Shown one piece after another: positions 1-64,000 of a stretch of DNA of 64,000 nt. This stretch comes from Pseudoalteromonas haloplanktis ATCC 14393 (lineage in GTDB: Bacteria > Pseudomonadota > Gammaproteobacteria > Enterobacterales > Alteromonadaceae): assembly GCF_000238355.1 (NCBI RefSeq), contig NZ_AHCA01000010.1:62001-126000 (forward strand), written 5' to 3'. Numbering within the stretch: the stretch's first letter is position 1; each line of letters begins with the position of its first letter. The notes under the pieces were generated by a model. It had not been told where the DNA came from. It saw nothing but the letters and a program-made list of their open reading frames with translations, and did no database searches. The translations under genes were made by a program, and so were the position numbers.

Positions 1-1
1 T

Positions 2-48
2 AGTTAACTATATGATTGTAATGGATTTATTTTATTGTATAGTTAACT
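2..48. repeat. 11-bp inverted repeat upstream of bkd
   Basis: AGTTAACTATA at 2-12 is matched exactly by its reverse complement at 38-48, with an AT-rich 25-base spacer. Each arm also contains the palindrome GTTAAC. It lies about 50 bases upstream of the predicted bkd promoter. It could be a second operator for bkd or belong to a gene to the left of the window; nothing decides between these. Confidence 0.45.
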
Positions 49-94
49 TTCCAGTCCCTGTCTCGCCAATTCAGTTTGTTTCGTCTATGATTAG

Positions 95-123
95 TTGAAT
101 AACATCTTACGTTAACGTAAAGT
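95..123 (+). promoter_or_regulatory. bkd promoter with LiuR-like operator
   Basis: A sigma-70-like promoter reads TTGAAT (95-100), 17 bases, TAAAGT (118-123). Its spacer and the edge of the -10 are covered by the perfect 14-base palindrome TTACGTTAACGTAA (107-120). MerR-family regulators such as LiuR typically bind palindromes between -35 and -10, and related TTTACGT/ACGTAAA sites occur at the liuR and thiolase promoters in this window. Assignment to LiuR is inference from motif similarity and pathway logic. Confidence 0.6.
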
Positions 124-233
124 GTCGATAGATTTAATTTAAATACAGTGTAATTTCTGCAAACTTTAACCAGCAGAATTCATCAATAATAACAAGCGAT
201 TTGCACTGTTTTGACAACGAAAGAAGGTAGGTT

Positions 234-1448
234 ATGAGTAATCCAAATAACGTATCGCTGAATATCAGTCACGATCTTGAATTTATTGACGGTCATGCGC
301 TGAATATTCCGACCTTGAGTATTTTAAACGAGGATGGCGATATCCACCACGGTGCAACAGCCCCTGATATAGATGAAAGCACTGCGCTGCGATTATACGA
401 AACCATGCGATTTATTCGTGCGCTTGATGAGCGTATGCAGGCAGCTCAACGTCAAGGCCGTGTAAGCTTTTATATGCAATGTTTGGGTGAAGAGGCTGCG
501 GTTACTGCATCCGCTGCTGCACTTGATCAAGATGATATGATCATGGCGCAATACCGTGAGCAAGCTGCGTTACATTATCGTGGATTTACCCTAGATCAGT
601 TTATGAATCAAATGTTTTCAAATGAGCGTGATCTCGGTAAAGGCCGCCAAATGCCAATTCATTATGGTAGTGCTGCGCTTAATTATATGACCATTTCGTC
701 TCCACTTGGTACGCAAATCCCACAAGCGACCGGTTATGCTTATGGCCAAAAAATTAAGCATATTGACCCCCAAACTGGTGAGTTAAATTCAGCAATTGAT
801 AACATCACTATTTGTTATTTTGGTGAAGGTGCCGCATCGGAAGGTGACTTCCATGCAGGCTTAAATATGGCTGCGGTACACAAATCTCCTGTTATATTTT
901 TTGCCCGCAACAACGGCTATGCAATTTCTACTCCGGCAGATGAGCAGTTTAAAGGCGATGGGATTGCATCTCGCGGTGTGGGGTATGGTATTAAAACGAT
1001 CCGTGTTGATGGAGCCGACGCTCTTGCAGTTTATGCAGCCACAAAAAAAGCACGAGATATTGCCACCACGACTGGCGAGCCAGTACTCATTGAATCTATT
1101 GCATATCGTTTAGGTGCGCATTCAACATCAGATGATCCAAGCGGCTATCGCTCAAAAGATGAAGAAGCGAATTACCAGGCATGTCCAATTGAGCGCTTTC
1201 GTAAATGGTTAGTGAAACAAAACTGGCTTAATGAAGAAGAAGACGTTAAAGCGAAAGAAACAATTCGTGAAGATATTCTTGCGGCATTAAAGCGCGCAGA
1301 AGTAATAGCAAAGCCGCCTTTAGAAGAGTTGGTATCAGATGTTTATGATACACCAATTCCTTCATTACAACGCCAATATGAGCAATTAAAAAATCACATT
1401 AAGCAACACCCAGATGCCTACCCAGTGACAGCAGGGAGAATTAAGTAA
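234..1448 (+). CDS. bkdA1: branched-chain 2-oxoacid dehydrogenase E1 alpha
   Basis: This 404-residue protein is the alpha subunit of the thiamine-diphosphate-dependent E1 component, which decarboxylates the 2-oxoacids of leucine, valine and isoleucine. The ThDP-binding region is clear: [18 protein letters not shown] followed by [11 protein letters not shown], and the phosphorylation-loop-like stretch [16 protein letters not shown] is conserved. An AAGGTAGG ribosome binding site precedes the ATG. The gene overlaps the E1 beta start by one base, so the two subunits are translationally coupled. It is the first gene of a three-gene operon lacking an E3 gene. The length is typical of bacterial BkdA1 and the assignment is firm. 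Confidence 0.96.
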
Positions 1449-2425
1449 TGGCTAAAATGAATATGTTACATGCAATTAATTCAGCCCTTGATATCACCAT
1501 GGCTGAACACCCGCAAGCATGTATTTTTGGTGAAGATGTTGGCTATTTTGGTGGTGTGTTTCGTGCAACCTCAGGCTTACAAGAAAAATATGGCCAGCAC
1601 CGCGTATTTAACACGCCACTTACTGAACAAGGTATTATGGGGTTTGCCAATGGCTTAGCTGCATTTGGTGCACCGGCACTTGCTGAAATTCAGTTTGCTG
1701 ACTACATCTTTCCAGCATTTGACCAAATAGTGAATGAATCAGCTAAATTCCGTTATCGCAGTGGTAATGAATTTAATGTGGGCAACCTTACTATTCGTAC
1801 TCCTTACGGTGGCGGTATAGCGGGGGGATTATATCACTCACAATCACCTGAAGCGTATTTTGCGCATACACCTGGGCTTAAAATTGTGGTCCCGCGTAAC
1901 CCATACCAAGCAAAAGGTTTGTTACGTGCTGCGATTAAAGATGATAATCCAGTTATTTTCTTTGAGCCGAAACGATTATACCGTGCATCGACTGGTGAAG
2001 TACCAGAAGAAGATTACAGCATTGAACTTGGTAAAGCTGAAGTTGTGACTGAGGGGACAGATGTAACACTGCTGGCGTGGGGCGCACAGATGGAGATCAT
2101 CGAAGATGCTGCAAAACGTGCTAGCGAGCAAGGTATCAGTTGTGAAGTAATTGATTTACGCAGCATTTTACCGTGGGATATGGAAACTATTGCAAAGTCT
2201 GTAACCAAAACAGGGCGTTTAATTGTTAGCCATGAAGCGCCAATTACCAATGGGTTTGGTGCTGAAATCGTGGCGACGATTCAGCAAGAATGCTTCTTAC
2301 ATTTAGAGTCACCTATTTTACGTGTCTGTGGCTTAGATACCCCGTATCCTTTAGCGCTTGAAAAAGAATATGTACCGGATGCATTAAAAGTACTCGCTGC
2401 AATTAAGCAATCGGTCGAATTTTAG
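1448..2425 (+). CDS. bkdA2: branched-chain 2-oxoacid dehydrogenase E1 beta
   Basis: The 325-residue beta subunit forms the alpha2beta2 E1 heterotetramer with the upstream product. It shows the transketolase pyrimidine-binding domain in the first half ([50 protein letters not shown]) and the transketolase C-terminal domain in the second ([29 protein letters not shown]). Its ATG overlaps the last base of the E1 alpha stop codon, and E2 follows after 8 bases. Length and motifs are standard for the family. Confidence 0.96.
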
Positions 2426-2433
2426 GAGTTATC

Positions 2434-3999
2434 ATGGCAAAAGATTTTATTTTACCGGATATCGGTGAAGGCATCGTTGAATGCGAAGTGGTTGAGTGGC
2501 TGGTCGCCGAAGGTGACACAGTAACTGAAGATCAACCTATTTGCGATGTAATGACAGATAAAGCGCTGGTGCAAATTCCTGCAGTACATGATGGTGTTAT
2601 CACTAAACTATATTATGCAAAAGGTGATATTGCTTTAGTACATGCGCCGCTTTTTGCAATGGATGTGGCGGGTGAGACTAGCGCTGAGCCAGAACAACAA
2701 GTAGCTCCTAGTGAAACAGCAGCTAGCAGCAACAGAACTGAGCAACTCGAAGATTTTATTTTACCTGATATCGGTGAAGGGATTGTTGAGTGCGAAATTG
2801 TTGAGTGGTTAGTCAATGAAGGCGATGTTATAGAAGAAGATCAAGCCGTTTGTGATGTAATGACAGATAAAGCATTGGTGCAGATCCCTGCAAAATATAC
2901 AGGGACTGTTGTAAAACTTTATTATGCTAAAGGGGATGTTGCGCAAGTACATAAACCACTTTTTCAAATGTCGATCGCGGGTACTCACTCAGCTAAAGTT
3001 GATGTTAGTGACGCACTCGTTAAAGCACAAACAAAAGCCGTTGAACCTAAAGCGACAGTGCGAGAAGCAGCCGCGCAACAAGTTAATCAAAAAGCAGTTG
3101 CTTCACCTGCAGTCCGACGTAAAGCACGGGAACTTGATGTTGATTTAACCACAGTTCCTGGCAGTGGAAAAAATGGGCGTATTTACAAAGAAGACATAGA
3201 ACGCTTTGTTAAAGGTGAAGTACCAAACAGTATTGATACTTCGCCATTGCAAGTTGAAACAGCTGCTGTAAATACAAGCAATTCTATCGAAAGTGATACA
3301 CGCGTTGAGCCAATCAAAGGTATCAAGGCTGCGATGGCTAAGCAGATGGTGGCGTCTGTGAGTACTATTCCTCATTTTACGTTTTGTGACGAAATTGATT
3401 TAACGGCGTTGATTAGATTGCGCTCTGAGCTTAAAGAGCAGTATCAGCAACAAGGTATTAAATTGACTATGATGCCGTTTTTTATCAAGGCGTTATCTCT
3501 TGCAATGAAAGAGTTTCCAGTCTTAAACTCAAAAGTAAATGACGAGTGTACAGAGCTTACTTATTTTGCTGATCACAATATTGGTATGGCGGTTGATTCA
3601 AAAATCGGTTTGCTGGTGCCTAATATAAAGCAATGCCAAACAAAAAGTATTGTTGACGTGGCGAATGAAGTTACGCGATTAACGGATGCAGCAAGAGAAG
3701 GGCGTGTTGCTCCGGATGATTTAAAAGCTGGTACTATTAGCATTTCTAATATTGGTGCAATTGGTGGCACGATAGCAACGCCAATTATCAACAAGCCAGA
3801 AGTAGCGATTGTAGCATTAGGTAAGTTACAGCATTTACCACGCTTTGATGAGCAAGGTCAGGTTGTAAGTAAGGCTATTATGCAAGTCAGTTGGTCTGGC
3901 GATCATCGAGTGATTGATGGTGGCACAATTGCACGTTTTAATAACCTCTGGAAGTCGTATTTAGAGAACCCAGCCAAAATGATGATGGCAATGAGTTAA
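2434..3999 (+). CDS. bkdB: branched-chain 2-oxoacid dehydrogenase E2, two lipoyl domains
   Basis: This is the dihydrolipoamide acyltransferase core (521 residues), which transfers the branched acyl group from E1 to CoA. Two lipoyl domains occupy about 3-78 and 107-181, with lipoyl lysines K43 and K146 in identical MTDKALVQIP motifs. A peripheral-subunit-binding domain follows at about 223-260 (SPAVRRKARELDVDLTTVPG), then the catalytic acyltransferase domain with SWSGDHRVIDGG near the C terminus. Many BkdB proteins have one lipoyl domain, so the near-duplicate pair is notable. AGGAG lies just ahead of the ATG. No lipoamide dehydrogenase gene follows, so E3 must be encoded elsewhere, probably shared with pyruvate dehydrogenase. 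Confidence 0.96.
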   Translation: MAKDFILPDIGEGIVECEVVEWLVAEGDTVTEDQPICDVMTDKALVQIPAVHDGVITKLYYAKGDIALVHAPLFAMDVAGETSAEPEQQVAPSETAASSNRTEQLEDFILPDIGEGIVECEIVEWLVNEGDVIEEDQAVCDVMTDKALVQIPAKYTGTVVKLYYAKGDVAQVHKPLFQMSIAGTHSAKVDVSDALVKAQTKAVEPKATVREAAAQQVNQKAVASPAVRRKARELDVDLTTVPGSGKNGRIYKEDIERFVKGEVPNSIDTSPLQVETAAVNTSNSIESDTRVEPIKGIKAAMAKQMVASVSTIPHFTFCDEIDLTALIRLRSELKEQYQQQGIKLTMMPFFIKALSLAMKEFPVLNSKVNDECTELTYFADHNIGMAVDSKIGLLVPNIKQCQTKSIVDVANEVTRLTDAAREGRVAPDDLKAGTISISNIGAIGGTIATPIINKPEVAIVALGKLQHLPRFDEQGQVVSKAIMQVSWSGDHRVIDGGTIARFNNLWKSYLENPAKMMMAMS

Positions 4000-4020
4000 C
4001 TTTAAATAGACTTATTTTAA

Positions 4021-4045
4021 AACCAGCTTAATGCTGGTTTTTTGT
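4021..4045 (+). terminator. intrinsic terminator of bkd operon
   Basis: AACCAGC (4021-4027) pairs with GCTGGTT (4033-4039) across a five-base loop and is followed by a T run. It ends the bkd operon. Confidence 0.85.
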
Positions 4046-4130
4046 TTTCATATTGTTGCTTTTTCTTTATCATGTTGTTGTCTCTAAAAAGCGACACCCG
4101 TCAGGGAATTAAAAAAATTAAGGAGTTAAT

Positions 4131-4490
4131 ATGGAATACTTTATGGAAGCAATGCGTCGTTACGCCGATTTTAATGGCCGTATTCGTCGTAAAGCTTATT
4201 GGATGTTTATTTTATTCAATGTTATTTTTTCGATTGTAACAGGTGCAGTCGATTATTTTACAGGAACAGCCATTGTTGGAACAATTTATAGCTTGGCTTT
4301 ATTGATCCCTCAACTAAGTGCAGGTGCTCGTCGTCTTCATGATACGAACCGTTCTGGCTGGTGGCAGTTACTTTGGCTTGTGCCAATAGTAGGTTGGATT
4401 GTATTGATTATTTTTCTTGCGCAGGACTCGCAAGAGGGTGAAAACGATCACGGTGCTAATCCAAAAGAGCTTGATTTGCAAAGTTCATAA
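4131..4490 (+). CDS. DUF805 small membrane protein
   Basis: This 119-residue protein matches the DUF805 (YhaH-like) family: an N-terminal YFMEAMRRYADFNGRIRRKAYWMFILFN segment with the conserved FxGRxRRxxYW pattern, then hydrophobic segments at about 23-45, 48-66 and 84-101, and the family hallmark GARRLHDTNRSGWWQLL between them. An AAGGAG site sits seven bases before the ATG. It stands alone between two terminators. Function is unknown in the family; an inner-membrane location is expected. Confidence 0.88.
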   Translation: MEYFMEAMRRYADFNGRIRRKAYWMFILFNVIFSIVTGAVDYFTGTAIVGTIYSLALLIPQLSAGARRLHDTNRSGWWQLLWLVPIVGWIVLIIFLAQDSQEGENDHGANPKELDLQSS

Positions 4491-4517
4491 AAGTATTTAG
4501 CACCATATTTAATGTTT

Positions 4518-4544
4518 AAGCTCAGCAATTGCTGAGCTTTTTTA
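4518..4544. terminator. bidirectional terminator
   Basis: A perfect 22-base palindrome at 4518-4539 (arm AAGCTCAGCAA) followed by T residues separates the convergent DUF805 and ArsP_2 genes and can serve both strands. Confidence 0.8.
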
Positions 4545-4554
4545 TAGCCAAAAT

Positions 4555-5727
4555 TTAAAGGCCATAAAAATATAAACCATAGCCCACAAGTATTGCTGGC
4601 ACTGCAGAATATATCGTCGCGACGAAGGCTGCGCGCGGTGCCATGGCTATTGCAGGGAAAAGCGCATCGCCATCATTTGATATGGCATTCGCTGCGAGGG
4701 CGCTAAATGGAATGATCCCTTGAATATAAAGAGTAGTAACAACTATTTGCGGGCCACAACCAGGTAAAAAACCAATCACTACGGCAATTAAAGGGGCTAA
4801 ATACGCATAATGGGCAAACCAGGCTTTTAGATCTACTCCGGCAAAAGTAATTAATATTTCAAATAACATAAATGATGCGACCACCCAAGCTGTTACAAAA
4901 TGAGTATCCTGCAGCACTTTATACAGCTTTGATGGGGGGGAGATAGTCTCTTCTTCAGATGTAACTTCTTGGTAGCTTTGCCCTTTAGAAGAGAATGCCC
5001 ACGTTGCTACAGCAACTAGCGCCATAGCCGCACCAAACAGCGTAATTGAATCTGCCAACAGGGTATTTAAGCTATTAAAGTCAGTATTAATAGCGATCAT
5101 AATTGCAATTATTACACTCGGGATCAACACAACTTGCCAGATAGACTTACTCATTATTAACGCTTTACTTGGCTGGCTAAGGCAGTCATCCGTATAGTCA
5201 TTTGGTGCAGGTCGTAGGTGATCAGGCTTATGTAGTGCATTAACTAAGCTGCCACTAACGATACCCACGCTTAGGCCAATAAACATGATAAGCAACCCTT
5301 CAACAGGTTTAGTTGCTAATAATAAAAATGCGGCATCTCCCATAGTTGCAGTTAACACTGCTACGACAGAGCCAAAGCTAGCTTGTCCTTTGGTAAATTG
5401 TGTGACGACTATTATTGCACCACCACAGCCTGGTAATGCACCGAGTAATGACGCAAAGCTGACCTCTAATAGCGGTGATTTTTGACTTAAGTAACCCAAT
5501 TCCAGTTGGGGAAGCCGATCGATAACGTAGTAATAAATAAACAAGGTGGCTGCAACAAATACACTCACTTGAAAAAAAGCATCACTCATTGCTGCGAGTG
5601 TGAGTGTTCTCATAGGGGAGTACGCTAAACAGACTAGCAGAAATAGAGGCAATAAAAGCCGTTTATTACTCATAATAAATTGTGTGGAAGTGGGTAAACT
5701 TATTTTGGGAAGTGAGAGTGAAAACAT
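4555..5727 (-). CDS. ArsP_2 family 10-TM metal transporter
   Basis: A 390-residue polytopic inner-membrane protein with about ten hydrophobic segments. Two related halves carry the signature LPGCGGAIIVVTQFTKG with downstream TMGDAAFLL, and LPGCGPQIVVTTLYIQG with downstream SNDGDALFPA. This is the pattern of the family called ArsP_2, putative heavy-metal exporter, or predicted manganese transporter. The paired acidic GD/DGD and cysteine motifs suggest metal binding within the membrane. A Fur-box-like sequence and a probable promoter lie directly upstream, so iron-responsive control is likely. It follows the M28 peptidase gene on the same strand, but with its own promoter. The substrate (Fe, Mn or other) and the direction of transport cannot be read from the sequence. 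Confidence 0.82.
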   Translation of the reverse strand: MFSLSLPKISLPTSTQFIMSNKRLLLPLFLLVCLAYSPMRTLTLAAMSDAFFQVSVFVAATLFIYYYVIDRLPQLELGYLSQKSPLLEVSFASLLGALPGCGGAIIVVTQFTKGQASFGSVVAVLTATMGDAAFLLLATKPVEGLLIMFIGLSVGIVSGSLVNALHKPDHLRPAPNDYTDDCLSQPSKALIMSKSIWQVVLIPSVIIAIMIAINTDFNSLNTLLADSITLFGAAMALVAVATWAFSSKGQSYQEVTSEEETISPPSKLYKVLQDTHFVTAWVVASFMLFEILITFAGVDLKAWFAHYAYLAPLIAVVIGFLPGCGPQIVVTTLYIQGIIPFSALAANAISNDGDALFPAIAMAPRAAFVATIYSAVPAILVGYGLYFYGL

Positions 5728-5760
5728 AAGTGCAACCTAAAAATTATCTAAGTTGCACTT
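5728..5760 (-). promoter_or_regulatory. inverted repeat flanking -10 of ArsP_2 gene
   Basis: AAGTGCAAC (5728-5736) and GTTGCACTT (5752-5760) form a perfect 9-base inverted repeat with a 15-base spacer. On the minus strand the spacer contains TAGATAAT, a good -10 element, and the second arm abuts the ATG. This could be an operator for a second regulator or a 5-prime-end hairpin that masks the start region. Confidence 0.5.
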
Positions 5761-5772
5761 TAGATTTAAATC

Positions 5773-5793
5773 AAATGAAAATCAATATCATTT
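5773..5793 (-). promoter_or_regulatory. Fur-box-like operator
   Basis: The 21-base element has outer arms AAATGA (5773-5778) and TCATTT (5788-5793) with an A/T-rich core, close to the classic Fur box (ATGATAAT/ATTATCAT). On the minus strand it lies 46 bases upstream of the transporter ATG and overlaps or abuts the predicted -35. Fur binding is inference from motif match. Confidence 0.6.
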
Positions 5794-5796
5794 ACA

Positions 5797-7422
5797 TTAT
5801 TTTCTTTGGAATTCAGAATTTTTATTCCAAGTAGGCCAAGTTGCTTGCTCTGAAATATCAAAACCAACTTGATAAAATAATTGTAAGTCTTGCACAGCAC
5901 CAGATAAATCCCATTCATCACGGTATCTGTCACATGGTTGATGATAGCAACCACGAAGTACTAAGCTCATACGTTTGCGGTAATTCGCCGTTTCTTCATC
6001 AAGTGCTTCACTGCCGCCGCCCGCATACATGGCTGGAATACCCATATTTGCAAATGCAAAGTGATCTGAGCGGTAGTAACCCCCTGATGACGGCTTAGGA
6101 TCACCTGACACTGTACGACCTTGTGCTTTAGCCGCGACTTCTAAGAGAGTGTCCATTTCAGATTTACCAAGGCCGACAACACTGATATCTTTTACTTTGC
6201 CCAATAAATTTAGGCTGTCCATATTGATATTCGCAACAGTTTTATTTGCTGGTATTACAGGGTTTGCAGCATAATACTTCGAGCCTAATAAGCCTTGCTC
6301 TTCAGCTGTAACAGCTAAAAACGTCATTGAGCGGCTAGGATGCTTAGGTAGACTTGCAAACGCTTCTGCAACTTCAATTAAGCCTGCAGTACCGGTGGCG
6401 TTATCATGTGCGCCATTATATATTTGGTCACCTTTGCGGGTTTTATCTGTGCCTAAGTGATCCCAGTGAGCTGAATAAACAATGTGCTCATCGGCTTTTT
6501 CGCTACCTGGTAAAGTGGCAATAAAGTTATACGAAATAGATTTCTTAATGGTGTTTTTAACAGCCACAGACGCAGTTAGATCACCCATATCAACATGATA
6601 AGCACCTTTAGCGGCATTGGCTTTAGCTGTATCAAAATCTAACCCCGCCTTAGTGAATAACTCTTTTGCAACGTCTGTAGTTACCCAGCCTTCAACAGCA
6701 ACTCTGTCCATGTTGTTATTTTCTTTTTGAAAACCAAACTGCTCACCACTCCATGAATTTTCTACTACAGACCAAGGGTATGATGCTGGCGCAGTTTCAT
6801 GGATAATAATCGCACCTGCAGCGCCTTGACGACTCGCTTCTTCGTATTTGTACGTCCAGCGGCCGTAGTAAGTCATGGCGTCACCAGTAAAAAGCGCAGG
6901 ATCTTTTGTCGCAAAACCTGGATCGTTAACCAGCATAACAACCGTTTTGCCTTTCACATCTAAGCCTTCATAATCGTTCCAGTTATATTCTGGTGCATTT
7001 ACACCATAACCGACAAAAACAAGCTCAGAGTCTTTAATACTTTGTTGTTCACTAATGCGGCTGCTGCCCATTACCATATCTTTCTTATATTGGTAATCTT
7101 TTCCGCCAATATTAAGTACCATATCTGAATCAGCTTCTAGAGAAACTAACGGCACTTCTTGTAAAAAGCTATCACCGTTACCAGGTTGAAAACCAAGTTT
7201 TTTAAATTCTGTTGTTAGATACGCGAGTGTCAGTTCTTCACCTTTAGAAGAAGGCGCACGGCCACCAAATTCATCTGAGGCGAGTACTTTTATATGCTCA
7301 GCTAATTGTTGAGCATTTATCGAATCATAACCTTTGCTAACATCATCAGAGGTAAGACTTGTTGTTGCACATCCTGCAAGTACTGATGTTGCAAGGAGTG
7401 TAAGAGAAAAATAACGTTTCAT
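5797..7422 (-). CDS. M28 family metallopeptidase, lipoprotein
   Basis: This 541-residue protein starts with a lipoprotein signal peptide and lipobox (TSVLAGC, Cys17). A PA-like insertion (around 140-260, GYGVNAPEYNWNDYEG, GKTVVMLVNDPGF) precedes the M28 catalytic core. Zinc and catalytic motifs are visible: YSAHWDHLG, NGAHDNATGTAGLIEVAEA, FLAVTAEEQGLLGS, NINMDSLN and SDHFAFANMGIPAMYAGGG. It is expected to be an outer-membrane-anchored, periplasmic aminopeptidase. Transcribed alone from a divergent promoter region opposite the DUF3025 gene. Aminopeptidase activity is family knowledge; the substrate is unknown. Confidence 0.92.
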   Translation of the reverse strand: MKRYFSLTLLATSVLAGCATTSLTSDDVSKGYDSINAQQLAEHIKVLASDEFGGRAPSSKGEELTLAYLTTEFKKLGFQPGNGDSFLQEVPLVSLEADSDMVLNIGGKDYQYKKDMVMGSSRISEQQSIKDSELVFVGYGVNAPEYNWNDYEGLDVKGKTVVMLVNDPGFATKDPALFTGDAMTYYGRWTYKYEEASRQGAAGAIIIHETAPASYPWSVVENSWSGEQFGFQKENNNMDRVAVEGWVTTDVAKELFTKAGLDFDTAKANAAKGAYHVDMGDLTASVAVKNTIKKSISYNFIATLPGSEKADEHIVYSAHWDHLGTDKTRKGDQIYNGAHDNATGTAGLIEVAEAFASLPKHPSRSMTFLAVTAEEQGLLGSKYYAANPVIPANKTVANINMDSLNLLGKVKDISVVGLGKSEMDTLLEVAAKAQGRTVSGDPKPSSGGYYRSDHFAFANMGIPAMYAGGGSEALDEETANYRKRMSLVLRGCYHQPCDRYRDEWDLSGAVQDLQLFYQVGFDISEQATWPTWNKNSEFQRK

Positions 7423-7530
7423 AGTCGCTCTTTTTTTGTTTTAAGTGTGCTGAGTATAAGAACTTCTATTAAATAGAACCAGTTTTTGCGGTAAACTCCC
7501 CCTAAAATTTCTGTAAAGCTAAAGATACTC

Positions 7531-8340
7531 ATGAAGCGTTTTACTCCCCACGAACAATGGCATAGCGCCAGCTTAGAAAGTGGCGCATTTAACCACTTAA
7601 ATACATTGTTTGCTTTGCAATGTTTACCTGATTGGCCTGCGTGTGCGTGGTTTTCATCCTTTTTAGATGCTAAAAATGCGAACCAGCAAGTTATTCGCTT
7701 TGTGGACGATGCCTGTTTTAGTGAGGAAGAGCGCTACTATGAGCAAATCATTTTTGATACGGGTAAAGTGCCTACGCGCCAGCAAAATTGGCATGATCTA
7801 TTTGGTGGCTTGATTTGGTGTTTGTTTCCGAAAACTAAAGCGTTAATTAATCAACGCCATGTGGAAGAAATTGCTATTCATGGTACAAAGCAGCGCTCAA
7901 AGCACCGTAATGCGCTGACCTTGTTTGATGAATGTGGTGTGGTACTTGCGGTGTGTGATGATGTTTGGCCGCAGTTACTTAAAAATCACCAGTGGCAAGA
8001 CGCATTCGTTAAACACAGAGCATTATGGGGTAAAACTATTACGCCCTTTATGTTTGGTCATGCAAATTACGAAATGCTAACTAAACCGTATATTGGTTTA
8101 ACGGGAAAAGCATTATTTGTAAAAGTGCCAAATGACATATTTTGTAAAGATTTAACCCAGCAGTATCAGTATATTGATCAAACGCTTTATGAGATGATTA
8201 AGCATGATAACTGTTTAAGGGACAACAGCCAGCTTTCACCGTTACCTTTACTGGGGGTGCCTGGTTGGTATGACAACAATAACCCCGAATTTTATAGTAA
8301 TACGGATTACTTTAGACCGAAACGAAGGATACGAACATGA
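7531..8340 (+). CDS. DUF3025 domain protein
   Basis: A 269-residue cytoplasmic protein of the DUF3025 family. The diagnostic stretch NWHDLFGGLIWCLFPKTKA near residues 91-109 and the later FMFGHANYE and PLLGVPGW motifs support this. No function is established for the family. Its TGA overlaps the ATG of the ABC ATPase gene (ATGA), which implies translational coupling with the exporter. Confidence 0.85.
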   Translation: MKRFTPHEQWHSASLESGAFNHLNTLFALQCLPDWPACAWFSSFLDAKNANQQVIRFVDDACFSEEERYYEQIIFDTGKVPTRQQNWHDLFGGLIWCLFPKTKALINQRHVEEIAIHGTKQRSKHRNALTLFDECGVVLAVCDDVWPQLLKNHQWQDAFVKHRALWGKTITPFMFGHANYEMLTKPYIGLTGKALFVKVPNDIFCKDLTQQYQYIDQTLYEMIKHDNCLRDNSQLSPLPLLGVPGWYDNNNPEFYSNTDYFRPKRRIRT

Positions 8341-9125
8341 TAGAAGTATCAGGGCTTAAAAAGAAATTTAAGCTGACTAAAGATCATAAAAAAAATAAGC
8401 TTGATAAAATTGATCCACGCGAAGACAAAGACTATTTTCATTCAGTTACTGATGTTAGCTTCTACTGTGCCCAAGGCGAAGTGCTGGGCTTACTCGGGCC
8501 TAATGGGGCTGGTAAAACCACTACGTTAAGAATGATCTCAACGGCGTTAAAGCCTGATGCTGGAAGCATTCACATCGGTGGTGAAAATATCATTAAAAAT
8601 CCACTGTTTGGCCGTAAATCTATCGGTTTTTTATCGGGCAGTACCGGTTTATATGGCCGTTTGACCGTTAAAGAGAACATTGAATACTTTGCGAAATTGC
8701 ATGGTATGAGCAAAGCCGCTATTAGCTCTCGCTGTGACGAGTTATTTGATTTACTCGATATGCATAGCTTTATTGATAAACGTGCAGAGAACTTATCTAC
8801 CGGAATGAAGCAAAAAGCGAATATCGCGCGTGCTGTTGTCCATCATCCGGCAGTGGTGGTACTGGATGAACCAACCACTGGTTTAGACATTATGACGACA
8901 CAAACCGTGATTAACTTTATCAAAGGATTAAAAGCGCAGGGCACCCCCGTTATTTTCTCAACACATCACTTAGACGAAGTTGCATTATTGTGTGACCGTG
9001 TCGCAGTGATCAACGAAGGAAAAAGTTGCTTTGATGGCAGCCTTGAGGAATTTAAAAAAGTAGGCAAGAGTGACGAATTGAATCAAGCATTTATGAACAT
9101 TCTAACGGAGAAAAGTGATGTTTGA
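8337..9125 (+). CDS. natA: ABC transporter ATP-binding protein, NatA-like
   Basis: This 262-residue ATPase powers the permease encoded next. Walker A is GPNGAGKTT, the signature is LSTGMKQK, Walker B is VVVLDEP, and the switch histidine lies in STHHLDEV. A short charged insertion (residues 10-30, DHKKNKLDKIDPREDKD) interrupts the first strand region, as in NatA-type Na+ exporter ATPases. AAGGAT precedes the ATG. Sodium export is the classical role of the closest named system, but the substrate cannot be proven here. Confidence 0.88.
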   Translation: MIEVSGLKKKFKLTKDHKKNKLDKIDPREDKDYFHSVTDVSFYCAQGEVLGLLGPNGAGKTTTLRMISTALKPDAGSIHIGGENIIKNPLFGRKSIGFLSGSTGLYGRLTVKENIEYFAKLHGMSKAAISSRCDELFDLLDMHSFIDKRAENLSTGMKQKANIARAVVHHPAVVVLDEPTTGLDIMTTQTVINFIKGLKAQGTPVIFSTHHLDEVALLCDRVAVINEGKSCFDGSLEEFKKVGKSDELNQAFMNILTEKSDV

Positions 9126-10326
9126 AGTATTTAAAAAGGAAATAACAGAACTACTGCGAGATAAAAAAACCTTAATTTTTATCGTTGCATTACCCGTTGC
9201 AATTTTTCCGCTGCTATTTGCTGTTATGGCATTTATTAGCTCACAAGCAGCCCTTGAGGCAGAGCAAAAAGTACATACCTACGCCATCATTAATGGTCAA
9301 TATGCGCAGTCATTTACTGATAAAGTGTTTTATCATAAAAGTTTTGAGCTCTATAAAGGTGAACAGACCTTTACAAGCGTTGAAGAGCTTAGCGAAGCAG
9401 TAAAAGCAGGCATTATAGATATGGGGATTTATTTACCTTCGGATGCCAAACAAACGCTAGATGATGCGAAGCAAAGCCAGTGGCAAGTGGTTTATAACGA
9501 TGCCAAAACAATCAATTTTTTATTCGACCGAGTAAAAGAGTTGGCCGAAGAGTTTGGTAATAACTTACGCGCACAGAAATTACTTAGCTATGGTATCGAT
9601 GAGCAGCAGCAACAAGCCATCATTGCACCAATTAAGGTAGTTAAAGTTGATACCGCAGATAAACGCGAGAATTTAGGTGAGAAAATAGGTGGCTTTATTC
9701 CATATTTACTTATTCCATTAGTGTTAATGGGGGCAACTTACCCTGCAATAGACTTAGGCGCGGGTGAAAAAGAACGCGGTACGTTAGAAACGTTACTACT
9801 GACACCAATAACGCGTACGCAACTAGTTTTAGGAAAGTTTATAACTTTGCTGGCAGCGTCAATCGCAACCACCACAATCACCGTGTTGAGTATGGGGATT
9901 TGGATCAGTATAGCGATCACTTTTGTTGATTTAGCTGTTGTTAAAACGGCATTTAGCTCGTTGCGGGTGTTAGATCTTGCTTTAATATTTATAATATTAC
10001 TCCCCGTTGCCGCTATATTTTCGTCCCTTGCATTAGCAATTTCAATTTATGCACGTACATTTAAAGAGGCACAAAATTACATGACTCCGCTCAGCATGGG
10101 GGTGATCTTTCCTATCATAGTGGCACTATTACCTAATATTGAGCTCAATGCTAAAACAGCTTTTATTCCTGTTACGAATGTGGCATTAGCAATCAAAGAA
10201 ATCATCAAAGGTACTATTGATTACACTTTGTTAGGCTTAATTTTCTTAGCTACAGTCGTTGTCGCTGGTGCACTATTGGCATTTTGTGTTAAATGGTTTA
10301 ACAAAGAAGCCGTATTGTTTAGATAG
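9118..10326 (+). CDS. natB: ABC transporter permease, NatB-like
   Basis: A 402-residue ABC-2 type permease. An N-terminal transmembrane segment (about 20-42) is followed by a large extracytoplasmic domain (43-185), then five to six transmembrane segments with GAGEKERGTLETLLLTPITR, a hallmark of NatB/ABC-2 membrane proteins. The ATG at 9118 is preferred over the in-frame GTG at 9115 because GGAG at 9106-9109 is then well spaced. It overlaps the ATPase gene by eight bases. A strong terminator follows. Confidence 0.88.
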   Translation: MFEVFKKEITELLRDKKTLIFIVALPVAIFPLLFAVMAFISSQAALEAEQKVHTYAIINGQYAQSFTDKVFYHKSFELYKGEQTFTSVEELSEAVKAGIIDMGIYLPSDAKQTLDDAKQSQWQVVYNDAKTINFLFDRVKELAEEFGNNLRAQKLLSYGIDEQQQQAIIAPIKVVKVDTADKRENLGEKIGGFIPYLLIPLVLMGATYPAIDLGAGEKERGTLETLLLTPITRTQLVLGKFITLLAASIATTTITVLSMGIWISIAITFVDLAVVKTAFSSLRVLDLALIFIILLPVAAIFSSLALAISIYARTFKEAQNYMTPLSMGVIFPIIVALLPNIELNAKTAFIPVTNVALAIKEIIKGTIDYTLLGLIFLATVVVAGALLAFCVKWFNKEAVLFR

Positions 10327-10338
10327 TATGAGGCTTAA

Positions 10339-10366
10339 AAATGGCGGTATTACCGCCATTTCTTTT
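10339..10366 (+). terminator. intrinsic terminator after natB
   Basis: AATGGCGG pairs with CCGCCATT around a short TATTA loop, followed by TCTTTT. Confidence 0.8.
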
Positions 10367-10552
10367 ATAAACAGGCTTACTTATTGAGCACAAAAGCTAG
10401 CCAGTTTTACCCCACCTTTAAATCCTTCCAAAAATACTACGACAAGGGGGGATCTTTATTCCTAAAAGCTCAACGCGTCCTAATAAGTATGAGAAATATT
10501 TTTCTAATTTACCTATACTATGTATTAGTTTATAGACAGTAGAACGTGTTCG

Positions 10553-13500
10553 ATGCCAAATAATACCTCCTTTAACCGTTTAGTAAGTGGTAATAAAGTC
10601 TTTCTGATTGCACTATTAGCTTTTTGTATCTTGTTGGTCCCCACTCTTTATATTTTTGAGTTAAAAACGCGAAAAGATGTCTACCAGTTAGCGCATGCTA
10701 ATCTGCAAGAAGAATTAGATACGAAAAGCCACGCATTACGTGAACAGCTGCAAAACAGTATAGCGACAATTAAATTTTTTAATGTGACGCCACCCGTTTC
10801 TGGCATTATGCGTGCCGCCGCTAATAATTCGGTTGATCCTGAGTTAAAAACACCGATGGAGGTGTGGCAAACACGCTTAGCTGAAATATTTACCGGATTT
10901 ATGCAAACTGACGGTTACTTAGCCCAATCACGCTATATTATGCTGGCTGAGCATGGGCAAGAGATTGTCCGCATTGACAGAACCGAGGAGGGGCTAATCC
11001 GACTTACAGACTCTCAATTGCAAAAAAAGGGGCAACGTGATTATGTAATAGAAGCAAGTAAGCTTGATGAGAATTCGGTGTATATTTCTCCGATTAACTA
11101 TAATCGCGAAAACGGCAAAATACAGGTTCCATATGTCAGTACCTACCGTGTTGCAAAACCTGTTTTTGATAGTAATGGGCAAGTCTTTGGTATTCTTGTT
11201 GCTAATTACTTCGCTGAATCACTCATTAACAGCTTAACGTTTAATACGCCTAATGGGATCAACCTGTATTTACTGAATAATAATAATCAATTTTTATATC
11301 ACCCAGAGCCAAACTTACGATTTGCGTTTGAATTTGACCAGACTACAAATTGGTTTGATGAATTCTCAACCACTCAACTCATGAGTCAATATACAGCATT
11401 ACCACTGACTGAACTGCCATCGCAGTATTACCTCAAAAGAGAGATTTCATTTGAGGGGAAAGTTGAAATGTTGCCACTTACATTAGCGGTTTCAATAGAC
11501 ACAGACTATTTACTTAATGAAGTAACACAGCGCAGAGATAACTTTATACTGATAGTTATCGGACTATTTTCAACGCTGTTATTTTTGGTGTGGTTATACC
11601 AGCGTTATATAAATCGTAAATTAGAGTTACATTCACTAAAAGAGCAAAATAATAAAATCATTGAAAATTCACTTGATGCAATTGTTACTGTAAAAGCTAA
11701 TGGCGTGATCTGCCATGCAAACCAAACTGCAAAAACGGATTTTAACTTAGTGGAAGGAAGAGTAGTTTTTAACGAGTTGTTTCAATTAAAAGATAAAGAT
11801 ACATCGTGTATTGCAAACACGATTATTGAAGGGAACAAATCTTCTTTTGAAGGCATATATATAGCAGCCGATAACCAAAAACATTACTATTCAATCACTT
11901 TAACAGCTGTTTTTGATGTGTTTAGCCAGCAAACACAAGTAGCTGCTATATTGAGGAATATTGATTCACTTAAAAAAACACAGGTTGAGCTTAAGAAACT
12001 TAACGAGTCGTTGGAACAAAAGGTAGCCCAGCGCACAGTTGAATTAGAAACTGCAATTGAAGATGCACTCGCAGCAAGCCAAGCTAAAAGTGACTTTGTA
12101 GCAAACATTTCTCATGAAATACGTACACCAATGAATGGTGTGTTAGGCATGTTAGACATGCTAAAAGATGATTCTCTTAATGAAGAACAGCAACATTATC
12201 TAAAGTTAGCTAACAACAGTGCTCATTCTTTGATGACATTAATTAATGATATTTTGGACTTTTCTAAAATTGAAGCGGGTAAACTGGATATTGATAACCA
12301 TAGTTTTGACATTATCACCGTGTGCAGTGACATGATCACATCGATGGCATTACAGGGACAACGTAAAGGCTTAGAAGTCATTCTTAATACCAATAAAGTG
12401 ATTGATCGTTTAGTGGTTGGTGATAGCCATAGGCTGAAACAGATCCTGATAAATCTGTTAAACAATGCGTTTAAGTTCACTCATAAAGGCGAGGTAAGTT
12501 TAAGTTTAGATGTTAATTATCTAACGGATGATAAATTAATTATGAGCTTTGCAGTCACTGATACAGGAATTGGTATTGAAGCTGCGAACCAAGACAAGTT
12601 ATTTGATCTGTTTACCCAAGAAGATACCAGCACGACACGCCATTTTGGGGGAACTGGCTTAGGATTATCTATTTGTAAGAAACTAGCTCAGTTAATGGGA
12701 GGGGACATAACGGTAACAAGTGAGAAAGGGAAAGGCAGTTGTTTTACCGCGTTCGTTGAGTTGCATGTCGCAGCAGAAAAAAAACTTAACACACCGATAG
12801 AGTTAATCAATGATATACAAGTTGGTGTACTGATTGATAAAGACAGTGTGTTTAATAACCTGAGTAATCTACTAGTGAAAAACTGTAACGTTAAAGCCAA
12901 TAATATTCAGCGCTTTGATTACCTTTTACAGCATCATGAGCTGAACGTGGACCTTCTCGTTATTGACAATGAACACCCTGAACTTGATAAGTTGATCGCC
13001 TTGTGTGAGCAGCTAAACAAGAAATACATGCTTATTTTAAGAGACTTATTATTAAATAAGGAAGTTAAAACAAGTTACCCGGAAAACTGTCATGTACTTA
13101 ATAAGCCCTTAACGCAAGATCAGCTGAGTTTTAAATTAGCCAGTCTTTTTGGTACTAGTAAGCGTTTTTTACTGCCCGCGCAAAAGCCATTAAAAACAGA
13201 CGAAGTAGAGATAAACCTCTCACAATTTAATGTACTTCTTGTTGATGATAATATGATCAACCTTGAAGTGGCCAAAGCAATATTAAAAAGGACAGGAGTT
13301 GCTATCACTTGTGCAAGTGATGGTTGTGAAGCCATTGAAACATTAAAATCACAGCAAACTACATCTTTTGATTTGATTTTAATGGACTGCCAAATGCCAA
13401 ACTTAAATGGCTACGATACCACTGCCGCTATTCGTAAGGGGCACGCTGGTACTGCTTACAAGCAGGTTCCCATCATTGCCATGACAGCCAGTGCTATGGC

Positions 13501-13606
13501 TGGCGATAGAGAGCGCTGTATTTCAGCCGGAATGAACGACTATATAACCAAACCGATAAAACCCGACACATTAAAAAGTAAATTAATTATGTGGTTAAAC
13601 CGTTAA
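10553..13606 (+). CDS. hybrid sensor histidine kinase
   Basis: A 1017-residue inner-membrane hybrid kinase. Transmembrane helices at about 16-36 and 330-350 enclose a large periplasmic sensor region, probably double-Cache-like. A PAS-like domain (about 365-480) and coiled coil lead to the HisKA domain with phospho-acceptor H521 in [10 protein letters not shown]. The ATPase domain has an N box near 627 ([16 protein letters not shown]), G1 near 668 (DTGIGIE) and G2 near 699 (GGTGLGLSI). A degenerate receiver-like segment (about 755-865) lacks a clear phospho-acceptor context; the C-terminal receiver has D945 in LILMDCQMP and a late TKPI lysine. No cognate response regulator lies next to it. The ligand is unknown. 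Confidence 0.93.
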
Positions 13607-14104
13607 TTGAGTGGCACTTATATAGTGCATTAGTTAAGCAAAGTAAGTGATTTAACACTCTTACTTTTGGGTTTCTAAACAGAAATTTATTGAAAATTCT
13701 TTTTGACCGTTTTTATAAATGGACGGTCAATTCTAAATCAATAAACAAATTCGTTTATTTCGTCTGTCGATGCGGCTGTTAAGCAAGTAGCTTACGGCAA
13801 ACACATATTGGGATGCTACGCGATAACCTTTATGTTATTAGCGAAGTATTTGTGATATTCCTCTAAAGCGCAGCGTCTCTTAACCTCTTTGTGAATAATT
13901 CACTAAATTTTTTTGCACAAAGAGAAGGGAATGAGAAGTAAATGAGGATTAACTTAAAGGCTAATATGAGCATGCGTAAAACATGATGCATTAATTAGAG
14001 TAAGCCCTTATTACTTCAAATATGCCACTCAAACACCTGTCATACTTTCCAAAACCCCCATTAGAGCAACAGCAAATCCGCTTTTTATATTTTACGTAAA
14101 ATCA
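13607..14104. other. gene-free stretch with inverted repeat
   Basis: No convincing coding region in either strand. TTGACCGT (13703-13710) and ACGGTCAA (13723-13730) form a perfect inverted repeat with a 12-base spacer. GCACT/AGTGC just after the kinase stop makes a weak hairpin without a T run. The rest looks like decayed intergenic DNA. Confidence 0.4.
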
Positions 14105-14195
14105 AAGTAACTAATTGAATCAAAATAGGAACTCGGCTATGGTTAATGCATAAATAAAAATAAATTTTAAACGAGTTATTCTACAGGCTCGTTAG
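14105..14195 (+). repeat. 91-bp dispersed repeat, copy 1
   Basis: This stretch is clearly similar to 49828-49918. The best conserved block is GGAACTCGGCTATGGTTAAT. Both copies end in a hairpin with arms AAACGAG and CTCGTTAG whose loops have diverged while the arms stayed fixed. Here it ends 18 bases upstream of the lipoprotein start. Confidence 0.8.
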
Positions 14196-14213
14196 GTCTA
14201 TAGGAGAGTTTCG

Positions 14214-14843
14214 TTGAAACTTCATTATTTGGTACTTCTTTTTATAATCTTTGTTAGTGGATGTTCATCAGTCCCGAGTGTAAAACTGAAAAAAGAAAAT
14301 TTCGATCAGTTACAAACTATAAAGCTTGAAGCCAGCCCAAACGATAATTCAATGCTAACAGCTATAAGTACGGTTGAAGTTCAATGGACAGGTGTCAGTT
14401 ATTATTATTCTGGAACTGCTAGTGACGGCTTAGGAGTTAGAGAGCTTGCGTTAAAATTTATGAAAGAAAATCATATAAGCTTAAATGAGATCGTGCAGAA
14501 TCAATTCATTGAAAAAGTAAAAGCTGATAACCTTAATATTAACTTTGATAGCAATTCTCAAAATAAGTTAGTGATTACACTTAATGTTGTAGTTTTAGGT
14601 ATGGTTCATGGTTTTTCTGACGAGTTCAATTCTCGCTTTAATATCGCTGCACAGTTATTCGATAGCTCGGGTAAAATCATGTGGTCTTATAATGCGATAC
14701 CAATTTCTCCTGTCGCCCCTGGATACTCAATAAAGCTAAAGGACTTGTTTTTATCAAAAGAATCAATGGTTAAATTTTTAAATGCAGCCTCAGAACCTAT
14801 AGTTCAAAAGCTGTATGACGATTTTAAAAGGGATCTAGTTTAG
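14214..14843 (+). CDS. orphan lipoprotein, unknown function
   Basis: A 209-residue protein not recognised as any named family. The signal peptide and lipobox are clear (LFIIFVSGC, Cys17), so it should be exported and lipidated. The rest is a predicted alpha/beta soluble domain with no recognisable catalytic motif (for example VLGMVHGFSDEFNSRFNIAAQLFDSSGKIMWSY read in segments suggests beta strands). The start is TTG, supported by TAGGAG seven bases upstream. It is AT-rich, flanked on both sides by long gene-free DNA, and preceded by the 91-bp repeat, all of which suggest acquired material. Confidence 0.7.
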   Translation: MKLHYLVLLFIIFVSGCSSVPSVKLKKENFDQLQTIKLEASPNDNSMLTAISTVEVQWTGVSYYYSGTASDGLGVRELALKFMKENHISLNEIVQNQFIEKVKADNLNINFDSNSQNKLVITLNVVVLGMVHGFSDEFNSRFNIAAQLFDSSGKIMWSYNAIPISPVAPGYSIKLKDLFLSKESMVKFLNAASEPIVQKLYDDFKRDLV

Positions 14844-15215
14844 GCCTCACAAAAAACATCATGGTCAGAATTTTATTCGCTGAAAAAATGCTCCTAAAAT
14901 CCCCATATGTTAAGCGTTATCACCGTCTGCTCACAGCACATTAGTAACGGTCAGGCTTGTTTACGTCCTGTTAATCGAATCTGACGGTTTAAGTTAAGGC
15001 TTATTCAGCTAATAATTATTCACCAAACAATGTTCACCTAATAACAAGTGTAAATCGCTGCGTTCAATACAACGCTTTCAATTATCTTTTATTCTTGCCA
15101 CTTCCAAGGTATTTCAACGTATTGTTTTGCCAGTTAATCGAACTAGACTTTTTATTGATCAAAAGGCTGATACACTGGGTATAATAATAGAAATAATAAT
15201 TAATTAGGTGAACTT
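14844..15215. other. gene-free stretch before RND operon
   Basis: No coding region supported. The ten-base word GTTAATCGAA occurs twice in the same orientation (14970-14979 and 15133-15142). TATAAT at 15180-15185, 30 bases upstream of the next gene, is a likely -10, with TTGATC 19 bases further upstream; such a long spacer would suit an activator-dependent promoter. No regulator gene is adjacent. Confidence 0.35.
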
Positions 15216-16232
15216 TTGAAATTTCGCGTGCTTATAACTTGTGTTTATTTTAGTTGTGCTGCGGTTGTACCTTCGGCACTGGCTGCTAATGTACTTGTAG
15301 AACGTGTTGCGATGGAACATGCCAATGAGCAAGTGCAAGCAGTTGGCAATGCAGAAGCTATCCGCTCAGTTATTCTCTATCCGGCTGTGGGTGATAAAGT
15401 GACGGCGGTACATTTTAAACCAGGTGATAAAGTAACTGCGGGTTCGGTGCTTTTAGAACTGGATTCGCGCAGACAAATTGCTGCCTTGAATGAAGCAAAA
15501 ATAAAGCTTGCCGATAGCGAGCGTATTCAAACCCGTTTGCAACAAAGTCATGCTAAAGGAGCGGTACCGCAAAGTGATTTAGACGATGCTAAAACCGTGT
15601 ACGAGTTAGCAAAAGTAGCCGTCACTAAAGCTGAGACTGAGTTACAAGACCGTCAAGTCCGTGCCCCTTTTAGTGGCACAATGGGGTTGACTGATGTTGA
15701 AGTCGGCGACCGCATTACAACACAGACAGCCATAGCAAGTATTGATGATACCCAACAACTCTACATTAATTTTAATGCACCAGAATCCGCAATTAGTATG
15801 CTCAGAAGTAGCGGACAAGTGCGCGTTATTCCATGGCAGGGTAACAAGGCAGTCAATGCTAAGGTTGCTTATCTTGATTCACGTATTGATCCTCAAACCA
15901 GAACGCTGCGGGTAAAAGCAAAATTAGACAATAAAAACGCACAATTTTTACCAGGTATGAGTTTTAGAGTTCATATAGAAATACAAGGTGAGCGCTTTGC
16001 GGCAGTGCCTGAAGCTGCTTTGCTTTGGGGCGCAACAGGTCCATATGTATGGAAAAGTGTTGAGCAAAAAGCCACGCGTGTGGATGTTAAAATTCAGCAA
16101 CGTTTAGCAGGACGTTTATTAGTCTCAGGCCCGTTATATAAAGACGACATTTTGGTGGTTGAAGGGGTGCAACGGCTTCGTCCCGCACAAGCTCTTGAAT
16201 TTGTGCAACCACTTGCAACTGTGCAGGAGTAG
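15216..16232 (+). CDS. RND efflux periplasmic adaptor (MFP)
   Basis: A 338-residue membrane fusion protein with a Sec signal peptide (cleavage expected after SALAA). It shows the lipoyl/barrel-sandwich halves (AVGNAEAIRSVILYPAVGDKV and DRQVRAPFSGTMGLTDVEVG), a short coiled-coil hairpin between them, and the beta-barrel domain. It links an inner-membrane RND pump to an outer-membrane channel. The TTG start is supported by AGGTG at 15206-15210. The pump gene follows after three bases. No outer-membrane factor is encoded nearby. Confidence 0.9.
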   Translation: MKFRVLITCVYFSCAAVVPSALAANVLVERVAMEHANEQVQAVGNAEAIRSVILYPAVGDKVTAVHFKPGDKVTAGSVLLELDSRRQIAALNEAKIKLADSERIQTRLQQSHAKGAVPQSDLDDAKTVYELAKVAVTKAETELQDRQVRAPFSGTMGLTDVEVGDRITTQTAIASIDDTQQLYINFNAPESAISMLRSSGQVRVIPWQGNKAVNAKVAYLDSRIDPQTRTLRVKAKLDNKNAQFLPGMSFRVHIEIQGERFAAVPEAALLWGATGPYVWKSVEQKATRVDVKIQQRLAGRLLVSGPLYKDDILVVEGVQRLRPAQALEFVQPLATVQE

Positions 16233-16235
16233 CAA

Positions 16236-19200
16236 ATGCAATCACCTATGATGCAAGACTTGCCTTCAATGGCAATTCGTCGTCCAGTATTAATAGTCGT
16301 ACTCAATTTATTAATTATAATTGCAGGGATAGCTGCAATCGCGGGTGTTGAGGTACGTGAACTGCCCGATGTTGATACGCCAAGGATCACTGTATCGGCT
16401 TCTTTTCCAGGTGGTTCACCTGAGACGGTTGATACCGAGGTAACCAGTAAACTTGAAGGTGCGGTTGCACGAGTCAGTGGTGTTAAAACTATTCGTGCGC
16501 AGAGTGAAGAAGGCAGCGCACGTATTGTGGTTGAGTTTCGTGCTGGTGTTGATCTTGATGATGCTGCAAATGAAACGCGTGAATCCGTAGCGCGAGTGCA
16601 ACGTGAGTTACCAGAAGAGGTTGAACGAGTCTCGATTATTAAAGCGGATAACGATGCCGAAGCTGTAGTATCGTTAACCGTTTCAAGTGAGTCTTTAGCG
16701 CTTGAGGCTTTGACTGAATTAGTTGAAGTGGATTTGGCCCCACAGTTTTTAACCATTCCAGGTGTTGCTGATGTACGCCTAAATGGTGACCGCAAACGAG
16801 TGTTAAGAGTACGATTAGACCCACTTAAATTAACCAGTTTTAATTTAACAGTACCTGATGTTGCCCAAGTGCTGCGCCAAGCTCCATTTGACGTACCAGC
16901 AGGTAGTTTAAAGTCAGCCGATCAACAGATTATTGTCCGTGCAGATGCTACATCGGTTACAGCAGAGCAGGTAGCAGATATTATTATTCGTGATGGTACG
17001 CGTATTGGCGATATTGCAGCTGTGTATTTTGGCCCTGCGGATCCACGCTCTATGGTACGTTTAAATGGCCAGCCTGTGATTGGTATGGAAGTGATCCGCC
17101 AAGCACAGTCAAACACCATTGAGATATCAGATGAAGTGTTAAGTTTATTAGCGAAAATGCAAACGCGTTTTCCTGAACTAGAATTTACTCTGACATCAGA
17201 TGATGCGCAATTTATTAGAAGCTCAGTTGATGAAGTGATCTCGTCGTTAGTATTAACCGTGTTACTTGTGATAATTACGTTGTGGGTATTTATTGGGTCA
17301 TGGCGCGCGACTTTAGTTCCAGCATTTGCAATTCCGGTTGCTTTGGTTGGTTCACTAGCCTTGATTTGGGCACTGGGCTTTTCAATTAATATACTTACGC
17401 TTTTAGCATTAGTACTTGCAACGGGCTTGATTGTTGATGATGCGATTGTGGTCAGCGAAAACATTCAACGGCAACGTGGTTTAGGGCTTGGTCGACGTGC
17501 AGCTGCAGTTATCGGCACACGGGAAGTCTTTTTTGCCGTTGTGGCCACAACGGCTGTTTTGGCAGCAGTATTTGTCCCTATCGCATTTTTACCCTCAACC
17601 GCTGGGCGACTATTTAGGGAGTTTGGTGGGGTACTTGCAGGTGCTGTGATCATCTCAAGTTTTGTCGCGTTATCTTTGGTTCCTGCATTAACCTCAAAGT
17701 TAAAATTAAAGCAAGGAGGTAAACATCCATTTGCAAAAATAGGTCACTGGCTTGCTAATATTTACACTAAAACCATTCATTGGGTACTTGATCATGCATG
17801 GCTCACTTTTGCTGCGTGCGTATTGATTGCAGCCGGTTCTGGCGCATTGTATGTCAATTTAGATAATGAGTTATTACCATCAGAAGACCGTGGTAAAATT
17901 CGTATCTTTGCCCGTGGTCCCGATGGCGTTGGTTTAAATTTTATGGATCGCCAAGCAATGCAAATGGAAGACATTTTATTACCGTACGTAGAAAGTGGTG
18001 AAATAGAATCTATTTATACGGTCGTAGGGCAATGGGATCCAAATATCGTTTTCATTACAGTGCCATTAAAGCATTGGGACGAGCGTCATTTTACTCAGCA
18101 AGAGATCATTAATAAAATTCGTGCACCACTGGGTAATGTCCCTGGTGCTGCTGGCTATCCTAACGGTTCTAATAGTTTAAATTTACGTGGCCAAGGAGGC
18201 GGAATTGAGCTGGCGTTATTAGGGCAAGATTACTTACAAATTTATAAAGCGGCGCAGCAACTTGCTGCCCAAGTTGAGCAACAAATTCCTGCAATTGATA
18301 ATGTTAGGATTTCATATCAACCTTCACAACCACAGTTACGGGTTAATATAGATAGACGCCGCGCTGATGAGTTAGGTGTTTTGTTGAGTGATATATCAGT
18401 CACTTTGCGTGCTGCTATCAATGGTGATGACATAGCCGATCTAAATATTGGTGACCAATCAGTGCCGATAATGCTGCAATCACAAAATCAAACCATTAAC
18501 GATCCGAGTGATTTAGCTAATCTTTATGTCAGTGCTGCAAATGGGAGACTCGTACCATTGAGTAGTGTGGCCACAATTAGTGAAGAAGGGGTTGCAGCAG
18601 AACTTGAACGTCATGCACAGCGCCGCGCCATTGAATTAGATATGGAATTACCAGAAGACATGAGTATTGCCGAGCTTGTCTCGCAGTTACGTGAAATTGC
18701 TGAGCAAACATTACCAAGTGGCATTAGCTTAGCATTCAAAGGCGAAGCGTTAACGTTTGAAGAAACCTCTAATGAAGTGTTTATTACGTATATATTGGCA
18801 TTTTTAATTGTCTTCTTAGTCTTGGCCGCACAATTTGAAAACGTAAATAGTGCGGTTGTAGTAATGGTCACAGTACCATTTGGCATCACCTCTGCAATCT
18901 TAGCGCTTTACCTGACGGGGACTTCATTGAATATTTACTCACAAATAGGCTTAGTGATGTTAATAGGTTTAATTGCTAAAAATGCGATTCTACTAGTTGA
19001 GTTTGCCGATCAACTACGAGATCAAGGTTTATCAGTTCGCAAAGCCGTTGAGCAAGCGGCATTAGTGCGCTTAAGACCGATCACGATGACTTTAGTATCA
19101 ACCTTGCTCGGTGCATTGCCGTTAATATTATCAACCGGTGCAGGGGCCGAAGCACGCAATGCAATTGGTTGGGTAGTATTTGGTGGGCTATCACTTGCGG

Positions 19201-19310
19201 TATTGTTTACCTTGTATTTAACACCGGTGATATATTTAGGGCTTGCACGTTTTACTTCACCAAGAGGCGATGAAAGTAAGCAGCTTGAACAAGAGTTAGC
19301 GAATGTTTAA
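16236..19310 (+). CDS. RND efflux transporter, HAE1-like
   Basis: A 1024-residue inner-membrane proton-driven pump. Twelve transmembrane helices in the two-fold RND arrangement are evident: TM1 at about 17-36, a large periplasmic loop, TM2-6 at about 330-490, TM7 near 520, a second loop, then TM8-12 at about 850-1000. The proton-relay pair is in GLIVDDAIVVSENIQR of TM4 and the relay lysine in GLIAKNAILLVEFA. AGGAG precedes the ATG. It works with the adaptor encoded upstream. Multidrug rather than metal efflux is favoured by the HAE1-type motifs; the substrate is unknown. Confidence 0.92.
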   Translation: MQSPMMQDLPSMAIRRPVLIVVLNLLIIIAGIAAIAGVEVRELPDVDTPRITVSASFPGGSPETVDTEVTSKLEGAVARVSGVKTIRAQSEEGSARIVVEFRAGVDLDDAANETRESVARVQRELPEEVERVSIIKADNDAEAVVSLTVSSESLALEALTELVEVDLAPQFLTIPGVADVRLNGDRKRVLRVRLDPLKLTSFNLTVPDVAQVLRQAPFDVPAGSLKSADQQIIVRADATSVTAEQVADIIIRDGTRIGDIAAVYFGPADPRSMVRLNGQPVIGMEVIRQAQSNTIEISDEVLSLLAKMQTRFPELEFTLTSDDAQFIRSSVDEVISSLVLTVLLVIITLWVFIGSWRATLVPAFAIPVALVGSLALIWALGFSINILTLLALVLATGLIVDDAIVVSENIQRQRGLGLGRRAAAVIGTREVFFAVVATTAVLAAVFVPIAFLPSTAGRLFREFGGVLAGAVIISSFVALSLVPALTSKLKLKQGGKHPFAKIGHWLANIYTKTIHWVLDHAWLTFAACVLIAAGSGALYVNLDNELLPSEDRGKIRIFARGPDGVGLNFMDRQAMQMEDILLPYVESGEIESIYTVVGQWDPNIVFITVPLKHWDERHFTQQEIINKIRAPLGNVPGAAGYPNGSNSLNLRGQGGGIELALLGQDYLQIYKAAQQLAAQVEQQIPAIDNVRISYQPSQPQLRVNIDRRRADELGVLLSDISVTLRAAINGDDIADLNIGDQSVPIMLQSQNQTINDPSDLANLYVSAANGRLVPLSSVATISEEGVAAELERHAQRRAIELDMELPEDMSIAELVSQLREIAEQTLPSGISLAFKGEALTFEETSNEVFITYILAFLIVFLVLAAQFENVNSAVVVMVTVPFGITSAILALYLTGTSLNIYSQIGLVMLIGLIAKNAILLVEFADQLRDQGLSVRKAVEQAALVRLRPITMTLVSTLLGALPLILSTGAGAEARNAIGWVVFGGLSLAVLFTLYLTPVIYLGLARFTSPRGDESKQLEQELANV

Positions 19311-19346
19311 GTAATTTATTGGGTAAGTAGAATAACCAATTTTATC

Positions 19347-19376
19347 AATCGGCTAGCTTATACCTAGCCGATTTTT
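19347..19376 (+). terminator. intrinsic terminator after RND operon
   Basis: AATCGGCTAG pairs with CTAGCCGATT across a seven-base loop, followed by a T run. Confidence 0.85.
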
Positions 19377-19561
19377 TGTGTTTAAAATAAAGAAAAATTA
19401 GTATTAAACCTATCGGTCTAATCTTTAATTGGCAGTAGACAATCAAGAATTAATGACATTGTAATTTTAATTTGACTTTAATCTAGCTGTCATCTGAATG
19501 TGTTTTAACGTATCTGTGGTCTATCTTTAGTATAAGGCAAACAGAAGGATACTTATAACAT

Positions 19562-20827
19562 ATGAATTTTACATCAAATGCAAAGTACGAGGAGATCGCA
19601 AGTTTAATAAACCGTTACCATGCAATTCGACAGCATAGCGTTAACTTGATAGCTGAACTGTCAGCCGAAGATTGTCAATTACAAGCGATGGCTGATGTAA
19701 GCCCTAGCAAGTGGCATTTGGCTCATACGACATGGTTTTTTGAGACATTTTTACTTACTCAACAACAAGCGCAATACCAAGTATTTGATAGCGCGTTTAA
19801 AGTGCTTTTTAACTCGTATTACAATGGGATAGGCGATCAGTACAGCCGTGCCAGTCGAGGAGCATTGTCGCGACCTAGTCTAGAGAGTGTACTTGGTTAC
19901 CGACGTTATGTAGATAATGCTGTATTAGAATTTCTTAACCAAACAATTCATGTTAGTAAAGAGATTGCCGATATTATTGAGCTTGGTCTTAATCATGAAC
20001 AACAGCATCAAGAACTGATGTTAATGGATATTAAATACAACTTTTCGATTAACCCACTATTTCCTCATTACTACGATAAAAATAACAACCCTGTAGCAGT
20101 TAGCCAAAGCCAAGTGAGCGAACTCAATTTTGTGCCATTTTCGCAGCAAATAATCGACATTGGCGCAGCTGATAGCGACTTTAGTTACGACAATGAACGA
20201 CCAAAACATCAAGTGTTTATTCAGCCTTTCAGGTTCGCTAATCGCTTAATAACCAATGGCGAGTATCTTGCATTTATGCAAAGTGGTGGTTACCAAAACC
20301 CAGAACACTGGCTAAGTGATGGCTGGGCGCAGATAAATAAAACGCATCAAACTGCGCCGCTTTATTGGCACAAGATAAATAATGAGTGGTTTGAATTTAC
20401 CTTGCATGGATTGCAACCGCTAGCACTTGCAGAGCCAGTAACTCATATTACCTTTTATGAAGCCAGTGCCTATGCCCATTATTGTAATGCACGTTTGCCA
20501 ACAGAGTTTGAATGGGAATATGCAGCGGCGCATACATTAGAAGATCAGTTTAAACAAAGCAACAGTGCAAACTCAACAGCACCTGTTATAGAGCAACTTA
20601 CTGAACATTGTTGGCAGTGGACAAACAGTGCTTATTTGCCGTATCCGGGCTTTAAGCCAGTTGCAGGTGTCGCGGGGGAGTACAACGGTAAATTTATGGC
20701 TAATCAGATGGTATTACGCGGTGGCTGTAAATTTACCCCGAAAAATCACTTAAGACTCACTTATCGCAATTTTTATTACCCATATCAAGCGTGGATGCGC
20801 AGTGGCATTAGACTCGCTAAGGATTGA
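19562..20827 (+). CDS. egtB: EgtB-like sulfoxide synthase
   Basis: A 421-residue non-heme iron enzyme. The N-terminal DinB_2 domain supplies iron ligands: WHLAHTTWFFE (51-61) and HEQQH (145-149). The C-terminal FGE-sulfatase domain (about 195-420) carries ITNGEYLAFM, LPTEFEWEYAA and RGGCKFTPKNHLRLTYRNFY read in parts. EgtB couples a thiol compound to hercynine C2 with oxygen, on the way to ergothioneine. The adjacent EgtD supplies hercynine. There is no egtA or egtC, so the enzyme may use cysteine directly, as some EgtB classes do. A SenA-type role is less likely because no selenosugar genes are nearby. Confidence 0.85.
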   Translation: MNFTSNAKYEEIASLINRYHAIRQHSVNLIAELSAEDCQLQAMADVSPSKWHLAHTTWFFETFLLTQQQAQYQVFDSAFKVLFNSYYNGIGDQYSRASRGALSRPSLESVLGYRRYVDNAVLEFLNQTIHVSKEIADIIELGLNHEQQHQELMLMDIKYNFSINPLFPHYYDKNNNPVAVSQSQVSELNFVPFSQQIIDIGAADSDFSYDNERPKHQVFIQPFRFANRLITNGEYLAFMQSGGYQNPEHWLSDGWAQINKTHQTAPLYWHKINNEWFEFTLHGLQPLALAEPVTHITFYEASAYAHYCNARLPTEFEWEYAAAHTLEDQFKQSNSANSTAPVIEQLTEHCWQWTNSAYLPYPGFKPVAGVAGEYNGKFMANQMVLRGGCKFTPKNHLRLTYRNFYYPYQAWMRSGIRLAKD

Positions 20828-20829
20828 TT

Positions 20830-21801
20830 ATGAGCCAAATAACACAATTAATGACAAACAAAGTAGATACTCAGTTTTTAAACGATGTTATAGCCGGGTT
20901 ATCGCAACGACAAAAAAACCTACCCTGTAAATACTTTTATGATGATGTAGGGGCTGCTTTATTTGAACAGATCACTGAACTTGATGAATACTATGTGACC
21001 CGCACGGAGCTAAGTATTTTAAGTCAATATAGCCAAGCCATTGCACAGTTGCTACCTGATAACTTATCAATAATAGAGCCCGGTTGTGGCTCAGGTAAAA
21101 AAATTGCTTATTTGCTGGCGCATTTAGTGAATGTTAAGAGTTTTGTACCATTTGAGATTTCAAGTGAAATGCTTAACTATTCACTGGCCCATTTATCGCC
21201 GTTATTCCCAGAGCTTGCGATTGCGCCTTTGCTCGGTGATTTTACACATAGCCAAATGGTCAAGCAGCTCAGTCGCGAAGCGCAGCTGGAGACACAAACT
21301 AACTTGGTATATTTTCCAGGTTCAACACTCGGTAATTTTTCACCGGTTAAAGCGATTGAAATCATGAAAAATTTCCATCGCTTGTGCGGTATTAACGGCT
21401 ATGTCCTCATTGGTATTGATCTTGTCAAAGATCGGCAAGTGCTACTTGATGCCTATGATGATAAAAAAAAGGTCACAGCTGCATTTAATAAAAATCTGCT
21501 ATTACGGATCAATAATGAGCTCGGTGCAGACTTCAATCCAGAGCAATTTACGCATCAGTCACGATTTAACGAAAAGCTAAGCCGCATTGAAATGCACCTT
21601 TCCAGTGACTGCGAGCAGACAGTTAGGCTAAATGGTCAATTATTTCACTTTGCGGAAGGTGAAAGCATCCATACTGAAAATTCTCATAAATACACACTAG
21701 CGGCATTTAGTCAGTTGAGTGCTCAAGCTAATTTGCGTTTAGAGCATACTTGGCAAGATCAGCGAGGCTACTTTGCATTGTGTTTATTAAGGCCACTATA
21801 G
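20830..21801 (+). CDS. egtD: L-histidine N-alpha-methyltransferase EgtD
   Basis: A 323-residue SAM-dependent methyltransferase that trimethylates histidine to hercynine. SAM motif I is IIEPGCGSGKKI, and the family signatures KYFYDDVGAALFEQITELDEYYVTRTE (read in parts) and FFPGSTLGNF-like YFPGSTLGNFSP are present. The ATG at 20830 is preferred to an in-frame TTG at 20824 because AAGGA at 20819-20823 is correctly spaced. It starts two bases after the egtB stop, so the pair is one operon. The stop lies only four bases from the end of the convergent phzF-like gene. Confidence 0.9.
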   Translation: MSQITQLMTNKVDTQFLNDVIAGLSQRQKNLPCKYFYDDVGAALFEQITELDEYYVTRTELSILSQYSQAIAQLLPDNLSIIEPGCGSGKKIAYLLAHLVNVKSFVPFEISSEMLNYSLAHLSPLFPELAIAPLLGDFTHSQMVKQLSREAQLETQTNLVYFPGSTLGNFSPVKAIEIMKNFHRLCGINGYVLIGIDLVKDRQVLLDAYDDKKKVTAAFNKNLLLRINNELGADFNPEQFTHQSRFNEKLSRIEMHLSSDCEQTVRLNGQLFHFAEGESIHTENSHKYTLAAFSQLSAQANLRLEHTWQDQRGYFALCLLRPL

Positions 21802-21805
21802 CATT

Positions 21806-22651
21806 TTAATGAATGATCACACTTTTTCCCGATAAGCAGGAGTGGATCACCGCTTTAGTACTTGACTGTTGTATCAGCAAAGATTGTTTTTTATGTGTTA
21901 GTTGTTCTGTGATTGGTGCTATAACGCTCAAAGCTGAGCCTGTAGCACGGTCTTCATTAACACCGTAATAAGGAGCAAAATAACGAAAATACCAAACACC
22001 TTGTTGCTCTGTTATATTCGCTTGTTGTAATAAGATCACCGCATTGGCAACATGAGTCAGTTCGTCGATATCGACAATATATGACGTTAAAGGTTGTCGA
22101 TTATCAACCAACACTGTGATGTAGCCATGTTGCTCTGCAGTTTGGTATGTTTTTATTATTTTGCCTTTTATTGCATTGCTAAGTAGTGGAAGAGGGGCAA
22201 CTTGTGTGCTTTTTATTGTTGTCATTTGCAACTGCGTTTGCTTACGTTGGCTTTTAATCGTAAATAACTCTTTGTTGTTAGAATAAAAACCTTGTGGGCT
22301 TATACCTTGAAATTTTTTTAAAAAGAGTGCTGCTGCCAACGTGCCGTGACCACAGCGGCTGATCTCATGGCTGTGATTAAACCAACGAATAGCGCAGTGA
22401 CGTTTTTTAATATCCTGTTGTTTTAGAAATACGGTGGCGGGATGCGTGCTGCTACTGGCTATTTTTTGCATCATGGCAGAGGTCAAGCCATTTCTGTGGA
22501 TGATAATTAATGCAGATGAGCCATAGCATTGGGAATGAGGATCACTAAAAACTGTTTGCTCTGAAGCAATAAGTACACAGCGCAAGGCTGTGTACTTATT
22601 AGCTTTTAAGTGAGTGTTATATAAGCAAAGTCGTTTGTTACTTTTGCGCAT
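21806..22651 (-). CDS. PhzF-like isomerase-fold protein, catalytic Glu missing
   Basis: About 281 residues of the PhzF/DapF-like two-domain fold. CGHGTLAAALFL and GVNEDRATGSALSVIAPI are good matches to family motifs. The catalytic SET glutamate is absent: the segment reads STHPATVFL, with Ala72 at the glutamate position, and the usual GNPAA is GSSAL. The start is uncertain. ATG at 22651 overlaps the end of asnB by 14 bases and gives an unusually long N terminus; TTG at 22585, in the loop of a strong hairpin, would match the usual family start. It probably shares a transcript with asnB. The reaction is unknown and may differ from classical epimerase or isomerase chemistry. Confidence 0.75.
   Translation of the reverse strand: MRKSNKRLCLYNTHLKANKYTALRCVLIASEQTVFSDPHSQCYGSSALIIIHRNGLTSAMMQKIASSSTHPATVFLKQQDIKKRHCAIRWFNHSHEISRCGHGTLAAALFLKKFQGISPQGFYSNNKELFTIKSQRKQTQLQMTTIKSTQVAPLPLLSNAIKGKIIKTYQTAEQHGYITVLVDNRQPLTSYIVDIDELTHVANAVILLQQANITEQQGVWYFRYFAPYYGVNEDRATGSALSVIAPITEQLTHKKQSLLIQQSSTKAVIHSCLSGKSVIIH
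22568..22600 (-). promoter_or_regulatory. strong hairpin between asnB and phzF-like gene
   Basis: AATAAGTACACAGC and its exact reverse complement form a 14-base-pair stem with a five-base loop, 38-70 bases after the asnB stop. It lacks a T run, so a simple terminator is doubtful. It overlaps the 5-prime part of the phzF-like frame and could limit readthrough or protect the asnB mRNA end. Confidence 0.6.
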
Positions 22652-24308
22652 AGGCGTCGTTATGGATACCAGCGGCACGACCAGAAGGATCGGCATTATT
22701 TTGAAATGATGCATCCCATGCAAGTGCTTCAGGTGTAGAGCACGCCACAGACTTACCGTGCGGAACACACTTAGCAGCTGCGTCTCCAGGGAAGTGAGAT
22801 TCAAAAATACTGCGATAGAAATAAGCTTCTTTAGAATCCGGTGTATTGATTGGATACTTAAATTTAGCATTGGCTAAATCTTGGTCGCTCACTTGTTCAG
22901 CCACGTATTCTTTTAATGTATCAATCCAACTGTAGCCAACGCCATCAGAAAATTGTTCTTTTTGTCGCCAAAGAACGTCATCTGGTAGGTAGCCTTCAAA
23001 GCCTTCACGTAAAATATGCTTTTCAATTTTACCATTGCCGCACATTTTTGCCTCAGGGTTAATGCGCATTGCCACATCAACAAACTCTTTATCTAGGAAA
23101 GGTACGCGGGCTTCAACCCCCCATGCAGCCATTGATTTATTTGCGCGTAGGCAATCAAACATGTGTAGTTTAGACACTTTACGATTGAGCTCTTCATGGA
23201 ACTCTTGTGCGTTAGGTGCTTTATGGAAGTACAAGTAACCACCAAATAACTCATCGGCACCTTCACCAGAGAGCACCATTTTAATCCCCATAGCTTTAAT
23301 TTGACGTGCCATTAGATACATAGGTGTTGAAGCTCGAATGGTCGTTACATCGTAAGTTTCAATGTGATAGATCACTTCCCGTAATGCATCTATACCTTCT
23401 TGAATAGTAAAGTGAATAGGGTGGTGCACAGTACCAATCATATCAGCTACTTTTTGAGCTGCTGCTAGATCAGGTGACCCTTCAAGACCAACAGAGAAAG
23501 AATGCAGTTTTGGCCACCACGCATCACTTTCGTCATTATCTTCAATACGCTTAGCGGCAAAACGCTGGGTGATTGCTGAGATAACAGAAGAATCTAAGCC
23601 ACCAGAAAGTAATACACCATACGGTACGTCACACATAAGTTGGCGTTTAACGGCAGCTTCTAAGGCATCTTTTACGTCTTCGGCTTTTGCATCATTATCT
23701 TTAACGGCATCGAAAGATTGCCAATCACGTTGGTAATAAGAGCGTAACTGACCGTCTTTGCTCCACAGGTAATGCCCTGGTGGGAACTCTTCTATGTGTT
23801 TACAAATAGGTGATAACGCTTTGAGCTCTGAGGCAACATAAAAATTACCATGTTCGTCATGGCCGGTATAAAGTGGAATTATACCAATATGATCACGGCC
23901 AATTAGGTAGGCATCGTGTTCTTCATCGTATAAACAAAAGGCAAAAATGCCATTAAGGTCATCTAAAAATTCAGGGCCTTTTTGCTTGTATAGCGCTAAT
24001 ATCACTTCACAGTCTGATTGAGTTTGAAAAGTAAACTCGGTTTCAAGATTTGCAGCTAATTCTTTATGATTATATATCTCACCATTAACAGCTAGAATAT
24101 TAGTTTTTTCAGGGTTGTATAATGGTTGTGCACCGCTTGAAACACCAACAATGGCTAAACGCTCATGCACTAAAATCGCTTTTTCAGATGAATAGACACC
24201 AGACCAATCGGGACCACGGTGACGTAATAATTTTGACATTTCAATTGCTTGGGTACGCAATTGGGCGGGATCAGATTTAATATCTAATACACCAAAAATT
24301 GAACACAT
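22638..24308 (-). CDS. asnB: asparagine synthase (glutamine-hydrolysing)
   Basis: A 556-residue class II amidotransferase close in length to E. coli AsnB. The mature N-terminal nucleophile is Cys2 (MCSIFG). The glutaminase domain has RHRGPDWSG and LAVNGEIYNHKEL; the synthetase domain has the PP-loop LLSGGLDSSVI and LSGEGADELFGGYLYF. It converts aspartate, ATP and glutamine to asparagine, AMP and glutamate. TGAGGAG precedes the ATG. It is the first gene of a probable operon with the phzF-like gene. Confidence 0.96.
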   Translation of the reverse strand: MCSIFGVLDIKSDPAQLRTQAIEMSKLLRHRGPDWSGVYSSEKAILVHERLAIVGVSSGAQPLYNPEKTNILAVNGEIYNHKELAANLETEFTFQTQSDCEVILALYKQKGPEFLDDLNGIFAFCLYDEEHDAYLIGRDHIGIIPLYTGHDEHGNFYVASELKALSPICKHIEEFPPGHYLWSKDGQLRSYYQRDWQSFDAVKDNDAKAEDVKDALEAAVKRQLMCDVPYGVLLSGGLDSSVISAITQRFAAKRIEDNDESDAWWPKLHSFSVGLEGSPDLAAAQKVADMIGTVHHPIHFTIQEGIDALREVIYHIETYDVTTIRASTPMYLMARQIKAMGIKMVLSGEGADELFGGYLYFHKAPNAQEFHEELNRKVSKLHMFDCLRANKSMAAWGVEARVPFLDKEFVDVAMRINPEAKMCGNGKIEKHILREGFEGYLPDDVLWRQKEQFSDGVGYSWIDTLKEYVAEQVSDQDLANAKFKYPINTPDSKEAYFYRSIFESHFPGDAAAKCVPHGKSVACSTPEALAWDASFQNNADPSGRAAGIHNDAYAQK

Positions 24309-24463
24309 AGTAACTCCTCATTCCTATCATGTGTGCGCCATAGGCAGATTTTTCCTAAACGCGAACCCTTGTTTTAACAGAAATAATTAACTAAGTCACA
24401 TAGCTTTTACAATATTTTTAGAATAATTTATGCACCATAATGAATGGTGGTGCACCAAAATGA

Positions 24464-25132
24464 TCAGTGAGTGGTGCCTGCTGCTACTTTTATATCCTGT
24501 TTTGCACTGATCGCTTCGTTGATCATGACTTTTAATGCACTGAGTAACGTGTCTTCGCTCATGCTGGGTGCGCCATTGTGGTGCACCGCTTGACTAGGTA
24601 AATAGGGTACATGAACAAAGCCACCATTAATTTGAGGTTCGTGTTGATTGATATGGTGCAACAGACCATACATCACGTGATTACACACATAGGTGCCAGC
24701 CGTATTTGAGATGGCAGCAGGGATCTCAGCCTGATGTAATGCAAGCAACATACGTTTAATAGGAAGATTTGTAAAATATGCAGCAGGTGCATTTGCTATC
24801 ACAGGTGTATCAATCGGTTGGTTGCCTGCATTGTCATTAATGCGTGCATCATCAATATTAATTGCAATACGCTCAATACTAATTTCGCAGCGTCCACCAG
24901 CTTGGCCAACACAAAGCACCAACACAGGATGATGTTGCTCAATCGCTTGATATAGGATTGCCAATGAACGATGAAATTCACAGGGTAATTCTAAAGTGAT
25001 AACGCGGTGTTTTGCTATCAAACTGTCATCTAGCTTACTGACAGTTTGCCAAGAAGGGTTAATTGACTCCCCAGCAAATGGCGCAAAGCCGGTGAGCAAT
25101 ACACAGGGCATACTGGATGTCAGTTTCGTCAT
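24464..25132 (-). CDS. pcp: pyrrolidone-carboxylate peptidase
   Basis: A 222-residue C15 cysteine peptidase that removes N-terminal pyroglutamate from peptides in the cytoplasm. The catalytic triad is E87 (ISIERIAIN), C150 (SNTAGTYVCN) and H174 (GGFVHVPYLP). LLTGFAPFAGESINPSW is the typical N terminus. AGGTGG lies upstream of the ATG. It is downstream of pxpB and pxpC on the same strand, so released 5-oxoproline may feed the adjacent 5-oxoprolinase subunits. Confidence 0.95.
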   Translation of the reverse strand: MTKLTSSMPCVLLTGFAPFAGESINPSWQTVSKLDDSLIAKHRVITLELPCEFHRSLAILYQAIEQHHPVLVLCVGQAGGRCEISIERIAINIDDARINDNAGNQPIDTPVIANAPAAYFTNLPIKRMLLALHQAEIPAAISNTAGTYVCNHVMYGLLHHINQHEPQINGGFVHVPYLPSQAVHHNGAPSMSEDTLLSALKVMINEAISAKQDIKVAAGTTH

Positions 25133-25247
25133 TAAAAACCACCTATAGATTTAACCGCCAACAAGATGAAGGCGGAAGTAGTTGTTCTTTATAGCATGGT
25201 AAACGTACTTTACAGCGTATTTTTTACCTTTAAACAAAACACGGTCG

Positions 25248-26177
25248 TTAATACTTGTTTTTAAGTGCGATAGACAGTTGCTGCATGTGGGCATCAAGTT
25301 TAGCTTGTGCTGCATTTGCCGTTGCTAAATCGACATAGCTAAAGTTAATACTGTCACCCGGTTTAAGTTGGGCAAAATGATAAAGATCGGCACTAATTAC
25401 GGTGCCAAGTAATGGGTAGCCACCGGTCGTTTGACCATCATTAAGCAATACAATTGGTTCCCCATTGGGGGGTAACTGGATTGAGCCTGGGCTGACAGGC
25501 AAAGACGGTAATGAATGCGAGTGTGTTAATTGATTACTTTGCGTTTGGAGCCTTACGCCCATTCGATTAGATTGCGGGGTTACTTGCCATGTCTTTACGC
25601 AAAAATCGTCAAGTACTGATTGCTTAAGTAAGTTTGCGTGTATGCTTGGGTGAATACGAATGACATTACGTTTCGGTGGAGAGAGTGCCCCCAGTTTTGG
25701 CCAACTTTGGGAGTAGGGCGTAATACTGAGCGTATCGTTGTCTTTGAGCGCGGCTGCGGTGGCTCCTCCAAAGCCTGCAGCTAAATCGGTCGCACGTGAA
25801 TTCATTACCTGCTCACAGATTATGCCACCTTTAACCGCTAGGTAAGCTCTAAAGCCATTTCTAGCTGCAGAAAACGTCAATATTTGACCTTGTTTGACTG
25901 TATATGTCCAACCAGGGTAAACAGGCGTATCGTCAAGTTTTGCTTTCATATCAGTGCCAATTAAGGCAATAACGGTGTCGCAATTAAATTGTAACTGTGC
26001 CAACCCTAACGTTATTTCAATAACGGCATCATTATCATTGTTACCGAGTAAACGGTTTGCTATGGTCATAGCGTAACGATCCACGGCTCCTGATTGAGCA
26101 ACACCCAAATGGCGAAAGCCAGCACGGCCTTTATCTTGAATCGTCATTAATAAACCGGGTTTTAATACCGTGATCAT
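25248..26177 (-). CDS. pxpC: 5-oxoprolinase subunit C
   Basis: This 309-residue protein matches the PxpC/KipA (biotin-dependent carboxyltransferase-like) family: LKPGLLMTIQDKGRAGFRHLGV, SGAVDRYAMTIANRLLGN, GFRAYLAVKGG and LLNDGQTTGGYPLLGTV. With PxpB and PxpA it hydrolyses 5-oxoproline to glutamate using ATP. The ATG at 26177 overlaps the pxpB stop (ATGA) and has GGAG upstream, so it is preferred to an upstream in-frame start at 26195. pxpA is not in the window. Confidence 0.92.
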   Translation of the reverse strand: MITVLKPGLLMTIQDKGRAGFRHLGVAQSGAVDRYAMTIANRLLGNNDNDAVIEITLGLAQLQFNCDTVIALIGTDMKAKLDDTPVYPGWTYTVKQGQILTFSAARNGFRAYLAVKGGIICEQVMNSRATDLAAGFGGATAAALKDNDTLSITPYSQSWPKLGALSPPKRNVIRIHPSIHANLLKQSVLDDFCVKTWQVTPQSNRMGVRLQTQSNQLTHSHSLPSLPVSPGSIQLPPNGEPIVLLNDGQTTGGYPLLGTVISADLYHFAQLKPGDSINFSYVDLATANAAQAKLDAHMQQLSIALKNKY

Positions 26178-26839
26178 AAGGCAGACTCCAAACAAACAAA
26201 TTGCAGTGTATCGCCAGGTTGAATAACACTGGGAGGATTAGCGTGGCAGTTAAATAAAGTAAAATCAGTGTGGCCAATAATATGCCAACCGCCGGGAGAG
26301 TCAGCCGGATAGATACCCGTTTGACTAGCCCCGATTGCAACAGAGCCTTTGGTTACATGTGTACGTGGGGTTGCTCTTCGAGGTGTATGTAATTGCTCAT
26401 TTAACCCATGTAAGTAGACAAAACCAGGTTGAAAGCCTAAGAACAATACTTGATAGTGAGCACTGCTATGTAATTCAATCACTTGTTTTGGTGATAGGCC
26501 GTGTGCATCAGCAACAAAATTCAGATCGGGGCCAAAGTCACCACCATAGTGGGTGATTATTTTATGATGTGTACCTTGATGTTGTTGCGGATCAATCTCA
26601 TCCCACCACTGTGCTAAGGTGGTTTGCCACTTTTCAAGTTCAGCGGGGTTGCTCAAATAAACAGTGAGCGAGTTCATGGCTGGTACAACATCAATAAAGG
26701 CATTGGTGTCGTTACAGCGACTCACCAATGCCCAAATTCTTTTTTGGATTATTAAACTGTCGTCATTTAAGTGTGTTGCATCTAAATGCACACTATTGCT
26801 ACTGAGTATAACAACAGACACGGTGGCGTTTGAATTCAT
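26174..26839 (-). CDS. pxpB: 5-oxoprolinase subunit B
   Basis: A 221-residue PxpB/KipI family protein (carboxyltransferase domain). VPAMNSLTVYL, HYGGDFGPDLNFVADAHGL, HYQVLFLGFQPGFVYL, PRRATPRTHVTKGSVAIG and SPGGWHIIGHTDF are characteristic. It is translationally coupled to pxpC. The KipI name in Bacillus refers to kinase inhibition, but in proteobacterial pxp clusters the role is 5-oxoprolinase. Absence of an adjacent LamB/YcsF-family pxpA is unusual. Confidence 0.92.
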   Translation of the reverse strand: MNSNATVSVVILSSNSVHLDATHLNDDSLIIQKRIWALVSRCNDTNAFIDVVPAMNSLTVYLSNPAELEKWQTTLAQWWDEIDPQQHQGTHHKIITHYGGDFGPDLNFVADAHGLSPKQVIELHSSAHYQVLFLGFQPGFVYLHGLNEQLHTPRRATPRTHVTKGSVAIGASQTGIYPADSPGGWHIIGHTDFTLFNCHANPPSVIQPGDTLQFVCLESAL

Positions 26840-27008
26840 GGGTGACTATTTTTATTAATTCTTAATCATTCCAAACTAGCACACTCAGTATTAAATGTTT
26901 ACAGCAATGCGATTAGATTTATGGATTTTAAGACTCAAGCCATGACTGTTGACTCTAAGCGGGGAACGCATAAGCAAAACATGTGCTTATGCGTATAAGG
27001 TAGCTTAG

Positions 27009-28535
27009 TTACTTAACTTCATTACTTAATAGCCATTCGCTTAGTAAACGAACACCGTAGCCAGTGCCACCGGCAGAGATTTCATCTTTACCTTTGCTTG
27101 CTAACGCATTACCAGCGATATCGATATGTACCCATCGCGTATCCCCAGCAAAATGTTGTAAAAAGCTTGCTGCAGTGGTTGCACCTGGGCCACTTGAACC
27201 TAAGTTCTTCAGATCAGCTATTTCAGATGATAAGGTCTCTTTATAACCTAAAGGTAGGCGCCATAAAAGCTCATTGACTTGCTTACCAGCAAAGGTTAAT
27301 TGTTCAACAAGTTCATCGTCATCAGAAAAAACCGCAGCATAATCATTACCTACAGCTTGAATTTTAGAGCCTGTAAGTGTTGCAACATCTATCATGACTT
27401 GTGGCTTGAAATACTCTCTGGCGTACCACATCGCATCACTTAACACCAAACGGCCCTCTGCATCGGTGTTAACAATCTCAACGCTTAAACCTTCCGCTGT
27501 ACGTACTACATCCCCTGGAGCTACCGCGAACTGCGATACCATGTTGGCAGCCATCCCCATTACAGCCACGACATTTTTATCTGCTTTTGCTAATGCCATT
27601 GCTTTGACTGTACCAAGCACCGCTGCAGCACCTGCCATATCTGACTTCATACGTGCAATTGATGCACCTGTTTTTAAACTATAGCCGCCTGAATCAAAAG
27701 TGATCCCTTTACCTACTAGTGCAATAGGTGTGTCGTTTGAGCCTTTATAGTGAGCGACCACTAAACGAGCTCCTTGTTGGCTACCACGGCCAACGGCTTC
27801 AAGCGCCCCCATACCAAGCTCTTTTAATTGTTTTGGCTCTAAAATGGTGATTTCAACACCGAGCGACTCTAGTTCTTTGGCTGCATTAGCAAAATCTTCA
27901 GGAGTCATTTCTGTAGCCACTTCTGATGTAAGGTCGCGTGCTAAAAATACGCCTGCCTGGATGCTTTCAAGTTGTGTGTATTCACGCTTTGTTTGTTTTG
28001 CGTTATCAACATCAAAACTATAATTAACTGTCTGAGTATTCGGTTTTTGTTTGTATTTTTCAAAACGGTGATCACGCAAGTTCGCCCCATGGGCAAAGTT
28101 AGCTGCTAATTCGCTATTAGTATTTACCCCATTTAATTCATCCATGGCGACTGCGGCAGATACTGTTTTATTAGCAAGTAACTGGGCGTGAATATTGCCA
28201 CCTAGTTTAGCCATTAATGCTTTATCAAGTTTATCTTGCTCACCTGCACCAACAATCAGTACACGGTTAAAATCACTGTTATGGGGTGCTAATACTTCAA
28301 CGACACTGGCGTATTTACCATTAAAGTCATTACTATCAATAGCACGTTGTAATTGGTTGTTTAGTGTTTTATTAAGCGATTTAAACTGCTTATTGCTGCC
28401 GTCTTGGCTATAAAGCAACACTAATGCATGGGCATTGTTATCTATTTTATTAGTAAAATTAAACTCTGCAGCTAGAGTGTGCGTACTAACAGTAACAGCA
28501 AGTGTTAGCGCTGATAAATTGAAAAGCGTTTTCAT
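27009..28535 (-). CDS. pepA: exported leucyl aminopeptidase (M17)
   Basis: A 508-residue M17 dinuclear-zinc aminopeptidase with an N-terminal Sec signal peptide (MKTLFNLSALTLAVTV, cleavage near THTLAA), so it should act in the periplasm or outside the cell. VGKGITFDSGGYSLK, the SDMAGAAAVLG segment and NTDAEGRLVLSDA hold the metal ligands and the catalytic bicarbonate-site arginine. The ATG at 28535 is preferred to a TTG at 28541. Classical PepA is cytoplasmic; the signal peptide separates this copy. It lies divergent from msrAB. Confidence 0.92.
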   Translation of the reverse strand: MKTLFNLSALTLAVTVSTHTLAAEFNFTNKIDNNAHALVLLYSQDGSNKQFKSLNKTLNNQLQRAIDSNDFNGKYASVVEVLAPHNSDFNRVLIVGAGEQDKLDKALMAKLGGNIHAQLLANKTVSAAVAMDELNGVNTNSELAANFAHGANLRDHRFEKYKQKPNTQTVNYSFDVDNAKQTKREYTQLESIQAGVFLARDLTSEVATEMTPEDFANAAKELESLGVEITILEPKQLKELGMGALEAVGRGSQQGARLVVAHYKGSNDTPIALVGKGITFDSGGYSLKTGASIARMKSDMAGAAAVLGTVKAMALAKADKNVVAVMGMAANMVSQFAVAPGDVVRTAEGLSVEIVNTDAEGRLVLSDAMWYAREYFKPQVMIDVATLTGSKIQAVGNDYAAVFSDDDELVEQLTFAGKQVNELLWRLPLGYKETLSSEIADLKNLGSSGPGATTAASFLQHFAGDTRWVHIDIAGNALASKGKDEISAGGTGYGVRLLSEWLLSNEVK

Positions 28536-28704
28536 TGTCAAACCTATATTAAATAAAAGCCTTTTTACCTTATTTAGGTTCGTAGGTTAAGTTGAATTCG
28601 GTAAAGCTGCGATATTGAGCGATAAAATAATGCAAATTAATGAAATAATCATTGCAGCTCTAAGGTCTATTAGATTGAAGCTATTTATAGAGTGAGGCAG
28701 GGTA

Positions 28705-29997
28705 ATGATGACAGCAAAGAATTGGCTTAAATTAGCTACTTGTAGCGTTTTGTTTAGCGTGGCAAATTATGCGTTTTCGCTTGAAACTGAACAAGCGGGC
28801 GATGTTCAAGCAACCATGCATTTAGAAACGATTGTATTAGGCTCTGGTTGCTTTTGGGGAGCTGAAAAACGCTATGAAGCATTAGATGGTGTGATCGATG
28901 CAGAATCAGGTTACGCTGATGGTAAAGGGTTCAAAGCAAGCTACCGCAATATTACACAACAATCTCGTCGTTTTGATGAGAATAACTACGCTGAAGTTGT
29001 TCAAGTAACCTTCAACAGCACTATTATCAGTGCTGAAGCATTGTTAAAAAATTATTTTGAAAGTCATGATCCAACACAGAAAAATCGCCAAGGAAATGAT
29101 ATCGGTACACAGTATCGTTCAATTATTTTAACAACAACAGCAGAGCAAGCTAATCTAGCCACACAATTAAAAGCGCAGTATCAAACTAAACTAACTGCGG
29201 CAGGGTATGGGGATATTAAAACAATCATTAAACCGCTTACTGAATTTTTTCCGGCTGAGGAATACCATCAAGACTATTTGGTGAAAAACCCAAATGGCTA
29301 TTGCCCCGATCACTCAACTGGCGTGGTGTTTGAAAAACCAACAGAAGAAGCAATTGATAACACGGCATTGCTTACTGGAAAACAGATTGTGGTGATTGAT
29401 TCTCGTGCGTATTGTCCATACTGCGAGAAATTTAAAAAAGAGGTTAGTAACGATTACAAAGGCAGTATTAATTTAACTTATCGTAAAGCCGACCAACTTG
29501 ATGGCTTAACAATTAAAACACCGACATGGGCCACACCAACCATTTTATTTTTGGAAGATGGCAAAGAAGTTTATGGTCGTCAGGGGTATGTGCCTGCGGG
29601 CGAATTTTATAAAGCTCTGGGGGCGTTCAAGTTAGGGAACAGCGAGGCTTATTCAGTTGCATTTAATGCCAGCACAGATAGCCCATTCTGTAAGCAGTAT
29701 GATATTTTCAAAAATACCCCTGATGGTATTTTTATCGATAAACTCAGTGGTGTGCCGTTATTTGACACTCGCGATCGCTTTAAATCTGGGACTGGTTGGT
29801 TGTCATTCACTCATCCAGTTAAAGACACTGTGACACTGCATGAAGATAATAGCTATGGTATGCAGCGTATTGAAATTAAATCAAAATCTTCTGGTATTCA
29901 TTTAGGGCATTTATTTCCGGGTGAAGGCCCAAAAGGACAAGATCGCTATTGCATTAATGCAACGGTACTTGAGTTTGTTGCACGCAATCAAAGCTAA
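28705..29997 (+). CDS. msrAB: secreted MsrA-CPYC-MsrB fusion
   Basis: A 430-residue methionine sulfoxide reductase with an N-terminal signal peptide (to about residue 25). MsrA spans about 42-205 with catalytic C49 in GSGCFWGAEKRYE. A thioredoxin/glutaredoxin-like segment (about 225-307) carries CPYC at 237-240 and the cis-proline-like TPTILFLEDG. MsrB spans about 325-428 with SGTGWLSF and catalytic C416 in RYCIN, and lacks zinc cysteines. It reduces both S and R sulfoxides. The order MsrA-redox-MsrB differs from Neisseria PilB (redox-MsrA-MsrB). A second possible ATG lies one codon downstream. Confidence 0.9.
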   Translation: MMTAKNWLKLATCSVLFSVANYAFSLETEQAGDVQATMHLETIVLGSGCFWGAEKRYEALDGVIDAESGYADGKGFKASYRNITQQSRRFDENNYAEVVQVTFNSTIISAEALLKNYFESHDPTQKNRQGNDIGTQYRSIILTTTAEQANLATQLKAQYQTKLTAAGYGDIKTIIKPLTEFFPAEEYHQDYLVKNPNGYCPDHSTGVVFEKPTEEAIDNTALLTGKQIVVIDSRAYCPYCEKFKKEVSNDYKGSINLTYRKADQLDGLTIKTPTWATPTILFLEDGKEVYGRQGYVPAGEFYKALGAFKLGNSEAYSVAFNASTDSPFCKQYDIFKNTPDGIFIDKLSGVPLFDTRDRFKSGTGWLSFTHPVKDTVTLHEDNSYGMQRIEIKSKSSGIHLGHLFPGEGPKGQDRYCINATVLEFVARNQS

Positions 29998-30015
29998 TAA
30001 AAACATTTGAACAGA

Positions 30016-30038
30016 AAACCCAGCTTAATGCTGGGTTT
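30016..30038. terminator. bidirectional terminator msrAB / lysR
   Basis: AAACCCAGC pairs with GCTGGGTTT across TTAAT, between the convergent msrAB and lysR genes. Confidence 0.75.
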
Positions 30039-30050
30039 AATTTATGAGTA

Positions 30051-30929
30051 TTACTTAAGGTGCTTAAAGGTATCAAGTAACCACTTAATAAACAGTTCAA
30101 GTGAGGCATTCGTTTCACTTGGCTCATGCTGCACTAAGTAATATTTATCCTTAGTGACTAATGGTTCTTCGGTGAAATTAAACAACCAGCCTTCATCAAA
30201 CCATGTTTGACTGATAGGCAAGGGGATCAGTGCAATTCCCATCCCTTGTTGCGCTGCGCGAGCAACACCAAACATACTATCAACCTGGATAATTTGTTTT
30301 GGTGAAAAGTCATCTAAACCAGCATGTTCAGCCCATTGATGCCATGCCCAAGGGCGAGCTTTATGCAAAATAAGCGGCACTTGTTGTAATGCTTCAAGTG
30401 GATTCTCATGCCATTGTTGCCAGTTTTCTTTGTTACACGCAGGTGAATATTGCAGTGAAAATAATTCGTGCACAACACCTTCAATGGGTTTTGAAGAAGA
30501 CAACACGATTGATAAATCACTATGGATAGCCAACTCTTTACGGGTTTTCATTGTGTTAAGTTGTAAATTAGTCTTAGGGTGCTCAGTGGTCCACTCGCTG
30601 AGTTTGGGCATCAATAATTCACTAGCAAAGAACTCAGGTAAGGTAATGCTGATGGTGACATTTTCTTGCAACTGACTAAATTCAGTGATGGTTTTTTCAA
30701 GTGCTTTAATAAGCGGTGACACTGAGTCATAAAAGTTTTTACCCGCAGCGGTTAAATTGATAGAGCGTGTTTGACGTTCAAACAATTCAATACCTAACTG
30801 CTCTTCTAGCTGTTTGATTTGGTGACTGACAGCAGACGGCGTAAGATAAAGTAAGTTTGCGGCTTCTTTAAAGCTTAACGTTCTTGCCGCAAAACAAAAT
30901 GAACGTAATCCTCTAATAGGTGTTTGCAT
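30051..30929 (-). CDS. LysR-type transcriptional regulator
   Basis: A 292-residue LysR regulator of the GcvA-like branch: winged helix at about 1-60 (SFKEAANLLYLTPSAVSHQIKQLEEQLG read in parts, LFERQTRSINLTAAG) and a substrate-binding-like effector domain to the end. LysR proteins often control a divergent neighbour, but the upstream DNA here is a gene-free gap followed by the terminator of the liu operon, so the target is not evident. The effector is unknown. Confidence 0.9.
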   Translation of the reverse strand: MQTPIRGLRSFCFAARTLSFKEAANLLYLTPSAVSHQIKQLEEQLGIELFERQTRSINLTAAGKNFYDSVSPLIKALEKTITEFSQLQENVTISITLPEFFASELLMPKLSEWTTEHPKTNLQLNTMKTRKELAIHSDLSIVLSSSKPIEGVVHELFSLQYSPACNKENWQQWHENPLEALQQVPLILHKARPWAWHQWAEHAGLDDFSPKQIIQVDSMFGVARAAQQGMGIALIPLPISQTWFDEGWLFNFTEEPLVTKDKYYLVQHEPSETNASLELFIKWLLDTFKHLK

Positions 30930-31213
30930 AATCGATGTTAGTAATTCTCAATAACGTTAGTAAAGCAATAACTATCCCAACTTGCAAAGTGTTAGCAAAA
31001 TTAGTTTGCATTATAGCTATTTTCTGCGTCTACAATTAAAAAACAACCAATTTAAGGCTATTTAATTTGTGTGATAGTAGTTCTCAGGTTAATCGTTGTT
31101 TTCTCTTTTAGATAACAACAATTCGTTGAGTTCTCCAATTGTAGTACAAATCACAGATATGGGGCACAAAAAAATGCTTTGCTATAATTTGGTGCAGTAA
31201 GTTACAGACAAAA
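30930..31213. other. gene-free stretch upstream of lysR
   Basis: No coding region or clear operator recognised; it should hold the lysR promoter on the minus strand. Confidence 0.3.
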
Positions 31214-31237
31214 AAAATCCCTCTTGCGAGGGATTTT
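31207..31237 (-). terminator. terminator of liu-sco operon
   Basis: Read on the minus strand, AAAATCCCTC pairs with GAGGGATTTT across GCAA and is followed by more T residues, a strong intrinsic terminator 63 bases after the scoB stop. Confidence 0.88.
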
Positions 31238-31299
31238 GGGTAACTCAGCGCCATTGGCACTGGGAATGAGGTTGGTACAAGATGAAACTAAGAGATAAT

Positions 31300-31956
31300 T
31301 TAAAAAACCATCTCAGGTATTTCACCATCAACAAGCAATTTTCCTGCCGTTTTACTTATTATTTCGTCCACTGATACGCCAGGTGCGCGTTCTAGCAGAT
31401 GAAATGCGCCGTCTTTTACTTCTAAAACGGCTAAATCCGTTACTATTTTCTTTACACAGTTAACACCAGTTAAGGGTAAAGAGCAACTTTCAAGTAATTT
31501 AGAGTCGCCATGCTTACTGGCATGGGTCATTGTAACAATAATATTCTTAGCACCAGCAACAAGGTCCATCGCGCCACCCATGCCTTTGATCAGCTTTTTT
31601 GGGATCATCCACGATGCGATGTTTCCGTTCTGGTCAACTTCAAATGCACCTAAGACTGTTAAGTCTACATGACCTCCACGGATCATTGCAAAACTATCTG
31701 CACTATTAAATATGGCTGCACCTGTGGCTGCTGTCACGGTTTCTTTACCCGCATTGATCATATCAGCGTCAAGCTCAGCTTTTGTAGGGTATGGCCCCAT
31801 GCCTAATAAGCCATTTTCAGACTGTAACATAACTTCAATGCCATCAGGTACATAGTTAGCAACTAGGGTAGGAATGCCAATACCGAGGTTTACGTAGTAA
31901 CCGTCTTGTAGCTCTTGCGCAACACGCATTGCGACTTGTTCACGTGATAATGCCAT
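31300..31956 (-). CDS. scoB: 3-oxoacid CoA-transferase subunit B
   Basis: A 218-residue beta subunit of a succinyl-CoA:3-oxoacid (or acetoacetate) CoA-transferase. The catalytic glutamate lies in SENGLLGMGPYP, with LGIGIPTLVANY upstream and GGAMDLVAGAK later. It converts the acetoacetate released by HMG-CoA lyase to acetoacetyl-CoA. The ATG at 31956 has AGGAG upstream; a longer frame from 32004 would overlap scoA by 38 bases and is not preferred. Last gene of the liu operon. Confidence 0.93.
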   Translation of the reverse strand: MALSREQVAMRVAQELQDGYYVNLGIGIPTLVANYVPDGIEVMLQSENGLLGMGPYPTKAELDADMINAGKETVTAATGAAIFNSADSFAMIRGGHVDLTVLGAFEVDQNGNIASWMIPKKLIKGMGGAMDLVAGAKNIIVTMTHASKHGDSKLLESCSLPLTGVNCVKKIVTDLAVLEVKDGAFHLLERAPGVSVDEIISKTAGKLLVDGEIPEMVF

Positions 31957-31966
31957 GATGTTGCTC

Positions 31967-32665
31967 CTAATCGCTTGTGGTGATGCGTTCAATGCGTTTT
32001 TCAAAGCTTCCTTTGATCACGCGATTTACAAAAATACCAGGGGTATGAATTTGGCTTGGTTCAAGTTCACCCGGCTCTACTATTTCTTCAACTTCGGCTA
32101 CAGTAATTTTACCTGCTGTGGCTGCCATTGGATTGAAGTTCATCGCCGTGTGGCGAAACACTAAATTACCATAGCGGTCTGCTTTCCATGCTTTTACAAT
32201 TGCAAACTCACCGGTGATTGACTCTTCTAAAATATACGGTCGGCCGTTAAACTCTTTAACTTCTTTACCTTCAGCAACGGGTGTACCGTAACCTGTGGCT
32301 GTATAAAACGCAGGAATACCCGCACCACCAGCACGCATTTTTTCAGCTAATGTACCTTGTGGGGTTAGCACAACGTCAATTTCACCATTTAATAACTGCT
32401 GTTCAAAAAGGGCATTTTCGCCCACATATGAGGCGATGATTTTTTTAATTTGTTTGTCGTGTAATAAAATCCCTAAGCCAAAATCATCAACACCGCAGTT
32501 ATTTGATACCACAGTAAGATCTTTTGTTTGTTTACGCTTGATCTCGCTAATTAACCCCTCTGGGATACCGCATAAACCAAAGCCACCAGCGATAATAGTA
32601 TCGCCATCTTTTAAACCTTCCATTGCAGCTTCATAACTTGAAACCACTTTATCGAAACCGGCCAT
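31967..32665 (-). CDS. scoA: 3-oxoacid CoA-transferase subunit A
   Basis: The 232-residue alpha subunit of the CoA-transferase. [46 protein letters not shown] and [14 protein letters not shown] are family signatures. AAGGAG precedes the ATG. It partners with scoB, ten bases downstream. Named AtoD in other genomes; substrate preference for succinyl-CoA or acetyl-CoA as donor cannot be told from sequence. Confidence 0.93.
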
Positions 32666-32700
32666 GGGCCCACTCCTTATAATTATGTGTATAACTGCTG

Positions 32701-33624
32701 TTATTGTTCAGCAGCTTGATTTTTAAGGGCAAGGGATACCTTGCTTACAGGTTGTTTGTTTAATGCACTACAAATAGCCCAACCAGCCTCAGCCAGTCTT
32801 TCTAAATCAATTCCATGCTCAATGCCAAGTCCTTGCAGTAAGTAAACGACATCTTCGGTGGCAACATTTCCTGACGCTCCTTTAGCGTAAGGGCAACCAC
32901 CAAGGCCTGCAACTGCACTGTCAACCGTTGCTATACCACGCTTTAGCGCAGTGTAAATATTTGTGAGCGCTTGGCCATAGGTGTCGTGAAAATGAACAGC
33001 TAACACCGATTTATCAATTTTGCTCAGGAGTAAGTCTAGTAGCTGATCGACCTTTTTGGCAGTGCCTACCCCAATCGTGTCACCAAGGCTAATTTCATAA
33101 CAGCCCAGTGCTAATAACTTTTCTGTAACAGTGAGCACAGCCTGAGGGTCAATATCTCCTTCGTACGGGCAACCTAGCACGCAGCTTACATAACCTCGCA
33201 CGCGAATGTTATGCGCTTTGGCAAACGCCATTACATCTTTAAATCGGGCAATACTTTCGTCAATTGAGCAGTTGATGTTTTTTTGGCAAAACGATTCACT
33301 GGCTGCGGTGAATATAGCAAATTCTTTAATCCCCACCGCATGTGCTGCTTCTGCCCCTTTTAAATTGGGGGTGAGGGCGGTTAGATTGCAATCAGGCAAC
33401 TCAAGTGCGCTAATTACCTCATTTGAATCGGCCATTTGTGGCACCCATTTGGGCGAGACAAAGGCACCAGCTTCAATATCTTTGATACCGGCAGCGGCAA
33501 GTGCATTAATAAGCGCAATCTTGCTTTGAGTGCTCACTGCGCTTTCGTTTTGTAAGCCATCACGGGCACCCACTTCAACAATGCGAACGTGACTAGGCAA
33601 TTGATTTGCTGAAGCATTACTCAT
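32701..33624 (-). CDS. liuE: hydroxymethylglutaryl-CoA lyase
   Basis: A 307-residue TIM-barrel lyase cleaving HMG-CoA to acetyl-CoA and acetoacetate, the last step of leucine degradation. [11 protein letters not shown] holds catalytic residues and divalent metal contacts, and [19 protein letters not shown] holds the family signature cysteine. The ATG at 33624 overlaps the liuD stop region by eight bases; an upstream in-frame ATG at 33642 is less likely. Confidence 0.95.
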
Positions 33625-35593
33625 CAGTGGTGCTCTCTTCATTGACGATTGCTAACAGCGCACCATGACTCACCAGTTCGCCTTCTGCAAAACAGTAGCT
33701 TTGCAGTACCCCATCATGGGGGGCGGTGAGAGTGTATTCCATTTTCATCGCTTCGATGATCACCACGGCATCACCTTTAGTAATTTGACTACCTACAGCC
33801 ACTAAATGCTTAACAACCGTGCCATTGAGTGGAGCTGCAAGTGGCAGTGCATCACTTTCGTGTTCGCTGACATAGTGCTTATCAACAATGTCATAGCGGC
33901 TTTGTAGCGCTTTATACATCACTGTAACGGTGTTATCACACGTATCTACGTGGGATGTGTGTTTCTCACCATTTATAAATACACTACAAAGGTTATTTTC
34001 AATGTCGCCAGAGGTTGTATAGTCAACTTCATCAAGGTGAATAATAAACCCATCGGCCGTTGCTGTAGCAAGTAGATGCTGCTCTGCAAAAGGGACTGTG
34101 ATGGTGGTTGCACTATTTAGTTTAAAACCGGGTAAATTATCCCAGGCTGAGTATTTATTGTGTTGCTTAAGCGATGTTAAATAGCTAAATGCGGCAATAA
34201 CGTTGCTAATATCACGGTGCTTTTGATCCACTTTGATCAAGGCAGCGCCTTGCTCTTCTATAAAGTGAGTGTCTGGTGCGCCTAATTTAAATGCGGGGTG
34301 ATTAGCAAGGGTATGTAAAAAGCTGACGTTACAGCTAAACCCTGCCAAATGAAACTGTTCAAGTGCCGTGCTTAAACGTGCTAAGGCCTGTTCACGGTTA
34401 TCATCGTGAACAATGAGTTTTGCAATCATTGGGTCGTAGAATGGGCTAATTTCATCGCCTTGTATAACACCGGTATCAATGCGTACATATTCAGATTGCA
34501 CGGGAGTATATAAACCGTTAATAGTGCCAGAGCAGGGGATAAAGTCATTACTTGGATCTTCGGCATAAATCCGCGCTTCAAAACTATGACCGTGTAACTG
34601 AATATCGCTTTGTACAAGGGGTAATGGCTTACCCGCTGCAATATTGATTTGCCAATTGACTAAATCAACGCCAGTAACCATTTCGGTTACTGGATGCTCT
34701 ACTTGTAAACGTGTGTTCATTTCCATAAAGAAGAATTCATCGCCGCATAGTAGAAACTCTACAGTACCTGCACCGCGATAGTTAATTGCAAGGGCACAAC
34801 GTACAGCCGCTTCTCCCATTTCTTTACGTAGTTCATCAGATAAACCAGGCGCAGGCGCTTCTTCAATGACCTTTTGATGACGACGTTGCAACGAACAATC
34901 TCGGTCACCTAAATACACACAGTTACCGTGATTATCAGCAAACACTTGTACTTCAACGTGACGAGGTTTGTTTACATAACGCTCAAGTAGCACTAAGTCA
35001 TTGCCAAAACCTGCAATAGCTTCACGCTGTGCGCCTTGTAGAGCACTTATAAAGTCTTTTGCCTGCTCAACAATACGCATGCCTTTACCGCCACCACCAA
35101 AGGCCGCTTTGATAAGCACCGGATAGCCAATCTTTTCAGCTTCAGCCTGTAAGAACACAGGATCTTGTTTATCGCCATAATAACCCGGTACTAAAGGTAC
35201 ATTGGCAGCTGCCATGATCTCTTTGGCCCGTGTTTTTGAGCCCATGGCTTCTATGCTTGCCGCTGGTGGACCAATAAATGCAATGTTGTTTTGTTCACAG
35301 GCTTTAGCAAACTCACTGTTTTCAGATAAAAAACCATAGCCTGGGTGAATACAATCAACACCAGCATCAAGTGCCACTTTGAGGATTTTATCAGCCACTA
35401 AGTAAGAGTCTTTACTTGGTGCTGCGCCAATATGATAGGCTTCATCGGCTAACTGTACATGTTGAGCGTGTTTATCGGCGTCAGAATAAACCGCGACTGT
35501 GGTTAAACCCATTTGCTTGGCAGTGCGCATTACCCGACAGGCAATTTCGCCACGGTTAGCAATAAGAATTTTTTGTAATGATTGTGTGCTCAT
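33617..35593 (-). CDS. liuD: methylcrotonyl-CoA carboxylase biotin subunit
   Basis: The 658-residue alpha subunit with biotin carboxylase at about 5-450 (ILIANRGEIACRV, FGGGGKGMRIV ATP-grasp loop, EMNTRLQVEHPVTE) and a C-terminal biotinyl domain whose EAMKMEYTL lysine is biotinylated. With LiuB it carboxylates 3-methylcrotonyl-CoA. The start at 35593 follows an AGGGATC site; an in-frame ATG 21 bases upstream would overlap liuC. The bio operon in this window would supply the cofactor. Confidence 0.95.
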   Translation of the reverse strand: MSTQSLQKILIANRGEIACRVMRTAKQMGLTTVAVYSDADKHAQHVQLADEAYHIGAAPSKDSYLVADKILKVALDAGVDCIHPGYGFLSENSEFAKACEQNNIAFIGPPAASIEAMGSKTRAKEIMAAANVPLVPGYYGDKQDPVFLQAEAEKIGYPVLIKAAFGGGGKGMRIVEQAKDFISALQGAQREAIAGFGNDLVLLERYVNKPRHVEVQVFADNHGNCVYLGDRDCSLQRRHQKVIEEAPAPGLSDELRKEMGEAAVRCALAINYRGAGTVEFLLCGDEFFFMEMNTRLQVEHPVTEMVTGVDLVNWQINIAAGKPLPLVQSDIQLHGHSFEARIYAEDPSNDFIPCSGTINGLYTPVQSEYVRIDTGVIQGDEISPFYDPMIAKLIVHDDNREQALARLSTALEQFHLAGFSCNVSFLHTLANHPAFKLGAPDTHFIEEQGAALIKVDQKHRDISNVIAAFSYLTSLKQHNKYSAWDNLPGFKLNSATTITVPFAEQHLLATATADGFIIHLDEVDYTTSGDIENNLCSVFINGEKHTSHVDTCDNTVTVMYKALQSRYDIVDKHYVSEHESDALPLAAPLNGTVVKHLVAVGSQITKGDAVVIIEAMKMEYTLTAPHDGVLQSYCFAEGELVSHGALLAIVNEESTTDE

Positions 35594-35601
35594 GGTGATC
35601 C

Positions 35602-36372
35602 CTATTTCTGCCAACTTGGTGGGCGTTTTTCAAAAAAAGCGGATAAGCCTTCTTGGCCTTCTTCTGATACGCGAATTTCTGCAATTCGTTCGGCGGTTAA
35701 ATTAATAATTTGACCATTAATCTCATGACCTGCTACATCGTTAATTAATTGCTTAGCAGCACGCACGGCTAATGGGCCATTATTAAGTAAATTCTCTAGC
35801 AATTGATCAAGGGCGCAGTCTAGTTTGCCGGTTACTTGATGAATAAGACCTAACTGTTTTGCCGTATGAGCATCAAAAATTTCCGCGGTTAAAAAATAGC
35901 GACGCGCAGCACGCTCGCCAATAGCGCTTATCACATAAGGGCTAATTACTGCGGGTATTAAGCCAAGTTTTACTTCGCTTAAGCAAAACTGCGCGTTGTC
36001 TTGGCAAATAGCAATATCGCAACAAGCAATCAAGCCAAGTGCGCCACCAAATGCAGCACCTTGTACAGCACAAATGGTTGGTAATGGACTCGTCGCTAGC
36101 ACATGCATTAGTTTGGCAAGTTGCTTTGAATCGGCGAGGTTTTCGCTAAAATCATTATCTGCCATGGATTTCATCCAGTTCAGATCAGCCCCTGCAGAAA
36201 AGTGTTCACCTTCAGTTTTTAGAACTAAAGCACGTACATCTAAGCTGTTGGCATGTTCAATACATTGAATAAGTTCATGAATCACTTGCTCGTTAAAAGC
36301 ATTGCGTTTTTCAGGGCGACTTAACACGAGTACAGCCACATTTGATTTAGTTATTTGTAGTGTTACTGACAT
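35602..36372 (-). CDS. liuC: methylglutaconyl-CoA hydratase
   Basis: A 256-residue crotonase-fold enzyme that hydrates 3-methylglutaconyl-CoA to HMG-CoA. The oxyanion-hole segments are HFSAGADLNWM and QGAAFGGALGLIACCDIAI, followed by SEVKLGLIPAVISPYV, typical of the LiuC clade. The ATG at 36372 has AAGGAAG upstream and begins ten bases after the liuB stop; a longer frame starting inside liuB is rejected. Confidence 0.93.
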   Translation of the reverse strand: MSVTLQITKSNVAVLVLSRPEKRNAFNEQVIHELIQCIEHANSLDVRALVLKTEGEHFSAGADLNWMKSMADNDFSENLADSKQLAKLMHVLATSPLPTICAVQGAAFGGALGLIACCDIAICQDNAQFCLSEVKLGLIPAVISPYVISAIGERAARRYFLTAEIFDAHTAKQLGLIHQVTGKLDCALDQLLENLLNNGPLAVRAAKQLINDVAGHEINGQIINLTAERIAEIRVSEEGQEGLSAFFEKRPPSWQK

Positions 36373-36382
36373 ACTCACTTCC

Positions 36383-37996
36383 TTACATTCTAAAGACGCC
36401 GAATTGCGAATCACGTTGTGGCGCGTTAGCTGCAGCACTTAGTGCTAAGCCTAGTACGTTGCGGGTATCAGCAGGGTCGATGATGCCATCATCCCACAGC
36501 CTTGCGCTGGCGTAATAAGGGTGACCTTGTTGCTCATACTGGTCAATAATAGGCTGTTTAAACTCACTGATTTGCTCATCAGTCATGGTTTGACCTTTAC
36601 GGGCTAAACCATCTTGTTTTACTTGTGCCATTACGCCTGCAGCTTGCTCGCCGCCCATCACTGAAATACGGGCGTTAGGCCACATCCACATCATGGTAGG
36701 TTCAAACGCACGGCCACACATGCCGTAGTTGCCAGCGCCATAAGAGCCGCCGATCAGTACTGTAAACTTAGGCACATCCGCACACGATACTGCCATTACC
36801 ATTTTCGCACCGTGTTTAGCAATTCCCTCGGCTTCATACTTTTTACCCACCATAAAACCGGTGATGTTTTGTAAAAATACCAGTGGAATTTTACGCTGCG
36901 CGCATAGTTGAATAAAGTGCGCGCCTTTTTGCGCAGACTCACTAAATAAAATCCCGTTATTGGCTACAATGCCCACAGGGTGACCATAAATTTTAGCAAA
37001 ACCTGTCACTAAGGTGTCGCCAAAGTAACGCTTAAACTCATCAAACGATGAATCGTCCACAGTGCGAGCAATAACTTCACGCACATCAAACGGCTTTTTA
37101 AGATCAGTGCCGACAATGCCGTATAATTCGTTTATGTCGTAACGCGGTGCTTTTACAGGTTCTTGATCAAGTATTGGTGAAGTAGGGCGTTGGTAATTAA
37201 TTCGTTCAATACATTGGCGGGCAATTGATAATGCGTGTGCGTCGTTCTCTGCATAGTGATCAGCCACACCGGATGTTTTACAGTGCACGTCGGCACCACC
37301 GAGCTCTTCAGCTGTGACTTCTTCGCCAGTTGCCGCTTTTACCAGCGGTGGGCCCGCTAAAAAGATAGTGCCTTGCTCTTTGACGATAATGCTTTCATCG
37401 GCCATTGCAGGCACGTATGCACCGCCTGCGGTACATAACCCCATAACCACGGCAATTTGTGGGATGCCTTTACCTGACATACGCGCTTGGTTATAAAAAA
37501 TACGACCGAAATGCAATTTGTCTGGAAACACATCGTCTTGTTCTGGTAGGTTTGCGCCACCTGAATCAACCAAATAAATACAGGGCAGGTGACAACGTTC
37601 GGCGATATCTTGCGCGCGTAAATGCTTTTTAACGGTTAGCGGGAAGTAAGTACCGCCCTTAACTGTCGCGTCATTGGCGATGATCATACACTCAACGCCT
37701 TTAACACGACCAATACCAGCAACAACACCGGCGCATGGAATCGCTTGCTCATAAACGCCAAAGGCAGCAAATTGCGAAATCTCTAAAAATGGTGAGCCTT
37801 CGTCAAGTAAAGTACTAATGCGCTCACGAACGAACATTTTACCACGGCTTTGATGGCGCTCGATTAACGCTGCACCACCACCTTGGCTGATTTCATTTAC
37901 TTTGCTGCGTAAATCATCAACTAAACTCGCCATGTTTTCATGATTTTGTAAAAACTGTGGATCGTTTGGATTAACGCTTGATTTTAAAATTGTCAT
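36383..37996 (-). CDS. liuB: methylcrotonyl-CoA carboxylase carboxyltransferase subunit
   Basis: The 537-residue beta subunit. Both crotonase-like carboxyltransferase halves are present: [19 protein letters not shown] with [17 protein letters not shown] in the N half, and [19 protein letters not shown] with [15 protein letters not shown] in the C half. It transfers the carboxyl group from biotin on LiuD to methylcrotonyl-CoA. AAGGAT precedes the ATG. Length agrees with the family. Confidence 0.95.
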
Positions 37997-38007
37997 AGCG
38001 CTTATCC

Positions 38008-39183
38008 TTAACGGCTTTCAGTAAATAGTTCACGACCAATGAGCATACGGCGAATTTCAGAGGTGCCGGCGCCAATCTCATACAGCTTAGCATCACGTAG
38101 CAGGCGACCTGTTGCGTATTCATTGATATAGCCATTACCACCGAGAATTTGAATCGCATCCAGTGCCATTTTAGTTGCCAGCTCCGCCGCATATAAAATC
38201 GCGCCAGCGGCATCTTTACGGGTGGTTTCACCACGGTCACAGGCTTTGGCTACGGTATACACGTATGAACGCGCCGCATTCATTTGTGTGTACATATCGG
38301 CCACTTTGCCTTGAATAAGCTGAAACTGGCCAATCGGGGTATCAAACTGCTTACGTTCATGAATGTACGGCACAACAATGTCCATACAGGCTTGCATAAT
38401 ACCCAGTGGGCCCGCCGCAAGTACGACACGCTCGTAATCAAGGCCACTCATTAATACTTTTACGCCTTCGTTTAAGTTACCAAGAATGTTTTCTTCAGGT
38501 ACTTCACAGTTCTCAAACACTAATTCACAGGTGTTTGAGCCACGCATCCCGAGTTTATCGAGCTTTTGAGCGGTTGAAAAACCAGAGAAACTGCTCTCAA
38601 CAATAAACGCAGTAATACCTTTAGCACCGGCCGTTAAATCAGTTTTTGCATAGATCACAAAGGTATGGGCGTCAGGACCATTGGTGATCCACATTTTATT
38701 ACCATTAAGAATGTACTTATCGCCTTTTTTCTCTGCTTTGAGTTTCATTGACACAACATCAGAGCCGGCGTTTGGCTCACTCATTGCAAGGGCACCAATG
38801 TGCTCACCAGTAATTAGCTTGGGTAAGTATTTTTCTTTTTGTGCTTGTGTGCCATTGCGGTTAATTTGATTCACACAGAGGTTTGAATGAGCACCATAAC
38901 TTAAACCAATTGAGGCACTCGCACGGCTAATTTCTTCCATCGCGATAACATGCTCTAAATAACCTAAACCCGCCCCCCCTAATTCTTCAGGTACGGTCAT
39001 CCCTAATACACCCATCTCGCCTAACTGGGGCCATAGTTGATTAGGAAACGCATTATCAAGGTCGGTTTTCTCTGCTAAAGGGGCAATCTCCTGGCTGGCA
39101 AAGCTATTAACATGATCGCGGATCATATCTGCAGTTTCGCCAAGGCCAAAGTTCATTTCTTTATATAGTGAAATAGTGCTCAT
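38008..39183 (-). CDS. liuA: isovaleryl-CoA dehydrogenase
   Basis: A 391-residue FAD acyl-CoA dehydrogenase. [19 protein letters not shown] and [17 protein letters not shown] are FAD-site motifs. The usual C-terminal catalytic glutamate position reads GAGTSEIRR (alanine), and a glutamate lies instead in [10 protein letters not shown] on helix G. This swap is the known mark of isovaleryl-CoA dehydrogenases. It makes 3-methylcrotonyl-CoA and passes electrons to ETF. First structural gene after liuR. Confidence 0.94.
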
Positions 39184-39240
39184 GATTCATTCCTGTGTGA
39201 GAGACTGTTAATGAATAGTCTTTTATAAATTGTTTAGGGT

Positions 39241-39675
39241 TTATTCATCTAATTGATTTAAGGTATCGCGACAACGACGCTCAGCGGTTACCAGCTCCAT
39301 CAAGACAACTTTAATGTCATCCATTTGTTGGCTGAGGTCGGCTTTTTTTTCTGAGATCAAGTCCAGCATAGTCACTAACTGCTTCGCGCTCGATTTATCA
39401 GCATCATACAGTTCAAACAAACGGCCGGTTTCAGCTAAGGTAAACCCTAAGCGTTTACCACGTAAGATTAGCTTTAAACGTACTTTGTCACGTTTTGAAT
39501 AAATACGGGTTTGGCCATTACGCTCAGGTGAAATTAAGCCCTGATCTTCATAAAAGCGAATTGAGCGGGTAGTAATGTCAAATTCTTTAGCTAGTTCGCT
39601 GATGCTAAAGGTTTGCTCGTGGCTGGCAGGCTCAGCGGCTGAGCTAGCAAAGTTTGTTTGATTATCTTGATTCAT
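39241..39675 (-). CDS. liuR: MerR-family regulator LiuR
   Basis: A 144-residue MerR-type regulator. A 25-residue hydrophilic N-terminal extension precedes the winged helix (ISELAKEFDITTRSIRFYEDQGLI, read in parts, with RIYSKRDKVRLKLILRGKRLGF), then a C-terminal coiled coil (about 90-140). There are no metal-site cysteines except one near the end (RRCRD), which fits a ligand-sensing LiuR rather than a metal sensor. It heads the liu operon and has a matching palindrome on its own promoter. LiuR is known to repress leucine/isovalerate degradation genes in gammaproteobacteria. Confidence 0.88.
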   Translation of the reverse strand: MNQDNQTNFASSAAEPASHEQTFSISELAKEFDITTRSIRFYEDQGLISPERNGQTRIYSKRDKVRLKLILRGKRLGFTLAETGRLFELYDADKSSAKQLVTMLDLISEKKADLSQQMDDIKVVLMELVTAERRCRDTLNQLDE

Positions 39676-39703
39676 AGTCTAGTTACCTCATTCGAATAAC
39701 TCC

Positions 39704-39733
39704 AATATAAGTGAAGTTTACGTAAAGGTAAAG
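39704..39733 (-). promoter_or_regulatory. liuR promoter and LiuR-like operator
   Basis: On the minus strand TTTACC (39727-39732), 17 bases, TATATT (39704-39709) form a promoter. The palindrome-like CTTTACCTTTACGTAAAC (39716-39733) overlaps its -35 and spacer, as expected for a MerR-family autoregulatory site. Confidence 0.65.
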
Positions 39734-39889
39734 TGGATAATAGAACTTATACTTTAGACATATACATTTGTGGTATAAAACAACAAGCTTACCCGTATTT
39801 ACAGGTGTAGAGGCCCAGTGTTTGCAAATGGCTACGCTAAAATAAAGATAAGTTTACAATTTTACTTACCGCAAAAATCTTGATTTTAG

Positions 39890-39925
39890 ATTTACGTTGG
39901 CGTAAACGTAAATATTATGTATGCT
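39890..39925 (+). promoter_or_regulatory. thiolase-mms operon promoter and LiuR-like operator
   Basis: Promoter TTGGCG (39897-39902), 17 bases, TATGCT (39920-39925). Across it lie perfect 9-base arms ATTTACGTT (39890-39898) and AACGTAAAT (39905-39913) with a six-base spacer. The arms match the TTTACGT/ACGTAAA sequences at liuR and bkd. Confidence 0.65.
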
Positions 39926-40004
39926 CATAGACAAATCAAATTATAAATGACTTGGTGTAGCCCGAATAGTTGTGATTACACCTGATAATAAATGGAGCCT
40001 TTTT

Positions 40005-41186
40005 ATGACTAGTGAAGCCGTTGTTATTGTAGCAGCAAAACGTACCCCTATGGGCGGTTTTATGGGATCTCTCAGCGATGCATCTGCTACTGAGTTGGGT
40101 GCAACCGCCATTGCCAGTGCAATAGCCGATATTGGTTTAAGTGATACTGCGATTGATGAAGTGATAATGGGCTGTGTATTACCAGCGGGTTTAGGTCAAG
40201 CACCTGCGCGCCAAGCCATGTTAAAAGCTGGACTTGCTCGTTCAACCGGCGCAACAACAATTAATAAAGTGTGTGGCTCAGGCTTGAAAGCGACGATGCT
40301 TGCACACGACTTAATTAAAGCGGGCTCAATTAATAGCGCGGTTGCCGGTGGCATGGAAAGCATGACTAATTCGCCGTATTTTATTCCAAAAGCACGCGGT
40401 GGCATGCGCATGGGGCACGGTGAAATAAAAGATCACATGATGAGCGATGGCCTAGAGGACGCGTACGATAACAAAGCCATGGGCTGTTTTGCACAAGATA
40501 CCGCTGATGAATATGGGATTGGTCGGGAGCAAATGGATACGTTTGCGCTGAGCTCGTTAAGTAAAGCCAATGCGGCGATTGAAAACGGCAGTTTTACCAA
40601 CGAGATTGCGCCGCATACAATCAGTGGCCGTAAAGGCGACGTTACTATCAGCATTGATGAACAACCGGGTAATGCTCGTCCTGAAAAAATACCGAGCCTG
40701 CGCGCCGCTTTCAAAAAAGACGGCACTATTACTGCTGCAAATTCATCGTCAATCTCTGACGGTGGCGCTGCACTTATCTTGATGAGCGAATCACATGCAA
40801 AAGCCCAAGGGCTGACCCCACTGTGTCGTATTGTTGCCCACAGCACCCATTCGCAAAAACCAAGTGAGTTTACGCTTGCTCCGGTAGGCGCTATGAATAG
40901 CTTACTTGCTAAAGCGGGCTGGACAACGAATGACGTTGACCTGTGGGAAATTAACGAAGCCTTTGCCATGGTTACTATGCTTGCCATCAATGAGTTAAAG
41001 CTTGATGAAAGCAAAGTAAATGTTAATGGCGGTGCGTGTGCACTGGGTCATCCAATTGGTGCCAGTGGTGCACGTATTTTAGTGACGCTTATTCACGCGC
41101 TTAAAAATCGGGGCCTTAAAAAAGGCGTAGCATCATTATGCATTGGTGGCGGTGAAGCGGTTGCCTTAGCAGTAGAAGCACTCTAG
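40005..41186 (+). CDS. acetyl-CoA acetyltransferase (thiolase)
   Basis: A 393-residue degradative/biosynthetic thiolase II. The nucleophilic cysteine is in NKVCGSGLKA, the second catalytic region is GGACALGHPIGASGAR, and CIGGGEAVALAVE ends the fold. It cleaves acetoacetyl-CoA, and possibly 2-methylacetoacetyl-CoA from isoleucine. The ATG at 40005 follows GGAG; an in-frame GTG at 39972 would add 11 residues without a ribosome site. First gene of the plus-strand operon, under a LiuR-like site. Confidence 0.92.
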   Translation: MTSEAVVIVAAKRTPMGGFMGSLSDASATELGATAIASAIADIGLSDTAIDEVIMGCVLPAGLGQAPARQAMLKAGLARSTGATTINKVCGSGLKATMLAHDLIKAGSINSAVAGGMESMTNSPYFIPKARGGMRMGHGEIKDHMMSDGLEDAYDNKAMGCFAQDTADEYGIGREQMDTFALSSLSKANAAIENGSFTNEIAPHTISGRKGDVTISIDEQPGNARPEKIPSLRAAFKKDGTITAANSSSISDGGAALILMSESHAKAQGLTPLCRIVAHSTHSQKPSEFTLAPVGAMNSLLAKAGWTTNDVDLWEINEAFAMVTMLAINELKLDESKVNVNGGACALGHPIGASGARILVTLIHALKNRGLKKGVASLCIGGGEAVALAVEAL

Positions 41187-41280
41187 TTTTTAGAAAACAA
41201 ATTTAAACTCTCACAGCCGTAGGCTCTTTTAACAATAACTACTGCGGCTTAATTAATTACCCTCTGGGGAGGAGTGCGTT

Positions 41281-42771
41281 ATGCACCAAGTACCATTACT
41301 TATCAACGGTGAATTTGTTCAATCAACATCAGCTCAACTGATTGACGTTATTAATCCAGCAAACCAAGAAGTGCTTGCACAAGTACCATGTGCAACAGAC
41401 GCAGAAATGGATGCCGCGATCGCATCAGCGAAAGAGACCTTTAAAACATGGAAAGACGTACCAATCACTGAGCGTGCGCGCATTATGATGAAGTACGCGG
41501 CACTTTTAAAAGAACATCATGATGAACTTGCCACCATTATTTGCCACGAATTAGGCAAAACATTTGAAGATGCTAAAGGCGATGTGTGGCGTGGCATTGA
41601 AGTTGTTGAACAAGCGGCTAATGCACCGTCATTAATGATGGGTGAAACAATGGAAAACGTGGCGCGTAAAATCGACACTTACTCATACATGCAGCCACTG
41701 GGTGTGTGTGCGGGCATCACGCCGTTTAACTTTCCAGCGATGATCCCATTGTGGATGTTCCCACTGGCGATTGTATGTGGCAACACCTTTATTTTAAAAC
41801 CGTCAGAGCAAGACCCATTAACGCCAATGCGTTTGGCTGAGCTTTTCATTGAGGCCGGTGCACCAGCGGGCGTGCTGCAAGTTGTGCATGGTACTAAAGC
41901 ACAAGTTGACCGGTTATTAGAAGAGCCTGCAGTACGTGCAATTTCGTTTGTTGGCTCTTGTGGTGTAGGTGAATACATCTACTCTAAAGGCACTGCAAAT
42001 TTAAAGCGTGTACAAGCTTGTGTGGGTGCAAAAAATCACATGGTGATCATGCCTGATGCTAGTCGCTCGCACGTTGTTAATAACCTTGTTGGTGCGTCTG
42101 TTGGTGCGGCAGGTCAGCGTTGTATGGGTATTTCAGTCGCGGTATTTGTAGGCCAAGCGAAAGACTGGGTTGACGATATTAAAGCCGGTTTTGCTAATGT
42201 ACGCCCAGGTGTATGGGATGACAAAGAGGCTGCATACGGCCCACAAACATCACCGGCTGCCAAAGCACGTATTCTTTCATTAATTGAAAGTGGTAAAGCG
42301 CAAGGCGCAACATGCTTGATTGATGGCTCGGACTTTACCGTTGCAGGTTATGAAAAGGGTAACTGGGTTGGACCAACCCTGTTTAGCGGTGTAACCACCG
42401 ACATGGATTTATACAAAGAAGAGATCTTTGGTCCAGTACTGGCGTGTATGTTTGTTGATTCTCTGGATGAAGCAATCGCACTGATCAATGACTCGCCTTA
42501 TGGTAATGGAACATCATTATTTACCTCAAGCGGTGCAGCTGCCCGTAAATTCCAACACGAAATCGAAGTCGGTCAAGTAGGTATTAACGTACCAATCCCT
42601 GTACCACTGCCATTTTTCTCATTTACTGGTTGGAAAGGTTCGTTCTACGGGGATACGCACACTTACGGTAAGCAAGGCATTCGTTTTTATACAGAAACCA
42701 AAACCATTACCTCACGTTGGTTTGAAGACGATATTGCCTCAGGCCCTAATATGAGCATCAACCTTAAGTAA
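41281..42771 (+). CDS. mmsA: methylmalonate-semialdehyde dehydrogenase
   Basis: A 496-residue CoA-acylating aldehyde dehydrogenase that turns methylmalonate semialdehyde into propionyl-CoA in valine catabolism. The catalytic cysteine lies in GQRCMGIS, with [40 protein letters not shown] and [11 protein letters not shown] as family-specific segments. GGAGGAG lies upstream of the ATG. It needs no additional CoA ligase. Length is typical. Confidence 0.95.
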
Positions 42772-42799
42772 TTAATTTAACTAACTCCACATAATAAAA

Positions 42800-42852
42800 A
42801 AGAGGGGCGCGAAGGCGATTTCACACACAATATCATTGCCTTCGCTGCTCTT
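42800..42852 (+). promoter_or_regulatory. intercistronic hairpin mmsA / acyl-CoA dehydrogenase
   Basis: AAGAGGGGCGCGAAGGC (42800-42816) and GCCTTCGCTGCTCTT (42838-42852) form a long imperfect stem with a 21-base loop, in the 125-base gap inside the operon. No T run follows, so it may stabilise or attenuate the transcript. Confidence 0.5.
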
Positions 42853-42896
42853 CACGAATATCTAAATTGACAACATATTTTATAAAGAGGTCGCCA

Positions 42897-44054
42897 ATGG
42901 ACTTTAATTTAACAGAAGATCAGCAAGCATTTGCAGATACGGCGCGCCAATTTGCGCAGTCAGAACTTGCTCCTCATGCCGCCAAATGGGACCGTGAACA
43001 TATTTTCCCAAAAGAGACTATCAAAGCCGCAGGCGAACTTGGCTTTTGCGGTTTATACACCCCAGAAGAAGCCGGTGGATTAGGCTTATCGCGTTTAGAT
43101 TCAAGCATTATTTTTGAACAACTTGCGATGGGCTGTACTGCAACTACTGCAATGTTGACCATTCATAATATGGCCACCTGGATGATCGCAAGCTTTGGCA
43201 CTGAGCAAACTAAAGCGCAGTATTGTGAACAATTAGTGATGGGCGAGTTATTAGCCTCTTACTGTTTAACAGAGCCAGGCTCCGGCTCTGATGCTGCATC
43301 ACTAAAAACCAAAGCTGTACGTGAAGGTGATGAGTACGTGATCAACGGCTCAAAAATGTTTATCTCGGGTGCAGGTGAAACCGAAGTGTTAGTGGTTATG
43401 GCACGTACTGGCGGCGAAGGCGCAGCGGGTATTTCAGCGTTTGTTGTACCGGCTGACGCTAAAGGCGTTGAGTATGGTAAAGCTGAAGAGAAAATGGGCT
43501 GGAATGCACAACCTACGCGCTTAATTAGTTTTGAAGATGTGCGTATACCAGCACATAACTTACTTGGCGCTGAGGGCGAAGGCTTTAAGTTTGCCATGCA
43601 AGGCTTAGATGGCGGGCGAATAAATATCGCTACGTGCTCTATTGGTACTGCCCAAGCAGCACTTGAAACAGCCCGCGAATATTTAAAGGAGCGTACGCAG
43701 TTTGGTAAGCCTCTGGCTGCTTTTCAGGCGCTGCAATTTAAAATTGCTGATATGAATACTGAGCTGGTGGCAGCACGACAAATGGTGCGATTAGCTGCGT
43801 TTAAACTTGACTCTGGTGACAGTGAAAAAACCACTTATTGCGCCATGGCAAAACGTTTTGCCACTGATGTTGGCTTTACAGTCTGTAACGACGCACTGCA
43901 AATTCATGGTGGTTACGGCTACATTAAAGAATACCCACTTGAGCGCCATGTTCGAGATGTGCGCGTACACCAAATCTTAGAAGGCACTAACGAAATTATG
44001 CGTGTGATCATTGCACGTCGTATTTTAGCCGAATCAGCCGCTGATATTTTATAA
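42897..44054 (+). CDS. acyl-CoA dehydrogenase, probably isobutyryl-CoA dehydrogenase
   Basis: A 385-residue FAD acyl-CoA dehydrogenase. YCLTEPGSGSDAASLKT and MFISGAGETEVLVVMART contact FAD; the catalytic glutamate is in the usual place, ILEGTNEIMR. Position inside the valine cluster, between mmsA and the hydratase genes, favours isobutyryl-CoA (or 2-methylbutyryl-CoA) as substrate. The ATG at 42897 has AGAGG upstream. Confidence 0.9.
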   Translation: MDFNLTEDQQAFADTARQFAQSELAPHAAKWDREHIFPKETIKAAGELGFCGLYTPEEAGGLGLSRLDSSIIFEQLAMGCTATTAMLTIHNMATWMIASFGTEQTKAQYCEQLVMGELLASYCLTEPGSGSDAASLKTKAVREGDEYVINGSKMFISGAGETEVLVVMARTGGEGAAGISAFVVPADAKGVEYGKAEEKMGWNAQPTRLISFEDVRIPAHNLLGAEGEGFKFAMQGLDGGRINIATCSIGTAQAALETAREYLKERTQFGKPLAAFQALQFKIADMNTELVAARQMVRLAAFKLDSGDSEKTTYCAMAKRFATDVGFTVCNDALQIHGGYGYIKEYPLERHVRDVRVHQILEGTNEIMRVIIARRILAESAADIL

Positions 44055-44064
44055 GGAGCACGTC

Positions 44065-44844
44065 ATGTCAAACCCAAGTATTGATTTAACCATTGAAGGT
44101 CATGTAGCTATTTTAACTATGTCTAACCCGCCAGCGAATACCTGGACCAAAGACACGTTAATTGCATTAAAAACTACCGTAAATGAGCTTAACGATAATA
44201 AAAATATCTATTCGTTAGTGATCACCGGCGAAGGCGACAAGTTTTTTAGTGCTGGTGCCGACTTAAATGTATTTGCTGATGGCGATAAAGGTGTTGCCGC
44301 GACCATGTCGCAAGTGTTTGGTGAAGCGTTTGAAGCACTGACTGCTTTTAGAGGCGTATCAATTGCGGCAATTAATGGTTATGCCATGGGTGGCGGTCTA
44401 GAAGTCGCTTTAGCGTGCGATATTCGTATTGCTGAAGAGCAAGCACAAATGGCATTACCTGAAGCAAAAGTGGGTTTATTACCCTGTGCTGGTGGCACAC
44501 AAAACCTTGCATGGTTAGTAGGTGAAGGCTGGGCAAAACGGATGATCTTATGCGGTGAACGCCTAAAAGCTGATAAAGCCCTGCAAATCGGCTTAGTTGA
44601 AGAAGTCGTTGCACAAGGTGAAAGTTTTGCCGCCGCACTTAAGCTGGCTAATCAAGTGGCCGATCAAAGTCCTGTTGCAGTATCGGCATGTAAATCATTA
44701 ATTCAAAAAGGCCGTACTCAGCCAATGGCACATGTATTACCCCTTGAGCGTGAATTATTTGTTGGCTTATTTGATTCTGAGGATCAACGTGAAGGCGTCA
44801 ATGCCTTCTTAGAAAAACGCAAAGCAAATTGGGTGAACGGCTAA
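44065..44844 (+). CDS. enoyl-CoA hydratase
   Basis: A 259-residue crotonase. The oxyanion hole lies in FFSAGADLNVF and INGYAMGGGLEVALACD, with catalytic glutamates in GGGLEVAL and PEAKVGLLPCAGGTQ. By context it hydrates methacrylyl-CoA to 3-hydroxyisobutyryl-CoA. AAGGAG lies upstream. Its stop overlaps the next ATG by one base, which indicates coupling. Confidence 0.92.
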   Translation: MSNPSIDLTIEGHVAILTMSNPPANTWTKDTLIALKTTVNELNDNKNIYSLVITGEGDKFFSAGADLNVFADGDKGVAATMSQVFGEAFEALTAFRGVSIAAINGYAMGGGLEVALACDIRIAEEQAQMALPEAKVGLLPCAGGTQNLAWLVGEGWAKRMILCGERLKADKALQIGLVEEVVAQGESFAAALKLANQVADQSPVAVSACKSLIQKGRTQPMAHVLPLERELFVGLFDSEDQREGVNAFLEKRKANWVNG

Positions 44845-45989
44845 TGGTTGAACTAACACAATTAAATTCGCCTGATGCGCCAGTGGTGTTTGAAACCGCG
44901 GCCGCTGCAAACGGCTCATTAATTGGTTTTGCCACCCTTAATGCGCCAAAGTCATTAAACGCACTGAATTTTGCCATGATCAAACTATTAGAGCCTCAGT
45001 TGTTAGCATGGGCTGAAGATAGCAACATTGCTATGGTCATTATCAAAGGTGCAGGAGAGAAAGCATTTTGTGCCGGTGGTGATGTGGTCAGCCTGTACAC
45101 AGCCATGAAAAGTGGCGAGCCTGCTAATCTAATCGAAGACTTTTTTACCCAAGAGTATCGCCTTGATCATTTAATCCATTGTTACGACAAGCCAATCTTG
45201 GTGTGGGGTAACGGTATTGTGATGGGCGGTGGACTTGGTTTAATGGCCGGTGCGAGTCATCGCGTTGTCACCGAAACATCGCGTATTGCTATGCCTGAGC
45301 TGACCATTGGCTTATACCCTGATGTAGGCGGGAGCTACTTTTTACACAAAATGCCAGAGCAGGTTGGCTTGTTTTTAGGGCTAACCGCAGCGTCTATTAA
45401 TTGCGATGATGCGATGTTTGTATCGCTGGCGGATTATTTTGTTAAAGCTGATAAGTACGACAGTATGATTGAGCAACTTATCGCTATCAAGTGGGGAAAA
45501 ACGGCTGCGTTAAATCACGATAAACTCACTTCTTTATTAACCGAGCTTGATAACATTTCTGGGCGCATGCCAAAAGGCAATGTAAAAGCGAATTTAGCGA
45601 CAATTCAAAAACTCGGTGAGTTTACTGATTTAAAAGATAAAGTTAATTACATTCTAAACCTAGATACTGATGACGTTTGGCTTACACGAGCACAAAAATC
45701 ATTAAAGCATGGTTGCCCATTAAGTTGTGCTTTAGTTGAGCGTCAGCTTGCTAACTCACAAGGCAAAAGCCTTGGCGAGTGTTTCCAAATGGAACTCGGG
45801 ATGTCTGTACGCTGTGGTGAAGTAGGCGAATTCCAAGAGGGGGTAAGAGCGTTGTTAATTGATAAAGATGGCGCGCCTAACTGGCAGTTCAAATCAATAG
45901 CAGCACTGCCTGAAGAGCTAATAGAGAGCTTTTTCACACTGCGATGGACTGCTGATACGCATCCATTAAAACAACTCACACAAGGATAA
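44844..45989 (+). CDS. 3-hydroxyisobutyryl-CoA hydrolase
   Basis: A 381-residue crotonase-superfamily thioesterase. AFCAGGDVVSLY, GNGIVMGGGLGLMAGASHRVVTE (read in parts) and PELTIGLYPDVGGSYFL are typical of the HIBYL-CoA hydrolase clade, and it is longer than hydratases by a C-terminal extension (about 270-381). It releases 3-hydroxyisobutyrate for MmsB. The ATG at 44844 is preferred to a GTG at 44829 within the preceding gene. Confidence 0.93.
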   Translation: MVELTQLNSPDAPVVFETAAAANGSLIGFATLNAPKSLNALNFAMIKLLEPQLLAWAEDSNIAMVIIKGAGEKAFCAGGDVVSLYTAMKSGEPANLIEDFFTQEYRLDHLIHCYDKPILVWGNGIVMGGGLGLMAGASHRVVTETSRIAMPELTIGLYPDVGGSYFLHKMPEQVGLFLGLTAASINCDDAMFVSLADYFVKADKYDSMIEQLIAIKWGKTAALNHDKLTSLLTELDNISGRMPKGNVKANLATIQKLGEFTDLKDKVNYILNLDTDDVWLTRAQKSLKHGCPLSCALVERQLANSQGKSLGECFQMELGMSVRCGEVGEFQEGVRALLIDKDGAPNWQFKSIAALPEELIESFFTLRWTADTHPLKQLTQG

Positions 45990-45993
45990 GGTT

Positions 45994-46884
45994 ATGTCAC
46001 TTTCAATTGGTTTTATCGGTTTAGGTAATATGGGCGGCCCTATGGCTGCCAATCTGGTGAAAGCGGGTCATCAAGTCAAAGTGTTTGATTTAAACCAGTC
46101 GGTCGTAAATGACTTGGCCAGTAACGGCGCACTAGCAGCGACAGATGCTAAACACTGTGCCACCGACATTGATGTGTTGATCAGCATGTTACCTGCTAGT
46201 AAGCATGTTAAATCGCTTTATTTAGGTGATACTGGCCTTATTCATGTATTGGCTAAAAATACACTGGTTATTGATTGTTCTACGATAGATGCTGCATCCG
46301 CGCGTGAAGTGGGTGCTGAACTTGGTGAACAAGGCATTGCTTTTGTTGATGCGCCGGTATCGGGTGGGGTTGCAGGGGCAACTGCTGGTACATTGACCTT
46401 TATTGTCGGTGGCGACGATGCCCACTTTAGTCAAGCGCAGCATGTGCTTGCAGATATGGGCAAAAATATTTTTCATGCTGGAGCAATTGGTGCAGGGCAA
46501 GTCGCAAAAATCTGTAATAACATGCTACTGAGCATTTTAATGGCAGGCACCAGTGAAGCAATTCAAATGGGTATTAATAATGGCCTAGATGCAAAAGTGC
46601 TGAGCGATATAATGACAGCAAGCTCGGGCCGTAACTGGACGCTTGAACTCTATAACCCATGCCCTGGTGTTATGGAAACAGCCCCTGCCAGCAATAATTA
46701 TAAGCCAGGTTTTATGGTTGATTTAATGGCTAAAGATTTAGGTTTGGCAATGGAAGCCGCGCAGCAAAGTAACTCAGCAACCCCAATGGGCTCAATGGCG
46801 AAAAACCTTTATACCATGCTGCAACATCAAGGTGCGGGTAGCGACGATTTTAGCGCCATTTTTAAACTATTCTCGAAGGAGTAA
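45994..46884 (+). CDS. mmsB: 3-hydroxyisobutyrate dehydrogenase
   Basis: A 296-residue NAD-dependent beta-hydroxyacid dehydrogenase. The Rossmann motif is GFIGLGNMGGPMAANL, the substrate signature FVDAPVSGGVAGATAGTL, and the catalytic lysine lies in GAGQVAKICNNML. It makes methylmalonate semialdehyde, the substrate of MmsA. It is separated by four bases from the upstream gene. Length is standard. Confidence 0.95.
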   Translation: MSLSIGFIGLGNMGGPMAANLVKAGHQVKVFDLNQSVVNDLASNGALAATDAKHCATDIDVLISMLPASKHVKSLYLGDTGLIHVLAKNTLVIDCSTIDAASAREVGAELGEQGIAFVDAPVSGGVAGATAGTLTFIVGGDDAHFSQAQHVLADMGKNIFHAGAIGAGQVAKICNNMLLSILMAGTSEAIQMGINNGLDAKVLSDIMTASSGRNWTLELYNPCPGVMETAPASNNYKPGFMVDLMAKDLGLAMEAAQQSNSATPMGSMAKNLYTMLQHQGAGSDDFSAIFKLFSKE

Positions 46885-46887
46885 CAG

Positions 46888-47649
46888 GTGGAAATTAAAA
46901 ATAATACCGTGGTGATCACAGGCGGTGCACAAGGCCTAGGCTTTGCAATGGCGCATAAATTTGCGTCGCTTGGTGCTGATCTGGCGTTAATTGATATGCA
47001 GCAAGATTTATTAGATGCGGCAGTTGCAGAGCTTAGTCAGCAAGGCACTACGGTTAAAGCCTATGTGGCGAACGTCACTGATGAACAAGCTATGGTCGAT
47101 ACTTTTAATACCATTAACACAGACTTTGGTCACATTGGCGTGTTAATTAATAATGCCGGAATTTTACGTGATGGCATGTTTATCAAAGCCAAAGAAGGTA
47201 AAGTCGTTGCTAAAATGGCCCTAGATCAATTTAAATCTGTGATTGATGTGAACCTAACAGGCGTATTTTTAGCGGGCCGAGAAGCAGCATCCCATATGAT
47301 TGAATCGGGCAAAGGCGGCGTAATTGTCAATATGTCGAGCGTTGCGCGGGCGGGGAATATTGGCCAAACCAACTACGCAGCTTCTAAAGCGGGTGTGGTT
47401 GCTATGACCACAGGTTGGGCAAAAGAGCTTGGCCGTTTCGGTATTCGTGTAGGTGCTATTGCACCGGGCGTTATCCGCACTAATATGACCGACGCCATGA
47501 AGCCAGAAGCTAAGCAGCGTATGCTCGCAGTCACCCCAGTAGGGCGCTTTGGCGAAGCTGATGAAATTGCGCATACTGCTCAGTATATTATCGAAAATGA
47601 CTTTTTCACTGGTCGCGTGGTTGAGATCGACGGCGGTATTCGTTTGTAA
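46888..47649 (+). CDS. short-chain dehydrogenase/reductase
   Basis: A 253-residue SDR with GGAQGLGFAMA cofactor loop, NNAG (LINNAGIL), catalytic Ser in NMSSVARAGN, and YAASKAG. The ending NDFFTGRVVEIDGGIRL is distinctive. A GTG start follows GGAG. As last gene of the cluster it may oxidise 2-methyl-3-hydroxybutyryl-CoA in isoleucine degradation, which would fit the thiolase; a FabG-like reductase role is the alternative. A 22-codon relic of a related gene sits at 50615-50680. Confidence 0.88.
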   Translation: MEIKNNTVVITGGAQGLGFAMAHKFASLGADLALIDMQQDLLDAAVAELSQQGTTVKAYVANVTDEQAMVDTFNTINTDFGHIGVLINNAGILRDGMFIKAKEGKVVAKMALDQFKSVIDVNLTGVFLAGREAASHMIESGKGGVIVNMSSVARAGNIGQTNYAASKAGVVAMTTGWAKELGRFGIRVGAIAPGVIRTNMTDAMKPEAKQRMLAVTPVGRFGEADEIAHTAQYIIENDFFTGRVVEIDGGIRL

Positions 47650-47674
47650 CCGCGGTTATTGATTATTAATGATT

Positions 47675-47708
47675 AAAACGGTAAGCCAAGGCTTGCCGTT
47701 TTTTATTT
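47675..47708 (+). terminator. terminator of thiolase-mms operon
   Basis: AAAACGGTAAGCC pairs with GGCTTGCCGTTTT (one G-U pair) across a two-base turn, followed by a T-rich run. Confidence 0.85.
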
Positions 47709-47835
47709 TTAAATGTTTAATTAGTCAACAAACTAGTATTAAATACAGCTGTTTGCGTGCAAAGTATTACTATTTTGCTGCTTGTTTAAAATCACTAAAA
47801 ACATAGTATTAAAAAATATTACAGGGCAAGGGAAT

Positions 47836-48324
47836 ATGATTACGGCGAATGAAAATGTACAAGTTTCAGCGAGTAAAGGGATGCATTTTAAATTTTATTT
47901 CAATAATAAGCAGATCACTTATGATTGCTCGCCAGTGTCAGGAAAAGAAATCGTAAAAATAGATGGCGAGATTGTTAGTGAGTCTAAAAACTATAGGTTT
48001 CAATCGTGCCATGAATTTAGGGTGGATAATAAAACAGCGAAAATCAAGCTACAAGCTAAAGGGCTGACAAAAAATATAACTACCTGCGAGTTCTTGGTGG
48101 CAGACAAAGTTGTTAAAGCGTATCAGCTAACTTACGGTACCCAAGGCAAAGTACCCCTTATGTTACACGTGCTCATTGCTGTAATAGCCGCTGCAATCGG
48201 GTGGTTTTATGCTTCGCAAGTCATATCATCGTGGTTGGCTTTTGGCGGTGCTTTATTGCTCGTCGCACTGGTCCTTTTCAAATTTGAAAAACCAGTTTGG
48301 ACATGTGAGGAACTTACACAATGA
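47836..48324 (+). CDS. orphan membrane protein, unknown function
   Basis: A 162-residue protein I do not recognise. The N-terminal 105 residues are hydrophilic and strand-rich with two cysteines (YDCSPVSGKE, TTCEFLV); two transmembrane segments follow at about 113-131 and 134-149, ending in a short cytoplasmic tail. The ATG at 47836 with AAGGG upstream is preferred to a TTG at 47782. It stands just after the terminator of the mms operon and before the RAYT element, at the left edge of the accessory patch. Confidence 0.6.
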   Translation: MITANENVQVSASKGMHFKFYFNNKQITYDCSPVSGKEIVKIDGEIVSESKNYRFQSCHEFRVDNKTAKIKLQAKGLTKNITTCEFLVADKVVKAYQLTYGTQGKVPLMLHVLIAVIAAAIGWFYASQVISSWLAFGGALLLVALVLFKFEKPVWTCEELTQ

Positions 48325-48451
48325 AAGTTACAGTACATGGGTCTAGCTAAGGCTGACACTTTTCTCAAAACAGGACAGGCGTACATTTTTTTGCAAAAAC
48401 CATAATATCAACTACTGTTATTATATACAGTTTAACTGGAGCTGATACTTT

Positions 48452-49528
48452 ATGACTCGCGCAAGAAAAAGCTTGATTGATTTATCATCTACATCCTATT
48501 ACCACTTAATAGCTCGTTGTGTCAGACAAGCATACTTGTGTGGTAATGATAAACACACGGGTAAAAACTTTGATCACCGTAGAGAGTGGCTTATAGAGCG
48601 AATAAAGTTATTAAGTAGCGTGTTTGCCATCGAAATCGCAGCCTACGCGATTATGAGCAACCATTACCATCTCGTTGTAAATGTGAATAGGCAACAAGCC
48701 CTTGAGTGGTCTGATGAAGAAGTAATTAAGCGCTGGTATCAACTCTATAATGGTCACATGCTGGTTGACCGTTACTTAAATGGTGAGCAATTAGATAAGT
48801 CTAGGTTACTTTTCTTCAATGAAATTATCTCAAAATGGCGAGAAAGGTTGTATGACATCAGCTGGTATATGAAAAACCTCAATGAATATATAGCCCGCGA
48901 GGCCAATAAAGAAGATAACTGCACCGGAAAGTATTATTCGCTGCCATCCTTGGCACTCACCCTTCGGGCTGCCTAACGGCATTCAAATTTATTCCCTATA
49001 AATTTGTGGGAAGGGCGCTATAAGTCACAAGCGCTATTAGATCAAGCCGCAGTGCTAAGTTGTATGGCGTATGTCGATTTAAATCCTATCAGAGCAAATA
49101 TAGCCGATACACTCGAAGACAGTGATTTCACCTCAATTCAAGAACGTATAGCGCATTTCAAAGCCTTTACCGCAGACGTGATGAAAGCGAATAAGCCCCT
49201 CAAGCAAAAGGATAATATCCAACATGAAAGCCAACCTGCACAGCTAAAGCCATTTGGTGGTAATGACATCAAACATACAATTCCCTTTGCCTTGCTAGAT
49301 TACATTGAATTAGTGGACTGGAGTGGTCGTCACATAGATCCAAAGAAAAAAGGGCATATAAACCACACAGTCCCTAAAGCGCTGCTTACTTTGAATATAG
49401 AAGAAGCGCAATGGCTTGAATCCGTAAAGCGATTTAGACATCAATATTCAAATTTTGCAGGCAGTAAACAACGATTAAAGCAGCATGCGGCAACCAACGA
49501 TGTCAAATGGTATAAAGGGGTAGGTTAG
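48452..49528 (+). pseudogene. REP-associated tyrosine transposase, interrupted
   Basis: A Y1_Tnp (IS200-like, RAYT group) transposase. The HUH motif region is AYAIMSNHYHLVVNV, and later WEGRYKSQALLDQAAVLSCMAYVDLNPIRAN is diagnostic. Codons 1-160 run to CTGK, where a 72-base in-frame insertion brings a TAA at 48974-48976; the same frame resumes at TTG 49004 and continues 174 codons. The catalytic tyrosine lies in the part before the insertion or just around it (DISWYMKNLNEYI), so the first fragment may be partly structured, but the intact protein cannot be made. Without the insertion the frame would be open, so inactivation looks recent. Confidence 0.85.
48932..49003 (+). repeat. REP-like palindromic insertion in transposase gene
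   Basis: Seventy-two bases with no counterpart in RAYT proteins lie between the codons for CTGK and LWEGR. GCTGCCATCC..TTGGCA and CACCCTTCGGGCTGCC are imperfect palindromic pieces typical of REP-type sequences. The length is a multiple of three, and the frame is broken only by an internal TAA. Confidence 0.6.
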
Positions 49529-49827
49529 CACTAAGTTTATCTAGTAATTGAAAAATAATCTCACCTATAAAGTATCCGTCTAGCAAAACTTTACTCTGCT
49601 GTTTAACACCATACCCAAAAATGTAAAACTTATAAATCAACAAATGAAGAAATTGATAGTGTATAAATGCAGGGGGATTAGTCGTTCCTTAGGAGGTTTT
49701 TGATGTTAGACGATAAATAAAATATGCCTGTCCATTTATCTAGTCCGTCCATTTATCTACTCTTACTTGCTGCACTTCAAAAAAATTAAATCACACCAAG
49801 TCTTCTTACTATATTTCAATGAAATAG
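49529..49827. other. gene-free stretch after transposase
   Basis: Contains the right element end at 49726-49733 and a tandem GTCCATTTATCTA-like pair (about 49730-49757). No gene seen. Confidence 0.4.
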
Positions 49828-49918
49828 AAGTAACCGATTGAATCAAAGTAGGAACTCGGCTATGGTTAATGCATCAATAAAAAAATAAATTAAACGAGCC
49901 GTTCTGCAAACTCGTTAG
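49828..49918 (+). repeat. 91-bp dispersed repeat, copy 2
   Basis: Second copy of the element at 14105-14195. It shares GGAACTCGGCTATGGTTAAT and the AAACGAG/CTCGTTAG hairpin arms. It ends 21 bases before the start of an orphan gene, as copy 1 does. Confidence 0.8.
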
Positions 49919-49939
49919 AGTAACATGGAGTAGTAGTTA

Positions 49940-50254
49940 ATGGATGGGACCCTAATTAAAGAAAAAATAGTATTAGTTGTGTGTTGGCTCATAGGGTTTC
50001 TATTCTTAATTATCGGTATCTATGATTTCATTTTTAATGATCTTTCATGGTTAGACTTAACTAGTACAATAGCTGTATTTTTAATTTTGGTCGGTACAGG
50101 GCTTGCGCCGAAAATCTATTTTACTCCGTTTAAGCAGATTTTTTCTCCAGCATTTAAACTTCAGGCATTGGTTGATCCTAGAATACAGCAAGGGGTATTA
50201 TCTAGCGGGTTAATACTAGCGTTAGTTTGTATGGTTTGGGGTTGGTTGCTCTGA
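49940..50254 (+). CDS. orphan small membrane protein
   Basis: A 104-residue very hydrophobic protein, not recognised. Three transmembrane segments are likely (about 9-30, 37-54 and 84-103), with a loop containing PFKQIFSPAFKLQALVDPR between the second and third. The ATG is preceded by ATGGAG, a modest ribosome site. It is AT-rich, lies alone, and is preceded by the 91-bp repeat, as is the orphan lipoprotein at 14214. Confidence 0.6.
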   Translation: MDGTLIKEKIVLVVCWLIGFLFLIIGIYDFIFNDLSWLDLTSTIAVFLILVGTGLAPKIYFTPFKQIFSPAFKLQALVDPRIQQGVLSSGLILALVCMVWGWLL

Positions 50255-50614
50255 TACATATGCGTCTTAACTTTGCCAACAAGAATTAATATACCTTTTG
50301 AAAGTCTTACTCACTCCCAGTCAACTCTAAACAGACATGTTTACTTTGGCTATAGCTAAGGTTGTTAGCAATTTAGTCAACAGTACACAAATTTGGCAGC
50401 TTACTTAAGTCTTTGATAAAAAATAAATCTCTAAATTATATTTGTTGCTTAAAACCCCTTCCAAGTTACTCAACTTTTTACAAGCATTTTGTTTAAACAC
50501 ATAACAAAGTTTGATCGACTATTAAGCTTTACTTTACATTGGTTGTTAATCTTTTCTGGTTTATCTGGAGCTTTGTTGTTACTGCAAAACTCACTTGAAG
50601 TTTTCGGTGAATAG
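50255..50614. other. gene-free AT-rich stretch
   Basis: No coding region or clear repeat seen on either strand. It precedes the SDR relic. Confidence 0.4.
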
Positions 50615-50680
50615 CAAATTGTTCAAAACGACTTCTTCACAGGTCGTGTAATTGAAATAGACGGCGGTATACGTTTATAA
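50615..50680 (+). pseudogene. 3-prime relic of an SDR gene
   Basis: The frame reads QIVQNDFFTGRVIEIDGGIRL then TAA, nearly the same as the last 21 residues of the SDR at 46888-47649 (IIENDFFTGRVVEIDGGIRL). A stop codon lies immediately upstream and no further homology is visible. Many differences from the intact gene are synonymous, so this is a separate, older copy and not a recent duplication. Confidence 0.82.
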
Positions 50681-50767
50681 CGACCGGAGAGTTCTAAGTA
50701 AAAATCAACTTTGTGCTAATGAGTTCTGTAAGCTATAAGTACAATAACTTAGAAAAAGGATTAATGT

Positions 50768-52177
50768 ATGAATAATATTAAAATATTTATATTTATTTGT
50801 TGTACTTGTTTATTTCTGTTTATAGGTTCTGCTTTTGCTAAAACTCAGCCGAATGTCTTGATGATTATGGTTGATAACTTAGGATATGGCGAGCTGGGTG
50901 TTTATGGCGGTGGTTCTTTACGTGGTGCACCAACACCCAATATAGATACACTTGCTGCACAGGGGCTTAGGTTAACTAATTTTAATGTTGAACCACAATG
51001 TACGCCAAGTCGTTCAGCTTTGATGACCGGTCGGCACCCAATCCGTTCAGGAACCACAAAAGTTGTTTGGGGTATGTTATATGGTTTAACTCAATGGGAG
51101 CAAACGTTACCTGAACTGCTTTCAGAGCAAGGATATTCTACGGGAATGTTTGGTAAATGGCATTTGGGTGATACCGATGGCCGTTTTCCGACAAACCAAG
51201 GCTTTGATGAGTGGTACGGTATTGCAAATACTACCGATGAGTCGCAATATAGTTCTCAATATAAGTATGATGGGAAAGTGGGCCTTAAGCCTGTAGTGCA
51301 GGAAGCTAAGCATAATAAAACCCCGACGGACATAGCCCCTTATGACTTAGATATGCGTCGACAAATTGATACAGACTTAACTGCTAAAGCAATCGACTTT
51401 ATGACACGTCAAGTTAAGGCTGACAAACCATTTTTTGCCTATGTTCCTTTAACACAAGTTCATTTACCGACATTACCACACCCTGATTTTATTGGTGTAA
51501 CTGGCAATGGTGACTTTGCAGATTCAGTTGTTGAAATGGATCACCACGTTGGTGAGATGGTCGCAGCGCTTGAAAAGCTTGGTGTAACTGATAACACCAT
51601 TGTTATTTTTGCTAGTGATAATGGGCCAGAAGAAGTTGCAGCATATCATGGTACTTCGGGTTATTGGCGTGGTCACTACTTTACAGCGCTTGAAGGGTCG
51701 TTACGTGCGCCATTTATTGTTCGTTGGCCAAATAAGATAAAGTCAGGCACTGTTAGTAATGAAATCATTCATATGACTGACTTGTTACCAACATTTGCTA
51801 AAATTATGGACTTTGAATTACCTGATGATCGTATTATTGATGGGGTAGTTCAAACTGGAGTATTGTTTAACGAAAATGGTAAGAGTGCTCGAGAAGGTTT
51901 TCCTGTATACAACGGTGATGAAATGTATGCATACAAATGGCGTGATTGGAAAATTCATTTTATAGAGCTAAATAGTATGTTTGGTACGCCTAAAAAATTA
52001 AATGTGCCTCATATTTATAACCTGACCAAAGATCCAAAAGAGAGTTATAACATTGCTCCGGATAGTACTTGGGTATTACCAGTGGTCATGAAAAAAGTAA
52101 TAGAGTTTAATAAAACTTTAGTTAAAGAGCCGCCTATTAAGCTAGGTACACCGGATCCATATAAGCCAAAAGGCTAA
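50768..52177 (+). CDS. arylsulfatase, exported
   Basis: A 469-residue type I sulfatase with a Sec signal peptide (cleavage near SAFA, residue 24). The formylglycine motif is CTPSR at 78-82, with GRHPIRSG following. Metal and active-site segments are VDNLGYGELG, FGKWHLGD, FASDNGPEE and the C-terminal HMTDLLPTFAKI. It hydrolyses sulfate esters in the periplasm after conversion of C78 to formylglycine. No sulfatase-maturing enzyme is encoded in the window. AAAAGGAT lies upstream. It is between an SDR relic and transposase relics, which suggests it came with the accessory patch. Confidence 0.9.
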   Translation: MNNIKIFIFICCTCLFLFIGSAFAKTQPNVLMIMVDNLGYGELGVYGGGSLRGAPTPNIDTLAAQGLRLTNFNVEPQCTPSRSALMTGRHPIRSGTTKVVWGMLYGLTQWEQTLPELLSEQGYSTGMFGKWHLGDTDGRFPTNQGFDEWYGIANTTDESQYSSQYKYDGKVGLKPVVQEAKHNKTPTDIAPYDLDMRRQIDTDLTAKAIDFMTRQVKADKPFFAYVPLTQVHLPTLPHPDFIGVTGNGDFADSVVEMDHHVGEMVAALEKLGVTDNTIVIFASDNGPEEVAAYHGTSGYWRGHYFTALEGSLRAPFIVRWPNKIKSGTVSNEIIHMTDLLPTFAKIMDFELPDDRIIDGVVQTGVLFNENGKSAREGFPVYNGDEMYAYKWRDWKIHFIELNSMFGTPKKLNVPHIYNLTKDPKESYNIAPDSTWVLPVVMKKVIEFNKTLVKEPPIKLGTPDPYKPKG

Positions 52178-52207
52178 TATGAAACTAAAAGCCATAGAAT
52201 CAATTAT

Positions 52208-52240
52208 AAAACGGCTGATTGTATGATTGGCCGTTTTTAT
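52208..52240 (+). terminator. terminator after sulfatase
   Basis: AAAACGGC pairs with GCCGTTTT across a 14-base loop, followed by T residues. Confidence 0.7.
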
Positions 52241-52342
52241 TTTAAACTGAGTTTGTGTAGAGAGTCGCAAAGAAATCCGCAATTTTTATATCAATGAAAA
52301 GCAATCTGCCTTATTCGCTTTCACATCATGCAAAAAACATCG

Positions 52343-52397
52343 ACACACGGGGAAAAACTATGATCACCGTAGAGAGTGGCTTATAGAGTGAATAAAA
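52343..52397 (+). pseudogene. fragment of RAYT transposase gene
   Basis: About 55 bases are nearly identical to 48553-48607 in the transposase gene (shared GATCACCGTAGAGAGTGGCT). The flanking sequence has no transposase homology, so this is an isolated piece. Confidence 0.8.
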
Positions 52398-52451
52398 ACG
52401 ACTCATTACTTCATTTTTTGAAAAAGAAGTAGTAAAGATCACTGTATAGCT

Positions 52452-52734
52452 GGTTACAGAAAATTGTGGGAAGCCGCCGTAGCCAATGGGTTTGATTGCA
52501 GTAAAGGTCGTGTGCAGCGTTTATTACAAAGCGTAGCATGCACGTAAACCAGATGGAAATAGCCTATTGTTTCATTCAGACCAAGGGAGTTAATATCTAG
52601 CAAAAGAAATGATAGCGTGGTTGAACAAACGAGATGTAACGATAAGCATGTCTAGAAAAATAAATTGCTGGGATAATGCGTGCTCAGAAAGTTTCTTTGC
52701 TCAGTATAAAAAAGAATGGATGAGCAATCAGTGA
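52452..52734 (+). pseudogene. IS3-family transposase (orfB) remnant
   Basis: Translation of parts gives GYRKLWEAAVANGFDCSKGR and VQRLLQS, then, after a deletion, LLFHSDQGS, a stop, AWLNKRDVTISMSRK, and CWDNACSESFFAQYKKEWM. These are the rve integrase pieces of IS3-family OrfB. The core between them is missing and a stop and a frameshift are present, so it is inactive. Confidence 0.85.
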
Positions 52735-52844
52735 GAATGCATAGAGCGTTAGGCAATGTGAGCCCCATGTAATATGAATCAATAAATTAAACCCCGTGTC
52801 TACTTTTTTAGCGGGGTCAGATCATATCGTTTACAGCTTTGCCT

Positions 52845-54386
52845 TCAACTGCTTTTAAAACCAATTCTAAAACCGCCCCAGTGTTTCCCATTTACATAAA
52901 TGGGTACTGATAGGTCATGTAAAATCTCGCCGGTATCTCGTTTGTAGGTCTGTAATAAAAAGCTTTCGGTGTGGCTGCCGCAGCGGCTGCCTGTAGCATC
53001 GTTAAAAATACGCTTAGTGCGGTTATTCACTAAATCTTGTTGGTAGTTACCGGTTAGTGGCTGGCTGTAGCGTTTATTGTGAGTAGGGAAGTAACCTTTT
53101 TTGTCTACGGCACCGGCAAACAGGATTTGCTTATTTTCAAGAATGGGTTCTTGAATTGGTGGTAAAATTTTATCGGTTAAGCTGTCGTAGTCGGTGCTGT
53201 ATTTAGTCGGGTTTGTATTAGGTATTTCTTTATAATCTTGAGAAAACAGCTGCTGTTCACTCAGTTGTGATGTTGCCAGTAACTCTGTAAATTTCGCCGA
53301 AATGGCTGAACTTGCTGCTAATGCGACGTTTAAAATCGGTTGAAAGAATGCATCGTGGTCAACTTTATTAAGCTCTCTAAAAATAGTTTCAGATCCGAGT
53401 GATAAGTTAGACGCTTGATCTGAGATTGAGGTACTTTTTGTCGCCACTTCTGCGAGTAGGTGGCTAATGCTCCCAACCGAGGTGTTGATTTGTGCGGTTG
53501 CTTGTTGAAAAGCACTGACCGCGTGCTGCATGTTTTCAAGTGTTGAAGATGATTCACTAATATCATGGTTGATTGCTAAAAATGATTGAGTGACGTTTTC
53601 GAGTTCTTGTTTAACTGACTCACTGCGTGTTGATACTTGCTTCATATCGTCATTTGTTTGCAGGCTATTGGTATTTATTTCAGTTAGCATATCAGCAATT
53701 TGTTTCGTTGCTTGATTGGTTTTATTGGCAAGATTCCTAACTTCATCAGCAACAACAGCAAAACCTCTGCCTTGCTCGCCAGCGCGAGCCGCCTCAATTG
53801 CTGCATTAAGAGCGAGTAGGTTAGTTTGCTCGGCAATGGTTTGAATTACTTGGGTAATACTTTGAATATCTGTGGCACTTTGTAAAAGTAGGTCAAGTTG
53901 GTTTGCAACTTTATCAATGGAGCTTGATAACGAGTCTATTTGCTCTGTGGCCAATTGCAGGCGTTGATCTGCAGAGGTCGAGGCTTTTGCCGTTTGGATC
54001 ATTGCTTGGTTAACGGTGGTTATATTGTTTGTCAGCTCGCTACTGTTGTGAGATAAGGCTTGTGTTGCTTGGTTTACAGATTCACTTTCGCTATAACAGC
54101 CATCAATTTCTTTGGCTAAACTGTCAACATAGAATGCAACTTCTGCCGCACCGATGGCGTTTTTCGACGTTGCCTTAGTGATATTATCAGCAACCTTAGT
54201 AATAACTGCATGCTGATCAGGTTCAGGCTTAACTTGAGCTTTTTTAGCAAAAACTTTCTCCCTAAAAAACATCAGTGCGCTTAGTGCGGTTAACAGTAGC
54301 GCGCTAACTAGGGTCAGCTGTGCAAGAAAGTACAGTACAGCAATAATGAAATAGATTAATGTATAAAACAGTAAGTTTAAATTCAT
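52845..54386 (-). CDS. methyl-accepting chemotaxis-type protein
   Basis: A 513-residue signalling protein. Two adjacent N-terminal transmembrane helices (about 4-22 and 24-40) have almost no periplasmic loop, and there is no HAMP domain. The MCP signalling domain (about 60-345) has the hairpin tip [20 protein letters not shown] and [14 protein letters not shown]. The C-terminal 100 residues form a sensor-like domain ([50 protein letters not shown]) found in a group of such receptors. So it probably senses a cytoplasmic or membrane-linked signal. The ligand is unknown. Confidence 0.88.
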
Positions 54387-54480
54387 GCCATTGGCCTTTT
54401 TTTATTGTAATTTTTAGTTTTGAATATAAAACAAACTAAATCAATTATTAAAAGGTCTTATATGGGCACAAATTCCTATT

Positions 54481-54510
54481 AAAAAAGCCAACCCTAGGGC
54501 TGGCTTTTTT
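54481..54510. terminator. bidirectional terminator after asnS
   Basis: AAAAAAGCCA pairs with TGGCTTTTTT around a further inner pairing ACCCTAGGGC. It lies 50 bases after the asnS stop and also faces the MCP promoter. Confidence 0.85.
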
Positions 54511-54559
54511 AGTAATCTCTATAGCAATAATCTATATTAGTAATGAGCATCAACTCATT

Positions 54560-55957
54560 TTAGTAAGTTGCACTGCCTTTAGTACGTGGAAAGGCGATTA
54601 CGTCACGTACGTTGCCCATACCAGTAACATAAGCAACTAAACGTTCGAAACCTAGGCCAAAACCAGAATGAGGCACTGAACCATATTTACGTAGGTCGCG
54701 GTACCAGCTGTAGTCTTCTTTGTTTAAGCCCATTTCGTCTAAACGCGCATCAAGTACATCAAGGCGTTCTTCACGTTGCGAACCACCAATGATTTCGCCA
54801 ATACCTGGTGCTACAACATCCATTGCAGCAACGGTTTTACCGTCTTCATTCTGGCGCATGTAGAATGCTTTAATATCGCGCGGATAGTTTTTAATAACTA
54901 CTGGTGCTTTAAAGTGTTCTTCAGCTAAATAGCGCTCGTGCTCAGATTGTAAATCTACACCCCATTCAACGGCGTATTCAAATTTCTTACCACAGCTTTT
55001 AAGAATTTCAACCGCGTCTGTGTAATCAACTTGGGCAAAATCTTTCTCAACAAATTCTTCAAGGCGGGTAATAGCCGTTTTTTCAACGCGTTGCGCAAAA
55101 AATTCCATATCATCACGGCGTTCTTCAAGTACCGCTTTGAATACGTACTTAAGCATGTTTTCAGCTAATTTGGCGATATCTTCTAGATCAGCGAAAGCCA
55201 CTTCAGGCTCTACCATCCAAAATTCAGCTAGGTGGCGTGATGTGTTTGAGTTTTCAGCACGGAAAGTTGGACCAAAAGTATAAATTTTTGACATCGCTGA
55301 AGCGTAAGTTTCACCGTTTAACTGACCTGATACAGTAAGGAACGCTTCTTTACCGAAGAAATCTTCGCTGTAATCAATCTCGCCTTTATCTGTACGTGGT
55401 AGGTTTTGCATATCTAACGTTGATACGCGGAACATTTCACCTGCACCTTCACAGTCACTTGCAGTGATAATAGGGGTACTGATCCAGTAATAACCTTGCT
55501 CATGGTAAAAGCGGTGAATAGCTTGCGCTAAACAGTTACGTACACGTGTTACTGCACCAATCATGTTAGTACGTGGGCGAAGGTGAGCGTGTTCACGTAA
55601 ATACTCAATGCTGTGGCGCTTAGCCGACATTGGGTATGAATCTGGGTTTTCTACCCAGCCAAGCACTTGTACGCTGTTTGCTTGAATTTCATATGATTGA
55701 CCTTGACCTGCTGATTGTACTAAAACACCAGTAACTGACACCGAGCAACCAGCGGTTAGGCGAGTAACTTCATCATAATTATTAAGTGAATTAGGGACTA
55801 CCGCCTGAATAGGATCAAAACACGAACCGTCATGAACGGCTAAAAATGAAATTCCTGCTTTTGAATCGCGGCGTGTACGGATCCAGCCTTTAATTGTTAC
55901 TTGGCTGTCTACCGCAACCTTGCCTTTTAATAGCTCTGAAATCGCTAAGTGGCTCAT
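54560..55957 (-). CDS. asnS: asparaginyl-tRNA synthetase
   Basis: A 465-residue class IIb synthetase that charges tRNA-Asn. The OB-fold anticodon domain opens with [21 protein letters not shown]; class II motif 2 is [21 protein letters not shown] (read in parts) and motif 3 is [19 protein letters not shown] is placed five bases before the ATG at 55957, so it is preferred over GTG at 55963. Its upstream region holds a perfect inverted repeat. Length agrees with E. coli AsnS. Confidence 0.96.
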
Positions 55958-56021
55958 CTTCACTCCAATGATATAAGTTGCCTACATTAATATGTGCGCC
56001 ATTGCACTTGAACGGTGTATC

Positions 56022-56060
56022 TTACCTTTGAATGTAAAATAAAAAAACATTCAAAGGTAA
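56022..56060. promoter_or_regulatory. perfect 14-bp inverted repeat between asnS and kinase gene
   Basis: TTACCTTTGAATGT (56022-56035) is matched exactly by ACATTCAAAGGTAA (56047-56060), with the A/T spacer AAAATAAAAAA. It lies 65-103 bases before asnS and 185 before the divergent kinase gene. It could be a regulator binding site or a leader hairpin of asnS; no T run of the usual terminator kind follows the stem. Confidence 0.6.
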
Positions 56061-56244
56061 CTCTTTGCTTATTCTTTTGCATTTTTGTGATTTTTTGTCG
56101 TTTAAAACCTGTAACTTTAAATTTTCGTGATAAAAAATCACTGAGATCATAATTTAAAGGTGATTTTCACTGCGATCAAAATGGATTTTGTGGCATTATG
56201 TCAAATTACGGTATTTAAATTAACTTGCTAAATATATAGGTATT

Positions 56245-56679
56245 ATGAAACAAGTCTTTATTTTACGTGGTTTACCAGGGTGCGGTAAGTCTTATTATGC
56301 GCAAAGCCTAGCGGATGAAATGGTCGCAGGCGATCAAAGCCAATACTTAATTTGTTCGACTGATGATTATTTTTATAATGAACAAGGTGACTATCAATTT
56401 GATAAGTTTAAATTGTCGCAATACCACAACTTGAATTTAGCTCGTTTTATAAATGCGTTGGCGCAAGATATCCCACTGGTCATTGTTGATAACACCAATA
56501 TAAAAAAATGGGAATTCATAGCTTATAGCCAAGCTGCGATAGCTCTGGGTTACCAAGTTAAAGAGGTAATAGTGGGTGAGGTTAAAGATAAATCAATGCA
56601 GCATTTGTACGCCAAACGTAATAGCCACAACATACCACTCAAAATGATCAGCAAAATGGCTTACATGTTTGAGTGGTAA
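56245..56679 (+). CDS. P-loop kinase of PNK/N4BP2-like family
   Basis: A 144-residue single-domain ATPase/kinase. Walker A is GLPGCGKSYYA; STDDYF is the lid-proximal acidic motif; VDNTNIKKWE is the Walker-B/N-x-N segment seen in N4BP2- and PNK-like kinases; KRNSHNIPLKMI contains a lid-type arginine. A nucleotide or polynucleotide 5-prime kinase-like role is inferred. It is alone, with no cooperating gene evident, so the substrate is unknown. Confidence 0.8.
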   Translation: MKQVFILRGLPGCGKSYYAQSLADEMVAGDQSQYLICSTDDYFYNEQGDYQFDKFKLSQYHNLNLARFINALAQDIPLVIVDNTNIKKWEFIAYSQAAIALGYQVKEVIVGEVKDKSMQHLYAKRNSHNIPLKMISKMAYMFEW

Positions 56680-56742
56680 CACGCTCACACTCTCGTAGGC
56701 TAAAAACCAGCAAAGTTTGAAAGCGCGCTATATTACTCATCT

Positions 56743-58032
56743 TTAGTAATGCTTAGCGGCGATTGCGGTATAAATCGCATCTGCCAACAAGGTTATATCC
56801 GCTTTGCTGCTAATATAGGGTGGCATTAAATAGATAAGCCGACCAAATGGACGGATCCAGGCATTTTGACTAATGAAGAAAGCTTGGATTTTGGCAACAT
56901 CGATGACACTATCAAGCTCTACCACGGCAATTGCACCAAGTGTTCTGACATTAACAACCTGTTCCAGCTCATTACAACGGTGTAATACTTGCAGAGCATC
57001 ATTTAAATGGGCTATTTGCGCTTGCCAATCTTGTGCAATTAATAGGTCTATACTTGCACAGGCCACTGCACAGGCGAGAGGGTTCCCCATAAAAGTCGGG
57101 CCATGCATTAATACACCGGCTTCACCTTCACTAATACCAATGGCTATTTTATCTGTGGTTAAGGTGGCAGATAAGGTCATCATTCCGCCTGTCAGCGCTT
57201 TGCCTATACATAAAATATCAGGCTCTATCTCTGCGTGTTCAACAGCAAATAATTTACCAGTACGGCCAAAGCCTGTGGCTATTTCGTCACAAATTAATAA
57301 AACATCATATTGCGTACACAATGCTCGCACGGTTTTTAAATATTCGGGGTGATAAAAATTCATGCCACCAGCATTTTGCACAATTGGCTCAATAATAAAC
57401 GCGGCGATGTGTTGATGGTGCTGCGCAAAGCGCTGAGCAAGCTCATCTGCTTCATGTTGATCAAACGTGTCACCAAACTGGCTTTGCGGCGCGGGCACAA
57501 ACACATGCTCTGGTAAAAAGCCTTGGTATAGCGAGTGCATTGAGTTAATAGGGTCACAAACACTCATGGCCGCAAAAGTATCACCATGGTAGCCCTTTAA
57601 CGGCGTCATTAGTTTTTGCTTAGTCGTGATCCCTTGGCTAAGCCAATACTGCAACGCCATTTTGATTGCCACCTCAACACACACTGAACCGCTATCTGCT
57701 AAAAACACTTTTTGAAGTTGACTTGGTGTGATTGCAATAAGCTTTTTACACAGCTCTACAGCAGGTGCGTGGGTGAGTCCGCCAAACATTACATGACTCA
57801 TTTTATCTACTTGCTCAATCGCGGCATTTTTTAATACCGGGTGGCCGTAGCCATGAATGGCACTCCACCAAGAAGCCATTCCATCAATTAGTATTTCGCC
57901 TGTAGCTAAGAAAATACGATTGTCTTGTGTGTGACTAACAGGGTACACAGGCAAAGGCTGAGTCATTGATGTGTAGGGGTGCCAGATGTGTTGGCGATCA
58001 AAATCAAGGTCTACTGGGTGTTTTTTATTCAT
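56743..58032 (-). CDS. bioA: DAPA aminotransferase BioA
   Basis: A 429-residue PLP enzyme that makes 7,8-diaminopelargonate from KAPA with SAM as amino donor. The PLP lysine is K278 in CIGKALTGG. IWHPYTSM, GMASWWSAIHGYGHP, FLADSGSVCVEVAIKMA and DEIATGFGRTG are BioA-type segments. It is divergent from bioBFCD across a 95-base shared promoter region, the usual arrangement in gammaproteobacteria. Confidence 0.95.
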   Translation of the reverse strand: MNKKHPVDLDFDRQHIWHPYTSMTQPLPVYPVSHTQDNRIFLATGEILIDGMASWWSAIHGYGHPVLKNAAIEQVDKMSHVMFGGLTHAPAVELCKKLIAITPSQLQKVFLADSGSVCVEVAIKMALQYWLSQGITTKQKLMTPLKGYHGDTFAAMSVCDPINSMHSLYQGFLPEHVFVPAPQSQFGDTFDQHEADELAQRFAQHHQHIAAFIIEPIVQNAGGMNFYHPEYLKTVRALCTQYDVLLICDEIATGFGRTGKLFAVEHAEIEPDILCIGKALTGGMMTLSATLTTDKIAIGISEGEAGVLMHGPTFMGNPLACAVACASIDLLIAQDWQAQIAHLNDALQVLHRCNELEQVVNVRTLGAIAVVELDSVIDVAKIQAFFISQNAWIRPFGRLIYLMPPYISSKADITLLADAIYTAIAAKHY

Positions 58033-58087
58033 TGGTAAACTTAATGTCGTTTGAGTTCGTTGACAATGTTACGCCAAGTCGTAGACT
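58031..58087. promoter_or_regulatory. divergent bioA / bioB promoters with possible BirA site
   Basis: For bioB: TTGACA (58060-58065), 16 bases, TAGACT (58082-58087). For bioA on the minus strand: TTGGCT, 17 bases, TAACAT. ATTGGTAAAC (58031-58040) and GTTGACAAT (58059-58067) are imperfect inverted arms overlapping the bioB -35, resembling BirA half-sites (TTGTAAACC type). BirA binding is tentative because both arms deviate. Confidence 0.45.
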
Positions 58088-58127
58088 AAGCCAATATCAC
58101 CGTCATGAAAAATAAAAAGAGAGAATT

Positions 58128-59168
58128 ATGGAGTTTGCAGCTGTTCGCCACGATTGGACACATAAAGAAGTAAAAGCCTTATTTGAAATGCCGTTTAACG
58201 ATTTATTGTTTAAAGCGGCATCTGTGCATCGTGCTAACTTTAATCCTAACGAAGTGCAAATATCTACGTTACTATCAATTAAAACAGGCGCTTGCCCTGA
58301 AGACTGTAAATACTGTCCGCAATCAGGCCATTATAAAACAGATCTAGAGCGTGAGCGTCTCCTTGAAGTAGAAAAAGTGGTTGAACAAGCGCGTTTAGCA
58401 AAACAAAAAGGCGCAACTCGCTTTTGTATGGGGGCTGCGTGGTCAGATCCTAAAGACAGAGATATGCCATATATTTCGCAGATGGTTAAAGAAGTTAAAG
58501 AGCTGGGTCTTGAAACCTGTATGACATTAGGCATGCTAGATAATCAAAAAGCCCATGCACTTCGAGAGGCCGGGCTTGACTATTACAACCATAACCTTGA
58601 TACCTCGCCAGAATATTATCAACAAATCATCACAACTCGTACCTTTCAAGATCGTTTAGACACCATTGGTAATGTACGTGATGCGGGTATGAAAGTATGC
58701 TCGGGCGGTATTGTTGGTATGGGTGAGCAAGCAGCCGACCGTTTTGGTTTATTAATGCAATTGGCTAATTTACCGCAACAACCTGAAAGTGTGCCAATAA
58801 ATATGTTAGTGAAAGTTAAAGGCACGCCACTGGAAAATGTCGATGACTTAGATCACTTTGAGTTTATTCGTACTATAGCCGTTGCGCGTATTATGATGCC
58901 ACATAGCTATGTTCGTTTATCAGCAGGACGAACTGCAATGAATGAACAAATGCAATCAATGTGTTTTTTTGCTGGTGCTAATTCAATTTTCTATGGTGAT
59001 AAATTGCTAACCACTGAAAACCCAGAAGCTGATGCTGATATGAACTTAATTAAAAAGTTAGGCATGAATCCTGAAAAACGTCATGACTACTCAGATGAAG
59101 CCTATGAAGCATCGTTATCATCAGCGGTAGCTGATAAAGCAACTTCAGGGCTGTTTTACGAAGCATAA
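58128..59168 (+). CDS. bioB: biotin synthase BioB
   Basis: A 346-residue radical SAM enzyme that inserts sulfur into dethiobiotin. The [4Fe-4S] cysteines are 56, 60 and 63 in [31 protein letters not shown] and [24 protein letters not shown] (read in parts) bear the second-cluster and substrate residues. GAGAG precedes the ATG. The stop overlaps the bioF ATG by one base. Confidence 0.97.
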
Positions 59169-60310
59169 TGGCATTTTCATATTTACAAGCGCATCTTCAA
59201 ACTCGCCGCGAAGATGCGTTATTGCGTCAGCGCCATTTAATTACTCACGCTACGGCTCGTGAAATCACGGTTGCGGGTAAACACTATCTAAATTTTGCCA
59301 GTAATGATTATTTAGGGTTTGCTGAACAACCGTCTAGTTTGCTACATACACAAGCATTGGGAAGTCATAGTTCGCCGCTTGTAACAGGTTATCAACAGAG
59401 TCAACATCAATTAGAGCGTTATCTATGTGAGCAGCTTGGCTATCAAAGTGCCTTGCTGTTTAATAGTGGTTTTAGTGCTAATAGCAGCGTGCTGAAAGCG
59501 TTGTTTCAAGATAAGGCGACAGCACAAAATAGTGCTATTTTTCAAGATAAACTCAACCATGCCAGTTTAATTGATGGTGCTTTACACTCTCAGGCCGCCA
59601 TGGTTCGCTTTAACCATAATGATACTCGGCATTTAACCTCACGTTTAGAAAAATCAACAGCGAAAAATAAGTTGATCATCAGCGAAGGGGTATTTTCGAT
59701 GGATGGCGATCATGCACCCATTGCAACACTGCGCGATATAGCGAACAGTTATAATGCCTGGCTTATGATAGACGATGCGCATGGCTTTGGCGTATTAGGT
59801 GAAAACGGTCTGGGAAGTTGTGAGCAAATTAAACCAGAGCTTCTGGTGATCACCTTTGGTAAGGCTGTTGCAAGTAGTGGGGCGTGTGTATTAGCCAGCA
59901 AAGAGGTGATTGATTACCTTTTACAATTTAATCGTGATTATATTTATTCAACGGGGATGTCGCCATTAGTAGCCGAGCTGACATTAACGCGGCTACAGCA
60001 AATAAGATCAGAAACAGGATCGCAGAAGCGCCAACAATTAGCCGATAACATTAGCTACTTTAAATTATTGGCAACTCAGCATAGTCTTACTGTGATGCCT
60101 TCAACCAGTGCTATCCAGCCAATTGTGCTAGGTTGTGCTGAGCACACTTTAGCTGTTGCAAACACACTTAAGGAGGCGGGAATTTGGCTTACGGCGATCC
60201 GCCCACCAACCGTGCCATTTAACACCTCGCGTTTACGTATCACCTTAACTGCAGCACATACTAAAGCGGATATTGAGTGCTTGATCGCTGCTTTGGTGAA
60301 TGCACTATGA
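59168..60310 (+). CDS. bioF: 8-amino-7-oxononanoate synthase BioF
   Basis: A 380-residue PLP enzyme that condenses pimeloyl-ACP/CoA with alanine. PLP lysine is K232 in TFGKAVASSGA; NFASNDYLGF, DDAHGFGVLG and FSMDGDHAPI are family motifs. It overlaps bioB by one base and bioC by four, which shows tight coupling in the operon. Confidence 0.95.
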   Translation: MAFSYLQAHLQTRREDALLRQRHLITHATAREITVAGKHYLNFASNDYLGFAEQPSSLLHTQALGSHSSPLVTGYQQSQHQLERYLCEQLGYQSALLFNSGFSANSSVLKALFQDKATAQNSAIFQDKLNHASLIDGALHSQAAMVRFNHNDTRHLTSRLEKSTAKNKLIISEGVFSMDGDHAPIATLRDIANSYNAWLMIDDAHGFGVLGENGLGSCEQIKPELLVITFGKAVASSGACVLASKEVIDYLLQFNRDYIYSTGMSPLVAELTLTRLQQIRSETGSQKRQQLADNISYFKLLATQHSLTVMPSTSAIQPIVLGCAEHTLAVANTLKEAGIWLTAIRPPTVPFNTSRLRITLTAAHTKADIECLIAALVNAL

Positions 60311-61110
60311 TGGCTGTATCGATACCTGTTGTTGTTAATCAACAGCAACAAAAAAAGCACACTGCAGATAAATTTTCGAAAGCAGTGGTTGCTTACGCAG
60401 AACATGCGAATGTGCAAAAACGTGCTGCTACGGCGCTGTTAAAAAAAATAGCTAATGTTGAAAGTAATCACACGATGGGTGAAGTGTGCATAGATATTGG
60501 GGCAGGACCAGGTGTTAATATCAGCCAACTTAAGCAACATTTTGCTCAGGTTTATGCTGTTGACCTCAGTTTTGAAATGCTCAAACTAGCGAATAACTCA
60601 ACTGCGTCATTATGTGCTGATATGGATGCGTTACCATTACTAAGCAACAGTGTCGATGTCATATTCAGTAATTTTGCCGTACAATGGTCGAGTAATTTAG
60701 CTGTGCTGTTACAAGAGCTTAACCGAGTGCTCAAACAAAAAGGGCGGGTTTACTTAAGTTGCGTGGTTGATGGTTCACTGGCTGAAATAGCCACTGCATT
60801 TGCAAAAGTAGATCAACAAAGTCATGTTAACTCGTTTCATAGCGTTGCTCAGTTAAAAAAATACAGTGCAAAAGCTGGGTTCATAATTAATAGTTGTGAT
60901 CAGGTGTGTTATCAAGATGCGTATCAATCGCCAATGGCTGCACTGCGTTCATTAAAAGCGATTGGAGCAACTAATCAATTGGGAACACAGAAACGTCAAG
61001 GGTTATTAACGCGTCATGCGTTACAGCAAGTGTGTGCAACTTACCCATTAACAGATAAGCAAGCCATGGTGAGTTATCAGGTTGTTTTAATGGAATTAAC
61101 CAAAGTATGA
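60307..61110 (+). CDS. bioC: malonyl-ACP O-methyltransferase BioC
   Basis: A 267-residue SAM methyltransferase that primes pimelate synthesis by masking the malonyl carboxylate. SAM motif I is CIDIGAGPGVNI; the AFSKAVVAYAEHANVQ-like start (KFSKAVVAYAEHANVQKRAA) and SNFAVQW are BioC-typical. Adjacent ATGs at 60307 and 60310 are both possible; 60307 overlaps the bioF stop (ATGA). A longer frame beginning with TTG at 60277 is not favoured. Confidence 0.93.
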   Translation: MMAVSIPVVVNQQQQKKHTADKFSKAVVAYAEHANVQKRAATALLKKIANVESNHTMGEVCIDIGAGPGVNISQLKQHFAQVYAVDLSFEMLKLANNSTASLCADMDALPLLSNSVDVIFSNFAVQWSSNLAVLLQELNRVLKQKGRVYLSCVVDGSLAEIATAFAKVDQQSHVNSFHSVAQLKKYSAKAGFIINSCDQVCYQDAYQSPMAALRSLKAIGATNQLGTQKRQGLLTRHALQQVCATYPLTDKQAMVSYQVVLMELTKV

Positions 61111-61790
61111 ATGAATTTTTTGTCACAGGCACTGATACCGATGCCGGTAAAACTCACGTTAGTTGTTTATTATTAAAATTATTAGCGCAACATAAAAAAC
61201 GCGCGTTAGGCTTTAAGCCCCTAGCCGCAGGTGCAGAATATGCCTTTGGCGAATTGGTTAATGAGGATGCATTGGCGTTAATGGAAAGTGCCAGTGTTTC
61301 TGCGTTCTATAAAGAAGTTAATCCGTTTGTTTTTGCCCCACCAATTGCCCCTCATATTGCCGCAGCAAAGGTAAATGAGCTACTTTCAGTTGAAAAAATT
61401 AGCCAAGCATATAGTCAGTTAAAGCAAAAAGACACTGACTATATACTTACCGAAGGCGCTGGTGGCTGGGCACTACCAATAAACGACGATGAGTATTTGT
61501 ATGATTGGGTAAAAGCACAGCAGTTACCTGTAATATTAGTGGTGGGTATGAAATTGGGTTGCTTAAACCATGCATTCTTAACCGCGGCACATATGCGTGC
61601 TTTAGGCGTTAATTGTGTAGGCTGGGTTGCTAACGAAGTTGATCCTAACATGGCTGAGTACGACGCTAATCTTAAATCATTGCAACAACGCCTGCCTTTT
61701 CCGCTATTAGCGATAAGCCCATACAGTACTGGCACACCTAAACTAAAAATTTATCAAACTTTGCTTGATATTTTAAAGCTGCGCCCATAG
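61107..61790 (+). CDS. bioD: dethiobiotin synthetase BioD
   Basis: A 227-residue P-loop enzyme that closes the ureido ring with CO2 and ATP. The P-loop is GTDTDAGKTHVS, then GFKPLAAG, LTEGAGGWALPI. It overlaps bioC by four bases (ATGA) and ends the biotin operon. No bioH is in the window, so the esterase must be elsewhere. Confidence 0.95.
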   Translation: MNEFFVTGTDTDAGKTHVSCLLLKLLAQHKKRALGFKPLAAGAEYAFGELVNEDALALMESASVSAFYKEVNPFVFAPPIAPHIAAAKVNELLSVEKISQAYSQLKQKDTDYILTEGAGGWALPINDDEYLYDWVKAQQLPVILVVGMKLGCLNHAFLTAAHMRALGVNCVGWVANEVDPNMAEYDANLKSLQQRLPFPLLAISPYSTGTPKLKIYQTLLDILKLRP

Positions 61791-61970
61791 TTATTGAAAA
61801 TGGATAGTTGACATAGTTTGTCATTATTTCACTAAAAATGATTGCTTTTTAAATGGCTCAGTTTACTATCTGACTATTCTCAGATTTATAATTTTATTAA
61901 GTAACGGTTTTAAATATTATTTTTTAACTAGGTCGTTACTTAATACAATTGAAGTTACACTGAGGAAATT

Positions 61971-62831
61971 ATGAAACGTGTTGTGTTGTTTTTACTTACT
62001 AACTTAGCCGTTATGCTTGTTTTAGGCATAGTGTTATCTATTTTAATGAGTGTGTTTGGCATTAGTAATCGCAGTTTAGGCGGGATATTAATGATTGCCA
62101 CAGTATTTGGTTTTGGTGGCTCTTTTATATCTTTATTTATGTCAAAATGGATGGCGAAAAAATCCACGGGTGCGTATGTTATCGAGCAACCGCGTAACGA
62201 AACGGAACATTGGTTAGTAAATACAGTTGCTGCGCAGGCTAAAAAAGCTGGTATTGCCATGCCAGAAGTGGCGATCTACGACAGCCCTGAAATGAATGCG
62301 TTTGCAACAGGGCCAAGTAAAAATAATTCATTAGTTGCAGTAAGCTCTGGTTTATTACAACACATGGATCAAGATCAAGCTGAAGCGGTGCTGGCCCATG
62401 AGGTTTCACATGTTGCTAATGGTGATATGGTGACGCTTACATTGATCCAAGGTGTAGTGAACACCTTTGTCATTTTTATCGCAAAAGTACTTGCCGGAAT
62501 CGTTGACAATTTTATCAATAGTGACGAAGAAGAGGGTGGCAGCAGTTGGACTTATTTCTTGTTTGATATGATATTCCAAGTTCTATTTGGTGTATTAGCA
62601 AGCGTTATTGTTGCTTATTATAGTCGTAAACGTGAATTTGCAGCTGATGCAGGTGCCGCACATTTAGTGGGTGCACAAAAAATGCGTTCCGCACTTGAAC
62701 GACTTAAACAGAATCACCCTTCACAGTTAGAGGGATCAATGATGGCGTTTGGTATTGCAAGCGGTAAAGGGGTTGCTGAGTTATTTTCATCGCATCCACC
62801 ACTGGATGAGAGAATTAACGCGCTACGTTAA
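61971..62831 (+). CDS. htpX: membrane protease HtpX
   Basis: A 286-residue M48 zinc protease of the inner membrane, involved in membrane-protein quality control. Transmembrane helices lie at about 5-26, 36-58, 155-175 and 190-212. HEVSH (143-147) binds zinc and carries the catalytic glutamate; a third ligand lies in [17 protein letters not shown] lies upstream of the ATG. A 180-base leader precedes it. Standard length. Confidence 0.95.
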
Positions 62832-62846
62832 TCAGCTTAAAGTAGT

Positions 62847-62875
62847 AAAAAGCCAGCAAAATGCTGGCTTTTTTT
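62847..62875. terminator. bidirectional terminator after htpX
   Basis: AAAAAGCCAGC pairs with GCTGGCTTTTT across AAAAT, followed by T residues. It separates htpX from the convergent surface-protein gene. Confidence 0.88.
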
Positions 62876-62900
62876 GTGATGTAAATTTACTAATTATTAT

Positions 62901-64000
62901 CTAGTTACAGCCTTTTTGAATTGGTTGTGTTGTTACATTCACAACAAAGTCATTGTAGTCTTTGCCATTTTGATCTTCCCAATATTGTTTATTACCATAT
63001 TTTTTATAGGAAGTTTTAAGATTGTTGGATTTGCCATCAACGGCTAACACATAAGTGATTGAGTCACTTGCCTTAACATCGTAATAGCCGGCAGCGCCAC
63101 GTTCATCTAATAGCTTAATATATTGGTTGTTTACCTTAATACCCCAGTCATTATTATAAGCTGAATTTTCAGATATAAATGTATACTGGATGCGTGTGTA
63201 ATCTTCAGGCACACATTGAGCGTCATCATTTAAAATCTCAGCAGGTAATGAGTTAGAACCGGTAACATTAAGCTGTGCAACGGTGTTGATAGTAAATGTT
63301 TTAGTTTCACTGTATTCATCGTTATCGACTGTTGGAATTGTTATCGTGGCTGTTGTTTCACCCGCGGGGATAGTCACGGTTTGATCTGAAAAACTGTAAT
63401 CGCTGTGAGTGGCCGTTCCAACCGTTGTTGATACATAGATTTCACTGTCTTGCTCATAACTATTACTCAGTTTAAGTTGATAAGATAGTGCGTTACCTTC
63501 ATCAACTGAGTCTGCAATGGCTGTTAAAGTAAAACTTGGGATATCAGATACAGTACAAACAGGAGCGGCATAACATGCTACTGACTCATTAAAGTTTGTG
63601 GCAAGGTCGTTGATACGCACTGGAAAATCAGCAACATGGCAGGTATTACCGGTGTTTTTATTTACTTTATATACCTGAGATTTATTAGAGTGCCCAAGAT
63701 CAGTTAAGATCGTACGGCTTAATAAAATATCGCCTTGTTGATCAAGTGCAGCACCTGTTACGGTTGTTAAGTTGTGATCAGACAATTTTGTTGCAGCTAA
63801 ATTATTAACATCAACAGAGTATAAAGACGTGCTGGTTACTAAAATTAGTTCGCCATTTTTAAACACCATATCGCCACGCCAAATACCTTGGTCATTTTCA
63901 AGGCCTGATATTTCGCCTAGTAATACCGTTTCTGCGGTATCAGGAGCAATGCTATACAACTTGTTTTTATACGAACCGAGTAAGCGATTATTTTGTTGAT
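62901..64000 (-). CDS. Calx-beta domain protein, C-terminal part (partial)
   Basis: At least 366 residues; the frame is open through the right edge of the window, so the N terminus is missing. The visible part starts with beta-propeller-like repeats (LYSIAPDTAETVLLGEI, LYSVDVNNLAATKLS). A Calx-beta domain follows (FTLTAIADSVDEGNALSYQL, TVTIPAGETTATITIPTVDND), then a Cys-containing C-terminal domain with WEDQNGKDYNDFVVNV, like the DUF4114 GGDxDYNDFV motif. It is probably a secreted or surface protein. An internal TTG at 63959 would give a shorter frame but is not a credible start. Confidence 0.75.
   Translation of the reverse strand, partial: QQNNRLLGSYKNKLYSIAPDTAETVLLGEISGLENDQGIWRGDMVFKNGELILVTSTSLYSVDVNNLAATKLSDHNLTTVTGAALDQQGDILLSRTILTDLGHSNKSQVYKVNKNTGNTCHVADFPVRINDLATNFNESVACYAAPVCTVSDIPSFTLTAIADSVDEGNALSYQLKLSNSYEQDSEIYVSTTVGTATHSDYSFSDQTVTIPAGETTATITIPTVDNDEYSETKTFTINTVAQLNVTGSNSLPAEILNDDAQCVPEDYTRIQYTFISENSAYNNDWGIKVNNQYIKLLDERGAAGYYDVKASDSITYVLAVDGKSNNLKTSYKKYGNKQYWEDQNGKDYNDFVVNVTTQPIQKGCN

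Follow-up and report, generated by a model that had tools for sequence, protein, structure and literature searches.

Likely right-end remnants of an attC-targeting IS1182-family insertion sequence, with a putative outward promoter, precede integron-type cassette genes in Pseudoalteromonas haloplanktis

The window analysed here is a 64,000-nt stretch of the genome of Pseudoalteromonas haloplanktis ATCC 14393 (contig NZ_AHCA01000010.1, positions 62,001 to 126,000), hereafter the source genome. It holds a repeat at two places, 14105-14195 and 49828-49918, and the two copies align closely with each other, as an initial annotation of the sequence had claimed. Each copy is followed by a gene, the reading frames starting 20 and 23 nt after the terminal GTTA, and both genes are AT-rich (GC 0.33 and 0.36, the window having 0.41 and its 46 ORFs of at least 200 aa a median of 0.42), again as first described. 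The length of 91 bp originally given to the repeat has to be revised, copy 1 being longer, as homology to an intact insertion sequence (IS) spans 13978-14194 there and, in copy 2, 49810-49917. The features of both loci are collected in Table 1.

Table 1. Features at the two repeat loci, in window coordinates.
Feature	Position	Strand	Remark
Copy 1, IS right-end remnant	13978..14190	+	77.6% match, intact L191 unit 1644-1860
Copy 1, putative outward promoter	14115..14143	+	TTGAAT 14115-14120, 17-nt spacer, TATGGT 14138-14143
Copy 1, right terminal inverted repeat of the IS	14173..14190	+	GAGTTATTCTACAGGCTC
Copy 1, GTTA cassette core	14191..14194	+	Homology to related species ends here
Cassette gene behind copy 1, 209 aa, lipoprotein-like as read	14214..14843	+	No Pfam/NCBIfam match
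Degenerate attC-like site after the copy-1 gene, ..AAGCGTT at its end	14846..14918	+	Alignment to the L224 attC
RAYT-like Y1 transposase gene, broken	48452..49528	+	ORFs 48452-48976 and 49004-49528
Copy 2, IS right-end remnant	49810..49913	+	77.5% match, intact unit 1753-1860
Copy 2, putative outward promoter	49838..49866	+	TTGAAT 49838-49843, 17-nt spacer, TATGGT 49861-49866
Copy 2, GTTA core	49914..49917	+	
Gene behind copy 2, 104 aa, small membrane-like as read	49940..50254	+	No Pfam/NCBIfam match

From 13815 onward, copy 1 belongs to a mosaic that also occurs in another species. Window 13697-13809 is a different repeat, about 113 bp long, which is 88-96% alike across many genomes of the genus and was also seen by eye after a cassette gene in locus L102, near 11840-11950. 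A further repeat with a CTCTTTGTG..CACAAAGAG palindrome occupies window 13856-13984 and recurs in L020 (9706, 9908, 10112) and L021 (7440, 7631, 7845); it is often found to the left of the IS end and forms rows with a spacing of about 200 bp.

The repeat occurs far more often than chance would give: a search with window 14080-14220 found it at 17 places in the source genome. The proposed search of related genomes, made with an 89-bp core (E 1e-5, best 8 candidates per genome), detected it in at least 49 of 108 Pseudoalteromonas genomes. When genome contigs were scanned for exact matches to the core block, 55 stretches came up, 54 from Pseudoalteromonas and one from Motilimonas, and the viral contigs gave no exact match to this block. 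A profile search of 59 regions (724,100 bases) yielded 95 copies, 17 of them from the source genome, of which 84 entered the repeat alignment and 11 were left out as too partial. Some of the copies are not independent, since two in L018 have 347 bp in common at 97.7%. The exact terminus, CTC followed directly by GTTA, is found in 67 of the 95 copies and GTT is in place in 80, and the sequence 3' of GTTA differs between copies.

An ORF of at least 70 aa on the same strand starts within 40 nt of 73 out of 93 copies, at a median of 20 nt, whereas among 5000 control points 4.0% have one that near (median 855 nt); two of the 95 copies had too little downstream sequence to be counted, and the regions, as in the profile search itself, had been picked for holding the repeat. 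Random placement with no link to downstream genes, which the initial annotation had named as speaking against its reading, is therefore not what the copies show. The genes behind the repeat differ from copy to copy. Directly behind one copy, at L018 13968-14502, lies what is presumably a BrnT/BrnA-like toxin-antitoxin pair.

Judged by sequence, the repeat forms the right end of an insertion sequence of the IS1182 family, 1.86 kb long, and the window copies are remnants of it. A complete unit was found in L191 (5577-7436, minus strand, 1860 bp including the terminal GTTA), with both terminal inverted repeats and a single ORF of 512 aa; both ends are also present in 11 other-family copies. The ORF matches NF033551, the IS1182-family transposase, at E 5.8e-78 over positions 34-486 of the 488 in the profile. 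The score of 262.9 bits is just below the cut-off of 270, this being by far the best family for the transposase, and its matches to PF13751 and PF05598 exceed their cut-offs. The inverted left ends that pair with the repeat ends read GAGGCTGTAGAATTACTC. Miniature copies, about 146 bp in length and similar at their ends, also occur; 15 of 46 left ends matched the miniature query best, and the TATGGT block of the repeat is absent from these copies, as judged by eye. Across the wider order, the transposase search was positive in 23 of 394 genomes and 7 of 114 genera. The source genome has no transposase match at E 1e-60 and, within the limits of the search described below, no left end, so that the window copies are regarded as remnants only.

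The same comparison recasts the hairpin AACGAG..CTCGTT that had been described in the repeat. The hairpin coincides with the inverted repeat at the IS termini, the IS itself having GAG..CTC at its ends; the loop, said to be divergent, is largely conserved over the copies, copy 2 being the divergent one. Folding of the two window copies as single strands, which had been suggested, was unremarkable (DNA z -1.25 and -0.75). Palindromic arms just before gene starts would also be expected of a cis-regulatory RNA leader, such as a riboswitch or an attenuator, but the arms belong to the IS terminus, the downstream genes differ, folding is weak and Rfam, at gathering scores, matches nothing in the window (there were two irrelevant weak matches in L018), which makes a leader of this kind very improbable. 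We attach just as little probability to the repeat being a REP element moved by a RAYT transposase. RAYT-like genes do lie upstream of the repeat in several genomes, but intact IS copies carry the IS1182-type gene alone, and in L105 (10089-12133) a RAYT-like Y1 transposase gene is found inside an IS1182-type element with both IS ends; this reading was dropped once the intact copies had turned up. A relative in L103 is below the cut-offs of NF047646 and PF01797, and a stretch of the source genome (G000:C49:219300-219726) matches the end of the broken gene in the window at 96%.

The insertion site was read from 46 left ends, all from the genus except that in L303; these remained from 51 candidate rows after five had been dropped, which were taken as right ends read backwards. 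GTT precedes 45 of the 46 and CGTT precedes 42. The 110-nt left flanks fold better than 400 control flanks (median -15.7 vs -8.6 kcal/mol, p 1.9e-18) and their AAC..GTT arms pair better than those of 2000 controls (p 3.9e-12). Single flanks are often weak, since only 23 of the 46 fall under the controls' 5th percentile in folding energy and only 13 exceed the 95th percentile in pairing. A simple motif for the start of attC was picked out in 32 flanks, and 27 could be aligned as attC sites (TAACAAG..GGACA..GGCGTT), from which a model with 18 pairs was built. We obtained 20 transposase loci from the wider order and gave 17 of them to the attC model, leaving out L303, which was in the training set, and L309 and L310, whose transposases are 45-46% identical. 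In 12 of 12 other-family copies (L293-L302, L304, L307), none of them in training, an attC-model match ends at the base before the IS; no left junction was obtained for L305, L306, L308, L311 and L312, which are thus outside this count. Furthermore, GTT lies on both flanks of the IS in all 11 copies with both ends seen. Together, the 12 model junctions and these 11 copies place the IS just 3' of the attC core, with the attC left whole. The element is attC-targeting, its insertions being found at attC sites (45 of 46 after GTT, 12 of 12 at a model match).

We propose that the IS inserts directly 3' of the GTT core, the GTT on both flanks representing a 3-bp target duplication. Because insertion would be at the core, the genes behind the repeat would be integron-type cassettes, and because the next cassette begins at the same GTT, the right end of the IS would land about 20 nt before the cassette gene. 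The same attC has been seen with and without the element: the attC in L224 carries the IS at its GTT (..AAGCGTT followed by GAGG), and its counterpart at window 14846-14918 is unoccupied (..AAGCGTT followed by ATCACC), with 63 of 76 columns alike by our own count on the aligned window site. Without an attC-model match at E up to 10, and folding no better than shuffles (z -0.31), this window site is at best a degenerate attC. The copy-1 gene starts at a GTT core and has behind it a site that aligns to attC without a model match; behind the copy-2 gene, which ends at 50254, there was likewise no model match at E up to 10. Elsewhere, related genes stand without the repeat, twice in L249 and once each in L109 and L204. 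At one L249 junction an attC-model match (2473-2561, E 7e-5) ends 9 nt before the aligned point and in L109 a weak match lies exactly at the junction (9976-10073, E 0.94), while the model matched neither the other L249 junction, which looks like attC by eye, nor that in L204.

The cassette logic that had been noted in the repeat, with the reservation that a canonical attC was lacking, can now be divided. A canonical attC does occur, on the left side of intact copies, and this side is gone in the window. Likewise, the suggested recombination module stands in so far as the repeat marks a junction with integron-type cassettes behind it, and falls in that the repeat is neither itself the cassette recombination site nor the carrier of the genes. 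The repeat itself was considered as an attC and rejected: none of 58 model matches overlaps a copy, there is none on either window copy and folding is weak (model from 27 sequences; the window was searched with filters off and 58 other regions with default filters).

A related species (G067) has the same locus, matching window 7001-10322 at 86.5% and 15102-17497 at 87.8%, as well as the IS end and the mosaic upstream of it (13815-14194) at 88.5%. This last match stops at GTTA, behind which G067 has a 112-aa gene, lipoprotein-like as read, in place of the 209-aa gene of the window. The simplest reading of the two sequences would be an exchange of cassettes at GTT, and this exchange keeps alive an alternative in which the integron integrase uses the GTT of the IS end as a secondary site and cassettes are swapped behind a fixed IS end. 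We consider this alternative unlikely, as the exchange is seen at one locus only, the repeat folds weakly, and no copy of it has an attC-model match, either in the window or among the 58 matches elsewhere.

An integrase, for which a search had been advised, does lie near copies of the repeat: one over the cut-off (C55:856868-857794, 495 bits) is 4.6 kb from a copy in the source genome, and an integrase fragment is 6.6 kb from another. Integrases over the cut-off were counted in 45 of 49 repeat-bearing genomes and in 38 of 59 without the repeat (Fisher p 0.001), a tally made by eye in which the repeat calls are lower bounds and the p value takes the genomes as unrelated. A region common to five source-genome loci (L018 5907-6138, L023, L025, L026, L027) was read as attI-like; it lies beside intI in one of the five, with one integrase over the cut-off and one fragment among them. 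On the reverse strand of L023 (4515-5630), among cassettes near the integrase, there is an ORF which we take to be an IS110-like transposase, and L018 14767-15300 is a perfect 7-bp tandem repeat of the CGAAGCC type (about 530 bp, about 76 units).

Group II intron 3' remnants adjoin former attC sites as well. In 11 searched loci all 15 boundaries have TAA directly before the junction, as predicted, in the available account, by the TTGT/T target of group IIC-attC introns in R'' (PMC7923331). These boundaries lie behind cassette genes (L018 7054, 9246, 11238, 13424, 14503 and ten more), and different mobile elements seem to occupy both ends of former attC sites. A group II intron end was also tried as the source of the repeat and rejected, genome G005 having at least 22 copies and no intron reverse transcriptase match at E 1e-20.

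The best-conserved block of the repeat, TTGAAY-N17-TATGGT, is probably an outward promoter of sigma70-like type; the regulatory leader suggested at the outset is, in this form, likely, judging by sequence conservation. Across 84 aligned copies there are no indels in the -35 hexamer or the spacer, three in the -10 hexamer and four in the terminal repeat, compared with 32 in a leader of 26 columns. Mean identity is 0.915 for the -35 hexamer, 0.943 for the spacer, 0.980 for the -10 hexamer, 0.924 for the terminal repeat and 0.833 for the leader, so that within the genus the spacer is as conserved as the hexamers, and under a loose match the 17-nt spacing is kept in 83 of the 84. We also compared 12 IS right ends, 11 of them other-family and leaving out a second, miniature-like match in L294. 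In 10 of them the two hexamers of the best TTGAAT..TANNGT pair are 17 nt apart; over 200 shuffles the number with this spacer averaged 1.3 and never exceeded 5. Among those 10 right ends the hexamers are conserved at 0.92 and 0.88, the spacer at 0.71 and the flanks at 0.63 and 0.71; in the 12-right-end comparison, the flanks are about as conserved as the spacer, which speaks against a promoter, as does the apparent lack of the TATGGT block in the miniature copies. As the motif was chosen after inspection, its conservation is suggestive and no proof.

The source genome retains the element from one side. It has 17 right ends, and no left end was found among the best 8 of 21 candidates scored, although badly decayed ones could escape. 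A left-end pattern search of this genome gave two matches, one of which is a known right end read backwards; the other lies within an apparent coding sequence, which we take to be cheA-like, and has no attC before it. Genomes G005 and G019 have at least 22 right ends each, and at least five and at least three left ends, respectively, counting the full-length type only. Such one-sidedness, judged from these sequences, is as selection for the promoter would give, and merely having a useful gene close on the right would give it equally. It is quite possible, if rather doubtful, that the right ends are neutral debris, persisting only since longer rightward deletions destroy the cassette gene, with the end driving nothing. 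The gene start is about 20 nt away, hence the right side is protected anyway, and the block could have been conserved for a role in the IS, but indels are absent from the -35 hexamer and the 17-nt spacer of the block, against 32 of 84 copies with indels in the leader next to it.

Given this evidence, we consider it very likely that an IS1182-family element inserts 3' of the GTT of attC and that its right-end remnants, with a predicted outward promoter, precede cassettes. Insertions in the source genome would have decayed to right-end remnants, the outward sigma70-like promoter of the right end would read into the cassette, and selection on this promoter would keep the right ends. A more tentative reading, which we hold at somewhat below even chances, goes further and sees an IS1182 clade specialised on integrons, which does not disable attC, forms the 5' portion of the following cassette and gives it a promoter. 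As part of a cassette, the IS could then be moved by the integrase, and hosts that keep the promoter end and shed the rest would arrive at cassette-by-cassette expression from domesticated transposon ends.

Several known systems bear a likeness to this element, as far as the accessible parts of the respective papers describe them. IS1111-attC elements target attC (Tetu and Holmes 2008; Post and Hall 2009, via PMC11187229, PMC9229058) and resemble the present IS in choosing one end of cassette attC sites. They differ in having a DEDD transposase that is RNA-guided (PMC11187229, PMC9229058), whereas the present IS has an IS1182-family transposase with DDE-type Pfam domains, terminal inverted repeats and GTT on both flanks. 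IS1272, of the IS1182 family, is described as preferring inverted-repeat or stem-loop targets, which it replaces without target duplication (PMC5678879); the present IS shares the transposase family and differs from that description in that the attC stays whole and GTT is found at both ends. Group IIC-attC introns, retroelements which insert into the attC bottom strand at its R'' end according to the same account (PMC7923331), are likewise mobile elements specialised on attC, and their degenerate 3' ends adjoin several copies without being the source of the repeat. IS-borne outward promoters that express cassettes are known (PMC8876359), and the likeness to the case excerpted there is that an IS end gives the downstream gene a promoter, putative in our case; the difference is that here the target preference itself would put a promoter before cassette after cassette. 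The available part of a Shewanella integron survey records no IS interrupting attC in its set (PMC9229058). The open-licence literature yielded no description of an IS1182-family element located at attC, subscription papers and ISfinder being outside this scope.

The cassettes of chromosomal integrons often lie at a great distance from the integron promoter, which raises the question of their expression and maintenance. An element that places a promoter-like end before cassettes, and of which many copies are reduced to that end, would offer one directly testable answer. With it, attC-targeting elements gain a further transposase family, and the conserved block together with CTCGTTA provides a tag for cassettes which an attC search misses, as in the window.
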